Assembly: GCA_029959285.1 (NCBI GenBank)
Contig: JASCOE010000022.1
Location: forward strand, 1-41,685
Direction: 5' to 3'
Length of the DNA stretch: 41,685 nucleotides
Source of the DNA: Flavobacteriaceae bacterium PS02337
GTDB taxonomy: Bacteria; Bacteroidota; Bacteroidia; Flavobacteriales; Flavobacteriaceae
Shown here: positions 1 to 41,685 of the stretch, piece after piece
Layout of the letters: each line of letters starts with the position of its first letter
How positions within the stretch are numbered: the first letter of the stretch is position 1
Notes under the pieces: model-generated
Seen by the model: the letters and a program-made list of their open reading frames with translations, nothing else
Database searches by the model: none
Told to the model about the DNA's origin: nothing
Position numbers and translations under genes: made by a program

Positions 1-305
1 TTAATCGTACTGCTGATGATTTAAACTCAGCACTGTAAACTCGTTTTTTCATAATTCTAAGATATTTATTTTTATTTAAACAGTCTTAAAATTTATGTCC
101 CAGTAAATGTAGCAACTCCATTTTAGTTTTGCGACAGGAACAGGACAAGTTTCAACATCTTTTTGAATGATTTAAAGAAATTGGCGTACTATAAGTAATG
201 TCTGTCTTCCATTTTATTTGTCTTAGCTCGTTGTAGCAATAAAAGTATCAAGTCCACAAGGTTGAACATATATTTTACCTTAATAATCAACTTAAATATA
301 TAATA
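1..305. other. Gene-free left edge with a diverged repeat
   Basis: No reading frame with coding character is visible in this stretch. The minus-strand frame ending at the first three bases is interrupted by another stop about 15 codons upstream, so it is not the tail of a gene. Roughly 165-230 resembles two stretches in the 7.5-7.7 kb spacer (shared words such as GATTT, ATTGGC, GTCTT and CATT in the same order), which suggests an old repeated element. Confidence 0.45.
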
Positions 306-935
306 TTAGTAAACTTTAGTTATCATTTCATCTATAGGTAAACGAACTTTTTTAGTAGCGGCCATATAGTCTTTTTCCGAATCGCGGTACCCTAAAGCGA
401 GGATAACAGTAGAATGCAACCCTTTTTCTTTCAAACCCAAAACGGCATCGATAGTGGTGGGATTAAATCCTTCTATAGGAGTGGCATCCACTTTCAATTC
501 TGCCGCGGCAATAAGTGCTGTTCCTAATGCAATATAAGCCTGTTTGGCCGCCCAAAGTGCTTTTTGCTCTGCGTTAATAGTGCTAAAATAGGAATGCAGT
601 CCATTTCTAAATCCTGATAAGGCACCAGCATCAAGACCTCTTTGCTTTTCTGTCATTGCCATGTAATCGTCAATGTAAGTCGAAGTCATGTCGGAGAATG
701 CAGCAAAAACCAACAAATGAGAGCAAGAGCTAATCTGTCCGTTATACGAATCAGCACCTAATTTTTTTTGAATTTCTGGGTTGCTTACAACAAAAACACG
801 GTAAGATTGCAGACCACAAGAAGATGCTGAAAGATTTATAGCCTCTAAGATTTGATCGATCTTCTCTTCTGTTACTTTAATGTTATTGTAAGCTTTTGTG
901 GCGTAGCGCCATTTTAAATTTTCTATCAAATTCAT
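306..935 (-). CDS. Nitroreductase family NAD(P)H-dependent oxidoreductase
   Basis: This is a 209-residue protein of the nitroreductase fold, the usual length for the family. Such enzymes carry FMN as a dimer and reduce nitroaromatics, quinones or similar acceptors with NAD(P)H. The N-terminal LKWRYATKAY segment and the SSCGLQSYRVFVV segment are the expected flavin-binding parts, and the C-terminal GYRD plus KKVRLPIDEMI tail is typical of the NfnB/YfkO-like branch. I start it at the ATG giving MNLIEN (base 935). The upstream ATG at 962 would add nine residues not usual for the family. It stands alone, divergent from mesX. The natural substrate cannot be told from sequence. Confidence 0.9.
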   Translation of the reverse strand: MNLIENLKWRYATKAYNNIKVTEEKIDQILEAINLSASSCGLQSYRVFVVSNPEIQKKLGADSYNGQISSCSHLLVFAAFSDMTSTYIDDYMAMTEKQRGLDAGALSGFRNGLHSYFSTINAEQKALWAAKQAYIALGTALIAAAELKVDATPIEGFNPTTIDAVLGLKEKGLHSTVILALGYRDSEKDYMAATKKVRLPIDEMITKVY

Positions 936-1203
936 TGCTATGTCTATCTTAAATTTTAGCAAATATAAAAGATATTGTTTTCTTTTTTAAGGCTTGAATT
1001 GCTATGGGAAACTTCAAATCAGTCATATCCTAGTTCTTTAAAGAATAATTATCTGTTTTCTTTCAATATTTTATTTGTAAAAAGATTATTAATCCTTAAA
1101 AATGTTTTTAAAAAGAATAATTAACTGTATTTTTTGTTTTAATAGGATATTAAATCTTTTGTTTTAAAATTTGCAGGGTAAAAAAACTAAACCTTGTCAT
1201 CAG

Positions 1204-2256
1204 ATGAAAGCGAACATACAAGAAGATTTAAGAATAAGCGAAAAGCAGGATATTGAAAACACTCAGAATACAATACAGAATGATTTTGCGTTCACGCTAA
1301 AGAGCACTTGTTTAGATGAAAACTATCATCCCTCAAGTAAAACGCGTTTGACAACTAATTTTGCAAACTTGGCCAGAGGAGCTAATCGCCAGCAAAACTT
1401 ACGTAATGCATTAAATATGATTAACAATCGATTCAATGCATTGGCTCATTTGGATAATCCAAAAGCAGATCGTTACTATGTGGAACTTGAAATCCTCACA
1501 GTAACAATGAATATTGATGATAAGAATGGTAGTAACGATCTGCCGATGATTGAAGTTTTAAAAACGAATATTATTGACCGTACGACTGGCCAGCAAATCG
1601 AAGGGGTAGCTGGAAATAATTATTCTTCTTATGTTCGAGATTATGATTTTAGTATTTTATTGATAGAGCACAATAAAAATAAATCTAATTTTTCTATACC
1701 TGAAAATTTTGGTGATTTACACGGAAAACTTTATAAGTGCTTTGTGAGTTCAGCTACATATAAAGAGCACTTTAAAATGTCACCTATCATTTGTCTAAGT
1801 GTATCGAGCAACAAAACGTATACTCGCACTGAGTTTCAGCATCCGGTTCTTGGTTTTGAGTATCTGCAGGATCAGTATTCTATCACTGATGAATATTTCG
1901 CTAAAATGGGCTTAAAAGTTCGTTTTTTCATGCCTGCGAATGCTGTGGCACCGATGGCTTTTTATCATTCCGGAGATCTGCTTGCCGATTATACTGATCT
2001 TGGATTAATCAGCTCAATCAGTACGATGGAGACTTTTCAGAAGATTTATCGCCCCGAAATTTACAATGCAAATGCAGTGGCAGGAAAAATCTATCAACCT
2101 AGTCTTAAACACGAAGATTATTCACTGACCCGCGTGGATTATGACCGCGAAGAGCGTAGCCGACTGGCTGTTCAACAAGGTAAATATGCAGAAGAGCATT
2201 TCATTAAGCCTTACAAAAGTCTCCTGGAACAATGGTCTGCTAATTTTAACCTTTAA
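1204..2256 (+). CDS. mesX: MesX (DUF1852), partner of the MesD methionine synthase
   Basis: The 350-residue product belongs to DUF1852. The diagnostic stretch is near the N-terminus: FTLKSTCLDENYHPSS followed by RLTTNFANLARG. Published genetic work on core methionine synthases (Price and colleagues, 'four families of folate-independent methionine synthases') found that this family is needed, with oxygen, for MesD to make methionine without methylfolate or cobalamin. Its own chemistry is unknown to me. The frame is open from a TTG at 1171, but the ATG at 1204 fits the family start better. The next gene, mesD, begins 30 bases downstream, so the two are almost certainly one operon. Confidence in the family is high; the biochemical role is taken from the literature. 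Confidence 0.9.
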   Translation: MKANIQEDLRISEKQDIENTQNTIQNDFAFTLKSTCLDENYHPSSKTRLTTNFANLARGANRQQNLRNALNMINNRFNALAHLDNPKADRYYVELEILTVTMNIDDKNGSNDLPMIEVLKTNIIDRTTGQQIEGVAGNNYSSYVRDYDFSILLIEHNKNKSNFSIPENFGDLHGKLYKCFVSSATYKEHFKMSPIICLSVSSNKTYTRTEFQHPVLGFEYLQDQYSITDEYFAKMGLKVRFFMPANAVAPMAFYHSGDLLADYTDLGLISSISTMETFQKIYRPEIYNANAVAGKIYQPSLKHEDYSLTRVDYDREERSRLAVQQGKYAEEHFIKPYKSLLEQWSANFNL

Positions 2257-2286
2257 TTGATTAAAACGCACTAAAATTATACTATT

Positions 2287-3318
2287 ATGAAAAAATTATT
2301 ATTGCCGACCTCTATTGTTGGAAGTTTACCTAAACCTGCTTGGCTTGCACCACCTGAAAAACTTTGGTCACCTTGGAAATTAGAAGGCGATCAGCTGCTT
2401 GAAGGGAAACAAGATGCTTTACGCATTTCGCTGCAGGAACAACAATTGGCAGATCTGGATATCATTTGTGACGGGGAGCAGACACGCCAGCATTTTGTAA
2501 CGACATTTATCGAGCATTTAAGCGGTGTAGATTTTGAAAATCGTAAAACAGTAAAAATCCGTAATCGTTATGACGCGAGTGTTCCAGTGGTTGTAGGTGA
2601 GGTTGCACGTCAAAAAGCAGTTTTTGTTGAAGATGCTAAATTTTTACGTAAACAGACTAACAAGCCTATAAAATGGGCATTGCCAGGCCCATTGACAATG
2701 GTAGACACCTTGTATGACGACCATTATAAAAGCCGTGAAAAATTGGCGTGGGAATTTGCGAAAGCACTCAATGAAGAAGCAAGAGAACTTCAAGACGCAG
2801 GAGTAGATATTATCCAGTTTGATGAACCTGCATTTAATGTGTTCTTTGATGAAGTAAACGATTGGGGAATGGCAGCATTAGAAAGAGCCATTGAAGGTTT
2901 ACACTGTCAAACTGCGGTTCATATTTGCTATGGTTACGGAATACAAGCAAATACTGATTGGAAAAAGACATTAGGTTCAGAGTGGCGACAATACGAAGAA
3001 ATTTTTCCGAAAATTCAAAAATCTAAAATTGATGTGGTGTCTTTAGAATGTCATAACTCCAATGTGCCTTTAGATTTGATGGAACTTGTTCGAGGTAAAA
3101 AAGTAATGGTCGGTGCTATTGATGTGGCAAAAAACACTATCGAAACACCAGAAGAAGTAGCTGCTACTCTGCGTAAAGCTCTCGAGTTTGTAGATGCCGA
3201 AAATCTTTACCCTTCTACAAACTGTGGTATGGCCCCGCTATCTCGAAATATAGCCAGAGGCAAGTTAAATGCTTTAAGCGCAGGAGCAGCAATTATACGT
3301 AATGAACTTGGGATGTAG
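2287..3318 (+). CDS. mesD: Core methionine synthase MesD (MetE C-terminal-type domain only)
   Basis: At 343 residues this is about half of a normal cobalamin-independent MetE and matches only its catalytic C-terminal barrel; the folate-binding N-terminal half is absent. The zinc ligands expected for homocysteine activation are present: H212 and C214 in VHICYG, E254 in VSLECH, and C313 in TNCGMAPLSR. With the preceding DUF1852 gene it fits the MesD family, which transfers a methyl group from an unidentified, non-folate donor to homocysteine in aerobic bacteria. It follows mesX by 30 bases. A truncated ordinary MetE is less likely, because the protein begins with a normal TSIVGSLPKPAW motif and has the DUF1852 partner. 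Confidence 0.9.
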   Translation: MKKLLLPTSIVGSLPKPAWLAPPEKLWSPWKLEGDQLLEGKQDALRISLQEQQLADLDIICDGEQTRQHFVTTFIEHLSGVDFENRKTVKIRNRYDASVPVVVGEVARQKAVFVEDAKFLRKQTNKPIKWALPGPLTMVDTLYDDHYKSREKLAWEFAKALNEEARELQDAGVDIIQFDEPAFNVFFDEVNDWGMAALERAIEGLHCQTAVHICYGYGIQANTDWKKTLGSEWRQYEEIFPKIQKSKIDVVSLECHNSNVPLDLMELVRGKKVMVGAIDVAKNTIETPEEVAATLRKALEFVDAENLYPSTNCGMAPLSRNIARGKLNALSAGAAIIRNELGM

Positions 3319-3376
3319 TCCAATATATTAATAATAGAGTCCGTGCTTTCCACGGAGGAATAATATTTAAAACACA

Positions 3377-4369
3377 TTGAAGAAATTATTAGAAGTATTA
3401 AAAAAAGCAGGTTTCGACGGTTTCCTGTTAATGATAGCCACCATGATTCTAATGGCTTATTTTTTGCCAAAGCCAGGCGTGGTCAAAGAACCTGTTTCGT
3501 TGGAGGAGATTGCCAATGCTGGCGTTTCCATGATTTTCTTGTTTTACGGCATGCGACTGAGTGTTGAGAAACTAAAAGCTGGACTTTCCAACTGGAAAAT
3601 GCACATTGTCGTCCAGTTGACCACCTTTTTATTTTTTCCTCTCATTGTTTTGGCATTTCGCCCGTTGTTTGTCAATAACGGCTTCGAGCTGCTTTGGCTG
3701 GGTGTATTTTTTCTGGCAGCTTTACCGTCTACAGTTTCCTCTTCGGTGGTCATGGTTTCCATTGCTAAGGGAAATATTCCCGCAGCCATTTTTAATGCAA
3801 GCATTTCCAGTTTGATCGGAGTAGTGGTTACGCCTATTTGGGTTGGGCTGTTTATAGCTTCTGCCACGGGTGATTTTGATGTTACTCATATCGTCATAAA
3901 ATTGATTCTACAAGTCTTGCTGCCTGTCATCATTGGCATAAGCCTTAATTCCCGTTTCGGCGTCATTGCCGAAAAATACAAGAAACAGCTCAAATACTTC
4001 GATCAGGCAGTTATTCTAACGATTATTTACACGTCGTTTTGCAAGTCATTTTCCGAACATCTTTTTGAAGGCTTCACTGCCCTTGAACTTGCTGGACTCG
4101 CTGCAGGGATGATGGCACTGTTTTTTGCCGTATTCTTTTGTGTTGGACTAATCAGCCGCCTGCTTGGTTTTTCAGATGAAGATCGTATTACGGTCTTATT
4201 CTGCGGGTCTAAAAAATCATTGGTACACGGCACCGTTATGTCAAAAGTACTTTTTCAGCACAGTACTATCACCGGCATCGTATTGCTACCGCTCATGCTT
4301 TACCATGCTTTGCAATTGATTGCCGCCAGTATCATTGCTCAAGGTATGGCTCGACGAAAAGAAGTATAA
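3377..4369 (+). CDS. Bile acid:sodium symporter-like transporter (SBF-like, YfeH type)
   Basis: This 330-residue integral membrane protein has about ten hydrophobic segments and the SBF-like pattern of the family that includes E. coli YfeH: an early SLEEIANAGVSMIFLFYGMRLS segment broken by charged residues, and a PSTVSSSVVMVSIAKGN crossover motif near the middle. It probably exports or imports an organic anion coupled to an ion gradient; the substrate is unknown. The start is a TTG at 3377, which gives MKKLLEVLKKAGFDGF and no competing ATG. It lies 58 bases after mesD on the same strand, with a small 6-bp hairpin at 3340-3356 in between, so it may or may not be cotranscribed with the methionine pair. 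Confidence 0.85.
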   Translation: MKKLLEVLKKAGFDGFLLMIATMILMAYFLPKPGVVKEPVSLEEIANAGVSMIFLFYGMRLSVEKLKAGLSNWKMHIVVQLTTFLFFPLIVLAFRPLFVNNGFELLWLGVFFLAALPSTVSSSVVMVSIAKGNIPAAIFNASISSLIGVVVTPIWVGLFIASATGDFDVTHIVIKLILQVLLPVIIGISLNSRFGVIAEKYKKQLKYFDQAVILTIIYTSFCKSFSEHLFEGFTALELAGLAAGMMALFFAVFFCVGLISRLLGFSDEDRITVLFCGSKKSLVHGTVMSKVLFQHSTITGIVLLPLMLYHALQLIAASIIAQGMARRKEV

Positions 4370-4386
4370 TTTTTATTTATGACCTG

Positions 4387-4413
4387 GCCCTTTATCTTTC
4401 TTTTATAAAGGGC
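4387..4413 (+). terminator. Hairpin after the SBF-like transporter gene
   Basis: A perfect 9-bp stem (GCCCTTTAT at 4387-4395 pairing with ATAAAGGGC at 4405-4413) with a 9-base loop lies 18 bases after the stop codon. There is no long T-run after it, so termination may be weak. Confidence 0.5.
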
Positions 4414-4535
4414 ATTAAGGATAATGCTCTCTGCTATAAAATAATGCCTTTTAGATTTTTATACTGTCAAGATAAATTTTGCAGTATTGTATGTTTTTAA
4501 CTTGTGTGAAATAAGATTTTTGTATTGTTTTTGGT

Positions 4536-4543
4536 TATATTTG
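4536..4543 (+). promoter_or_regulatory. Promoter -7 element (TATATTTG) of the Lrp-type gene
   Basis: TATATTTG matches the Bacteroidota -7 consensus TAnnTTTG and lies 46 bases before the start codon of the Lrp/AsnC-type gene. No TTG lies at the ideal 17-23 base distance upstream, so the -33 part is weak. Confidence 0.45.
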
Positions 4544-4588
4544 AAGAATTTCATTCTGTTTTAGAAATAAATTAAACCAAAATATTCT

Positions 4589-5041
4589 ATGGAACAAATA
4601 GACGATATCGATCTTCAGTTATTAAATATACTACACGATAATTCTAAATACACTGTAAAAGAGCTTGCTAAAATGGTAAATCTTTCGGCATCGCCAGTTT
4701 TTGAGCGTATTAAAAGACTGGAGAATAATGGTTATATTAAGAAGTATATAGCCCTGCTGGATGCAGAAAAATTGAATAGAGGATTCATTGTTTTCTGCAA
4801 TATTAAGCTTAAACAGCACGATCGCAATATTGGGAATCAGTTTGTTAGTGATATTATGAAAATAGAAGAAGTTGTAGAATGTTATAATATCTCTGGTGAT
4901 TACGATTTTTTAATGAAAGTTTCTGCCAAAGACATGAAGCATTATCAGGATTTTGTGTTTAATAAATTGGGATCAGTTGAAAGCATAGGGAGCACCCAAA
5001 GTACCTTTGTTATGTCGGAGATAAAAAATTTGTACGGATAG
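4589..5041 (+). CDS. Lrp/AsnC family transcriptional regulator
   Basis: The 150-residue protein has the family layout: an N-terminal helix-turn-helix (IDDIDLQLLNILHDNSKYTV, then ELAKMVNLSASPVFERIKRL, residues 3-45) and a C-terminal RAM ligand-binding domain (about 65-145) with the CYNISGDYDFLMKV motif. Such proteins form octamers or similar assemblies, sense amino acids and act as local or global regulators. The start at 4589 gives a full-length protein. Its position directly after mesX-mesD and the transporter makes amino-acid (perhaps methionine) control plausible, but that is inference from position alone. Confidence 0.92.
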   Translation: MEQIDDIDLQLLNILHDNSKYTVKELAKMVNLSASPVFERIKRLENNGYIKKYIALLDAEKLNRGFIVFCNIKLKQHDRNIGNQFVSDIMKIEEVVECYNISGDYDFLMKVSAKDMKHYQDFVFNKLGSVESIGSTQSTFVMSEIKNLYG

Positions 5042-5248
5042 TGCCGCGATGGCTTATTTATTTGAAATTCGCCTTAGCTTTCGTGTTACTTTTGGAGGCA
5101 ACTCCAAGTGATTGAGCAAAGTTTAAAGGAGATTTTTTATTAAATGTTGTATCAAAAAAAAAATAATAGTAGCCGGAATAAAAAGCAATCTTTATTAAAA
5201 AAATCTCGTTAATCAATTGATTATGAAATTATAAATTATCTCTACAAT

Positions 5249-5815
5249 TTACTTTTCTACAATTGTGATCAATTTTACCATCATCTCGATTACTTTTTCC
5301 TTAGTTAGAGGAATGACATTATTGACAATGGTGTATCCTTCTACAAAAGGGATAAGAAAACTTACTATTTCTTCAGGCTTACTACAAAATGCAGACACCA
5401 AATCGATCATCCATAGGCAATAGGTTTTATAGTAGGTTTCCACAGCGTTTTGTAATTCCTTGTTTCTTGATGCTAAAGTCCATATTTCCTGAAACATCAA
5501 CGTTTGATGACTGTCTCTTCCATCAATTAATAACATACTCAAAACCTTTTCCAGAAAAACATTTTTATCAGGCGTGCTGTCAGCTGCCAAAAGTTTGATG
5601 GCTTGAGTCAGTTCTTTCTTGCAACTTTCAAAGTAAAATTCCACTGTGGCAATCAAGAGAAGATCTTTATCTTTATAATAGTATTGCAGATTACTTAAAG
5701 ACAAATTCGCATTTTTAGCTATTTTTCTCATAGAGAGATTTTCTGCACCTTCCTTTATTAGTACCTCAATTGTTGTTGATAAGATCTGATTTAAGCGTTC
5801 TTCTTTTTTGTCCAT
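5249..5815 (-). CDS. TetR/AcrR family transcriptional regulator
   Basis: This is a 188-residue TetR-type repressor. The N-terminal helix-turn-helix is clear at about residues 7-53, with the SMRKIAKNANLSLSNLQYYY recognition region and the following KDKDLLL. The C-terminal part is all helical and would bind a small ligand; it is closest in feel to the BetI-like C-terminal group. It is divergently placed against the saccharopine-dehydrogenase-like gene, and the spacer carries a large perfect inverted repeat that is a natural binding site. The regulator therefore most likely represses that gene, and perhaps itself. The inducer is unknown. Confidence 0.93.
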   Translation of the reverse strand: MDKKEERLNQILSTTIEVLIKEGAENLSMRKIAKNANLSLSNLQYYYKDKDLLLIATVEFYFESCKKELTQAIKLLAADSTPDKNVFLEKVLSMLLIDGRDSHQTLMFQEIWTLASRNKELQNAVETYYKTYCLWMIDLVSAFCSKPEEIVSFLIPFVEGYTIVNNVIPLTKEKVIEMMVKLITIVEK

Positions 5816-5853
5816 GCTGTAAAATTAAATAAAAAATATTAAAAATATTTTTT

Positions 5854-5900
5854 ATTTAGGTCACTTGACCTATATTTGCATTAGGTCAAGTGACCTAAAT
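5854..5900. promoter_or_regulatory. Probable TetR operator: two AGGTCAnnTGACCT palindromes around a promoter
   Basis: The spacer between tetR and its divergent neighbour holds AGGTCACTTGACCT (5858-5871) and its reverse complement AGGTCAAGTGACCT (5883-5896). Together they form a perfect 19-bp inverted repeat with a 9-base centre. Each half is itself a 6-2-6 palindrome, giving four half sites. TATATTTG (5871-5878), a -7 element for the rightward gene, starts inside the first palindrome and runs into the centre. Bound repressor would cover this promoter. Confidence 0.85.
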
Positions 5901-5922
5901 TTAATTTATAAAATATTATTAT

Positions 5923-6927
5923 ATGGAATTACAAGAAAAAAGAATTCTAATTGTTGGCGGTTACGGGCAGGTTGGAACCAACATAGCACGTTTGATAAGA
6001 AAAGCAGACAATGCTATCGAACTTATTCTAGCTGGTAGAAATCCCCAAAAAGGAGAACTACTGGCTAAAGAATTAAACCACGCTGAAACAGCCTATGTCG
6101 ATTTGGAAGAAGGTTTCAATTTAGCTCAATTTCGTAAAATTGATCTTATAATATCCGCTTTGGATGACCATAGCAATATTTTAAGGGAAACGGCTATTTT
6201 AAATGGTATTGCCTGTATTACGGTAAGCGAATTAGCGGATCAGGTTTCTACTACAGCATTTCTCGGTCTTCATAAAACAATTTCTGCTCCTTTAGTTTTT
6301 GCAGGACATTGGCAGGCCGGACTGTTGACATTAGTTGTAAAGCAAATGGCTTCTGGATTCAGCAGCATCACACATATCGAAACTGCTGGACTATACGATG
6401 AAAAAGATCCAGTAGGACCATTGGTTGCAGAAGAAGTCAGCGGTTTTGTAGGTAAGGCACTAATGCGCCAGAATGGAAATTGGCTGTATGTGGATTAAAA
6501 AAATAATGGAAGATCTATTAATCTTTATGGTGAATCATCGGCTATTGGCCATCCAATGAGTACCCTTGACGTTCCGAGTATAGCCGCTTTTACGGATGCC
6601 CGCAATATTCGGTTTGATTTCATTATTGGGGAATCAATAGGAAGCAGTAAAGGTTTGGCAGCATCACACGATTTGTATATTGAGATAGAAGGGATCTCAT
6701 CATCCGGAGAACCGAAGAAAGTCAGAACCATTGTGTCTGGTCCAAAAGGGAATTCTCACCTGACTGCGGTCGGCGTCTATTTGATCGCAGAGAGAATTCT
6801 TGGTCTTAACGGACAGACTGCGCAGAAAAAAGGAGGTCTTTACCTTCCTGAAACAATAGTCTGCTCGGACAATATAATAAGCCGTTTGGCAGAATTTGGA
6901 ATTAAAACTATTGAAGAATATGTCTAA
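5923..6927 (+). pseudogene. Saccharopine dehydrogenase-like NADP-binding protein, interrupted by one in-frame TAA
   Basis: The first 191 codons encode a Rossmann fold with the glycine-rich ILIVGGYGQVGTNIARLIR motif, AGRNPQKG and the DLIISALDDHSNILRETAI segment typical of saccharopine dehydrogenase-type NADP-binding proteins. A TAA at 6496-6498 stops this frame. The very same frame then continues without gap (KNNGRSINLYGE, then AIGHPMSTLDVPSIAAF) for another 142 codons to 6927, and that part reads like the missing C-terminal domain. One base change in the TAA would restore a protein of about 334 residues. It is either a recent nonsense pseudogene, a sequencing error, or two polypeptides. The gene lies under the TetR operator. 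Confidence 0.85.
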
Positions 6928-6955
6928 TTTTCTTACCGTTTTACTGCTATTTAAG

Positions 6956-7396
6956 ATGAAAAAAATATTAATCATTATCGCACTATTTATTGCCTCATCC
7001 AATCTTAGTGCCCAAACAAAAAATAATCATTTAAAAAAACACACAAAAATGACAAATACAACAATCTTACACAAAGCCAATGAATTTGTGAAAAATGGCG
7101 ATTACGAAAGTTTTTTAGCTTACTGTACCCCAAACACCAAATGGGTTTTCGTTGGTGAGCGTATTCTTAATGGGAAAGAAGAAGTCCGTGCTTATATGAA
7201 AGAGTTCTACTTGGAGCCACCGGTGTTTAGTGTGGAAAAGGCAATCGAAGAAGGCAATTTTGTTATGGTGACGGGGGAAATCCGATTAAAAAATAAGGCC
7301 GGAAAATATGAACATTTTAATTATTGTGATATCTGGAGATTCGAAGATGGGAAGATAGCAGAGCTGAAAGCATTTGTCATCGAGAAAAAGCCTTAA
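6956..7396 (+). CDS. Secreted SnoaL/NTF2-like domain protein
   Basis: The 146-residue product has a signal peptide (MKKILIIIALFIASSNLSAQ) followed by one NTF2-like cone: HKANEFVKNGDYESFLAYC, TKWVFVGERILNGKEEVRAYM and YCDIWRFEDGKIAELKAFVIE are the usual SnoaL landmarks. Family members range from small isomerases to pure ligand binders, so no reaction can be named. I choose the ATG at 6956 because it gives a normal signal peptide; the frame is open back to 6896. It starts 28 bases after the interrupted dehydrogenase-like gene and probably shares its TetR-controlled promoter. Confidence 0.85.
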   Translation: MKKILIIIALFIASSNLSAQTKNNHLKKHTKMTNTTILHKANEFVKNGDYESFLAYCTPNTKWVFVGERILNGKEEVRAYMKEFYLEPPVFSVEKAIEEGNFVMVTGEIRLKNKAGKYEHFNYCDIWRFEDGKIAELKAFVIEKKP

Positions 7397-7442
7397 TTAG
7401 AAGATACTTTGAATAAAAAACCTGATTATTTGTAAAAAAAAA

Positions 7443-7488
7443 GCGCCAATTGGATACAATTGGCGCCTTTTGGCTTTGTGACCCATAA
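7443..7488. repeat. GGCGCCAATTG palindromic repeat, copy 1
   Basis: GCGCCAATTG (7443-7452) pairs perfectly with CAATTGGCGC (7457-7466) around a 4-base loop, followed by CTTTTGGCTTTGTGACCC. The hairpin plus T-run could terminate the preceding SnoaL-like gene. The conserved tail after the hairpin, shared with copy 2, shows that it is a repeat family and not only a terminator. Confidence 0.75.
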
Positions 7489-7841
7489 AGGACAAATTAC
7501 AAACCATTTTATGGAGGATTTGAAGAGATTGGCTTACTGGAGGTAGAGGCTGTCTTTCATTAGCTTTATGAATTTGGTTTAGATGTCCTGTTGGGGATTT
7601 ATGCAAAAAAATATAAAAACTCAATTTGTTTATCGCATCAAACTAATATACAATTCTATAAATATTAAAAGAGGATTTGGAAAGATCGTTATAGCTAAGG
7701 TAAAATTGTCTTTCTTTGGCTCTATGGATTACTTTATTCGATTTATGTTTTGTGGTACAAAATTAATCCCTTTCATCTCTGTTGGAGGTAAAAAACACCC
7801 TCCGCAGTAAAGGTCAAAATAATGCTGTTTTTCCATTCCAA

Positions 7842-7910
7842 TCCCGCTATGCGTTCCAATCTGTTGTGCCGAACCCCGGCGCAAAAGGATTTCACTGTCT
7901 ATCGGGGCTA
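7842..7910. repeat. TGTGCCGAA-CCCCGG dispersed repeat, copy A (short form)
   Basis: The copy runs from TCCCGCTATGCGTTCC to ATCGGGGCTA. It shares near-identical sequence with 11162-11277, 18379-18508 and 40529-40665. It contains an imperfect stem, TTGTGCCGAACCCCGGCGCAA. It lacks the extra ~26 bases seen in copies C and D. Confidence 0.8.
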
Positions 7911-7950
7911 GGGGCGAGGGCGCCTGTTTTATTTCATAATCGAAATAAAA

Positions 7951-7997
7951 AAATGGCGCCAATTGTTTTCAATTGGCGCCATTTGGCTGTGTGACCT
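7951..7997. repeat. GGCGCCAATTG palindromic repeat, copy 2
   Basis: AAATGGCGCCAATTG (7951-7965) pairs perfectly over 15 bp with CAATTGGCGCCATTT (7970-7984) around a TTTT loop. The tail TGGCTGTGTGACC matches the one after copy 1. Confidence 0.75.
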
Positions 7998-8126
7998 TTA
8001 TATCATTTGTATTAAAAATTTTTATAATTAGAGGGTTGTATAAATTTAGATTTCTCATATTTAGCCTATTTAGGTGATAAAAGGGATAAATTTACTTTTT
8101 TCGGATTTGAGGAACATTGATTGATT

Positions 8127-9299
8127 CTAAATTTTTTTCATTTCTCCATTGTACAGAACCCTGTAATAGTCGTTGCTTTCAATGAGCAAGCCTTCTGATT
8201 TTTGATTGGGAAAGCTTTTGGAATAATCTTTGGGATGTTTAACATCAATTCCGATTACTTTTTTGCTGAATTGGGTATTGACTTCCGGTTGAAGCGTATG
8301 GCCCACCACGATTGCTTTTGCATCGAATTTATCAAGACCTCGTTCTATATCCTTTTGAGTCAAATCGTCTTTGAAATACCCTCGGTACCAAGCGATGCCT
8401 TTGTGAGAAGAAATCAGTAATTGTTCTATATTTTTTTGTGGATTAGGATAGTAAGGTTTGTAATAATTATTGCGAATTATTTGATTTGCCTGGTCAAGAT
8501 TTATTTTATAATCAGCCAAATCAGGATGGATTCCTCCGTGTGAAAAAAGGATGCCATTAATTTTTTCGATGGTATTTTTGCTCGACATCCATCTGCCAAG
8601 AAAAGAATTTTTACCATACAATTCGGTTTGCTGTTTTTTTAAGATCGAAGCAACGTGGTAATATTTCGGGGAAGCAGATTCAAAATTTCCCTGCATATTT
8701 TTCAATTCGTGGTTTCCTAAAATAAAATGGACTGTTCCGCCTTTCTCTTTTGCCTCCTGTTCTAATTTATAGATAAACCAGAGCACCTGTGTGGTAGAAA
8801 AATCCCTGTCCACAAAATCACCAAGCAAAACAAGATGGTTATTCCCAAACGACCAATGGAGCTTTTGGTCAATGACTTTATTTGAAATCAAAAAATCACG
8901 AAAAGTTCTCAAACCGCTTTCAATATCCGATATGGCGAGAATTTTGCCCTTGTCGCTGTAAGTGTTTTTAGGAATTGTGATCGTGTTGTCGATAGAGAAT
9001 TCAAACCCAGTAGAATCTAATGGGAAATAGCAATAAGCCGGAATCTTGGAATTTGAAGCATATTCTTTTTGGTCTAAGTAAAATCCATCATCCTGATTGC
9101 CTCTGATGTAATTTACACTCAAAATACTGTCATTTTTATTAAAAATATAGGGACCATCCTTATCCCAATTCATCATTTCGGGATTTTCTGCATAGCGGAA
9201 ACTGGCTCCGTGATACAACCCGAAAGAAATAGCCATAGCGGCTAATACTGCAAATGTGATGCTGATATGTTTTACATATCTGAAAATTCTTTTTTTCAT
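8127..9299 (-). CDS. Membrane-anchored metallophosphoesterase (calcineurin-like)
   Basis: The 390-residue product has an N-terminal membrane segment (about residues 10-28) and then a calcineurin-type phosphoesterase domain facing the periplasm. Metal-ligand motifs visible in order are ILAISDIES (the first block), VLLGDFVDR, FILGNHE, FSHGGIHPD and AIVVGHT. The first block reads D-x-E, not the usual D-x-H. The layout resembles serine/threonine phosphatase or ApaH-like enzymes; the substrate is unknown. The ATG at 9299 gives MKKRIFRYVKHI and the membrane anchor; the frame is open to 9365 but that extension adds nothing sensible. It is divergent from the two-component pair. Confidence 0.88.
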   Translation of the reverse strand: MKKRIFRYVKHISITFAVLAAMAISFGLYHGASFRYAENPEMMNWDKDGPYIFNKNDSILSVNYIRGNQDDGFYLDQKEYASNSKIPAYCYFPLDSTGFEFSIDNTITIPKNTYSDKGKILAISDIESGLRTFRDFLISNKVIDQKLHWSFGNNHLVLLGDFVDRDFSTTQVLWFIYKLEQEAKEKGGTVHFILGNHELKNMQGNFESASPKYYHVASILKKQQTELYGKNSFLGRWMSSKNTIEKINGILFSHGGIHPDLADYKINLDQANQIIRNNYYKPYYPNPQKNIEQLLISSHKGIAWYRGYFKDDLTQKDIERGLDKFDAKAIVVGHTLQPEVNTQFSKKVIGIDVKHPKDYSKSFPNQKSEGLLIESNDYYRVLYNGEMKKI

Positions 9300-9502
9300 C
9301 TTGTTTTCGATTAATTTAGGCAAACATAAAGACCTCTGCATCGCCGATGAAATAATTGTGACCAACGTTTTAATTTGCCTGACAAGAAGTATTTTGAAAT
9401 GTGCAAAGTACTTTTGTCACTTCTTTTCGTTATTTCAAAACGCTTTGAATGCTGTTTGCCAACAGGTTTGCAGAGCCTTATTTATAGTTGTAATATTGCA
9501 TT

Positions 9503-10309
9503 ATGATGACCCTTAGAAGAAATTTGAAATGGATGGTGGCAGCACTTGCGGCAGCTGCGCTTGTTCCTGTAATGATTACGGTTTATGAAGTGATTTTTTC
9601 GCAGAATAAATCGGTAGTTTTCTTAGGGAACTACCACCCAAAAGTTGTCCTGATTGTAATTTGCTATTATGTGCTGCTTGGAGCTCTTGGGGTTGTTTGG
9701 CTTATTGGACAGATTATTTTTATAAGCAAACTGAAAAGTGAAAAAACAAAAGCCGAATTGATGCTTTTGAAAAGCCAGGTCAGTCCGCATTTCTTTTTTA
9801 ATATGCTTAACAATTTATATGGTTTGGTTGCCAAAGATCCGCCAAAGGCACAAGAATTGATACTGAAGCTTTCCGATATGATGCGCTACAGCATTTATGA
9901 AGGAGAAAAGGAGCAGGTTGCAATTCAGGAAGAAATTGATTTTTTGAAAAACTATGTAGAGCTGCACAAAATGCGCTACCATAAACGCATAACAGTTGAA
10001 TTTAATTGTGATGTGGATCAAAGCCAAAAAGTAGTCCCCTTATTGTTTATCATACTTTTGGAAAATGCTTTCAAACACGGAGTCGAAAATTTGAGGCAAG
10101 ATGCTTATATCAAAATGAATTTGGCCGCTTCACAAAACCAGATCATTTTTGACATTGAAAACAACTATCAAAAAATGGATATTCCATCGGGAATAGGTTT
10201 GAAAAATCTAAAAAGAAGGCTGGAATTAATTTATCCCAATGAGCATGTACTGAGTTTTTCGACAACAGAAAGTGTCTATCAGGCGCGGCTAATTTTGAAA
10301 CAATTATGA
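9503..10309 (+). CDS. LytS/YehU-type sensor histidine kinase
   Basis: This is a 268-residue sensor kinase of the His_kinase (PF06580) group. Two membrane segments (about 10-32 and 48-73) hold a short extracytoplasmic loop, so it has no large sensor domain. The phospho-acceptor box LKSQVSPHFFFNMLNNL puts the histidine at about residue 96, and the ATPase N-box is seen in ILLENAFKHGVEN, with GIGLKNLKRRLELIYP near the end. The ATG at 9503 is followed at once by another ATG at 9506; either may be used. The stop overlaps the start of the response regulator by four bases (ATGA), so the two are translationally coupled partners. Confidence 0.93.
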   Translation: MMTLRRNLKWMVAALAAAALVPVMITVYEVIFSQNKSVVFLGNYHPKVVLIVICYYVLLGALGVVWLIGQIIFISKLKSEKTKAELMLLKSQVSPHFFFNMLNNLYGLVAKDPPKAQELILKLSDMMRYSIYEGEKEQVAIQEEIDFLKNYVELHKMRYHKRITVEFNCDVDQSQKVVPLLFIILLENAFKHGVENLRQDAYIKMNLAASQNQIIFDIENNYQKMDIPSGIGLKNLKRRLELIYPNEHVLSFSTTESVYQARLILKQL

Positions 10310-10998
10310 TTAGATATTTAATTATTGACGATGAACCCATTGCTCACGACATCATCAAGGGGTACTGCGATCTAGTGCCCAATATGCGACTAGTTAAAAA
10401 CTGCTACGATGCTTTGGATGCTTTTGAGTTTTTGAACACCAATGATGCAGATTTGATTTTTTTGGATTTGAATATGCCCGTTTTGAAAGGTTTTGATTTT
10501 CTAAAAACGCTTCAAAATCCGCCAAAAGTAATTATCACCACCGCATACAGTGAATTTGCTGTGGAAGGATATGAATATCCTATTTCGGATTATCTGCTTA
10601 AACCTTTTGGTTTTGAACGTTTTCTAAAAGCAATAAATAAAGCGTTCAGCTCACCTAACCAAAAGACTATACCGTTTGAAAATAGTATTATTTCCAGACA
10701 AATATTTGTTCAGAGCAATAAAAGACACATTCAGCTGGAGATTGAAAACATTCTTTATATTGAAGCAACAGGAAACTACACCAAAATTATAACTTCGGAT
10801 CAGACCATTACAATTCGTGAAAAGATCTCTGCATTTTTGGAGCTGCTGCCAAAAAATGAATTTGTGCAGACCCACAAATCATTTGTTGTAGCTGTAAAAC
10901 AGATTAATAGCATTGAAGGGAATACTGTATTTATTGCAAATCATAAGATTCCTATTGGCAAAATTTACAAACTTAATATTCTTCAATTATTAAAGTAG
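10306..10998 (+). CDS. LytTR-family response regulator
   Basis: The 230-residue protein has an N-terminal receiver domain (about 1-115) and a C-terminal LytTR DNA-binding domain (about 133-230). In the receiver the acidic pair is in LIIDDEP, the phosphorylated aspartate is D54 in IFLDLNMP, and the conserved lysine is in YLLKPFG. The LytTR part shows IENILYIEATGNYTKI and FVQTHKSFVVAVKQI. It is coupled to the LytS-type kinase by a 4-base overlap. Such pairs in Bacteroidota usually control a few nearby or envelope genes; the target here is not evident. Confidence 0.95.
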   Translation: MIRYLIIDDEPIAHDIIKGYCDLVPNMRLVKNCYDALDAFEFLNTNDADLIFLDLNMPVLKGFDFLKTLQNPPKVIITTAYSEFAVEGYEYPISDYLLKPFGFERFLKAINKAFSSPNQKTIPFENSIISRQIFVQSNKRHIQLEIENILYIEATGNYTKIITSDQTITIREKISAFLELLPKNEFVQTHKSFVVAVKQINSIEGNTVFIANHKIPIGKIYKLNILQLLK

Positions 10999-11713
10999 TT
11001 TTGACTAAGTTTGGCATAGGTTCAAGATGTGCGAATCCTGATAGGTTATCTGATAACTTACTTTAAAATATCTTATATTTCTTGTAAATATCGCTTCTTT
11101 TACAGTTTAGAGTGTGATTCTCTATAAATCACTGTCTGTGATTTCATATTAATGATTTTTAGGAGCTCTTCCCGCTATGCGTTCCAATCTTTTGTGCCGA
11201 ACCCCGGCACAAAAGGATTTCACTGCTATCGGGGCTAAAAAGTTGAATAGGCAATTGCGGAATTACCTATGAATTTATAATTCATTAATAAAATATGAAG
11301 CAATGCAATGATGATTGCGCCCGGTAATAGATTTATGAAAACTGTATGTAATAATTTATTAATTCAGGTAATCAGCTATGAAGGGTATGATAATTATATC
11401 ATCGTTTTGATATTTTAATTTCAGTGACAAAAACACTGCTATGGATGCAAAGTAAAATCCTTTTGCAAAAAGATGCAGGATGTATTTCAGCACGGCAGGC
11501 ATCCTATGAATTCTTGCTGTCTTTTTCTACAAAAGCATGGTAGCAGAGCACCAGTATGTCCAGAAAGACAATAGTTAGCCTATTGTAATGCTGGTATGGC
11601 TGTTCTGTTTCAAGAATAAACAATAAAGGATTGTGGGGGAAAGAAAGAGCTATCAAAGTATGAGTAATGTGCTTGGTTTTACTTTCTTCCTAACTGTGAA
11701 GCTCGTATTTCTT
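10999..11713. other. Long spacer between the LytTR gene and the ars operon end
   Basis: About 715 bases with no supported gene. It holds repeat copy B (11162-11277). A minus-strand frame of about 45 codons ends with TAG at 11504-11506 and reads roughly TEQPYQHYNRLTIVFLDILV near its middle; it has some coding character but I recognise nothing in it, and it could be a gene remnant. The plus-strand frame opening near 11633 runs antisense into the ACR3 gene and is a shadow. Confidence 0.5.
11162..11277. repeat. TGTGCCGAA-CCCCGG dispersed repeat, copy B
   Basis: It begins GGAGCTCTTCCCGCTATGCG and continues through the TTTTGTGCCGAACCCCGGCA core (dyad with CACAAAAGG) to ATCGGGGCTAAAAAG and TTGAATAGGCAATTGCGG. 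It lacks the ~26-base insert of copies C and D but has the same right flank as they do. Confidence 0.85.
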
Positions 11714-12799
11714 TTAAGCTGTTTCTACAGGGAGCTGTTTTGTGAAATACTTCTTCCTGAACCAGAATGCAAGGTTTACCAGTGCTATAAGAGCAGGAAC
11801 TTCTACCAGAGGACCAATAACTCCTGCAAATGCCTGACCGCTGTTTATTCCAAACACGCCGATTGCCACGGCAATGGCGAGTTCAAAATTATTCCCGGTT
11901 GCTGTAAATGCTATAGAGGCCGCTTTTGAATAGTCTGCTCCAAAATATTTACCAGTAAAAAAACTTATGATAAACATTAAGGTAAAGTAAATCACAAGGG
12001 GTATTGCAATACGCACTACATCCATAGGGATCTGAACAATAAGTTCCCCCTTCAGGCTGAACATTACAATGATTGTAAAGAGCAATGAAATAAGCGTAAT
12101 TGGCGAGATAAACGGCACGTACTTATTCTCAAACCATTCAGAACCTTTTATAGCTATCAAAGTATAACGGCTTATGATTCCCAAAGCAAAAGGGATACCT
12201 AAATAAATACCCACACTCTGGGCAATCTGTGCAATACTGATATTCACCTCGAAACCATCATATCCAAAATAGGGAGGCAGAATGGTTATAAAAATGTAAG
12301 CGTATACGCTATAAAGCAGCACCTGAAAAATGCTGTTAAGGGCAATAAGTCCTGCCGCATATTCACGGTTTCCGTCTGCCAGATCGTTCCATACCACAAC
12401 CATTGCAATACAGCGTGCCAGACCGATAAGGATTACACCAATCATGTACTGAGGATATCCGCTTAAAAACAGGAGTGCCAATAAAAACATTAACACAGGG
12501 CCTACAATCCAGTTTAGGAATAAAGAGGCGCCCAAGACTTTAGTGTTTTTGAAAACCTGTCCCATCTGTTCGTATTTTACTTTTGCCAGAGGCGGATACA
12601 TCATCAGGATAAGCCCTATTGCCAATGGAATGTTTGTGGTGCCGCTGGAGAAAGAATTAATGAAATCTCCGCTGGAAGGAATAAAGTATCCTATTGCCAC
12701 GCCTATAGCCATAGCAAGGAAAATCCAAAGGGTTAAAAAGCGGTCAAGAAAACCTAGTTTTTTACGTCCGACTGCTGGTGCACAGTTATTTGCTGACAT
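11714..12799 (-). CDS. acr3: ACR3-family arsenite efflux permease
   Basis: This 361-residue membrane protein of about ten helices exports arsenite (As(III)) from the cytoplasm using the proton-motive force. The family signature is clear: [20 protein letters not shown] near the N-terminus, [18 protein letters not shown] with the conserved, functionally required cysteine at about C130, and [17 protein letters not shown] in helix 9. Length is normal for ACR3. It is the last gene of the minus-strand ars operon and begins one base after the stop of the reductase gene, so the two are tightly coupled. Confidence 0.96.
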
Positions 12800-12800
12800 T

Positions 12801-13415
12801 TTATTTTTTTATTTGTGAGAATACGTAAAACATTTCAGTTCCGATCTGCAGGCTGCGCTCCAGATAAGTTTCTTTCTGCTGGGGGGTTCCGTCAGAAATT
12901 TTTGGATCTTCAAAGGTAATCGGGATTCTTTTCTCTGCGCCTGCTATAAAAGGGCATCCGCCGTCAGCCTGCGAGCAGGTCATTATTGCGGCAAATCCGC
13001 TTTCAGGATTGAAATCATCATCATAGGTTTTGGAAAAACCAATGACAGGAAGCCCATCAGCTGAATATTTTATGGAATAAACAGGGTTTGATCCCTCTGA
13101 AAGGGTTTTGATGTTGAATCCTGAATCCTTCAAAGTTTCGGCTGCCATAGGGAAAAGGGCAGTAGCCTGGGTTCCTCCTGAATAGCATGAAACGTTTTTG
13201 ATGCCGTAATAGGCAGCGGCAGTCTGCGCCCAAACCTGCGAGAGGTGGCTTCTTCTGGAATTGTGCGTGCAGATTAGGTTTAGCCTGGTTTCCAGCTTAC
13301 TGTCCACTTTAGTCTGAATGAAGTCGATTAAGGGCTGCAGGACTGCTTTGCGATCTTCTGGAATCTTTTTAAAATCAAATGATTTGACGGTATTTTCAAT
13401 TTGTGGATATAACAT
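12801..13415 (-). CDS. arsC: Arsenate reductase / low-molecular-weight protein tyrosine phosphatase-like
   Basis: The 204-residue product contains the phosphatase-type P-loop CTHNSRRS (C-x5-R-S; nucleophile about C49), which in this family reduces arsenate to arsenite for the pump. It is longer than the 130-residue thioredoxin-linked ArsC, with a ~40-residue N-terminal extension ([20 protein letters not shown]), a form common in ars operons of Bacteroidota. A second cysteine pair lies around [13 protein letters not shown] and could supply the resolving thiol. Its location between DUF6428 and ACR3 supports the arsenic role. The symbol is functional; it is not the glutaredoxin-linked ArsC of plasmid R773. 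Confidence 0.88.
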
Positions 13416-13457
13416 AGTTTTTGGGCCGTTATGGTTTATTAATTATCTGTTTAATGA

Positions 13458-13931
13458 TTAGCAGCATCCTGCGCCCGGAGTGCATGAAGAAGCATTATCA
13501 GTATTTAGCTGAGATAATTTTACTTTAGGCTTATCAGACGCAATACCGCACTGCTCCTGAGCAAGGCAGGCTGTCTGTTTATTAAGCAAAGTGAAGTTTT
13601 TACCGTTAAAATCCAAATCGTATTTCCCGATAGTATTGTTTTGGTACTCCACTTCAATTTCATTGTCTTCAATTCCCAGTACTTTTTCTGAAAGCTCGAT
13701 GATGTGGATCAGCTTCTGCGGTTTAAGCCTGTGCTCATAGTCGTTGGCATCCCAAAGCTGGAAATTTACGACAGTTTCTTTTCTTACTACGCCTCCGCAG
13801 TCGATGAAGTTTTTGGTAACCAGGCCTACTTCAGTTACGTGAAAATATTCCGGTACAAATGTGCCGTCAGGCAGCTCAAAATTTACAGCTTCTACTGTTT
13901 TAAGCACTTCTTTAATTTCTGAAAGTTTCAT
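13458..13931 (-). CDS. DUF6428 family protein of the ars operon
   Basis: This 157-residue soluble protein has no known catalytic motif. It looks like the DUF6428 family that recurs in ars operons of Bacteroidota. The body is mostly beta and polar (FELPDGTFVPEYFHVTEVG, FQLWDANDYEHRLKPQKL). Cysteines cluster at the end: TACLAQEQCGI and the very C-terminal SSCTPGAGCC. Such a tail could hold As(III) and pass it on, but that is my inference. It lies third in the operon, 33 bases downstream of the acetyltransferase gene and 42 upstream of the reductase gene. Confidence 0.8.
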   Translation of the reverse strand: MKLSEIKEVLKTVEAVNFELPDGTFVPEYFHVTEVGLVTKNFIDCGGVVRKETVVNFQLWDANDYEHRLKPQKLIHIIELSEKVLGIEDNEIEVEYQNNTIGKYDLDFNGKNFTLLNKQTACLAQEQCGIASDKPKVKLSQLNTDNASSCTPGAGCC

Positions 13932-13964
13932 AATTTTTTATATTTAGTTACACTATATTTTTTA

Positions 13965-14450
13965 TTAAATAATAACGGAGCTTCTTCTTTCAAGAAATGC
14001 AGTATCTCTCCAGATGCCATTTTGTTTTCCGATTTTCTCCCTTGTTCCAAGTATCCTGAAACCTGCTTTTTCATGAATGCGGAGACTTGCCGTGTTCTCA
14101 GGAAAGATCCCTGCCTGAAGCGTCCAGATTCCTTCTGCTTCGCTCTGTCGGACAAGTTCATTTAAAAGGGTCAGCCCGATTCCTTTTCCTGAATGTGCGG
14201 GATCCACATATACGCTTACTTCTGCAACCCCTGCATACACGCAGCGGGAAGAAACAGGGGTAAGGGCGGCCCAGCCAATTACTTTACCATCTTCCTGCAT
14301 CACAACTCGGCAGGGCTTAAGATGTGATAGGTCCCAATCTTCCCATGAAGGGGCGCTGGTCTGGAAAGTGGCATTGCCGGTATCTATCCCTTTTTGGTAG
14401 ATTAATTTTACCTGATCCCAATGTTTGGCCGAAAGTTTTCTGATTTCCAT
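13965..14450 (-). CDS. arsN1: GNAT N-acetyltransferase, ArsN1/phosphinothricin acetyltransferase-like
   Basis: The 161-residue protein is a GNAT acetyltransferase closest in motif content to phosphinothricin (PAT) and ArsN1 enzymes: GNATFQTSAPSWEDWD near the N-terminus, the acetyl-CoA site VYVDPAHSGKGIGLTLLNEL, and the PAT-type end FRILGTREKIGKQNGIWRD. ArsN1 enzymes are known to acetylate the amino group of arsinothricin, an arsenic antibiotic, and its phosphorus analogue. Being second in an ars operon supports that role. The ATG at 14450 is chosen (MEIRKLSAKHW); it lies 12 bases after the arsR stop, whereas the ATG at 14471 would overlap arsR. The substrate is inferred. Confidence 0.82.
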   Translation of the reverse strand: MEIRKLSAKHWDQVKLIYQKGIDTGNATFQTSAPSWEDWDLSHLKPCRVVMQEDGKVIGWAALTPVSSRCVYAGVAEVSVYVDPAHSGKGIGLTLLNELVRQSEAEGIWTLQAGIFPENTASLRIHEKAGFRILGTREKIGKQNGIWRDTAFLERRSSVII

Positions 14451-14461
14451 ATTTTTATAGA

Positions 14462-14794
14462 TTAACAGCATTCGCTTCTCTTCTTTGCCAGATGATCTGA
14501 TATATGCTCAAAGAAGCCTTTTATCTTTTCCAGACCAGGTTCATTGATGCAGTAGCAGATCGAGTTCCCTTCGATGCTCCCTTTAATCAGCCCTGCATTT
14601 TTCAATTCTTTCAAATGCTGTGAAACCGTCGGCTGTGAAAGGGGAAGTTCGTTTACAATATCCCCGCAGATGCAGGAATCCACTTTTAATAAATATTCCA
14701 TAATAGCAATACGCGCAGGATGGCCCAGCGCTTTGGCTAAAACAGCCAGCTCATTCTGGCTTTCTGTAAAGTGATCTGTTTTTGTTGCTCCCAT
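14462..14794 (-). CDS. arsR: ArsR-family metalloregulator
   Basis: The 110-residue winged-helix repressor opens the ars operon. The helix-turn-helix is at about 46-70 (LPLSQPTVSQHLKELKNAGL). The As(III)-sensing thiols are probably C41 and C43 in DSCICGDIV, at the start of the DNA-binding helix where classic ArsR has ELCVCDL; further cysteines lie in ICYC and the C-terminal ECC. On binding arsenite it leaves the DNA. The ATG at 14794 is preferred (MGATKTDHF); the ATG at 14815 would start inside the likely operator. Confidence 0.95.
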   Translation of the reverse strand: MGATKTDHFTESQNELAVLAKALGHPARIAIMEYLLKVDSCICGDIVNELPLSQPTVSQHLKELKNAGLIKGSIEGNSICYCINEPGLEKIKGFFEHISDHLAKKRSECC

Positions 14795-14806
14795 CGTTTT
14801 ATATTT

Positions 14807-14849
14807 ATATTGCAATATTACGATATAATGTTTAGACGAAACAAATTTA
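14807..14849 (-). promoter_or_regulatory. ars operon promoter and probable ArsR operator
   Basis: Reading the minus strand, TAAATTTG (14849-14842) fits the -7 consensus TAnnTTTG and would put the transcript start near 14835. Between it and the arsR start lies ATATTGCAATAT (14807-14818), a perfect 12-bp palindrome placed where a repressor would block early transcription. No good -33 TTG is visible. Confidence 0.6.
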
Positions 14850-15152
14850 AATATGAAAATTTTCTTAAAATCTGTTTAATTTTTATTTAAGGCCCTACCC
14901 ATATAATAAAAAGCACCGTTAAAAAAGGTTTAATCCTTATAGTTTTGAATTAATTTTTTGTTCTGTTTTATTACTGCGCAAAATAACTGCGCAGCTGTTG
15001 AATATCTTTGAATCAAAATAATACCTAAATTTGATAATTACTTGGCATACAGGGTAAGGTGCTCTTTAAGAGTACCGAACTCTATTTAGGATAATTGGAA
15101 AGCAGGTATTATTTATTGGTGAGATTTATACTAATCAAAAACAACTTTAAAA

Positions 15153-16088
15153 ATGAAAATTCATTATCAAGGCGAGCTTCCAATGATTGAAACGGAAGCT
15201 TTTAAAAAATTTGAAAAAGAGTATGACAGCAATGCTGATTTTCTTGAAAATTTCTCAAATCTATTGAGTTTCAGCGGAAGAATAATTTCATTGATTACCG
15301 ATAAAGAGCTTCTGCATATCAGCGGTCATGTGATTGAGAATTCGGTACAGACACTAAGAAGCATCAAATTGTGCTGTTCCATTGGTAGTTTTGCCGATGC
15401 CAATACTTTAATCAGAAGATTGAGAGATGACCTGCTCCTGTATGTGTATACGCTGGCGGTTGTGAATCAAAGAAAACCTTTTACCCAAAATTCCCTTGAT
15501 AATTTTAAAATGGATGATTTAGAGACGTTTGTGGAAGGTTTTTCATCTTTAGCATTTAATCAGGTAATGACCGATGACGAAAAAGCTGTTGAAGCTTGGC
15601 TGACTAATAAAGTTGTTGAAGCTCCTGCAGGGGTGAGGAGAAAATTAAGTTTTAAAAATTACATGAATGTCCTTGAACAGAATGAGAATATTAAGCAGGT
15701 GCTGACAGGCTGTAACCTTCAGGGTTACTGGAAAGTCCTGACTGGGAAGCTCAATAATTATGTCCACAATAATGGAAGGCAGTTCTCCCAGCATAATCTG
15801 ATACGGTCAAGCAATGCACAGTTGGATATTTATCTGGGAAATGTCAATACAAGGGTTTCCTATATATTAACCTTTTTTCTTATAACGGTTTCGATGGTAG
15901 AATCCGCCTTATTGTGTTCTGGGGATATTGAGGACTATCTTGATATGGGAATGGATCCTCCTGAGGACTGCCAGTACGAAATCGCTCCTTTTATACAGCA
16001 ATACATTGATAATAAAGTTACGGCTATGCATCCTGAGCTGAAGCAGTTCCTGAAAGACAAGAACAATCATGGAATGAAAATAGAATAA
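15153..16088 (+). CDS. Conserved-looking protein of unknown function
   Basis: I do not recognise this 311-residue protein. It is largely helical and soluble, with a hydrophobic helix near 235-258 (VSYILTFFLITVSMVESALL). The central pattern, IGSFADANTLIRRLRDDLLLYVYTLAVV, then a conserved-looking YVHNNGRQFSQHN, recalls the helical bundle of DUF5677-like proteins, but the match is too loose to name. There is no signal peptide. A long AT-rich leader precedes the ATG at 15153 and a strong hairpin follows, so it is probably a single-gene unit. An internal ATG at 15183 is a possible alternative start. Confidence 0.75.
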   Translation: MKIHYQGELPMIETEAFKKFEKEYDSNADFLENFSNLLSFSGRIISLITDKELLHISGHVIENSVQTLRSIKLCCSIGSFADANTLIRRLRDDLLLYVYTLAVVNQRKPFTQNSLDNFKMDDLETFVEGFSSLAFNQVMTDDEKAVEAWLTNKVVEAPAGVRRKLSFKNYMNVLEQNENIKQVLTGCNLQGYWKVLTGKLNNYVHNNGRQFSQHNLIRSSNAQLDIYLGNVNTRVSYILTFFLITVSMVESALLCSGDIEDYLDMGMDPPEDCQYEIAPFIQQYIDNKVTAMHPELKQFLKDKNNHGMKIE

Positions 16089-16121
16089 AGTGATGCGTAA
16101 TTTTAAGATCGGAAGGATTAT

Positions 16122-16170
16122 AAGTAGAAAAACTGAAATTCTTTCAGTTTTTCTACTTTCAGGCTTTTTT
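16122..16170 (+). terminator. Strong terminator hairpin after the unknown gene
   Basis: A perfect 17-bp stem (16122-16138 with 16142-16158) and a 3-base loop, followed by CAGGC and a T-run at 16165-16170. It lies 34 bases after the stop codon at 16088. Confidence 0.75.
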
Positions 16171-16255
16171 GATTTTTTATTTTAGCAGTAAATAACTTTT
16201 TGTTAGCAGTTCAACAACAATTAATGCATATTTTCTAATTAAATAAGTAAATAAT

Positions 16256-17983
16256 ATGAAAAAAATATTCAATCTTTTTTTTATCTTCTCACTAATTATT
16301 TTAGGGAGTTGTCAACGATCAAAAAAAGTAAACACACCAATAATATCTGCCGATGCAATATTTTATGGAGGTGATATCTTAACAATGGAAGGTAATACTG
16401 CCAATTACGTTGAAGCAGTTGCTGTTAAAGACGGGAAAATCATATTTGCAGGTGCTAGAGCTGAAATCGAAAAGTTTAAAGGGGATGCAACTCTTATTAA
16501 TGATTTAAAAGGTAAAACTATGATGCCCGGTTTTATAGAACCGCATATTCATCCATCTATTGCCGCCACAATGCTGCCAAATGAAATTATATCTATGAAT
16601 GATTGGGTGCTGCCTTCAGGAACAAAAAAAGCTGTTGTGGGCCATGATGCATATATTAAAAAAGTAACCGAGTCTGTAAAATCAAATGCAAAATCTGGTC
16701 AAGCGTATGTAATCTGGGGATATCATCAATTATGGCATGGAGAATTAAACCGTGACATGTTGAATAAAATTGCACCCAGTCAACCTGTTGGAATAATTCA
16801 TCGCTCTTTTCATGAAATTTTTGTTAATGATGCGTTCATTAAAAAGTTTAATCTTAAAGAGAGCGATTACAAGAATAATCCTCAAGTAGATTGGAAAAAA
16901 GGACATTTTTATGAAGGAGGCTGGCTGGCTCTCGTACCCAAAATTGCCGGTATGTTTTTTAATCCTGAAAAATATGCAATGGGTCTAAGTATTATGAGTC
17001 AAATTATACACCAGAATGGAATTACAACTGTTTGCGAACCTGGTTTTCCTAGTTCTGATTTTGATATGGAGTATAATTATCTCAAAAAAGAAATGGATAA
17101 AAAACCGCCTTATGAAGTATATTTAATTCCAAACGGAACACAGCTTTATGGTATGAAAGGAGGTAATGCTCAAGCAATGGATTTTACTAAAACTTTAGAT
17201 AAGTATAATACAGAGAACATTAATTTTTTGCCTAAACAAATTAAATTATTTGCTGATGGAGCAATATATTCTCAATTAATGCAATTGGAAGATGGTTATA
17301 CAGATGGCCACAAAGGAGAATGGATGACGCCTTTGAATTTGTTAAAGGAACAATTAAGCATGTATTGGGATGCTGGATATAAAATACATATTCATACAAA
17401 TGGTGATTTAGGTATTCAACAAGTTTTGGATTTTAATAGATTAGATCAGAAAAAGCATCCTAGAAAAAACCATCGCTTAACCTTGCATCATATGGGATAT
17501 TTTTCTGAACAACAAGCCAAAGAAATAGGAGAATTAGGTATTGAAGCTTCTGTAAATCCTTACTACTTATGGGCTTTGGCAGATAAATATAGTCAAGTCG
17601 GTTTAGGTAAAGAAAGAGCTGAAGAATTAGTACGAATTAAATCGCTACTTAAAAATAATGTTCCGGTTTCTTTCCATTCTGATTTTTCAATGGCGCCAAT
17701 GGAACCTTTAACTCTTGCATGGACCGCTGTAAATAGAATAACTTCCGAAAATAGTAAGTTCTCTCAAGAACAGCGAATTGATACTTATTCAGCGATGAAA
17801 GCCATTACAATCACGGCTGCGAGAACTATTAATTTAGAGAATGAAATTGGTTCTATTAAAAAAGGCAAAGTAGCCAATTTTACGATTTTGGCGGAAAATC
17901 CTATGAAAGTTCCACCTATAACAATTAAAGATATCAAAGTGGTCGAAACCGTTTTTAAGGGAATGAATTATCCAGTTAACTAA
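16256..17983 (+). CDS. Amidohydrolase family lipoprotein (YtcJ-like metal-dependent hydrolase)
   Basis: This 575-residue enzyme starts with a lipoprotein signal (FSLIILGSC, acylated cysteine about 19) and then the amidohydrolase fold of the YtcJ-like group. Visible landmarks are DAIFYGGDILTMEG, the metal-binding GFIEPHIHPS, KLFADGAIYSQ, IHIHTNGDLGIQQVLD and VPVSFHSDFSMAPMEP, ending with the small beta domain IGSIKKGKVANFTILAENP. Such enzymes hydrolyse amides or related bonds in small organic molecules; here it would act in the periplasm. It lies alone, 168 bases after the preceding gene, with a terminator between. Confidence 0.92.
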   Translation: MKKIFNLFFIFSLIILGSCQRSKKVNTPIISADAIFYGGDILTMEGNTANYVEAVAVKDGKIIFAGARAEIEKFKGDATLINDLKGKTMMPGFIEPHIHPSIAATMLPNEIISMNDWVLPSGTKKAVVGHDAYIKKVTESVKSNAKSGQAYVIWGYHQLWHGELNRDMLNKIAPSQPVGIIHRSFHEIFVNDAFIKKFNLKESDYKNNPQVDWKKGHFYEGGWLALVPKIAGMFFNPEKYAMGLSIMSQIIHQNGITTVCEPGFPSSDFDMEYNYLKKEMDKKPPYEVYLIPNGTQLYGMKGGNAQAMDFTKTLDKYNTENINFLPKQIKLFADGAIYSQLMQLEDGYTDGHKGEWMTPLNLLKEQLSMYWDAGYKIHIHTNGDLGIQQVLDFNRLDQKKHPRKNHRLTLHHMGYFSEQQAKEIGELGIEASVNPYYLWALADKYSQVGLGKERAEELVRIKSLLKNNVPVSFHSDFSMAPMEPLTLAWTAVNRITSENSKFSQEQRIDTYSAMKAITITAARTINLENEIGSIKKGKVANFTILAENPMKVPPITIKDIKVVETVFKGMNYPVN

Positions 17984-17990
17984 TTAACTA

Positions 17991-18023
17991 ATTTTTTGCC
18001 TCATTCGAGCAATAATTAATAAT
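17991..18023. repeat. Direct repeat flanking a gene remnant, copy 1
   Basis: ATTTTTTGCCTCATTCGAGC followed by AATAATTAATAAT. It matches copy 2 at 18267-18299 at all but four positions. Confidence 0.65.
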
Positions 18024-18151
18024 TGAAGATAAGAGGCGAGAAATTCAAGTAATGATGAAATTAAACGAGCATGAAAAAACGGCGCCAAATTTAAGCCGAA
18101 TTACAGTTTTATCTATTTAAACTCTTACAGAACTACTTTATCAATTTATGA

Positions 18152-18253
18152 TCTGCCAAACATGAAAAAAATGCAGATGGATGTGTTGCGATTTTTGTTG
18201 ATCCAGAAGCGCCGATCGGGTTTGAAAATAATTGGATTCCAAAGAGTGGTTAA
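18152..18253 (+). pseudogene. Remnant of a DUF1254/DUF1214-type protein
   Basis: The frame 18158-18253 reads NADGCVAIFVDPEAP then IGFENNWIPKSG and a stop. This is very like the C-terminal NADGS-x-YFGPKAP-GKE-NWI signature of DUF1254/DUF1214 proteins. There is no start and a stop lies just upstream at 18149-18151, so only about 33 codons of the original several hundred survive. It sits between two near-identical direct repeats, which may mark how the rest was lost. Confidence 0.6.
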
Positions 18254-18266
18254 AGGGGAGTAAACC

Positions 18267-18299
18267 ATTTTTTGTCTCAGTTGAGCAGTAATTAATAAT
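18267..18299. repeat. Direct repeat flanking a gene remnant, copy 2
   Basis: ATTTTTTGTCTCAGTTGAGC followed by AGTAATTAATAAT, in the same orientation as copy 1, 276 bases away. Confidence 0.65.
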
Positions 18300-18378
18300 C
18301 TGGGATTGTATCCCTGCAAAATTTCCTGCTGTTGAAATGCGATTTACACCATCGGCTGTGTACTTAATAATTATTTTT

Positions 18379-18508
18379 GGGAGATCTTCCCGCTACACGT
18401 TCCACCCGAGCGTTAGCGAACTGGCGAAGCAATCTTTTGTGCCGAAACCCGGCACAAAAGGATGTCACTGCTATCGGGGCTAAAAAGTTGAATAGGCAAT
18501 TGCGGAAT
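18379..18508. repeat. TGTGCCGAA-CCCCGG dispersed repeat, copy C (long form)
   Basis: From GGGAGATCTTCCCGCTACAC through CCCGAGCGTTAGCGAACTGG (the extra block), TTTTGTGCCGAAACCCGGCA and ATCGGGGCTAAAAAGTTGAA to GGCAATTGCGGAAT. Similarity to copy D extends about 25 bases further left, through GCTGTGT-x-CTTA-TAATTATTTTT. Confidence 0.88.
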
Positions 18509-18599
18509 CAATCAATTTTTTGCCTTTGTCGAAATAAGTAAAGCAGTATTTTTTGATGAAGTAAATAAAAACTTTCTTTAAAAGAAAAACAAAAAGTGG

Positions 18600-18607
18600 T
18601 ACTTTTG
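18600..18607 (+). promoter_or_regulatory. Promoter -7 element (TACTTTTG) of the TonB-receptor operon
   Basis: TACTTTTG fits TAnnTTTG and lies 23 bases before the TTG start codon of the first gene, giving a short leader. A matching -33 TTG is not evident. Confidence 0.5.
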
Positions 18608-18630
18608 CGGCCATAAACAAAACAATAACT

Positions 18631-19008
18631 TTGAAAAAGTATCTAATCATACTGCTTAGCTGCATTATTTTAGTACCGTCATTTGGCAGTGTGTTTGTTT
18701 ATTTGTCTTTTAAAATAGAGCAGCAGGAGATTGTAAAGACCATCTGCGTACAGCGAAAAATGGTTTTTAATACCTGTAACGGACGTTGTGAACTTCAAAA
18801 AAGTCTTAAGAAATACAATGACAACGAAAAGAAAATGCAGAACAGCCTGAAAGAAAAAACAGAGGTCGTTTACATTTTCCATACTTCAAATAATACTTTC
18901 AAATTAATAGAACCTATCGAAATCAAAGCAGACTTTCCGGCTAGATTCGACAATAAGCCTATTTCAGTTTCAACCGAGACTTTCCGTCCACCTTCTGTTT
19001 TTATATAA
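18631..19008 (+). CDS. Small membrane protein with a CxGxC motif, first gene of a TonB-receptor operon
   Basis: The 125-residue product has one N-terminal membrane segment (about 4-25) and an extracytoplasmic part with C39 and then NTCNGRCELQKSLKK (C49, C53). The CNGxCxL pattern recurs in small Bacteroidota proteins next to outer membrane receptors, and the thiols suggest metal (perhaps copper) or redox binding, though I know no proof. The start is TTG at 18631, giving MKKYLIILLSC. It lies 105 bases ahead of the TonB receptor and points the same way. Confidence 0.75.
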   Translation: MKKYLIILLSCIILVPSFGSVFVYLSFKIEQQEIVKTICVQRKMVFNTCNGRCELQKSLKKYNDNEKKMQNSLKEKTEVVYIFHTSNNTFKLIEPIEIKADFPARFDNKPISVSTETFRPPSVFI

Positions 19009-19113
19009 ATTTTAATTTCAATTTCAATTCGTATTGGGATAATTTTCATTGTTATACCACAATGAAGGAGTGCCTGCACTTTAATAAAATTACAATTATA
19101 TAAAAATTACAAA

Positions 19114-21246
19114 ATGAAAAAAGGAATATTTTTTGCGATAGCTTTGGCAGCTTCACTGCAAATCTATGCGCAAAAAAAAGATAGTATAGCCAGCAAGTAT
19201 ACCTTAATGGATGAAGTGATTATTGAAGGAGTCAGAAAGTCCAAAGATGTTTCCAGTGAACTGGCTTCTAAATTGCCGCTCAAGAACCTGGAGAATCCTC
19301 AGGTAACCGCATCGGTTTCACCACAGCTTATTAAAAACAGAAATTTTTTCACTCAAGGCGAAATGCTGAAAAATGCCACTGGTGCTGCTCCTAGCTGGGC
19401 GGGAATCTCACCCTATTATTCCATCAGGGGATTTCGTACCCGTTCCAGCTTCAGAAATGGTGTAAACGGTTACGTGGCCTCTGATATGGATCCTGTTAAT
19501 ATTGCTCAGCTGGAAGTGATCAAAGGACCAAGCGCCGTAATTTTTGGGGGAGGCGGCTCAACTATGATTACTTTCGGGGGACTGATTAATCGTGTTACGG
19601 TAAAACCCCAACAAACCACTTTTGCCGACATTACTGTTATGGGCGGATCTTATAATCTGCAGCGAGCCACCCTTGATATCAACAGACCTCTTGACAAAGA
19701 CGCAAAGGTTCTTGCCCGATTAACAGGTGCTTATAACTACAATGATACTTTTCAGGATCAGGGTTTTTCAAAAACATTTTTTTTAGCTCCCAGCATTTCT
19801 TACAAGATCAGCGATGACTTAAAAATTCAGCTTGATGCCGAAATTTTAAACAAAACCGCTACAAGTAATCCGCTGTATCAAGTGGCTTTGGGAAGTGCTA
19901 GATCGGCTGATGAACTCCATTTGGATTATTACCGTTCTTTCAATGACAACTCGGTTACGCTCAACAATAAGGCAGTAAATATTTATGGAAAAGTCATTTA
20001 CAGGCTTTCAGAGAATTGGAAATCGGAAACCAATTTAATTTCAGTCAATAATAAAACTCCGGGCGATTATATTCGATTAAGATTAGATGATAACAGCCAG
20101 AATGTGACACGAAGAGTCTACAGAATGTATCCGGAAAATATTACCAGCCAGCAGCTCCAGCAGGACTTTGTGGGGAATTTCAAAATTGGCAGTATCAAAA
20201 ACAGGCTGATTGCAGGTGTTGAATATTATCATTATCTCTACGGGATTGCCAGCAAATCTATGAATTTTACTAAAGTTTCGGCTACTGCTCCAGATCCTGA
20301 GAATGCTAATTTTAATAATGAATATATTACGGGGCAATTGGCCTTAAAACCCTATGGGGAGAATTATAAAGCCATTCAGGATCATTATTCCCTATATGTT
20401 TCAGATGTTATCAACCCATTGGAAAATTTAAGTGTAATGCTTAGTGCCCGAATCAATTACATCAATAACAAAGGAACAGAGGATTTATTAACAGCGACAA
20501 CTACTGGTGATTATACGCAAACGGCTGTTTCTCCGAAATTGGGAATCAATTACCAGATTATTCCCGAAAGAATTGCACTCTTTGCCAATTATATGAATGG
20601 TTTTCAGCCACAGGCACCACAATCAGTAAACGGGCAGATGACCAATTTTCAGCCCGTTTATGGAAATCAATTGGAATCAGGAGTGAAAATTTCCCTGCAA
20701 AAGAACCTGTTGGATGCCGTTTTGAGTTATTATACTATTGATGTAACCAATGTGGTAAGACAAAACCCAAATGATACGGCTTCCTATCTGCAGGACGGCC
20801 AGCAGCGCAGTAAAGGTTTTGAAGCAGATTTAGAATCAAATCCGATAAGAGGACTGTTTCTGCATGCCGGTTTTGCTTATAATGACAGTAAACTTATTGT
20901 TTCGGATGCACTTACCCAAGGATTGAGACCTGTAGATGCAGGGCCTAAGCTTTCGGGAACCTGGTACGTTAATTATGCCCCGAAGTCAAAAGCGTTGAAT
21001 GGTTTTTCGTTAGGTATAGGCGGCAGTCATTATGGCAAGGATTTGATGATAAATAACAATAATGGTTCTTTTTACACCAATCCTTACACGTTAATCAACT
21101 CGGTTCTGAGTTTTGAGAAACCCCGTTATGTATTTTCACTTTCTGCCAATAACCTGCTCAATGAGCATTATTGGTATGGCGGCCGCGGTATGATTACTCC
21201 GGGAACCCTTCGCCAAGTGGTTTTATCTTTAAAATTAAAATTATAA
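19114..21246 (+). CDS. TonB-dependent outer membrane receptor, siderophore/metal type
   Basis: The 710-residue protein has a signal peptide (MKKGIFFAIALAASLQIYAQ), a plug domain (about 45-165, with YYSIRGFRTRSSFRNGV and IAQLEVIKGPSAVIFGGGG) and a 22-strand barrel ending in RQVVLSLKLKL, with a terminal hydrophobic strand. There is no N-terminal carboxypeptidase-like domain and no SusD partner, so it is not a glycan receptor. The plug type and the PepSY protein next door point to ferric siderophores or another metal chelate. It takes up substrate using energy from TonB-ExbB-ExbD, which is not encoded here. Confidence 0.93.
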   Translation: MKKGIFFAIALAASLQIYAQKKDSIASKYTLMDEVIIEGVRKSKDVSSELASKLPLKNLENPQVTASVSPQLIKNRNFFTQGEMLKNATGAAPSWAGISPYYSIRGFRTRSSFRNGVNGYVASDMDPVNIAQLEVIKGPSAVIFGGGGSTMITFGGLINRVTVKPQQTTFADITVMGGSYNLQRATLDINRPLDKDAKVLARLTGAYNYNDTFQDQGFSKTFFLAPSISYKISDDLKIQLDAEILNKTATSNPLYQVALGSARSADELHLDYYRSFNDNSVTLNNKAVNIYGKVIYRLSENWKSETNLISVNNKTPGDYIRLRLDDNSQNVTRRVYRMYPENITSQQLQQDFVGNFKIGSIKNRLIAGVEYYHYLYGIASKSMNFTKVSATAPDPENANFNNEYITGQLALKPYGENYKAIQDHYSLYVSDVINPLENLSVMLSARINYINNKGTEDLLTATTTGDYTQTAVSPKLGINYQIIPERIALFANYMNGFQPQAPQSVNGQMTNFQPVYGNQLESGVKISLQKNLLDAVLSYYTIDVTNVVRQNPNDTASYLQDGQQRSKGFEADLESNPIRGLFLHAGFAYNDSKLIVSDALTQGLRPVDAGPKLSGTWYVNYAPKSKALNGFSLGIGGSHYGKDLMINNNNGSFYTNPYTLINSVLSFEKPRYVFSLSANNLLNEHYWYGGRGMITPGTLRQVVLSLKLKL

Positions 21247-21267
21247 TGATGTAATTTAGAACTTTTA

Positions 21268-22368
21268 GTGAAAAAAATTACAAAGACCTCATTTAAACTG
21301 CACAGTTACCTCGGATTGTTTTTCGGGGTGCTGTATCTGTTTTTTGGAATTTCGGGCGCTTTATTGGTTTTTCAAAAAGAGATAGAGTATTTCAATAATC
21401 CTCAAATGCATTGCTGTGTAAAGGGCAGTAAAACCATTTCATTAAACCAGATGTATCACAAAGTCGCTCAGAGGTATCCTCAGGCGCGGCAGATCATGCT
21501 GCATACTTTTGCGAAAAACAATTACGACACCTATGAATTTATGATTTTTAATTATCAGGATAAGGTAAGCGATAATTATCTCTATTGCTGTATAATAGAC
21601 CCTTATTCGGGAAAGATTGTAAGAGAAGGCAGTTTTGGCTCTTTGCAGTCGCCTTTTTTCCGTTGGCTGTATCTTGCGCATTATTCCCTTTTAATTGATA
21701 AACCGGGAAGACTCATAACGGCCCTTGCAGCAATTGCTTTATTATTGAACTTAATTACAGGAGTGATCATTTATCGCAAAAAGATATTTGGTGTACTTCT
21801 TTTTAGGGAGAAGTTAAATCGTAAATCTAACAGAACTCTTTATTCTTCGCTGCACAGGATTATTGGTGTCTGGACTTTGATATTTAATTTTATTCTTTTT
21901 TTTACCGGTTTCTGGATGAATAAAAGTCTTTTCTTGCCTTCGGAATGGGAATTAATTCCGAGGAAAGAACAGAATTATCAGGCAAGGGCAGATATTGACC
22001 AGGTGATAAAGAATGCCCGTGAAATTCCGAATTTCAATCCAATTGCCGTAAAAATAGCTGCTGATAAAAAAACGGACATTATAGTAAGCGGCGAATTTTC
22101 GGACACTGAAAATCCATTGTATTTTGGTAAAGGCAGCGACGTTTATTATGACCCTGATAATGGGAATTGGATCAAAACCATACGCATTGAAGAAAAATCA
22201 TTTTCAGACCGGTTTTATTGGATAATGAAACAGCTTCATAGGGGAGATTATGATAATGTTTGGATTAAAATGCTTTATATGATTGCCGGATTCAGTCCTG
22301 CAATACTTTCTATTACGGGATTTATTCTTTGGAAAAGAAAAGGCAGAAAAAAAATACCTAAAAATTAA
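21268..22368 (+). CDS. PepSY-associated transmembrane protein (iron-uptake reductase-like)
   Basis: This 366-residue membrane protein has four main hydrophobic segments (about 15-38, 145-168, 195-220, 335-355) with a periplasmic PepSY-like part between the first two. The conserved histidines in TSFKLHSYLGL, LYLAHYSLLI, YSSLHRIIGVW and MKQLHRGDYDN are those that bind heme in related siderophore-iron reductases, so it may pass electrons to periplasmic ferric chelates. The start is GTG at 21268, 21 bases after the TonB receptor stop, with no nearby ATG. It is the last gene of the operon, followed by palindrome copy 3. Confidence 0.9.
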   Translation: MKKITKTSFKLHSYLGLFFGVLYLFFGISGALLVFQKEIEYFNNPQMHCCVKGSKTISLNQMYHKVAQRYPQARQIMLHTFAKNNYDTYEFMIFNYQDKVSDNYLYCCIIDPYSGKIVREGSFGSLQSPFFRWLYLAHYSLLIDKPGRLITALAAIALLLNLITGVIIYRKKIFGVLLFREKLNRKSNRTLYSSLHRIIGVWTLIFNFILFFTGFWMNKSLFLPSEWELIPRKEQNYQARADIDQVIKNAREIPNFNPIAVKIAADKKTDIIVSGEFSDTENPLYFGKGSDVYYDPDNGNWIKTIRIEEKSFSDRFYWIMKQLHRGDYDNVWIKMLYMIAGFSPAILSITGFILWKRKGRKKIPKN

Positions 22369-22400
22369 AAAAGGGTCGACTTATTAATGGGGATATTAAA

Positions 22401-22440
22401 AAGGCGTCAATTATCTTCAATTGGCGCCTTTTGGCTGTCA
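22401..22440. repeat. GGCGCCAATTG palindromic repeat, copy 3
   Basis: AAGGCGTCAATT (22401-22412) pairs with AATTGGCGCCTT (22419-22430) with one G-T pair and a 6-base loop, followed by TTGGCTGTCA. It lies 32 bases after the PepSY gene and may terminate that operon. Confidence 0.7.
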
Positions 22441-22505
22441 TTTTAGGAATGATTTAAAAAAATAGCGCAGCGGTTAAATATCAAAAAAAGTTAATTCGAT
22501 GATTT

Positions 22506-23396
22506 CTAAGAGATGATACTAAGCTTATATCCTTTGCCACGTATCACAATAATTTTAATGTTGGGATCAAATTCCAGTTTTTTTCTAAGTTTTGATATGA
22601 ACATATCCAGGCTGCGCCCCACAATAATACCTTCATCTTCCCATATCTCCTTTTGCAGCCGGCTTCTCTCAATAGTCTTGTTTGGTGACAATGCAAAAAT
22701 GAGCAATATACGAGATTCCGTTGCAGTGAGCTCTATTGTATTTTCATTTATAATCAGCTTACGATTCTTGGCATCATATACCACCGATCCTAAAGTAAAC
22801 ATGTTTGTAGCATCATTATCAGATAGAGTTGGTTTTGGCTTAGCAGATCTAAAAAAAACAAATCCAACAAATGCTAAAAATGACAAACTCCCCAGTAGGT
22901 ATTTGTTTTTTTCTGTAGTTATTATCGTCGGTTTAAGTTTAATATTGATCCTGTAACATGCTTTGGGCTGTCTTCTTCCTACACATGATATGATATCCTC
23001 TTTCTTGTTTTTTGATATAGCATACCCATAAACTGCATTAGTATTATCACAGTTAATTACCTTAACAACATAATCTTGATCAAGCGGGTCTTTGGCTAAT
23101 AAACGACGAGTAATATTTATCAACGAATCGGATTTAAAAGCAAGCTCATTCTCAAAGCTGATCTGGTATTCATTTTCAGCGATTTTTTTTATGGGAAGAA
23201 CCCTCGATGTATTGTCCCCTGATTCTAAAAGGAGTTCATGTCCAATTCTGCGAAGCAAAACTTCCCTTCTTGCAACAGAAAACTCAGTACTATCATCGGT
23301 ATTAAAAGCCAAGCAGATTATAGGGATAAATAAGAGCAAAATCAATCCAAACAAGTATTTGCGTTTTCCGGCTAGGAAATTTAGACTATAAGGCAT
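22506..23396 (-). CDS. Membrane-tethered winged-helix transcriptional regulator
   Basis: The 296-residue protein has a membrane segment at about 13-31, a periplasmic domain (about 32-165), a second membrane segment at about 167-183 and a cytoplasmic OmpR/PhoB-type winged helix at about 200-296 (IELTATESRILLIFALSPNK, RSLDMFISKLRKKLE, VIRGKGYKLS). It is a one-component sensor in which an external signal would act on a DNA-binding domain held at the membrane. The order is opposite to ToxR or CadC, where the winged helix is N-terminal. It is divergent from the propeller lipoprotein, with a 160-base spacer. Confidence 0.88.
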   Translation of the reverse strand: MPYSLNFLAGKRKYLFGLILLLFIPIICLAFNTDDSTEFSVARREVLLRRIGHELLLESGDNTSRVLPIKKIAENEYQISFENELAFKSDSLINITRRLLAKDPLDQDYVVKVINCDNTNAVYGYAISKNKKEDIISCVGRRQPKACYRINIKLKPTIITTEKNKYLLGSLSFLAFVGFVFFRSAKPKPTLSDNDATNMFTLGSVVYDAKNRKLIINENTIELTATESRILLIFALSPNKTIERSRLQKEIWEDEGIIVGRSLDMFISKLRKKLEFDPNIKIIVIRGKGYKLSIIS

Positions 23397-23556
23397 AGTG
23401 TCAAGTTTTTATTTACAAAGTTTACATTTTTATTTACAATTCAAATCTCCAAAACTGAAAAATTTGCAAGTAGATTCGCCGAATCATTTTTGAGAAAATA
23501 GTAACAATTTCAACAAAAGCTTCTGAATCTGAAAGCAATATTAAATGAATTAAATT

Positions 23557-24642
23557 ATGAAAAGCCTACCTGTGTGCATTTTTTTTCTGATGTTTATTTT
23601 TTGCGCTTCCTGCAGGCAAAAGCAGGCAAAAGGAAAGATAATTAGCATTACATCTAGGGCAAAAGGAGTAATTGCTCCCGGAGGACCTAAATGGATAACG
23701 CGAAACATTATACAAGACAAAAAGGGCAATATTTGGATGGCGGCATTTGATGGTATTTTTCGCTATGATGGAAAGTCGTTTATCAATATTACCAGCAAAG
23801 TGACTTCTGTTCGTTTCTTTTGTGTTTTAGAAGACAGAAAAGGCAACCTGTGGTTTGGTTCTATCGGCGAAGGTGTTTATTGTTACAATGGAAAATCTTT
23901 TACCAATTTTAGAACTACGGAAGGACTTCTTAGTAATGAAGTCACCCATATTTATGAAGATAAACAAGGCAATATCTGGTTTGGTGTTTCCGGAGGAGCA
24001 AGTTGCTTTGATGGCAACTCATTTCACAATTATATTTTAGATGGGAATGGCATGCATGAGGATCGGACAGGGACAACTTTTCAGCATAGACAAAATAACG
24101 GAGTAGGGCCAATACTTCAGGATAAAAAAGGAAATTTCTGGTTTGGCACAAATCACGAAGCACTCGTCTATGATGGAAAAGCATTTTCTGTTTTCAAAAA
24201 CAAAGACGGTAAGGCCTTTAATAATGTCCATTCAATAATCGAAGACAGGAAAGGAAATATTTGGTTTGGTGCTTCAATAATAGGACATAAAATTGGAGAT
24301 ACCTTTTTTATAACTAATAATCTGTGGCGCTATGATGGCAAGAATTACATAAAGGCAGCAAACAGAAGCGCGGCTGCTATAATTGAAGATAAAAAAGGCA
24401 ACATCTGGACTGCAGGTTCTGTAAATCCTAATGGTTCCGGAATTTGGAAGCTTTCTCGTTACGATCAAAAATACTTGTACAATAAAAAGCCTGTGCTAAA
24501 CGAAATAATGGCAAGCGAAAAAATACTTTTTGGAATTCTTGATGCTAAAGATGGAAGTATTTGGTTTGGATCTATGAATGGAGTGTATCGCTATGATGGA
24601 AAAACCATCACTGATTTTAAAGGAAAAGGAAGTCAGAAATAA
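23557..24642 (+). CDS. Two-component-regulator-propeller repeat lipoprotein
   Basis: The 361-residue protein has a lipoprotein signal (FLMFIFCASC) and then at least seven Reg_prop-like repeats built on EDRKGNIWFG-x(n)-YDGKSF. The blades match the sensor domain of hybrid two-component systems in Bacteroidota, but here there is no kinase or DNA-binding part, so it is a free-standing lipid-anchored propeller. It may bind a ligand or a protein partner in the periplasm. It lies divergent from the membrane-tethered regulator and 61 bases ahead of a YceI lipoprotein. Confidence 0.85.
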   Translation: MKSLPVCIFFLMFIFCASCRQKQAKGKIISITSRAKGVIAPGGPKWITRNIIQDKKGNIWMAAFDGIFRYDGKSFINITSKVTSVRFFCVLEDRKGNLWFGSIGEGVYCYNGKSFTNFRTTEGLLSNEVTHIYEDKQGNIWFGVSGGASCFDGNSFHNYILDGNGMHEDRTGTTFQHRQNNGVGPILQDKKGNFWFGTNHEALVYDGKAFSVFKNKDGKAFNNVHSIIEDRKGNIWFGASIIGHKIGDTFFITNNLWRYDGKNYIKAANRSAAAIIEDKKGNIWTAGSVNPNGSGIWKLSRYDQKYLYNKKPVLNEIMASEKILFGILDAKDGSIWFGSMNGVYRYDGKTITDFKGKGSQK

Positions 24643-24703
24643 AGTGTATTTCCGATTAAGAAACATTTAATCAATTTTTATTAATCAATATAATTTTTAA
24701 TTT

Positions 24704-25354
24704 ATGCGCAACAGTTTTACAATTCGATATTTAATTTTAGTTATTACTCCTTTATTTTTCGGCTGCCGAGGACCTGTAAAGGAAAATAACAGAGAGGCAT
24801 CATCAAGTTCTATATCCTTACATATTGGGAGTGAAAAATATTCAGCAATAGATAAAAAGCAAAGTGTTGTGACCTGGAAAGGATCTAATATAATTGGATC
24901 AAACAGTCACACAGGTTATGTATCTCTATCAAAAGGAGAACTGAAGATTGAAAATGGTCAGCTTTCGGGCGGTATAGCTGAAATTGATATGAATACAATT
25001 CAAGACGAAAAACATCAGAGTAATAATGGACTTGTTGAACACTTAAAAGAGCCTGATTTTTTTGATGTTAAAAAATTCCCATTTTCTATATTTATAATTA
25101 GTGAGTTAGAACCAATAAATACTGAAGAGAATAGGGTTAAAGGAAATTTAACCATTAAAGGGATTACCCGCCCCGTTGCTTTTCCAGCCAGAATTGAAAC
25201 TAAAAACGGAATTGTAAAAATGAGCGGCAAGCTGGTCATTGACAGAACAAAATGGGATATACGATATAAATCAAGAAAATTCTTTGATGTAGTAGCGGAT
25301 CAAGCTATATCAGATTCGATTGAATTCAACATAAAGATAGTTGCAAAAAGATAA
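24704..25354 (+). CDS. YceI-family lipoprotein
   Basis: The 216-residue protein has a lipoprotein signal (LVITPLFFGC) and a complete YceI lipocalin-like domain from about residue 45: SVVTWKGSNIIGSNSHTGYV, LSGGIAEIDMNTIQ, HLKEPDFFDVKKFPFSIF, GNLTIKGITRPVAFPA and FDVVADQAISDSIEFNI. YceI proteins bind long isoprenoid chains in a barrel and may carry quinones or related lipids. It probably shares a transcript with the propeller gene 61 bases upstream. This is the conventional form of the family, unlike the two divergent YceI proteins near 30 kb. Confidence 0.93.
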   Translation: MRNSFTIRYLILVITPLFFGCRGPVKENNREASSSSISLHIGSEKYSAIDKKQSVVTWKGSNIIGSNSHTGYVSLSKGELKIENGQLSGGIAEIDMNTIQDEKHQSNNGLVEHLKEPDFFDVKKFPFSIFIISELEPINTEENRVKGNLTIKGITRPVAFPARIETKNGIVKMSGKLVIDRTKWDIRYKSRKFFDVVADQAISDSIEFNIKIVAKR

Positions 25355-25469
25355 ACATCGGAATCTATAAACAATTTCAGACCATGTTATATTAAGGTCT
25401 TTTGCCTTATTCATATATGGCGCCAAAAAAGTATAAGTTCTTAAAAACAAATTGAAGATAAAATCAGTT

Positions 25470-26429
25470 ATGGAAATAAAAAACAGGCTACTGAGATGTA
25501 TAATGCTACTAACTGCATTCACTAATCATTCTTTTGCACAAGATACCATCGATAAAAAAATTCTATGGTCTACTGATTGGAGTCCTGATGGGAAATTCAT
25601 TGCTATTGGCGGAAACCTAGATACTTTAAAAATTTATAGCGAAAAGAATTTAAAATTGCACAAATCATTTCCCATAAAAAGTACCATAACTCGTGTAAAA
25701 TGGCATCCATCAAAAAAAAGTATTGCAGTTGCAACCCAATTATCGGAAGATAAATCCAGTATTATTAATTTGGATACCAATGAAAAAATTGAACTGGATG
25801 GAATTTCATCTGATGGAGCAAGAGGGATAGACTGGAATTATACAGGTGAATATTTAGCTGTTGGCGACAATGACGGGAAAATATTAATTTACGATATGAA
25901 AGGTAATTTAGTAAGGAGTTTTAGCAATGAAAACACAAAAGGTATCACTTCGGTTGATTGGCATCCAAAAAAAAATATAGTAATAACCATTTCAGATAAA
26001 ATACGATTATTTGACATTGAAGGTAATTTGTTGAAATCAATTAAGCATAGAACAGAAGAAGTGATGTTATTGAGTGTTGCTTGGCACAAATCTGGTACTT
26101 TTTTTGTTACAGGCGACTATGGTGACAAACAAAATAAATCATTACTTCAATATTGGAATGAACAAGGAGAACTTTTAAGATCAATTGATGTTAGCAAAGG
26201 GGAATACAGAAATTTAATATGGAATTCAAAAGGGAACAGATTAGCAACAGCAAGTGATGCATTAAGGGTTTGGAACACAAAAGGTAAACTAATTTCAGAA
26301 GGATACTCTAAAGATTATTTATGGGGTGTTTCTTGGAATAAAAAAGGAAACAGAATTATTACATCGAGTATGGAACAAAATATTATACTCTGGAATAGTA
26401 AAACTGAAAAAATAGTATTAACAGAATAG
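25470..26429 (+). CDS. Secreted WD40-like beta-propeller protein
   Basis: The 319-residue product has a signal peptide (LLTAFTNHSFAQ end) and then about seven WD40-type blades, with recurring ...VDWHP/VAWHKSG...RLFD/ILWN elements (for example LWSTDWSPDGKFIAIGG, ITRVKWHPSKKSIAVA, LWGVSWNKKGNRIITSS). WD40 blades make protein-binding scaffolds; no enzyme motif is present. The ATG at 25470 is used; the frame is open to a TTG at 25452. It lies 115 bases after the YceI lipoprotein. Together with the propeller lipoprotein it makes two different exported propellers in 3 kb. Confidence 0.85.
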   Translation: MEIKNRLLRCIMLLTAFTNHSFAQDTIDKKILWSTDWSPDGKFIAIGGNLDTLKIYSEKNLKLHKSFPIKSTITRVKWHPSKKSIAVATQLSEDKSSIINLDTNEKIELDGISSDGARGIDWNYTGEYLAVGDNDGKILIYDMKGNLVRSFSNENTKGITSVDWHPKKNIVITISDKIRLFDIEGNLLKSIKHRTEEVMLLSVAWHKSGTFFVTGDYGDKQNKSLLQYWNEQGELLRSIDVSKGEYRNLIWNSKGNRLATASDALRVWNTKGKLISEGYSKDYLWGVSWNKKGNRIITSSMEQNIILWNSKTEKIVLTE

Positions 26430-26619
26430 TTTTATATATGATTTTATCATATATTTTAATCTTATAATTTTAATTTATTTACTTAAAGTAAAAAGAGAGA
26501 GGCTTAATTTTTTGTAAAAAAAAAGATTTCAACTCCATATATTTAAACTTTTGAGCTGCCAATAAAATGGTAATCAAAATCTCTTAGCAATTGACTGTTA
26601 ATGTTTTGCCGCATAGTAA

Positions 26620-26659
26620 TTATATAAAAGGCCCTGAAATTCCAGGGCTTTTTATATAA
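26620..26659. terminator. Bidirectional terminator between convergent genes
   Basis: ATATAAAAGGCCCTG pairs with CAGGGCTTTTTATAT around a short AAATTC loop. It has an A-run on one side and a T-run on the other, as expected between the convergent WD40-like and fasciclin genes. Confidence 0.75.
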
Positions 26660-26680
26660 TTATAATTTATTTTCAATAAA

Positions 26681-27235
26681 CTACATTTTTGGAAGCAGTA
26701 CTGTGTCCAATACATGTATAACACCGTTAGATTGATTTACATCTGAAATTGTAACTTTAGCCTTATTACCGCTTTCGTCGCTGATATACAAATCTTTTCC
26801 ATCCATCCAGGCAGTTAGAGTTCCGCCGCTCACTGTTTTTAAAGAAGCTTTTCCTTTACCAGCTTTTATTGCTTTTGCAATATCAGAACTATTCATTTTA
26901 CCGGCCACTACATGATATGTCAATATAGTTTGTAATGATTTAATATTCTCAGGTTTCAATAATGTTTCAACAGTTCCAGTAGGCAATTTACTAAATGCTT
27001 CATTTGTTGGTGCAAAGACAGTAAATGGACCTTTACCTTGTAAAGTTTCAACTAATCCTGCTGCTTTTACTGCTGCTACCAAGGTGGTATGATCCTTTGA
27101 GTTTACCGCATTTTCTATAATATTTTTATTAGGATACATAGCCGCTCCGCCAACCATTACTGTTTTTTGTGCAAATGATGTAAATCCAAATCCTAATGCC
27201 AGGATTGCTGCTGCTAAAAATTTTCTAGTTTTCAT
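26681..27235 (-). CDS. Secreted fasciclin-domain protein
   Basis: The 184-residue protein has a signal peptide (ALGFGFTSFAQ end) and one complete fasciclin (FAS1) domain: TTLVAAVKAAGLVETLQGKG, FTVFAPTNEAFSKLP, LTYHVVAGKM and the H2 box SNGVIHVLDTVLLP. Such proteins mediate adhesion or bind small hydrophobic molecules outside the cell. Length is normal for single-domain secreted forms. It is monocistronic and points away from hemH. Confidence 0.95.
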   Translation of the reverse strand: MKTRKFLAAAILALGFGFTSFAQKTVMVGGAAMYPNKNIIENAVNSKDHTTLVAAVKAAGLVETLQGKGPFTVFAPTNEAFSKLPTGTVETLLKPENIKSLQTILTYHVVAGKMNSSDIAKAIKAGKGKASLKTVSGGTLTAWMDGKDLYISDESGNKAKVTISDVNQSNGVIHVLDTVLLPKM

Positions 27236-27413
27236 ATTTTTTTTTAAGTTATAAAGTCATTTACGCTTTAATATTCCTTTTGGTTTTAAAAAAGTCAAGA
27301 AATAAACTAAAATAAAATCAGACTAACTAAAAGGTATTATGGATGAGTATTTTGAAGTAATATTTGCAATTTACTTTTGTCAAAATAATTTCGCTTTTGT
27401 ATTTTTGGCAGGA

Positions 27414-28427
27414 TTATTCAGCCCAGTTGTTAATCCAGTTGCTAACAGTCTGGCACCACTTCTGGTCATCATTCAAACAAGGAACGGCCAAGAAATTTTC
27501 TCCTCCATTTTTCTCAAAATCTTCTTTGGCGCGCATGGCGATTTCTTCGAGTGTTTCTAAACAATCCGAAACGAAAGCCGGTGTTACGACAGCCAGATTT
27601 TTAATTCCTTTTGTTGGCATTTTATCAATTTCAATATCAGTATAAGGCTCCAGCCATTTATCACCAGCTAATCGGGACTGGAAAGTTAAGCTGTATTTAT
27701 CTTCAGGAAGGCCTAATAATTTTACGACTTGTCTTGTTGTTTCGCAACATTGGTGACGGTAACAAAAATCGTGAGCCGGCGATGGCGTGTTACAGCAAGA
27801 TCCGTCAATTTTACAATGTGATTTGGTTACATCGGTTTTGCGAATATGACGTTCCGGGATTCCGTGATAGGAGAACAACAAATGATCGTATTGAAATCCT
27901 GCTAAATGTTTCTGAATGGAATCTGCCAGATTTTTGATATAATCCGGTTTATTGTAGAATGCCGGAACATCTGTAATAGTCATGTGCGGGAATTTCTTCT
28001 TTCTGATTTCTTCCGCCTTTACCAGAATAGTTAAAGTAGAAGCCATTGCATACTGTGGATACAAGGGAAAAAGCAATACCTCTGTAACGCCTTTATCATT
28101 CAATTCCTGAAGTCCTTTTTCAATACTCATATTTCCATAACGCATTGCCAAAGAGACAGGAACGTTTACCAAAGGCTGTACTTTTTTCTGCATTCTTTCT
28201 GAAAGCACAACAAGGGGTGAACCTTCATCCCACCAGATTTTTGCATAAGCATGTGCCGATTCTTTGGGTCTTTTTCTTAAGATGATGCCTCGGACTAATA
28301 AAGCTCTTAGTAAATACGGAACATCGATCACGTATTTGTCCATTAAAAATTCATCTAAATAGGGCTTTACATCTTTCTGTGTAGGGCTTTCGGGAGATCC
28401 TAAATTTACTAATAATACACCTTTCAT
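27414..28427 (-). CDS. hemH: Ferrochelatase
   Basis: The 337-residue enzyme inserts ferrous iron into protoporphyrin IX, the last step of protoheme synthesis. It opens MKGVLLVNLGSPESPTQKDV and carries the active-site block HLLFSYHGIPERH with the conserved histidine, plus VVTPAFVSDCLETLEEI with the conserved glutamates. A cysteine-rich stretch (GSCCNTPSPAH, CYRHQCCETT) in the middle is notable and typical of this branch. The next gene upstream on the same strand is the AraC regulator, 139 bases away. No hemE or hemG lies nearby. Confidence 0.97.
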   Translation of the reverse strand: MKGVLLVNLGSPESPTQKDVKPYLDEFLMDKYVIDVPYLLRALLVRGIILRKRPKESAHAYAKIWWDEGSPLVVLSERMQKKVQPLVNVPVSLAMRYGNMSIEKGLQELNDKGVTEVLLFPLYPQYAMASTLTILVKAEEIRKKKFPHMTITDVPAFYNKPDYIKNLADSIQKHLAGFQYDHLLFSYHGIPERHIRKTDVTKSHCKIDGSCCNTPSPAHDFCYRHQCCETTRQVVKLLGLPEDKYSLTFQSRLAGDKWLEPYTDIEIDKMPTKGIKNLAVVTPAFVSDCLETLEEIAMRAKEDFEKNGGENFLAVPCLNDDQKWCQTVSNWINNWAE

Positions 28428-28566
28428 TTGTTTTGCTTTTTACTTTTAGCCTCAGGCTTTAAGTATTTGTTGTTTAAATTTATCCTAAAAATAGTATTTG
28501 CTGCTTTATTAGAAATATGATTAAAAATATTGTTTTTTATGCTGTAATTTACAAAATCGTTCCTGT

Positions 28567-29433
28567 TTAAAAATTGGTATTAAGAGACATCAGATATTTC
28601 TTTGGAGTTGTGGAAAATTTTTTCTTGAATCCCACAATGAAGTGGCTTCCGGTACTGTAACCTAGTTTCAGCCCCACTTCATTTACATTGTAGTAACCGC
28701 TGTCAAGCAGCTTTCTGGCAAAATCCATTTTATAATCAAACAGAAAACCATAAACTGTATGGCCGTAAATTTGTTTGAAACCCGTTTTTAGCTGTTTCAA
28801 ATTCAAACCAATCTCATCGGCCAATTCTTGTAATCCGGGCGGTTCGGCCATATTGGAGATGACAATTTCTTTTGCTCTTCTGATTTTCATAACGTTATCC
28901 TTGTCAATTAAAAACGGACATTGTTCGGCATCTGGATTCTCAGGCCTGTTAAAATACAAACTCATCAGTTCGTATCCTTTTGCTTTATAATAAAGGTTTT
29001 TTAAGGATGGCTGAAGGTTATGATTAAACAGCTGACTCAGCACAATAGCCATAGAAGGACTAATATGTCCTTCTTTATAATGCTGTTTGTCCTTATTATC
29101 AGGGCTTAAAAAAGTATTATAATCTGCCTCGGGAGAAAACATTGCCTGAAATTTCTTTATTGAAACAATGACAGAAACTACCCAAGAATTTGGAGCAAGC
29201 TTTAAATGTAGTGATGTATCCTTTTTAGGATTGTACAAAAGAAGGGATTTTTGCTCTTTCAATTCTAAAGCATAATTACTCTGAGTGAATAAAAATCTGC
29301 CATTACCTTTAAGTCCGAAATAAAACTGAATCATAGCACTTCCCAGCCCACGGTGTGCAAAAAAAGGCTCTGAACTGTCATTCTGATAGCGGATAAGGGT
29401 AAAGTCGTCTTCAATTTTTATTTCTTCCTCCAT
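28567..29433 (-). CDS. AraC-family transcriptional regulator next to hemH
   Basis: The 288-residue protein has an N-terminal ligand-binding-like region (about 1-175) and a C-terminal AraC double helix-turn-helix (about 185-285: LQELADEIGLNLKQLKTGFK, YNVNEVGLKLGYSTGSHFI, FKKKFSTTPKKYL). AraC proteins next to hemH and hemA are frequent in flavobacteria, so heme or iron control is plausible. It lies 46 bases downstream of the second YceI gene on the same strand and could be the last gene of that operon. The ligand is unknown. Confidence 0.9.
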   Translation of the reverse strand: MEEEIKIEDDFTLIRYQNDSSEPFFAHRGLGSAMIQFYFGLKGNGRFLFTQSNYALELKEQKSLLLYNPKKDTSLHLKLAPNSWVVSVIVSIKKFQAMFSPEADYNTFLSPDNKDKQHYKEGHISPSMAIVLSQLFNHNLQPSLKNLYYKAKGYELMSLYFNRPENPDAEQCPFLIDKDNVMKIRRAKEIVISNMAEPPGLQELADEIGLNLKQLKTGFKQIYGHTVYGFLFDYKMDFARKLLDSGYYNVNEVGLKLGYSTGSHFIVGFKKKFSTTPKKYLMSLNTNF

Positions 29434-29479
29434 TTTTTGATATAAAAAATTATTAACTTTTCAAGATAGTTTTTAGACG

Positions 29480-30031
29480 TTATTGTCTATTGGCTCCTAA
29501 GACCGCTGCAACTTGAATATTTATTTTATTGGAAAGCTTACTTTTAACCAAATTTGGGATTTCAATATTAAAATCACTGGCATTTACGCTGAAATTACAT
29601 GAAATGCTAACCCCTGATAGTGATCTGCTTATCCTTGCAGCAGTATTTATATCCCTGGATTTTCCGTGAAGTTCTAATTTACCTTTAATGATAAAATCTT
29701 TTGGATTTACGCTTAGGCTTTGAAGATCAAATCCTTCTATTTTTCCTTTAAATACTGCTTTTGGATACTGGTCACTTTCGATATAATTTTCATTAAAGTG
29801 CTCTTCCATTAAAGCAACTTTAAATTGGAAACCTTTCATCAGGGCCAAACTTGCAATCTCTCCTGTTAATGGATTCAAAACAAAAGTAACATTTGAATTT
29901 ACTGCCTTAACTTCTTCAAAAGAAGGTACGGAAGCTTCAAAAGTAACTTTTGCTGATTTACTGACCATTTTTTCTTGTGAAATACCAACAGCGCTGACAC
30001 ATAGAATTGTAATAAGTATGATGTTTTTCAT
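29480..30031 (-). CDS. Divergent YceI-like periplasmic protein
   Basis: The 183-residue product has a signal peptide (ILCVSAVGISQ end) and a YceI-like barrel: VTFVLNPLTGEIASLALMKG, ALMEEHFNENYIESDQYPKA, GKLELHGKSRDI and INIQVAAVLG. It lacks the W-K-G strand of ordinary YceI proteins. It is a close paralogue of the next gene upstream, sharing most of the EEHFNENY region, so the pair arose by tandem duplication. It would bind a hydrophobic ligand in the periplasm. Confidence 0.85.
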   Translation of the reverse strand: MKNIILITILCVSAVGISQEKMVSKSAKVTFEASVPSFEEVKAVNSNVTFVLNPLTGEIASLALMKGFQFKVALMEEHFNENYIESDQYPKAVFKGKIEGFDLQSLSVNPKDFIIKGKLELHGKSRDINTAARISRSLSGVSISCNFSVNASDFNIEIPNLVKSKLSNKINIQVAAVLGANRQ

Positions 30032-30077
30032 TATTTTGTCTTTATTTTTTGCAAAATCACTCTATTTTGTTCAGCTC

Positions 30078-30617
30078 TTATTTTAAAACCGCGATGATTT
30101 GAATTTTGACTTTATTATCCAGTTTATATTTAATAAGCGAAGGAATTGGAATACTGAAATCACTTGCATTTACTTCAAAATCAGAAATAAAAGTAATCCG
30201 GGAACCCGTTCTTGTAATTTTTGCACTAGCATTTATATCCTTTGATTTTCCATGCAATTCTAATTTTCCTTTTATAACATAATCTTTATAATCGTCTGTT
30301 AGACTTTTAATGTCGAACCCTTCAATTTGTCCTCTAAAAACGGCTTTTGGATACTTATCGGTTTCCATATAATTTTCATTAAAATGCTCTTCCATTAATG
30401 CCATTTCAAACTGGAATCCTTTCATCAGAGCCAGACTTGCAACTTCTCCTGTTGCGGGGTTTAAAACAAAAGTTACATTGCTGTTAGTTCCTGTAACCGG
30501 CTGAAAAGAAGGCACTGAAGCTTCGAGAGTTATTGATGCAGATTTTGTTACTAGCTTCTCTTGCGAAAAAGCAATGATAGAAGCCAATAGCATTGGTATT
30601 ATTGTAATTTTCTTCAT
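30078..30617 (-). CDS. Divergent YceI-like periplasmic protein, tandem paralogue
   Basis: The 179-residue product has a signal peptide (MLLASIIAFSQ end) and the same divergent YceI barrel as its neighbour: VTFVLNPATGEVASLALMKG, ALMEEHFNENYMETDKYPKA and GKLELHGKSKDI. The ATG at 30617 gives the signal peptide; upstream starts would overlap the cytochrome gene. It lies 14 bases after the cytochrome stop and 46 before the next YceI gene, so the three form one operon. Confidence 0.87.
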   Translation of the reverse strand: MKKITIIPMLLASIIAFSQEKLVTKSASITLEASVPSFQPVTGTNSNVTFVLNPATGEVASLALMKGFQFEMALMEEHFNENYMETDKYPKAVFRGQIEGFDIKSLTDDYKDYVIKGKLELHGKSKDINASAKITRTGSRITFISDFEVNASDFSIPIPSLIKYKLDNKVKIQIIAVLK

Positions 30618-30631
30618 GTTTATGTTCTGGA

Positions 30632-31000
30632 TCATTTTTCTAATAATCCATCCTGATTCCATTTATTTATAATATCTATAGTGGCTTGAGGCAGTCTTGG
30701 TCCGCCCTGCGGCATTAAAGAACTATTTCCATTTTCTAAAGAAATTCGTGTAAGGAGTCCTCGATTTAAAACTGCATTTTTCACCTGGTCATAAGTAACT
30801 AAGGACATTGGTGCTCCGTTTTTAGGAACTGCCGCATGGCATACAACACAGTTGTTGTCAATAATAGATTTTACGTTTTGGTTGTATGTTGCCAAACCAG
30901 TAATAGGCGGAGTGTCAATTAAGGTACTTGGATCATCATTGGCACAACTTACAAAGATTAAGGCTGCTGATGAGAGGGCGAAAAGGGTTTTTAGTTTCAT
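30632..31000 (-). CDS. c-type cytochrome lipoprotein
   Basis: The 122-residue protein has a lipoprotein signal (SAALIFVSC, acylated Cys about 19) and one cytochrome c domain with the heme-attachment motif CVVCH and a probable axial methionine in SSLMPQGGPRLP. It would be anchored in the envelope and pass single electrons. It is the first gene of the minus-strand operon with two YceI proteins (and perhaps the AraC gene), and is divergent from the OB-fold gene across a 157-base spacer. Confidence 0.9.
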   Translation of the reverse strand: MKLKTLFALSSAALIFVSCANDDPSTLIDTPPITGLATYNQNVKSIIDNNCVVCHAAVPKNGAPMSLVTYDQVKNAVLNRGLLTRISLENGNSSLMPQGGPRLPQATIDIINKWNQDGLLEK

Positions 31001-31157
31001 AAGATTGGTTTTTAGTTATAAATGATTTTAAGAATCATCAAGTTTGAAAACATGTACGTAGAAAAGAATGATTCAGATTTACCAAAAAGCATATTTAATA
31101 TTTTAAATCCAATAGGTATTTTTTAACGTAGATGATTTGAAATACCAAAAACCAGCT

Positions 31158-31547
31158 ATGAGAAAAAAAATACTTATTACCATTTTACTTTTTATAATAA
31201 TGGGAATTTCAGCTTGCTTGTATATCTACAAAGGACACAGGGATATAGAATCAGAAACTGCCGATTATGTTGTAACTGTTAACGGACTAGAAAGAGAGTT
31301 TGCTATAAACGACAGTCTGGCTTACATCAAATATCAGGACAAAACAATTGAATTAACCGCACGTATAACAAGTATTGATAAAGCCAGTAATGGAATTGTT
31401 ATGAGCGAAAAAATATTTGTCACATTCAAAAACCGTCTGCCACAAAATATAATATCCGGAAAAAACCTAAAAATTAAAGGCCGCTTTTTAGGATATGATG
31501 AATTGCTCCAGGAATTTAAAATAGACCAATCTTCAGTTGTACACTAA
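31158..31547 (+). CDS. Membrane-anchored OB-fold (tRNA_anti-like) protein
   Basis: The 129-residue product has one N-terminal membrane segment (about 6-22) and then an OB-fold of the tRNA_anti-like type: DYVVTVNGLEREFAINDSLA, YQDKTIELTARITSID and GKNLKIKGRFLGYDELLQEF. Such exported OB-folds are common in Bacteroidota and do not bind tRNA; their partners are unknown. The ATG at 31158 is used; the frame is open to a TTG at 31137. It lies 27 bases ahead of the DUF5777 barrel and opens the plus-strand set. Confidence 0.82.
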   Translation: MRKKILITILLFIIMGISACLYIYKGHRDIESETADYVVTVNGLEREFAINDSLAYIKYQDKTIELTARITSIDKASNGIVMSEKIFVTFKNRLPQNIISGKNLKIKGRFLGYDELLQEFKIDQSSVVH

Positions 31548-31574
31548 TACAAATAACAATTTAAAACTAACCTC

Positions 31575-32414
31575 ATGAAAAACTTTATCCTCTTATTTTT
31601 TTTATTTCCGCTCTTAACCTACTCTCAGGCCGATCTGCTCGCTGGAGTAGAAACTCCTTCTGCAAAAGAAAAAGTGACATCTGCATTCAAAGCTCTAAAA
31701 ATCGTTAATCTTGAGTCTACAAAACTGGCCGCAAAAGGCGATTTGTATTTTGTTGTTGCGCACCGATTTGGATCCATTAAAGATGGCTTTGAAGGCTTCT
31801 ACGGATTGGATAATGCCAATACGCAGATAAAATTTATTTACGGTTTGACAAATGGACTTAATGTAAGTGCAGCCAGAAGTGAATTTGCTTATGACTTTGC
31901 AGTGAAATATATGCTACTGCCTCAAATAAAAGACGGTTTTCCCGTGACTATCGCCGGCTTTAATAGTTTATCTATTAACAACACATTAAAAGAAAGCCTG
32001 TATCCTAAACTTGAATTTAAAGACAGGCTTACCTATGTAGCGCAGCTGCTGATTTCCAGAAAATTTTCTGAAAAGCTGTCTTTAGAGATTGTGCCGTCAT
32101 TTTTTCACCAGAATTTTGTTGAAGACGTAGATCAAAGCAATACCCAATATGCCATAGGATTTGGAGGCAGATATAAATTCGCTAAACGCTGGTCTTTAAA
32201 TATGGATTATGCGGCGCATTTAAACAGGGCACCAAATTCACTTTATAAAAATCCGCTATCTATAGGTTTTGATTTAGAAACCGGCGGACATGTTTTCCAG
32301 ATGCATTTTACCAGTTCTCAGGCAATTGATGAGGCGGGATATCTTGGAAGAACAACAGGGGACTGGACAAAAGGGGATATCTTTTTTGGATTCAATCTTG
32401 CCAGAGTATTCTAG
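31575..32414 (+). CDS. DUF5777-family outer membrane beta-barrel protein
   Basis: The 279-residue protein has a signal peptide (LFFLFPLLTYSQ end) and a barrel of about 12 strands with the usual alternating pattern, ending in GDIFFGFNLARVF with a terminal aromatic. Landmarks of the family are LYFVVAHRFGSIKDGFEGFY and GLTNGLNVSAARSEF. Its function is unknown; in Bacteroidota this family often lies next to c-type cytochrome and YceI genes, as it does here across the divergent spacer. It follows the OB-fold gene by 27 bases. Confidence 0.85.
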   Translation: MKNFILLFFLFPLLTYSQADLLAGVETPSAKEKVTSAFKALKIVNLESTKLAAKGDLYFVVAHRFGSIKDGFEGFYGLDNANTQIKFIYGLTNGLNVSAARSEFAYDFAVKYMLLPQIKDGFPVTIAGFNSLSINNTLKESLYPKLEFKDRLTYVAQLLISRKFSEKLSLEIVPSFFHQNFVEDVDQSNTQYAIGFGGRYKFAKRWSLNMDYAAHLNRAPNSLYKNPLSIGFDLETGGHVFQMHFTSSQAIDEAGYLGRTTGDWTKGDIFFGFNLARVF

Positions 32415-32543
32415 TATCTGCTTTATAATTAAATTATTAGGTCATTTCTGTATTTAAAACAATTCTAAATTGATCTTTTTGCAACTATTTCTAAAACCGC
32501 AGGCAAGAAGTACACGTAAATAATTTTCAAAACATCAAAAATT

Positions 32544-32978
32544 ATGAAAATTAATAAACAAATCAAAAAAGGACTTTTTATACTCAGTGGAATATTTATA
32601 TTATTTATCGCCATTTTGCTTTTTCACATTATAACAGCAAAACCAGCCGTTTATGATACTCCAAATCTTCAAGTAAGCAGAATCGATTTTAAATCTGATA
32701 TTGATTCGCTGCAAGCCAGACAAATCTGTACTGACTTAAGAAGTATAAAAGGGCTAACGTCGGATTCTATTATTATTAAAAGAAATGTTGTGGTGTATTT
32801 CCACAATAATAAAATTACAAACGCAGAGAAAGTTTTCAATGAGCTGATGGCCAAAGGGCGTTATGATGCTCAGCGTTATATTTTACCTGCAAATTTGGCA
32901 AATAAAGAAGTTTGTCCTATAAATCAAAATAGTTTGAGCTATAAATTATCTCAAAAAATAAACCGTTTTTTTAATTAA
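32544..32978 (+). CDS. Membrane-anchored protein with an HMA-like ferredoxin fold lacking CxxC
   Basis: I do not recognise a named family. The 144-residue product has a membrane segment (about 11-32) followed by a domain whose predicted order is beta-alpha-beta-beta-alpha-beta: SRIDFKSDI, LQARQICTDLRSIKGL, SIIIKRNVVVYFHNN, NAEKVFNELMAKGR, YDAQRYILP. That is the layout of heavy-metal-associated (HMA) domains, with ICTDL where the first helix begins, but the two-cysteine metal site is missing. A further cysteine occurs in EVCPINQ. It lies between the DUF5777 and globin-like genes and is likely cotranscribed with the latter (20-base gap). Confidence 0.6.
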   Translation: MKINKQIKKGLFILSGIFILFIAILLFHIITAKPAVYDTPNLQVSRIDFKSDIDSLQARQICTDLRSIKGLTSDSIIIKRNVVVYFHNNKITNAEKVFNELMAKGRYDAQRYILPANLANKEVCPINQNSLSYKLSQKINRFFN

Positions 32979-32998
32979 CCCTTTAATACCTTAAATTT

Positions 32999-33589
32999 AT
33001 GAAAATTTATTCGAAAATTACACTTAGTGTATTACTTGTTGCATCTGCAACTCTGGTTTCCTGCAGTAATGATGATGAAACCCCGGCACCTGTCGTAAAG
33101 GCATCTATTTATGAGCGATTAGGCGGAACTAAAATGGTTTCCGATCCAGATAATTCCGGCCAGATGATCGAGCAGGGACGTTTGAGTTTCCGTAAAGTGG
33201 TAAATTCAACTATTGGATTGATCGTTGCTGATATACAGTCGAATGCTTCGGGTAATCTACAGGCACATTTTGCTCCTTTATTGGCAGAAACCGGTACTAC
33301 ACAGTCTACCAATATTGCTAAATTATCGGATAATCTGACTGATTTCTTTTCGTTTAATACGGGAGGTACAAATGCTGTAAATACATATTCTGGCTTGAGT
33401 ATGGTAGCAGCACACGATCCTGCAAAAAACCCTCGTATGGGAACAAAATCAAGTAGTGCAGATTATACAAAATTTGAAGGATATGTTGGTGCTGCAGCCA
33501 ATGCAAATGGTGTTGCTTCAAATACAGAACTTTATACAGATATTGTTGCTGTTTTAGAATCATTGAGAACTCCTATAGTTCAAAAATAA
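32999..33589 (+). CDS. Lipoprotein with a globin-like (truncated-hemoglobin-like) domain, tentative
   Basis: The 196-residue protein has a lipoprotein signal (LVASATLVSC). After it, SIYERLGGTKMV is the opening typical of group I truncated hemoglobins, and the rest is helical (IGLIVADIQ, LQAHFAPLLAE, AKLSDNLTDFFSF, MVAAHDPAKNPRMG, VAVLESLRTPIVQK). Histidines in QAHFAP and AAHDPA could ligate heme, but I cannot fix the proximal one. A lipid-anchored, exported globin-like protein is unusual. It ends the plus-strand set and is followed by a clear terminator. The family call is tentative; the lipoprotein call is firm. Confidence 0.6.
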   Translation: MKIYSKITLSVLLVASATLVSCSNDDETPAPVVKASIYERLGGTKMVSDPDNSGQMIEQGRLSFRKVVNSTIGLIVADIQSNASGNLQAHFAPLLAETGTTQSTNIAKLSDNLTDFFSFNTGGTNAVNTYSGLSMVAAHDPAKNPRMGTKSSSADYTKFEGYVGAAANANGVASNTELYTDIVAVLESLRTPIVQK

Positions 33590-33599
33590 TTTTCTTCTC

Positions 33600-33632
33600 A
33601 AAACGCTACCTGAAAAAGGTAGCGTTTTATAT
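33600..33632 (+). terminator. Terminator after the globin-like gene
   Basis: AAAACGCTACC (33600-33610) pairs perfectly over 11 bp with GGTAGCGTTTT (33618-33628) around a TGAAAAA loop, ending in ATATTT. It separates the envelope gene set from hemA. Confidence 0.85.
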
Positions 33633-33740
33633 TTAAATGCTATTTGCAGTTCAGACTCTTGGATTATTATATGTTTAAGATAAATGCTGTTTTAGAAATT
33701 AGTTAATAAATTTTTTGAACTTTTTAAGGAAAGCATAAAT

Positions 33741-35045
33741 ATGGAAAATTTTACTATGTCCAAAACCACCACTTTTTACGCATTAGGGTTAAGTTATAAG
33801 AAAGCAGATGCAGTCATTAGAGGGAAATTTAGTTTAGATACTAAAGCACAATCTGGTTTATTAGTACAAGCCAAAGCGGAAGGTATAGAGTCATTAATTG
33901 TTACTTCTACTTGTAATAGAACTGAAATTTATGGTTTTGCGCATCATCCTTATGAGTTAATTAAATTACTTTGTGAAAACAGCAATGGTTCTGTAGAAGA
34001 ATTTCAACAAGTTGCTTATATATACAAAAATGAGGAAGCTGTTAACCATATGTTCAGGGTAGCAACAGGTTTAGACAGTCAGATTTTGGGTGATTTTGAA
34101 ATCATTAGTCAAATTAAGAGCGCTTTTAATCACAGTAAGCAGGAAGGTTTAGTGAATACTTTTATGGACCGTTTAATAAACTCTGTTATTCAGGCGAGCA
34201 AAAAAGTCAAAAATGAGACTAAAATTTCTTCTGGAGCAACGTCCGTTTCTTTTGCATCAGTGCAGTATATTATTCGAAATGTAGCAGATATTGGAAATAA
34301 AAATATTTTGTTATTCGGAACAGGGAAAATAGGCAGAAATACTTGCGAAAATTTAGTAAAACATACTAAAAACAGTCATATTGCCCTTATAAACAGAACA
34401 AAAAACAAAGCCGAATTATTGGCTGGAAAACTCAATGTTATTGTAAAAGATTACGACGATTTGAAAGAAGAACTACAGCAGGCAGATGTGCTGGTTGTAG
34501 CTACAGGAGCACAAAACCCGACTATTGACAAAACATTGCTTACTTTACATAAACCCTTATTGATTCTGGACTTGTCCATTCCACGTAATGTAGATACTAA
34601 TGTAGAAGAAATACCCGGTGTAACTTTGATACATCTGGATGATTTATCTCAAATTACTGACGACACGCTTGAAAAAAGAAAACAGCATATCCCTGCTGCG
34701 GAAGCCATTATTGATGATCTGAAATTAGAATTGAATACCTGGGTAAACGGCCGAAAATGTGCACCAACAATCCATGCATTAAAAGCCAAGCTAAATGATA
34801 TCGTGTCGGCTGAATTTGCTTTTCAAAAAAAGAAAACAATCAATTTTGATGAAGTTCAGATGGATTTAATCAGTTCGAGAATTATTCAAAAAATAACAAA
34901 TCATTTTGCAAGTCATTTAAAAAATGAGAATACTTGCGTGGATCAAAGTATTGAATTTATTGAAAAAGTATTTCAAATAGGGCAGCTTGCTCCAAAGAAT
35001 AGTACTTCATCAGTAGAAGAAAAATACCAAGTCAATCTTTCATAA
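33741..35045 (+). CDS. hemA: Glutamyl-tRNA reductase
   Basis: The 434-residue enzyme reduces glutamyl-tRNA to glutamate-1-semialdehyde with NADPH, the first committed step of tetrapyrrole synthesis in bacteria. The catalytic cysteine is about C58 in VTSTCNRTEIYGF; the NADPH site reads LLFGTGKIGRNTCENL, followed by INRTKNKAELLAGKL; the dimerisation helix ends the protein. An ATG at 33756 is an alternative start. Flavobacterial hemA is often followed by hemC; here a Crp/Fnr gene follows instead, so this locus may be rearranged or a second copy. Confidence 0.96.
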   Translation: MENFTMSKTTTFYALGLSYKKADAVIRGKFSLDTKAQSGLLVQAKAEGIESLIVTSTCNRTEIYGFAHHPYELIKLLCENSNGSVEEFQQVAYIYKNEEAVNHMFRVATGLDSQILGDFEIISQIKSAFNHSKQEGLVNTFMDRLINSVIQASKKVKNETKISSGATSVSFASVQYIIRNVADIGNKNILLFGTGKIGRNTCENLVKHTKNSHIALINRTKNKAELLAGKLNVIVKDYDDLKEELQQADVLVVATGAQNPTIDKTLLTLHKPLLILDLSIPRNVDTNVEEIPGVTLIHLDDLSQITDDTLEKRKQHIPAAEAIIDDLKLELNTWVNGRKCAPTIHALKAKLNDIVSAEFAFQKKKTINFDEVQMDLISSRIIQKITNHFASHLKNENTCVDQSIEFIEKVFQIGQLAPKNSTSSVEEKYQVNLS

Positions 35046-35094
35046 ATAGTTTTATAAATTTCTTAAATTAAGATCTCTCATAAAATAAATAAAA

Positions 35095-35114
35095 AAGCGC
35101 CCTTGAAAGCGCTT
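35095..35114 (+). terminator. Small hairpin after hemA
   Basis: AAGCGC pairs with GCGCTT around CCTTGAAA, with A-rich sequence to the left and no clear T-run to the right. It may be a weak terminator. Confidence 0.45.
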
Positions 35115-35267
35115 GTACTTTGCCAAATCCTGAATAAAAATTATCTTTTCCATTTCACAGAACCCTATTGAAATTGCTTATAGATTAAAGATTTAAAATT
35201 AATGAGCATACTTTTTAATAGTTTATTAATTCTTAAATTGTATATATTTACACAAAAACCAATAAAT

Positions 35268-35945
35268 ATGTACGAAGATTTAAAATATTGGTATTTGCGG
35301 GATCACAAATTATTCAGGACACTTAGTTTTTCGCAAATCAGGCAATTATGTATTATTACAGGTTTTAAAAAAGCTTCAAAAGGAGAAATTATTTATTTTT
35401 CATCTTCAGACGTGCCGCGGATTTTTTTGCTTAAAAAAGGAAATATAAAAATTGTTGCTATTGACCATGACGGCAACGAAACCATAAAAGACATTATTCA
35501 AAAAGGGGATTTATTTGGAGAATTAACGCTGGAAACGGATAATAAAGTCGAAGAATACGCAAAAGTACTTTCTGACGATGTTGTAATTTGCAGTTTTTTA
35601 ATGTCTGATTTTGAAGATTTATTACTTAGAAATCCAACATTGGCTATTTCGTATACCAAATTTGTAGGTTTGAAAATGAAGCGTATCAAAAATAGTTACT
35701 CCAATTTAATTTCTAAAGATGCCAAAACCAGATTGTATCAATTCCTGAAAGACTGGGCAGAAAACGAAGGTGTAAGAGAAGGAAATTCGGTTGTATTAGA
35801 AAACTATTTAACTCAAAACGATATTGCCCAAATTATCTGTACTTCAAGACAAACCGCCACACAATTGCTGAATGAAATGGAAGCCAATCAGCTTTTACAC
35901 TACAATAGAAAAGAAATTATCATTGCAGATATTACCAAATTATAA
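35268..35945 (+). CDS. Crp/Fnr-family transcriptional regulator
   Basis: The 225-residue protein has an N-terminal cyclic-nucleotide-binding-type barrel (about 20-125: GEIIYFSSSDVPRIFLLKKG, KDIIQKGDLFGELTLE) and a C-terminal Crp-type winged helix (about 150-220: NYLTQNDIAQIICTSRQTAT as recognition region). The FNR cysteines for an iron-sulfur cluster are absent from the N-terminus, so it is not an oxygen sensor of the FNR kind. The ATG at 35268 is preferred; the earlier TTG/ATG region up to 35202 adds an unusual leader. It lies 90 bases ahead of a seven-gene operon and may control it. Confidence 0.92.
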   Translation: MYEDLKYWYLRDHKLFRTLSFSQIRQLCIITGFKKASKGEIIYFSSSDVPRIFLLKKGNIKIVAIDHDGNETIKDIIQKGDLFGELTLETDNKVEEYAKVLSDDVVICSFLMSDFEDLLLRNPTLAISYTKFVGLKMKRIKNSYSNLISKDAKTRLYQFLKDWAENEGVREGNSVVLENYLTQNDIAQIICTSRQTATQLLNEMEANQLLHYNRKEIIIADITKL

Positions 35946-36000
35946 TTATTTTGGGCTAAGTGTAAATTAGCCGACATTTCGCTTTCTCATAGTGCAATAA

Positions 36001-36026
36001 TTTTACATCATCAAAAAGATGTAAAA
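36001..36026. promoter_or_regulatory. Inverted repeat just before the peroxiredoxin operon
   Basis: TTTTACATC (36001-36009) and GATGTAAAA (36018-36026) form a perfect 9-bp inverted repeat with an 8-base centre, ending nine bases before the first start codon. Size and symmetry suit a dimeric regulator such as the adjacent Crp/Fnr protein; alternatively it is an RNA hairpin at the ribosome entry site. Confidence 0.6.
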
Positions 36027-36035
36027 CATTAAGCT

Positions 36036-36632
36036 ATGAAAAAATTACTTTTTATTTTTTTAGTAACCCTTATTTCGGTTGCTAATGCGCAGAACATGAT
36101 TGCCAAATCTGCCAATGATATTGCTCCTTTGTTGATAGGAGAGAAAATCCCAAACCTTACTTTAAAATCATCTGAAAACACAGATGTAAATATTTCAGAC
36201 CTTCTTAAAAAGAAAAAGACAGTTCTTATTTTTTACCGCGGAGGCTGGTGTCCGTTTTGTAATATTCATTTGCAGGGATTGGCTGAAGCCGAAAAAGAAA
36301 TTCTGGATTTAGGATATCAAATTATTGGAATAAGTCCGGATTCTCCTGAAAATTTAAAAATGACATCAGAAAAAGATAAAGTAAAATATACCTTACTTTC
36401 TGACTCAAAAGGAGAATTAATAAAAGCCGTAGGAATCGCTTTTGAGGCTCCCGAAAACTACAAATCTATAATTAACGTACATTCTAATGGAATGAATACG
36501 AGTTTCTTACCTGTTCCTTCGGTTTTTGTTGTAAATACAGATAGTTACATACTTTTTGAATATATCTCGCCAGATTTTAAGCAACGTATCACGACCGAAT
36601 TACTTGTTTCAGTATTAAAAAATTTCAAATAA
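36036..36632 (+). CDS. Exported peroxiredoxin-like (AhpC/TSA, redoxin) protein
   Basis: The 198-residue protein has a signal peptide (TLISVANAQ end) and a thioredoxin-fold redoxin domain. The active-site segment is FYRGGWCPFCNIHLQGLAEA, with a CxxC in place of the T-x-x-C of classic peroxiredoxins; IIGISPDSPENLKM follows. Family members reduce peroxides or act as thiol oxidoreductases; this one would act in the periplasm. It is the first gene of a tight operon and begins nine bases after the inverted repeat. Confidence 0.93.
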   Translation: MKKLLFIFLVTLISVANAQNMIAKSANDIAPLLIGEKIPNLTLKSSENTDVNISDLLKKKKTVLIFYRGGWCPFCNIHLQGLAEAEKEILDLGYQIIGISPDSPENLKMTSEKDKVKYTLLSDSKGELIKAVGIAFEAPENYKSIINVHSNGMNTSFLPVPSVFVVNTDSYILFEYISPDFKQRITTELLVSVLKNFK

Positions 36633-36638
36633 AATAAG

Positions 36639-37097
36639 ATGAAAAAGCTAGTATTATTTTTATTGATTTTGGTTTCAGGGATTTCATTTGCTCAAAACGA
36701 GGCCAAAAGAGTGAGTCAGTTTAATGTAGAAAATAAAATTGCGATTAAAGGTTATGATCCCGTAGGATATTTTAATCAGGGAAAAGCAATTAAAGGAAAA
36801 AAAGAAATATCAACTTCTTACCAAGGCATAACATATAATTTTTCGTCAGGCGAAAATAAAAATGCATTTCTAAAAAATCCATCAAAATATGAACCGCAAT
36901 ACGGTGGTTGGTGTGCATATGCGATGGGAAGCTCTGGTGAAAAAGTCGAAATAAACCCGGAAACATTTAAAATCGTCGATGGCAAATTGTTTCTGTTTTA
37001 CAACGCCTATTTTAATAATACCTTGAAAAGCTGGAATAAAGATGAAGCTAATTTAAAAACTCAGGCCGATAATAATTGGAAAAAAATCTATAAATAA
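36639..37097 (+). CDS. Exported YHS-domain protein
   Basis: The 152-residue protein has a signal peptide (LVSGISFAQ end) and a YHS domain: AIKGYDPVGYFNQGKAIKG, TYNFSSGENKNAFLKNPSKY and EPQYGGWCAYAMGSSGEK. YHS domains often go with heavy-metal or metal-cofactor handling, and exported single-domain forms are common in Bacteroidota without a proven role. A cysteine in GGWCAYA is the only one in the mature part. It lies six bases after the peroxiredoxin stop. Confidence 0.92.
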   Translation: MKKLVLFLLILVSGISFAQNEAKRVSQFNVENKIAIKGYDPVGYFNQGKAIKGKKEISTSYQGITYNFSSGENKNAFLKNPSKYEPQYGGWCAYAMGSSGEKVEINPETFKIVDGKLFLFYNAYFNNTLKSWNKDEANLKTQADNNWKKIYK

Positions 37098-37105
37098 CGA
37101 GAGCC

Positions 37106-37486
37106 ATGAAAAATGAAATTATACTATGGATTCTTAGAATAGTGGCTGCGTTAATTTTATTGCAAACCTTGTATTTTAAGTTCAGTGGAGCAGAAGAAAG
37201 TATCTATATTTTCACAGCTCTAGGAATAGAACCTTACGGAAGAATTGGTTCAGGAATAGCTGAATTGATTGTTGCCATTTTGATCCTGATACCAAAAACA
37301 ACATGGATTGGCGCTATGGTTGGATGCGCGATAATGGGCGGAGCTATTTTATCACACGTATTCGTTTTAGGGCTCGTGGTTAAAGATGACGGAGGATTAC
37401 TTTTTTGCCTGGCTGTTATTACATTATTATGCTGTTTGGGTCTGCTTTATTTCAATAAAAATAAATTGTTTAATCTTCTAAATTAA
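37106..37486 (+). CDS. DoxX-family membrane protein
   Basis: This 126-residue protein has four membrane helices (about 7-20, 42-62, 70-90, 98-118) and the DoxX-type pattern: ILLQTLYFKFSGAEESIYIF near the start and GRIGSGIAELIVAILIL in helix 2. DoxX-like proteins are linked to thiol and oxidative stress systems in several bacteria, which suits the peroxiredoxin two genes upstream. It lies eight bases after the YHS gene. The reaction is unknown. Confidence 0.88.
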   Translation: MKNEIILWILRIVAALILLQTLYFKFSGAEESIYIFTALGIEPYGRIGSGIAELIVAILILIPKTTWIGAMVGCAIMGGAILSHVFVLGLVVKDDGGLLFCLAVITLLCCLGLLYFNKNKLFNLLN

Positions 37487-37491
37487 AAGTC

Positions 37492-37980
37492 ATGTTACTA
37501 CAATCAATACATAATAGTTTAGATGAATTAATCGATTTAATGAATCAATTATCGGATAACGATTATTCAAGATCTTGCCAAGCTTTAAGCAATGCCACTA
37601 TTGGCGAACATACCAGACATATTCTTGAAATGTTTCAATGTCTGGAAAAAAGCTATGATTCGGGCATTTTAAATTATGATAACCGGGAAAGAAACAACCA
37701 GATTCAAACAGAAACCGAATTTGCTAAAAAATACATTTTTCAAATTAAAGAAGGTTTGAAAAGCGAAAATAAAACAATTTACTTAGAACAGGCTGTCGAT
37801 AGTGTTACGAGCAGGATTCAAAGTAATTATTACAGAGAATTACTGTATAATTTAGAGCATTGTGTTCATCATCAGGCTCTAATAAAAGTAGCTGTTTTGC
37901 AATTCGAAGATATCTTAATAGATGAAAATTTTGGCGTAGCGCGCTCAACAATAGAATACAGAAAACAATGTGTACAGTAA
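37492..37980 (+). CDS. DinB-family (YfiT/bacillithiol transferase-like fold) protein
   Basis: The 162-residue soluble protein is a four-helix bundle of the DinB type. The metal-ligand histidines expected for the family are in IGEHTRHILEMFQCLE and in LLYNLEHCVHHQALIKVAVL. DinB-fold enzymes include thiol-S-transferases and metal-dependent hydrolases. It starts five bases after the DoxX gene, and its end overlaps the next gene by 13 bases, so it is translated together with it. Confidence 0.88.
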   Translation: MLLQSIHNSLDELIDLMNQLSDNDYSRSCQALSNATIGEHTRHILEMFQCLEKSYDSGILNYDNRERNNQIQTETEFAKKYIFQIKEGLKSENKTIYLEQAVDSVTSRIQSNYYRELLYNLEHCVHHQALIKVAVLQFEDILIDENFGVARSTIEYRKQCVQ

Positions 37981-38678
37981 GTTTTGTAAATAATAATGGA
38001 GTTGCAATTATTACTTCAAACCGGGATGAAAAAGTAATTCGGCCCGGTGCCATTGTGCCTAGAAATTATAAGCACAACGGAAAAAATATTATGTATCCGA
38101 AAGATTCAAAAGCCGGAGGAACCTGGTTTGCAATGGATGAAAACGGAACTGTTCTGGTTTTATTAAATGGAGGAATCACAAAACACAACCCGATATTGCC
38201 TTATAGAAAAAGCCGCGGATTAATTGCTTTGGATCTAATATCTAATGAATCACCAAAGGATTTTTGGAACCAAATTGACCTGGATAATATCGAGCCGTTT
38301 ACTTTGGTTTTGTATCAGGGAGAAGTTTTGTTTGAGTTGATTTGGGATGGTTTTGTAAAAAGAAAAACACAATTGGATGAAACTCAAAACCATATTTGGT
38401 CATCGGTTACTTTATATCCGGACGAAGTTAGAAAGGAAAGAGCAGCTTGGTTTTTTGATTTTTTGAAAGATAAAAATGAAATATCAGCTTTAATTATGCT
38501 TGATTTTCATAGAAACACTCATAGCGATGATGTGCAAAACGGTTTAATCATTAACAGAGAGAATATGATGAAGACCTTAAGCGTAACGCAAACCGTAATT
38601 GAGCAAAATAAAGGTGTAATGAAATATTATGATTTAGTTAAAACAGAAGATTTTTCAACCTCTTTTATTCGAATTTAA
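37968..38678 (+). CDS. NRDE/TANGO2-family protein
   Basis: The 236-residue protein begins MCTVSF and carries the name-giving motif IITSNRDEKVIRPGA, then GGTWFAMDENG, as in the NRDE (TANGO2-like, PF05742) family. The cysteine at position 2 suggests Ntn-hydrolase-type chemistry. Eukaryotic TANGO2 relatives have been tied to heme or acyl-CoA handling; whether bacterial ones share that is not settled to my knowledge. It overlaps the DinB gene by 13 bases and precedes the ATP-grasp gene by 11. Confidence 0.9.
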   Translation: MCTVSFVNNNGVAIITSNRDEKVIRPGAIVPRNYKHNGKNIMYPKDSKAGGTWFAMDENGTVLVLLNGGITKHNPILPYRKSRGLIALDLISNESPKDFWNQIDLDNIEPFTLVLYQGEVLFELIWDGFVKRKTQLDETQNHIWSSVTLYPDEVRKERAAWFFDFLKDKNEISALIMLDFHRNTHSDDVQNGLIINRENMMKTLSVTQTVIEQNKGVMKYYDLVKTEDFSTSFIRI

Positions 38679-38689
38679 AACTTGTAGAG

Positions 38690-39724
38690 ATGAAACTATT
38701 TTTTCACAAAGTAACCAATTGGGAGTATTGGCCATTTCAGGTTTTGTATGTTCCTATCTATTTTCTATGGGCTTATTATGCGATCAAAGCAAGATCGATT
38801 TTTTTCTTTAATGCGTCTAATCCAAAAATTAAAAATGGGGGATTTATTATGGAAAGCAAAAAACAGATTTATGATTTGTTGCCCAAAAAACACTATCCCA
38901 AAACCATTTTAATTCGGGAAAATACAAGTTTAAAAGAGATAGTAGAAAATGTAGTTGAAAAGCAAATATATTTTCCATTAATTGCAAAACCGGATATTGG
39001 TTTGCGTGGTTCGGGTGTAAAAAAAATCAAAACAGTATCTGAACTGAAAGAATATGCCGAAAAAGCTAATTTTGACTTTTTGCTGCAGGATTTAATTCCG
39101 TTTAAAAATGAAGTAGGGATTTTCTATGTTCGTCATCCACTTCAAAAAAACGGAAAAATTACCGGAATTGTTTCTAAAGAATTCCTGATTATAATAGGCG
39201 ATGGAAAATCTACGATTGAAGATTTAATCAAACAAACGCCAAGATTTAAATTGCAGTTTGATGTTCTGAAAGAAGAATATCACGATCAATTGCACCGAAT
39301 TCTGCAAAAAGGCGAAGCACTAAATTTAGTTCCGTTTGGCAATCACGCGCGAGGCGCAAAATTTCTGGACGGAAGCGATTGGATTACTCCAAAATTAACT
39401 AAGACGATCAACGAAATTGCCACTCAAATTCCGGAATTCTATTTCGGGCGTTTTGATATCATGTATAATACTTTTGAAGAATTAGAACGCGGAGAAAATT
39501 TCCAGATTGTTGAGCTAAACGGAGCTGCTAGTGAACCCACACACATTTACGATCCCAAGCATTCGGTTTGGTTTGCATGGAAAGAATTGGCAAGACATAT
39601 TACATATATGTACGAAATAAGTGTGGAGAACCATAAAAGGGGCGTTCCATATTTGGATTACAAAGTAGGAATGCGCGAATACAGATTGCATTTAGCACAA
39701 AACAATAAAATAATGAATTTCTAA
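38690..39724 (+). CDS. ATP-grasp enzyme, D-alanine--D-alanine ligase-like
   Basis: The 344-residue protein has a hydrophobic stretch near the N-terminus (about 14-33) and then an ATP-grasp fold: FPLIAKPDIGLRGSGVKKI (ATP-binding lysine and glycine loop), FLLQDLIPFKNEVGIFYVRH, IPEFYFGRFDIMYNTFEELE and the metal-binding FQIVELNGAASEPTHIYDP. Such enzymes join a carboxylate to an amine or thiol. It differs from Ddl in its N-terminal part and in the operon context, so peptidoglycan D-Ala-D-Ala synthesis is unlikely. The substrate is unknown. Confidence 0.87.
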   Translation: MKLFFHKVTNWEYWPFQVLYVPIYFLWAYYAIKARSIFFFNASNPKIKNGGFIMESKKQIYDLLPKKHYPKTILIRENTSLKEIVENVVEKQIYFPLIAKPDIGLRGSGVKKIKTVSELKEYAEKANFDFLLQDLIPFKNEVGIFYVRHPLQKNGKITGIVSKEFLIIIGDGKSTIEDLIKQTPRFKLQFDVLKEEYHDQLHRILQKGEALNLVPFGNHARGAKFLDGSDWITPKLTKTINEIATQIPEFYFGRFDIMYNTFEELERGENFQIVELNGAASEPTHIYDPKHSVWFAWKELARHITYMYEISVENHKRGVPYLDYKVGMREYRLHLAQNNKIMNF

Positions 39725-39726
39725 AA

Positions 39727-40380
39727 ATGAAAAGAGTAAAAAATATCTCAGTCGGATTTCTGATAAGTTTTCTGGGATCAATTCCGATTGGATATTTAAA
39801 CTTAGTTGGACTGGAAATCTATACAAAATCAGGCCTTCATAACTTGGTTTTCTTTTTGTTTGGAGTCGTTTTTGTAGAAGCATTTGTGATTTATTTTACC
39901 TTGCTTTTTGCCAGACAGCTCGTAAAAAATAGAAAATTAATGAAGATCATTGATTTATTTTCAGTCGTTTTTATGTTTATTTTGGCTTCTGTTTTTTATT
40001 TAAATTTTAATCAAACTACAAAATCAAATGATTATTTAAAGGAATATTTAATGTATTCACCTTTTGTAATTGGTGTAATGTTAAATTGTTTTAATTTTTT
40101 GCAATTACCCTTTTGGACCAGTTGGAATTTGTTATTGCTTAACGGAAAATATATTACAATCGAAAAGAAGTTTAAATATTATTATATAACAGGAACTTCC
40201 ATTGGGGCTTTCCTGGGAATGTTTTCATTTGTTTTAGTAATCGAAAGCATTTTTCAAAAAGCAAAATTTCTACAACTTATTTTTATAAACGCAATTCCGT
40301 TTTTTTTTATTCTATTAGGTATTTTTAAAGCATTAAAAATATTTAGAACGAATTACAAGATTCGTGATTCAAATTATTAA
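39727..40380 (+). CDS. LysE-family-like exporter
   Basis: The 217-residue protein has six hydrophobic segments and the N-terminal GFLISFLGSIPIGYLNLVGL pattern of LysE/RhtB-type transporters, which export amino acids or small amphipathic compounds. It starts two bases after the ATP-grasp stop and is the last gene of the operon. A joint logic is possible in which the ATP-grasp enzyme makes a small product and this protein exports it; that is inference from position. Confidence 0.8.
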   Translation: MKRVKNISVGFLISFLGSIPIGYLNLVGLEIYTKSGLHNLVFFLFGVVFVEAFVIYFTLLFARQLVKNRKLMKIIDLFSVVFMFILASVFYLNFNQTTKSNDYLKEYLMYSPFVIGVMLNCFNFLQLPFWTSWNLLLLNGKYITIEKKFKYYYITGTSIGAFLGMFSFVLVIESIFQKAKFLQLIFINAIPFFFILLGIFKALKIFRTNYKIRDSNY

Positions 40381-40528
40381 CTTTTTCCATCTAAAAATTC
40401 TGGTAAATAAAGAATTCATATGTTAATGAGTTACAGCTTCAAAATTCTCATAAAGCACTTTTTTTCAATTTAACTTAAGCTTAAATATTTTTCCAGTCAG
40501 TACGCTGTGTGCTTATAATTATTTTTTT

Positions 40529-40665
40529 GGGAGCTCTTCCCGCTATACATTCCACCCGAGCGTTAGCGAACTGGCGAAGCAATCTTTTGTGCCGAAACCC
40601 GGCACAAAAGGATTTCACTGCTATCGGGGCTAAAAAGGTGAATAGGCAATTGCGGAATTACCTAT
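40529..40665. repeat. TGTGCCGAA-CCCCGG dispersed repeat, copy D (long form)
   Basis: From GGGAGCTCTTCCCGCTATAC through CCCGAGCGTTAGCGAACTGG, TTTTGTGCCGAAACCCGGCA, ATCGGGGCTAAAAAGGTGAA and GGCAATTGCGGAATTACCTA. Nearly identical to copy C, including the extra block absent from A and B. Confidence 0.9.
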
Positions 40666-41072
40666 GCTAAAGGCAAACGTGAATATACCGCATAAATGGA
40701 ATCTCGCAAAAAGGTCTTTAGCCCAACCTGCTGTGTGATGCAGCAGAACAGCAGTAAAATAATTCCCTGTTTTTGAGTTACACGGATTCGGGTTTTGAAC
40801 ATACAGAGAAAAAAAATGCTGAATTTAAGGCAGTCTTTATCAGGTCTTGTTTTTAATTGCGCATAATTTCTTACTTCAAAAAAGTGTTGTATTTACATAA
40901 TTCCCATGTTTGAGGTGGAAATTATGTAAATGTTAAAATTACGCTTGCTTTGTTAAAATAGAAAAATTACCTTCAATTATTATTAACCGGATAACGGATA
41001 TAATTCAATTCTTTATTGATTTACAAATGACTATAGCGATATAACCTGCTGCGGATTCTTAGATTATAGTTT

Positions 41073-41080
41073 TATGTTTG
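41073..41080 (+). promoter_or_regulatory. Promoter -7 element (TATGTTTG) of the response regulator gene
   Basis: TATGTTTG fits TAnnTTTG and lies 18 bases before the ATG at 41099. A transcript from it would start downstream of the TTG at 41078, which rules that TTG out as start. Confidence 0.5.
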
Positions 41081-41098
41081 CCTGACAAACTGCCTATT

Positions 41099-41548
41099 AT
41101 GCCTGAGGGTACAAACTCAAAACAGATTATCTGCCTTGCTGACAATGATGAGGACGACCGCATGATGCTTCATGAAGTGCTTTTAACATTTAACCCTAAC
41201 AGCTTTGATATTATCGAGCTTTGCAGCGCAGAGCAGCTTACCGAGCATCTCTGCAAACCGGGCATCAGATTTCCGGATTATATTTTTCTAGATCCGGCCA
41301 TGCACGGCATGTCAGGGTTTGAGCTCATTGAGCAGATCAGAAAGGCGGATCAGGGCAGAAGGGTAAAGATCATCATTTATACCATTGGCAGCTTTGCTTC
41401 AAGCATGGAGAGGGCATTTTCACTGGGGGCAGATTTTTATGCCGTAAAGCCCAATAGTTACAGTGATCTTACAAATCTGGTAAAAATAGTATTCCAAACC
41501 CATTGGGACGCCGCAGAGCCCCAGGACAGGATATTCCATGTACGGTGA
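41099..41548 (+). CDS. Single-domain response regulator
   Basis: The 149-residue protein is a receiver domain only. The acidic residues are D15, D17 and D19-D20 in LADNDEDDR, the phosphorylated aspartate is D65 in IFLDPAMHGMSG, the conserved threonine is T95 in IIYTIG and the lysine is K117 in YAVKPNS. It has no output domain, so it would act by protein contact or as a phosphate relay. No kinase gene is adjacent in the window. The start at 41099 is supported by the promoter motif; the insertion sequence begins only about 12 bases after the stop. Confidence 0.9.
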   Translation: MPEGTNSKQIICLADNDEDDRMMLHEVLLTFNPNSFDIIELCSAEQLTEHLCKPGIRFPDYIFLDPAMHGMSGFELIEQIRKADQGRRVKIIIYTIGSFASSMERAFSLGADFYAVKPNSYSDLTNLVKIVFQTHWDAAEPQDRIFHVR

Positions 41549-41560
41549 TTTCAAAAGTTT

Positions 41561-41685
41561 TGGACTTGCAACAAAAAGTCGGACAATTTTTTTAAGACCT
41601 ATGCTACACTTTTAATTTTATAAAATTCTAGTTCCATTTCTTTAGGTGTTTTATATCCCAAAGAAGAATGCAGACGTTTTCTATT
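41561..41685 (-). mobile_element. 3' end of an IS3-family insertion sequence, cut by the window edge
   Basis: TGGACTTGCAACAAAAAGTC at 41561 looks like the terminal inverted repeat of an IS3-family element, and the transposase tail lies just inside it. The rest of the element is beyond the window. The other end and any target duplication are not visible. Confidence 0.75.
41599..41685 (-). CDS. IS3-family transposase (OrfB), C-terminal fragment
   Basis: The last 28 residues are visible on the minus strand: NRKRLHSSLGYKTPKEMELE, then FYKIKSVA and a TAG stop. R-x-H-S-S-L-G-Y-x-T-P is the standard end of the DDE integrase domain in IS150-like OrfB proteins. The start and catalytic acids are outside the window. 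Whether the copy is active cannot be judged. Confidence 0.9.
   Translation of the reverse strand, partial: NRKRLHSSLGYKTPKEMELEFYKIKSVA

Follow-up and report, generated by a model that had tools for sequence, protein, structure and literature searches.

The analysed window, a stretch of 41,685 nucleotides, is an entire contig (C14) of the 5.7 Mb genome of Flavobacteriaceae bacterium PS02337. It contains an interval that runs from hemH on the minus strand to hemA on the plus strand. Within it, genes for an AraC-type regulator, two YceI proteins and a cytochrome lipoprotein are located on the minus strand, and genes for an OB-type, a DUF5777, an HMA-like and a globin-like protein on the plus strand. 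Open reading frame, Pfam and TIGR01035 analyses confirmed in place every gene that the earlier note on this DNA had named. The OB, DUF5777, cytochrome and YceI genes are here called module A, and the HMA-like and globin-like genes module B. The features are the following.

26681..27235, minus strand: fasciclin-domain protein (PF02469), a loose associate that adjoins hemH
27414..28427, minus strand: hemH, ferrochelatase, second genomic copy (PF00762, E 3.3e-101)
28567..29433, minus strand: AraC-type regulator, part of the heme scaffold (HTH PF12833, E 3.1e-14)
29480..30031, minus strand: YceI protein 1, module A (PF04264, 46.9 bits, E 4.8e-12, cut-off 23.7)
30078..30662, minus strand: YceI protein 2, module A (PF04264, 51.6 bits, E 1.7e-13, above cut-off)
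30632..31000, minus strand: one-heme c-type cytochrome lipoprotein, module A (one CxxCH; PF13442, 20.0 bits)
31137..31547, plus strand: OB-type membrane-anchored protein, module A (PF12869, 24.4 bits, cut-off 23.5)
31575..32414, plus strand: DUF5777 beta-barrel protein, module A (PF19089, 288 bits, E 5e-86)
32544..32978, plus strand: membrane-anchored HMA-fold protein, module B (CxxC absent; Cys124-Pro125)
32999..33589, plus strand: truncated-hemoglobin-fold lipoprotein, module B (His139 at the F8 place)
33601..33627, plus strand: terminator-like hairpin with T-rich sequence after it, in the globin-hemA gap
33741..35045, plus strand: hemA, glutamyl-tRNA reductase, second genomic copy (TIGR01035, E 3.2e-85)

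The YceI and DUF5777 proteins pass their Pfam cut-offs. The annotated reading frame of YceI protein 2 overlaps the cytochrome gene, and its true start, judged by eye, is probably near 30617; the OB-type protein may start at 31158 instead of 31137. The cytochrome sequence contains CxxCH once, and its PF13442 score of 20.0 bits is below the cut-off of 27; with this single motif it lacks the make-up of a multiheme porin-cytochrome conduit. Pfam detected neither a TonB receptor nor an ABC exporter in the hemH-hemA interval, and gave no significant match for the HMA-like and globin-like proteins of the window. These two proteins had been the weakest part readings of the earlier note, and comparison of their AlphaFold2 models with solved structures supported both, with a beta-alpha-beta-beta-alpha-beta fold for the HMA-like protein and a 2-on-2 globin fold for the globin-like protein.

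The genome contains two ferrochelatase and two GlutR_N matches. The cluster had been described as lying between hemH and hemA; both genes are indeed present, but both are second copies, and the window cluster is thus a second heme locus in a genome with two hemA and two hemH. Its hemH is 92% identical to the copy in the main cluster of the same genome (L064), and its hemA 72%. The main cluster also carries the HMA-globin pair at the AraC-hemA position, without module A. In the hemA tree, the window copy groups with other globin-adjacent copies, while six main-cluster hemA form a separate clade, which includes the copies of L064 and L079 although both of these loci also carry the pair. The flanking regions of the secondary heme clusters differ from each other.

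Neighbourhoods were fetched and their genes labelled with profiles made from the window proteins, with hemJ labelled by Pfam and hemC to hemF identified by eye. All six main clusters fetched for the purpose (L138-L141, L153, L154) have the hemJ-hemH-AraC/hemA-hemC arrangement without module A or B. Since AraC is present in such clusters, it is a scaffold gene that goes with hemH, and the modules are inserted between AraC and hemA. Its earlier grouping with the cytochrome and YceI genes is ruled out by the same six clusters.

Module B is a near-fixed pair, consisting of the HMA-fold protein followed by the exported lipoprotein with a truncated-hemoglobin fold. In a first set of 47 globin loci, picked by globin search except for a few, an HMA gene is near the globin in 46; the exception, L136, has a weak partial globin. 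A scan of a species-genome collection yielded 275 globin relatives, the best 80 of which were analysed as distant loci. One of these (L216) gave no globin reading frame, and in 77 of the other 79 the HMA gene is upstream of the globin; the remaining two are at a contig edge. The small upstream proteins of L244 and L247 were considered as candidate relatives of the HMA-fold protein, with which they share a hydrophobic start and a Cys-Pro. In profile comparison they reached 2.0% and 0.6%, respectively, and no homology is therefore claimed.

Residue counts for the globin family refer to alignment columns of 133 core homologues, excluding four weak rows. The F8 His, CD1 Phe, E7 Leu and E14 Phe are each conserved in 133/133, and the distal positions are apolar throughout (B10 Ile/Val/Leu, E7 Leu, E11 Leu/Phe). 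Truncated globins that convert oxygen and NO usually have polar distal residues (B10 Tyr, E7/E11 Gln), and none of the 133 core homologues has such a residue at B10, E7 or E11. Neither the window globin nor any of the 22 members of A1 matches PF01152. The globins of L247 and L244 do pass this model, and the family profile matches L247 at 97.4% (E 1.1e-11), linking the family to the truncated hemoglobins. The window globin shares with group 1 truncated hemoglobins (PF01152) the fold over 116 residues, the F8 His, the CD1 Phe and a glycine-rich start. It differs from them in being an exported lipoprotein, in its longer start and longer F-G segment, and in its apolar B10, E7 and E11 positions. 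The partner protein likewise departs from the HMA, Atx1 and CopZ metallochaperone domains, as it is membrane-anchored, lacks the CxxC metal site and has a Cys-Pro after the domain. This site is also absent from all 74 distant HMA rows, whereas the Cys-Pro is kept in 74/74. On its own, a Cys-Pro is weak evidence of heme binding.

Among 250 genomes of the same genus, 80 have the globin. The 47 loci of the first set comprise 18 by mfd with a constant context without heme genes, 22 with hemA close by, five with HMA as the sole labelled partner, one with AraC only (L080) and one with none (L136); DUF5777 is close to the globin at 13 of the 47. As selecting loci by their globin introduces bias, the hemA and globin searches of the same 250 genomes were cross-matched. 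There are 27 hemA copies at least 80% identical to that of the window, and a globin is just upstream of each (27/27, gaps of about 130-370 bp). In 17/250 genomes hemA is matched at least twice; two of these (G154 and G300) have a single GlutR_N. The other 15 possess a true extra hemA, and each of them has one of the 27 globin-adjacent copies. These genomes are kin, so the same-genus counts are not independent events. In the four genomes inspected for this (G176, G302, G228 and G255), the other hemA belongs to a main cluster without the pair; the other copy in G000 has the pair. DUF5777 is close to 19 of the 27 hemA copies and not to six, with two unplaced among the matches listed. An extra hemH is a less specific marker than an extra hemA: ferrochelatase is matched at least twice in 19/250 genomes, although some of the matches are fragments, and six of the 19 have no globin.

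In a class-wide sample, 21/295 genomes have a globin profile match. In the best 80 of the 275 globin relatives, hemA follows the globin in 12 (11 within 700 bp; L158 with overlapping reading frame coordinates), all from Mucilaginibacter or entries named Bacteroidetes bacterium, and module A is beside the pair at one. An extra hemA adjoining the pair occurs in three lineages, namely the genus of the window, a Mucilaginibacter MAG and a third family. L134 comes from G463, a genome with two hemA; the globin-linked one shares 62% identity with its paralogue in the same genome and 42% with the window hemA, and is therefore a separate case. G735, from another family, also has two hemA; at its locus L242 the HMA, globin, hemA, cytochrome lipoprotein (labelled by profile, without a Pfam match), DUF5777 and diheme cytochrome genes share one strand, separated by 1-92 bp. 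In this family, 1/46 genomes has a strong globin match and two have weak ones, a rarity that would fit transfer. The 3.5-kb Chitinophagaceae contig L180 has OB, cytochrome, YceI and DUF5777 genes after the globin, so that modules A and B meet in two further families. L244 combines cytochrome, YceI, an opposite-strand gene, a small Cys-Pro protein and an exported globin. Further extra hemA outside the genus were found in G647, with a weak globin match, and G586, where the second copy is partial and the globin absent, besides the globin-linked copies of G463 and G735. hemA was counted in 69 genomes (17 of the 18 outside-genus matches and 52 without a match): it is missing in 7 of the 11 clear carriers, against 16/52 globin-negative genomes. 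The pair thus does not need hemA.

Module A is complete (OB, DUF5777, cytochrome and YceI) and without globin at all 19 DUF5777 loci from other genera (L104-L122) and all eight from the same genus (L142-L149), 27 loci that were chosen among the matches listed and not at random. A DOMON-labelled protein is within the stretch at 13 of the 27; one such member has DOMON and a T9SS tail by Pfam, and the label may be loose because the T9SS tail forms part of the model. DUF5777 is present in 175/250 same-genus genomes. The module A of the window is thus one of the Bacteroidota OB-DUF5777-cytochrome-YceI modules that often include DOMON. It differs from them in its linkage to the globin pair and to heme genes, in its doubled YceI and in having no DOMON gene.

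Terminator-like hairpins are present in 21/22 globin-hemA gaps, against 3-7/22 in ten shuffles, which argues against co-transcription of globin and hemA and hence against one operon. The Flavobacterium promoter consensus is TTG-N17-24-TAnnTTTG. It was found upstream of 0/46 HMA, 0/47 globin, 4/23 hemA and 2/20 AraC genes, and not at all in window positions 28400-33800; a shared promoter was rejected. Generic promoter and terminator scans remained at chance level. Genes for an ECF sigma factor and an RskA-type anti-sigma factor (RskA_C by Pfam for two) are near the globin at 8/47 loci, and an ECF gene alone at three more. In 33 control stretches without globin, which were not randomly drawn, the RskA-type label occurs in none and the ECF label in 12. 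The ECF/RskA gene pair is also found at the distant loci L184, L185, L196, L223, L237, L238 and L247, and a fasciclin gene near the globin in L070-L073 and L151. SigK/RskA/fasciclin systems are known from mycobacteria; genes of these three types (ECF, RskA_C and fasciclin) repeatedly accompany the globin pair at other loci, whereas the window cluster has a nearby fasciclin gene only. This gene, beside hemH, is the sole one of the ECF/RskA/fasciclin type near the cluster.

The earlier note had read these genes as one envelope unit, which scatter in related genomes would speak against. The recurrence at L180 and, with hemA, at L242, together with the extra hemA next to the pair in three lineages, bears out the idea of a recurring set. 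The halves are separable, however: module A usually occurs without B, B also occurs without A, and a hairpin precedes hemA, yet the halves meet repeatedly. Because module B is mostly found without module A or hemA, and because of the hairpin between globin and hemA, the recurring association is looser than one operon. It is better described as a core globin pair with optional extras (a second hemA, module A, and ECF/RskA/fasciclin genes) that repeatedly meet.

Our preferred reading, to which we assign a probability of roughly 0.4, is that of a second cluster for heme synthesis whose core is a pair of envelope proteins that handle heme, with an increased heme supply and, optionally, a redox module. 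The HMA-fold protein would be anchored in the inner membrane, with its domain and the conserved Cys-Pro facing the outer side, and the lipoprotein would hold heme via His139 in a pocket that is apolar on the distal side. By analogy with copper chaperones of the same fold, which hand over metal, the HMA-fold protein might load or unload the globin heme. Together with the extra HemH, the extra HemA, the entry step of heme synthesis, could make more heme available whenever the pair is produced. At loci that include module A, the cytochrome, YceI carriers and DUF5777 barrel encoded there may link the globin to outer-membrane electron or lipophile traffic. A more specific version, which is doubtful but conceivable, is an undescribed envelope heme circuit in which the tethered HMA-fold protein, with its Cys-Pro as putative heme ligand, would pass heme to the exported globin, fed by the duplicated first enzyme and coupled to the outer membrane by the cytochrome, YceI and barrel proteins.

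A defence system of the envelope that counters NO, CO, oxygen or redox stress appears unlikely. Here the globin would bind or convert the gas, the cytochrome would pass electrons, and a putative ECF sigma/RskA switch would act in some lineages. This is consistent with the globin fold, the nearby cytochrome of module A and the RskA-type genes, which accompany the globin at nearby and distant loci but not the globin-free stretches. The lack of a polar residue at B10, E7 and E11 and of a reductase in the cluster speaks against it; the window cluster has no sigma pair, and ECF labels by themselves are common. It is also improbable that two independent modules merely share an insertion spot, with the AraC-hemA gap having taken up B and later A and the result being inherited by the clade. 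Modules A and B are more often apart than together, and the flanks of the secondary clusters differ, as this would predict, but A and B also meet in other gene orders (L180, L242 and partly L244), away from any hemH-AraC gene, and G463 gained the extra hemA next to B in a separate event. Outer-membrane uptake or export of heme or porphyrin, with the DUF5777 barrel as channel and the globin as carrier, is very unlikely. It would account for the barrel, globin and heme genes being together, and the seven clear carriers without hemA would have to import heme; the interval has neither TonB receptor nor ABC exporter, DUF5777 mostly occurs without globin or heme genes, and hemA is also missing in the 16/52 globin-negative genomes noted above.

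In open-licence papers, we found neither DUF5777 nor phrases for exported or lipoprotein globins, and the listings and opening lines of abstracts gave no account of the whole system. One paper lists a YceI-like protein in a table row among iron-limitation changes, and its passages on this protein make no link to globin or heme genes (PMC5429918).

The similar combinations in unrelated bacteria hint at an undescribed cell-envelope heme-handling system. As an exported hemoglobin-like lipoprotein constantly paired with a chaperone-fold protein, the globin provides an entry point to heme use outside the cytoplasm in Bacteroidota, and the results offer first leads on DUF5777, the OB/YceI module and a globin family missed by Pfam. 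That an extra hemA repeatedly accompanies the pair suggests that heme synthesis is tuned for one envelope protein.

The gene cluster that runs from hemH to hemA is followed in the window, downstream of hemA (35202-37486), by a run of genes encoding a Crp/Fnr-type regulator, a redoxin, a YHS-domain protein and a DoxX-like protein. In the fetched neighbourhood L073, too, the cluster is flanked by homologues of Crp and redoxin. An additional, more typical YceI gene lies outside the cluster, and one fetched neighbourhood, L246, encodes a fusion protein that includes a globin:

24704-25354 (window), YceI gene, PF04264 at 93.6 bits
L246:8127-9299, minus strand, single protein combining a DUF3050 domain with a PF01152 globin

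At loci where module A (OB-type protein, DUF5777 barrel, one-heme cytochrome lipoprotein and YceI) occurs without the globin (L110, L115-L117, L121 and L145-L149), a sigma-factor gene labelled ECF132 and a gene for a lipoprotein of approximately 359 amino acids, with only a weak Pfam match, were found nearby, together with a FecR-like gene and a TonB-receptor-sized gene, both recognized by eye.

Behind the globin in L174 are two consecutive open reading frames labelled hemA, representing either a tandem copy or a broken frame. No hemA match was obtained in seven genomes carrying the globin pair (membrane-anchored HMA-fold protein and truncated-hemoglobin-fold lipoprotein), namely G627, G669, G704, G723, G745, G771 and G791, and these organisms are therefore possibly heme auxotrophs.
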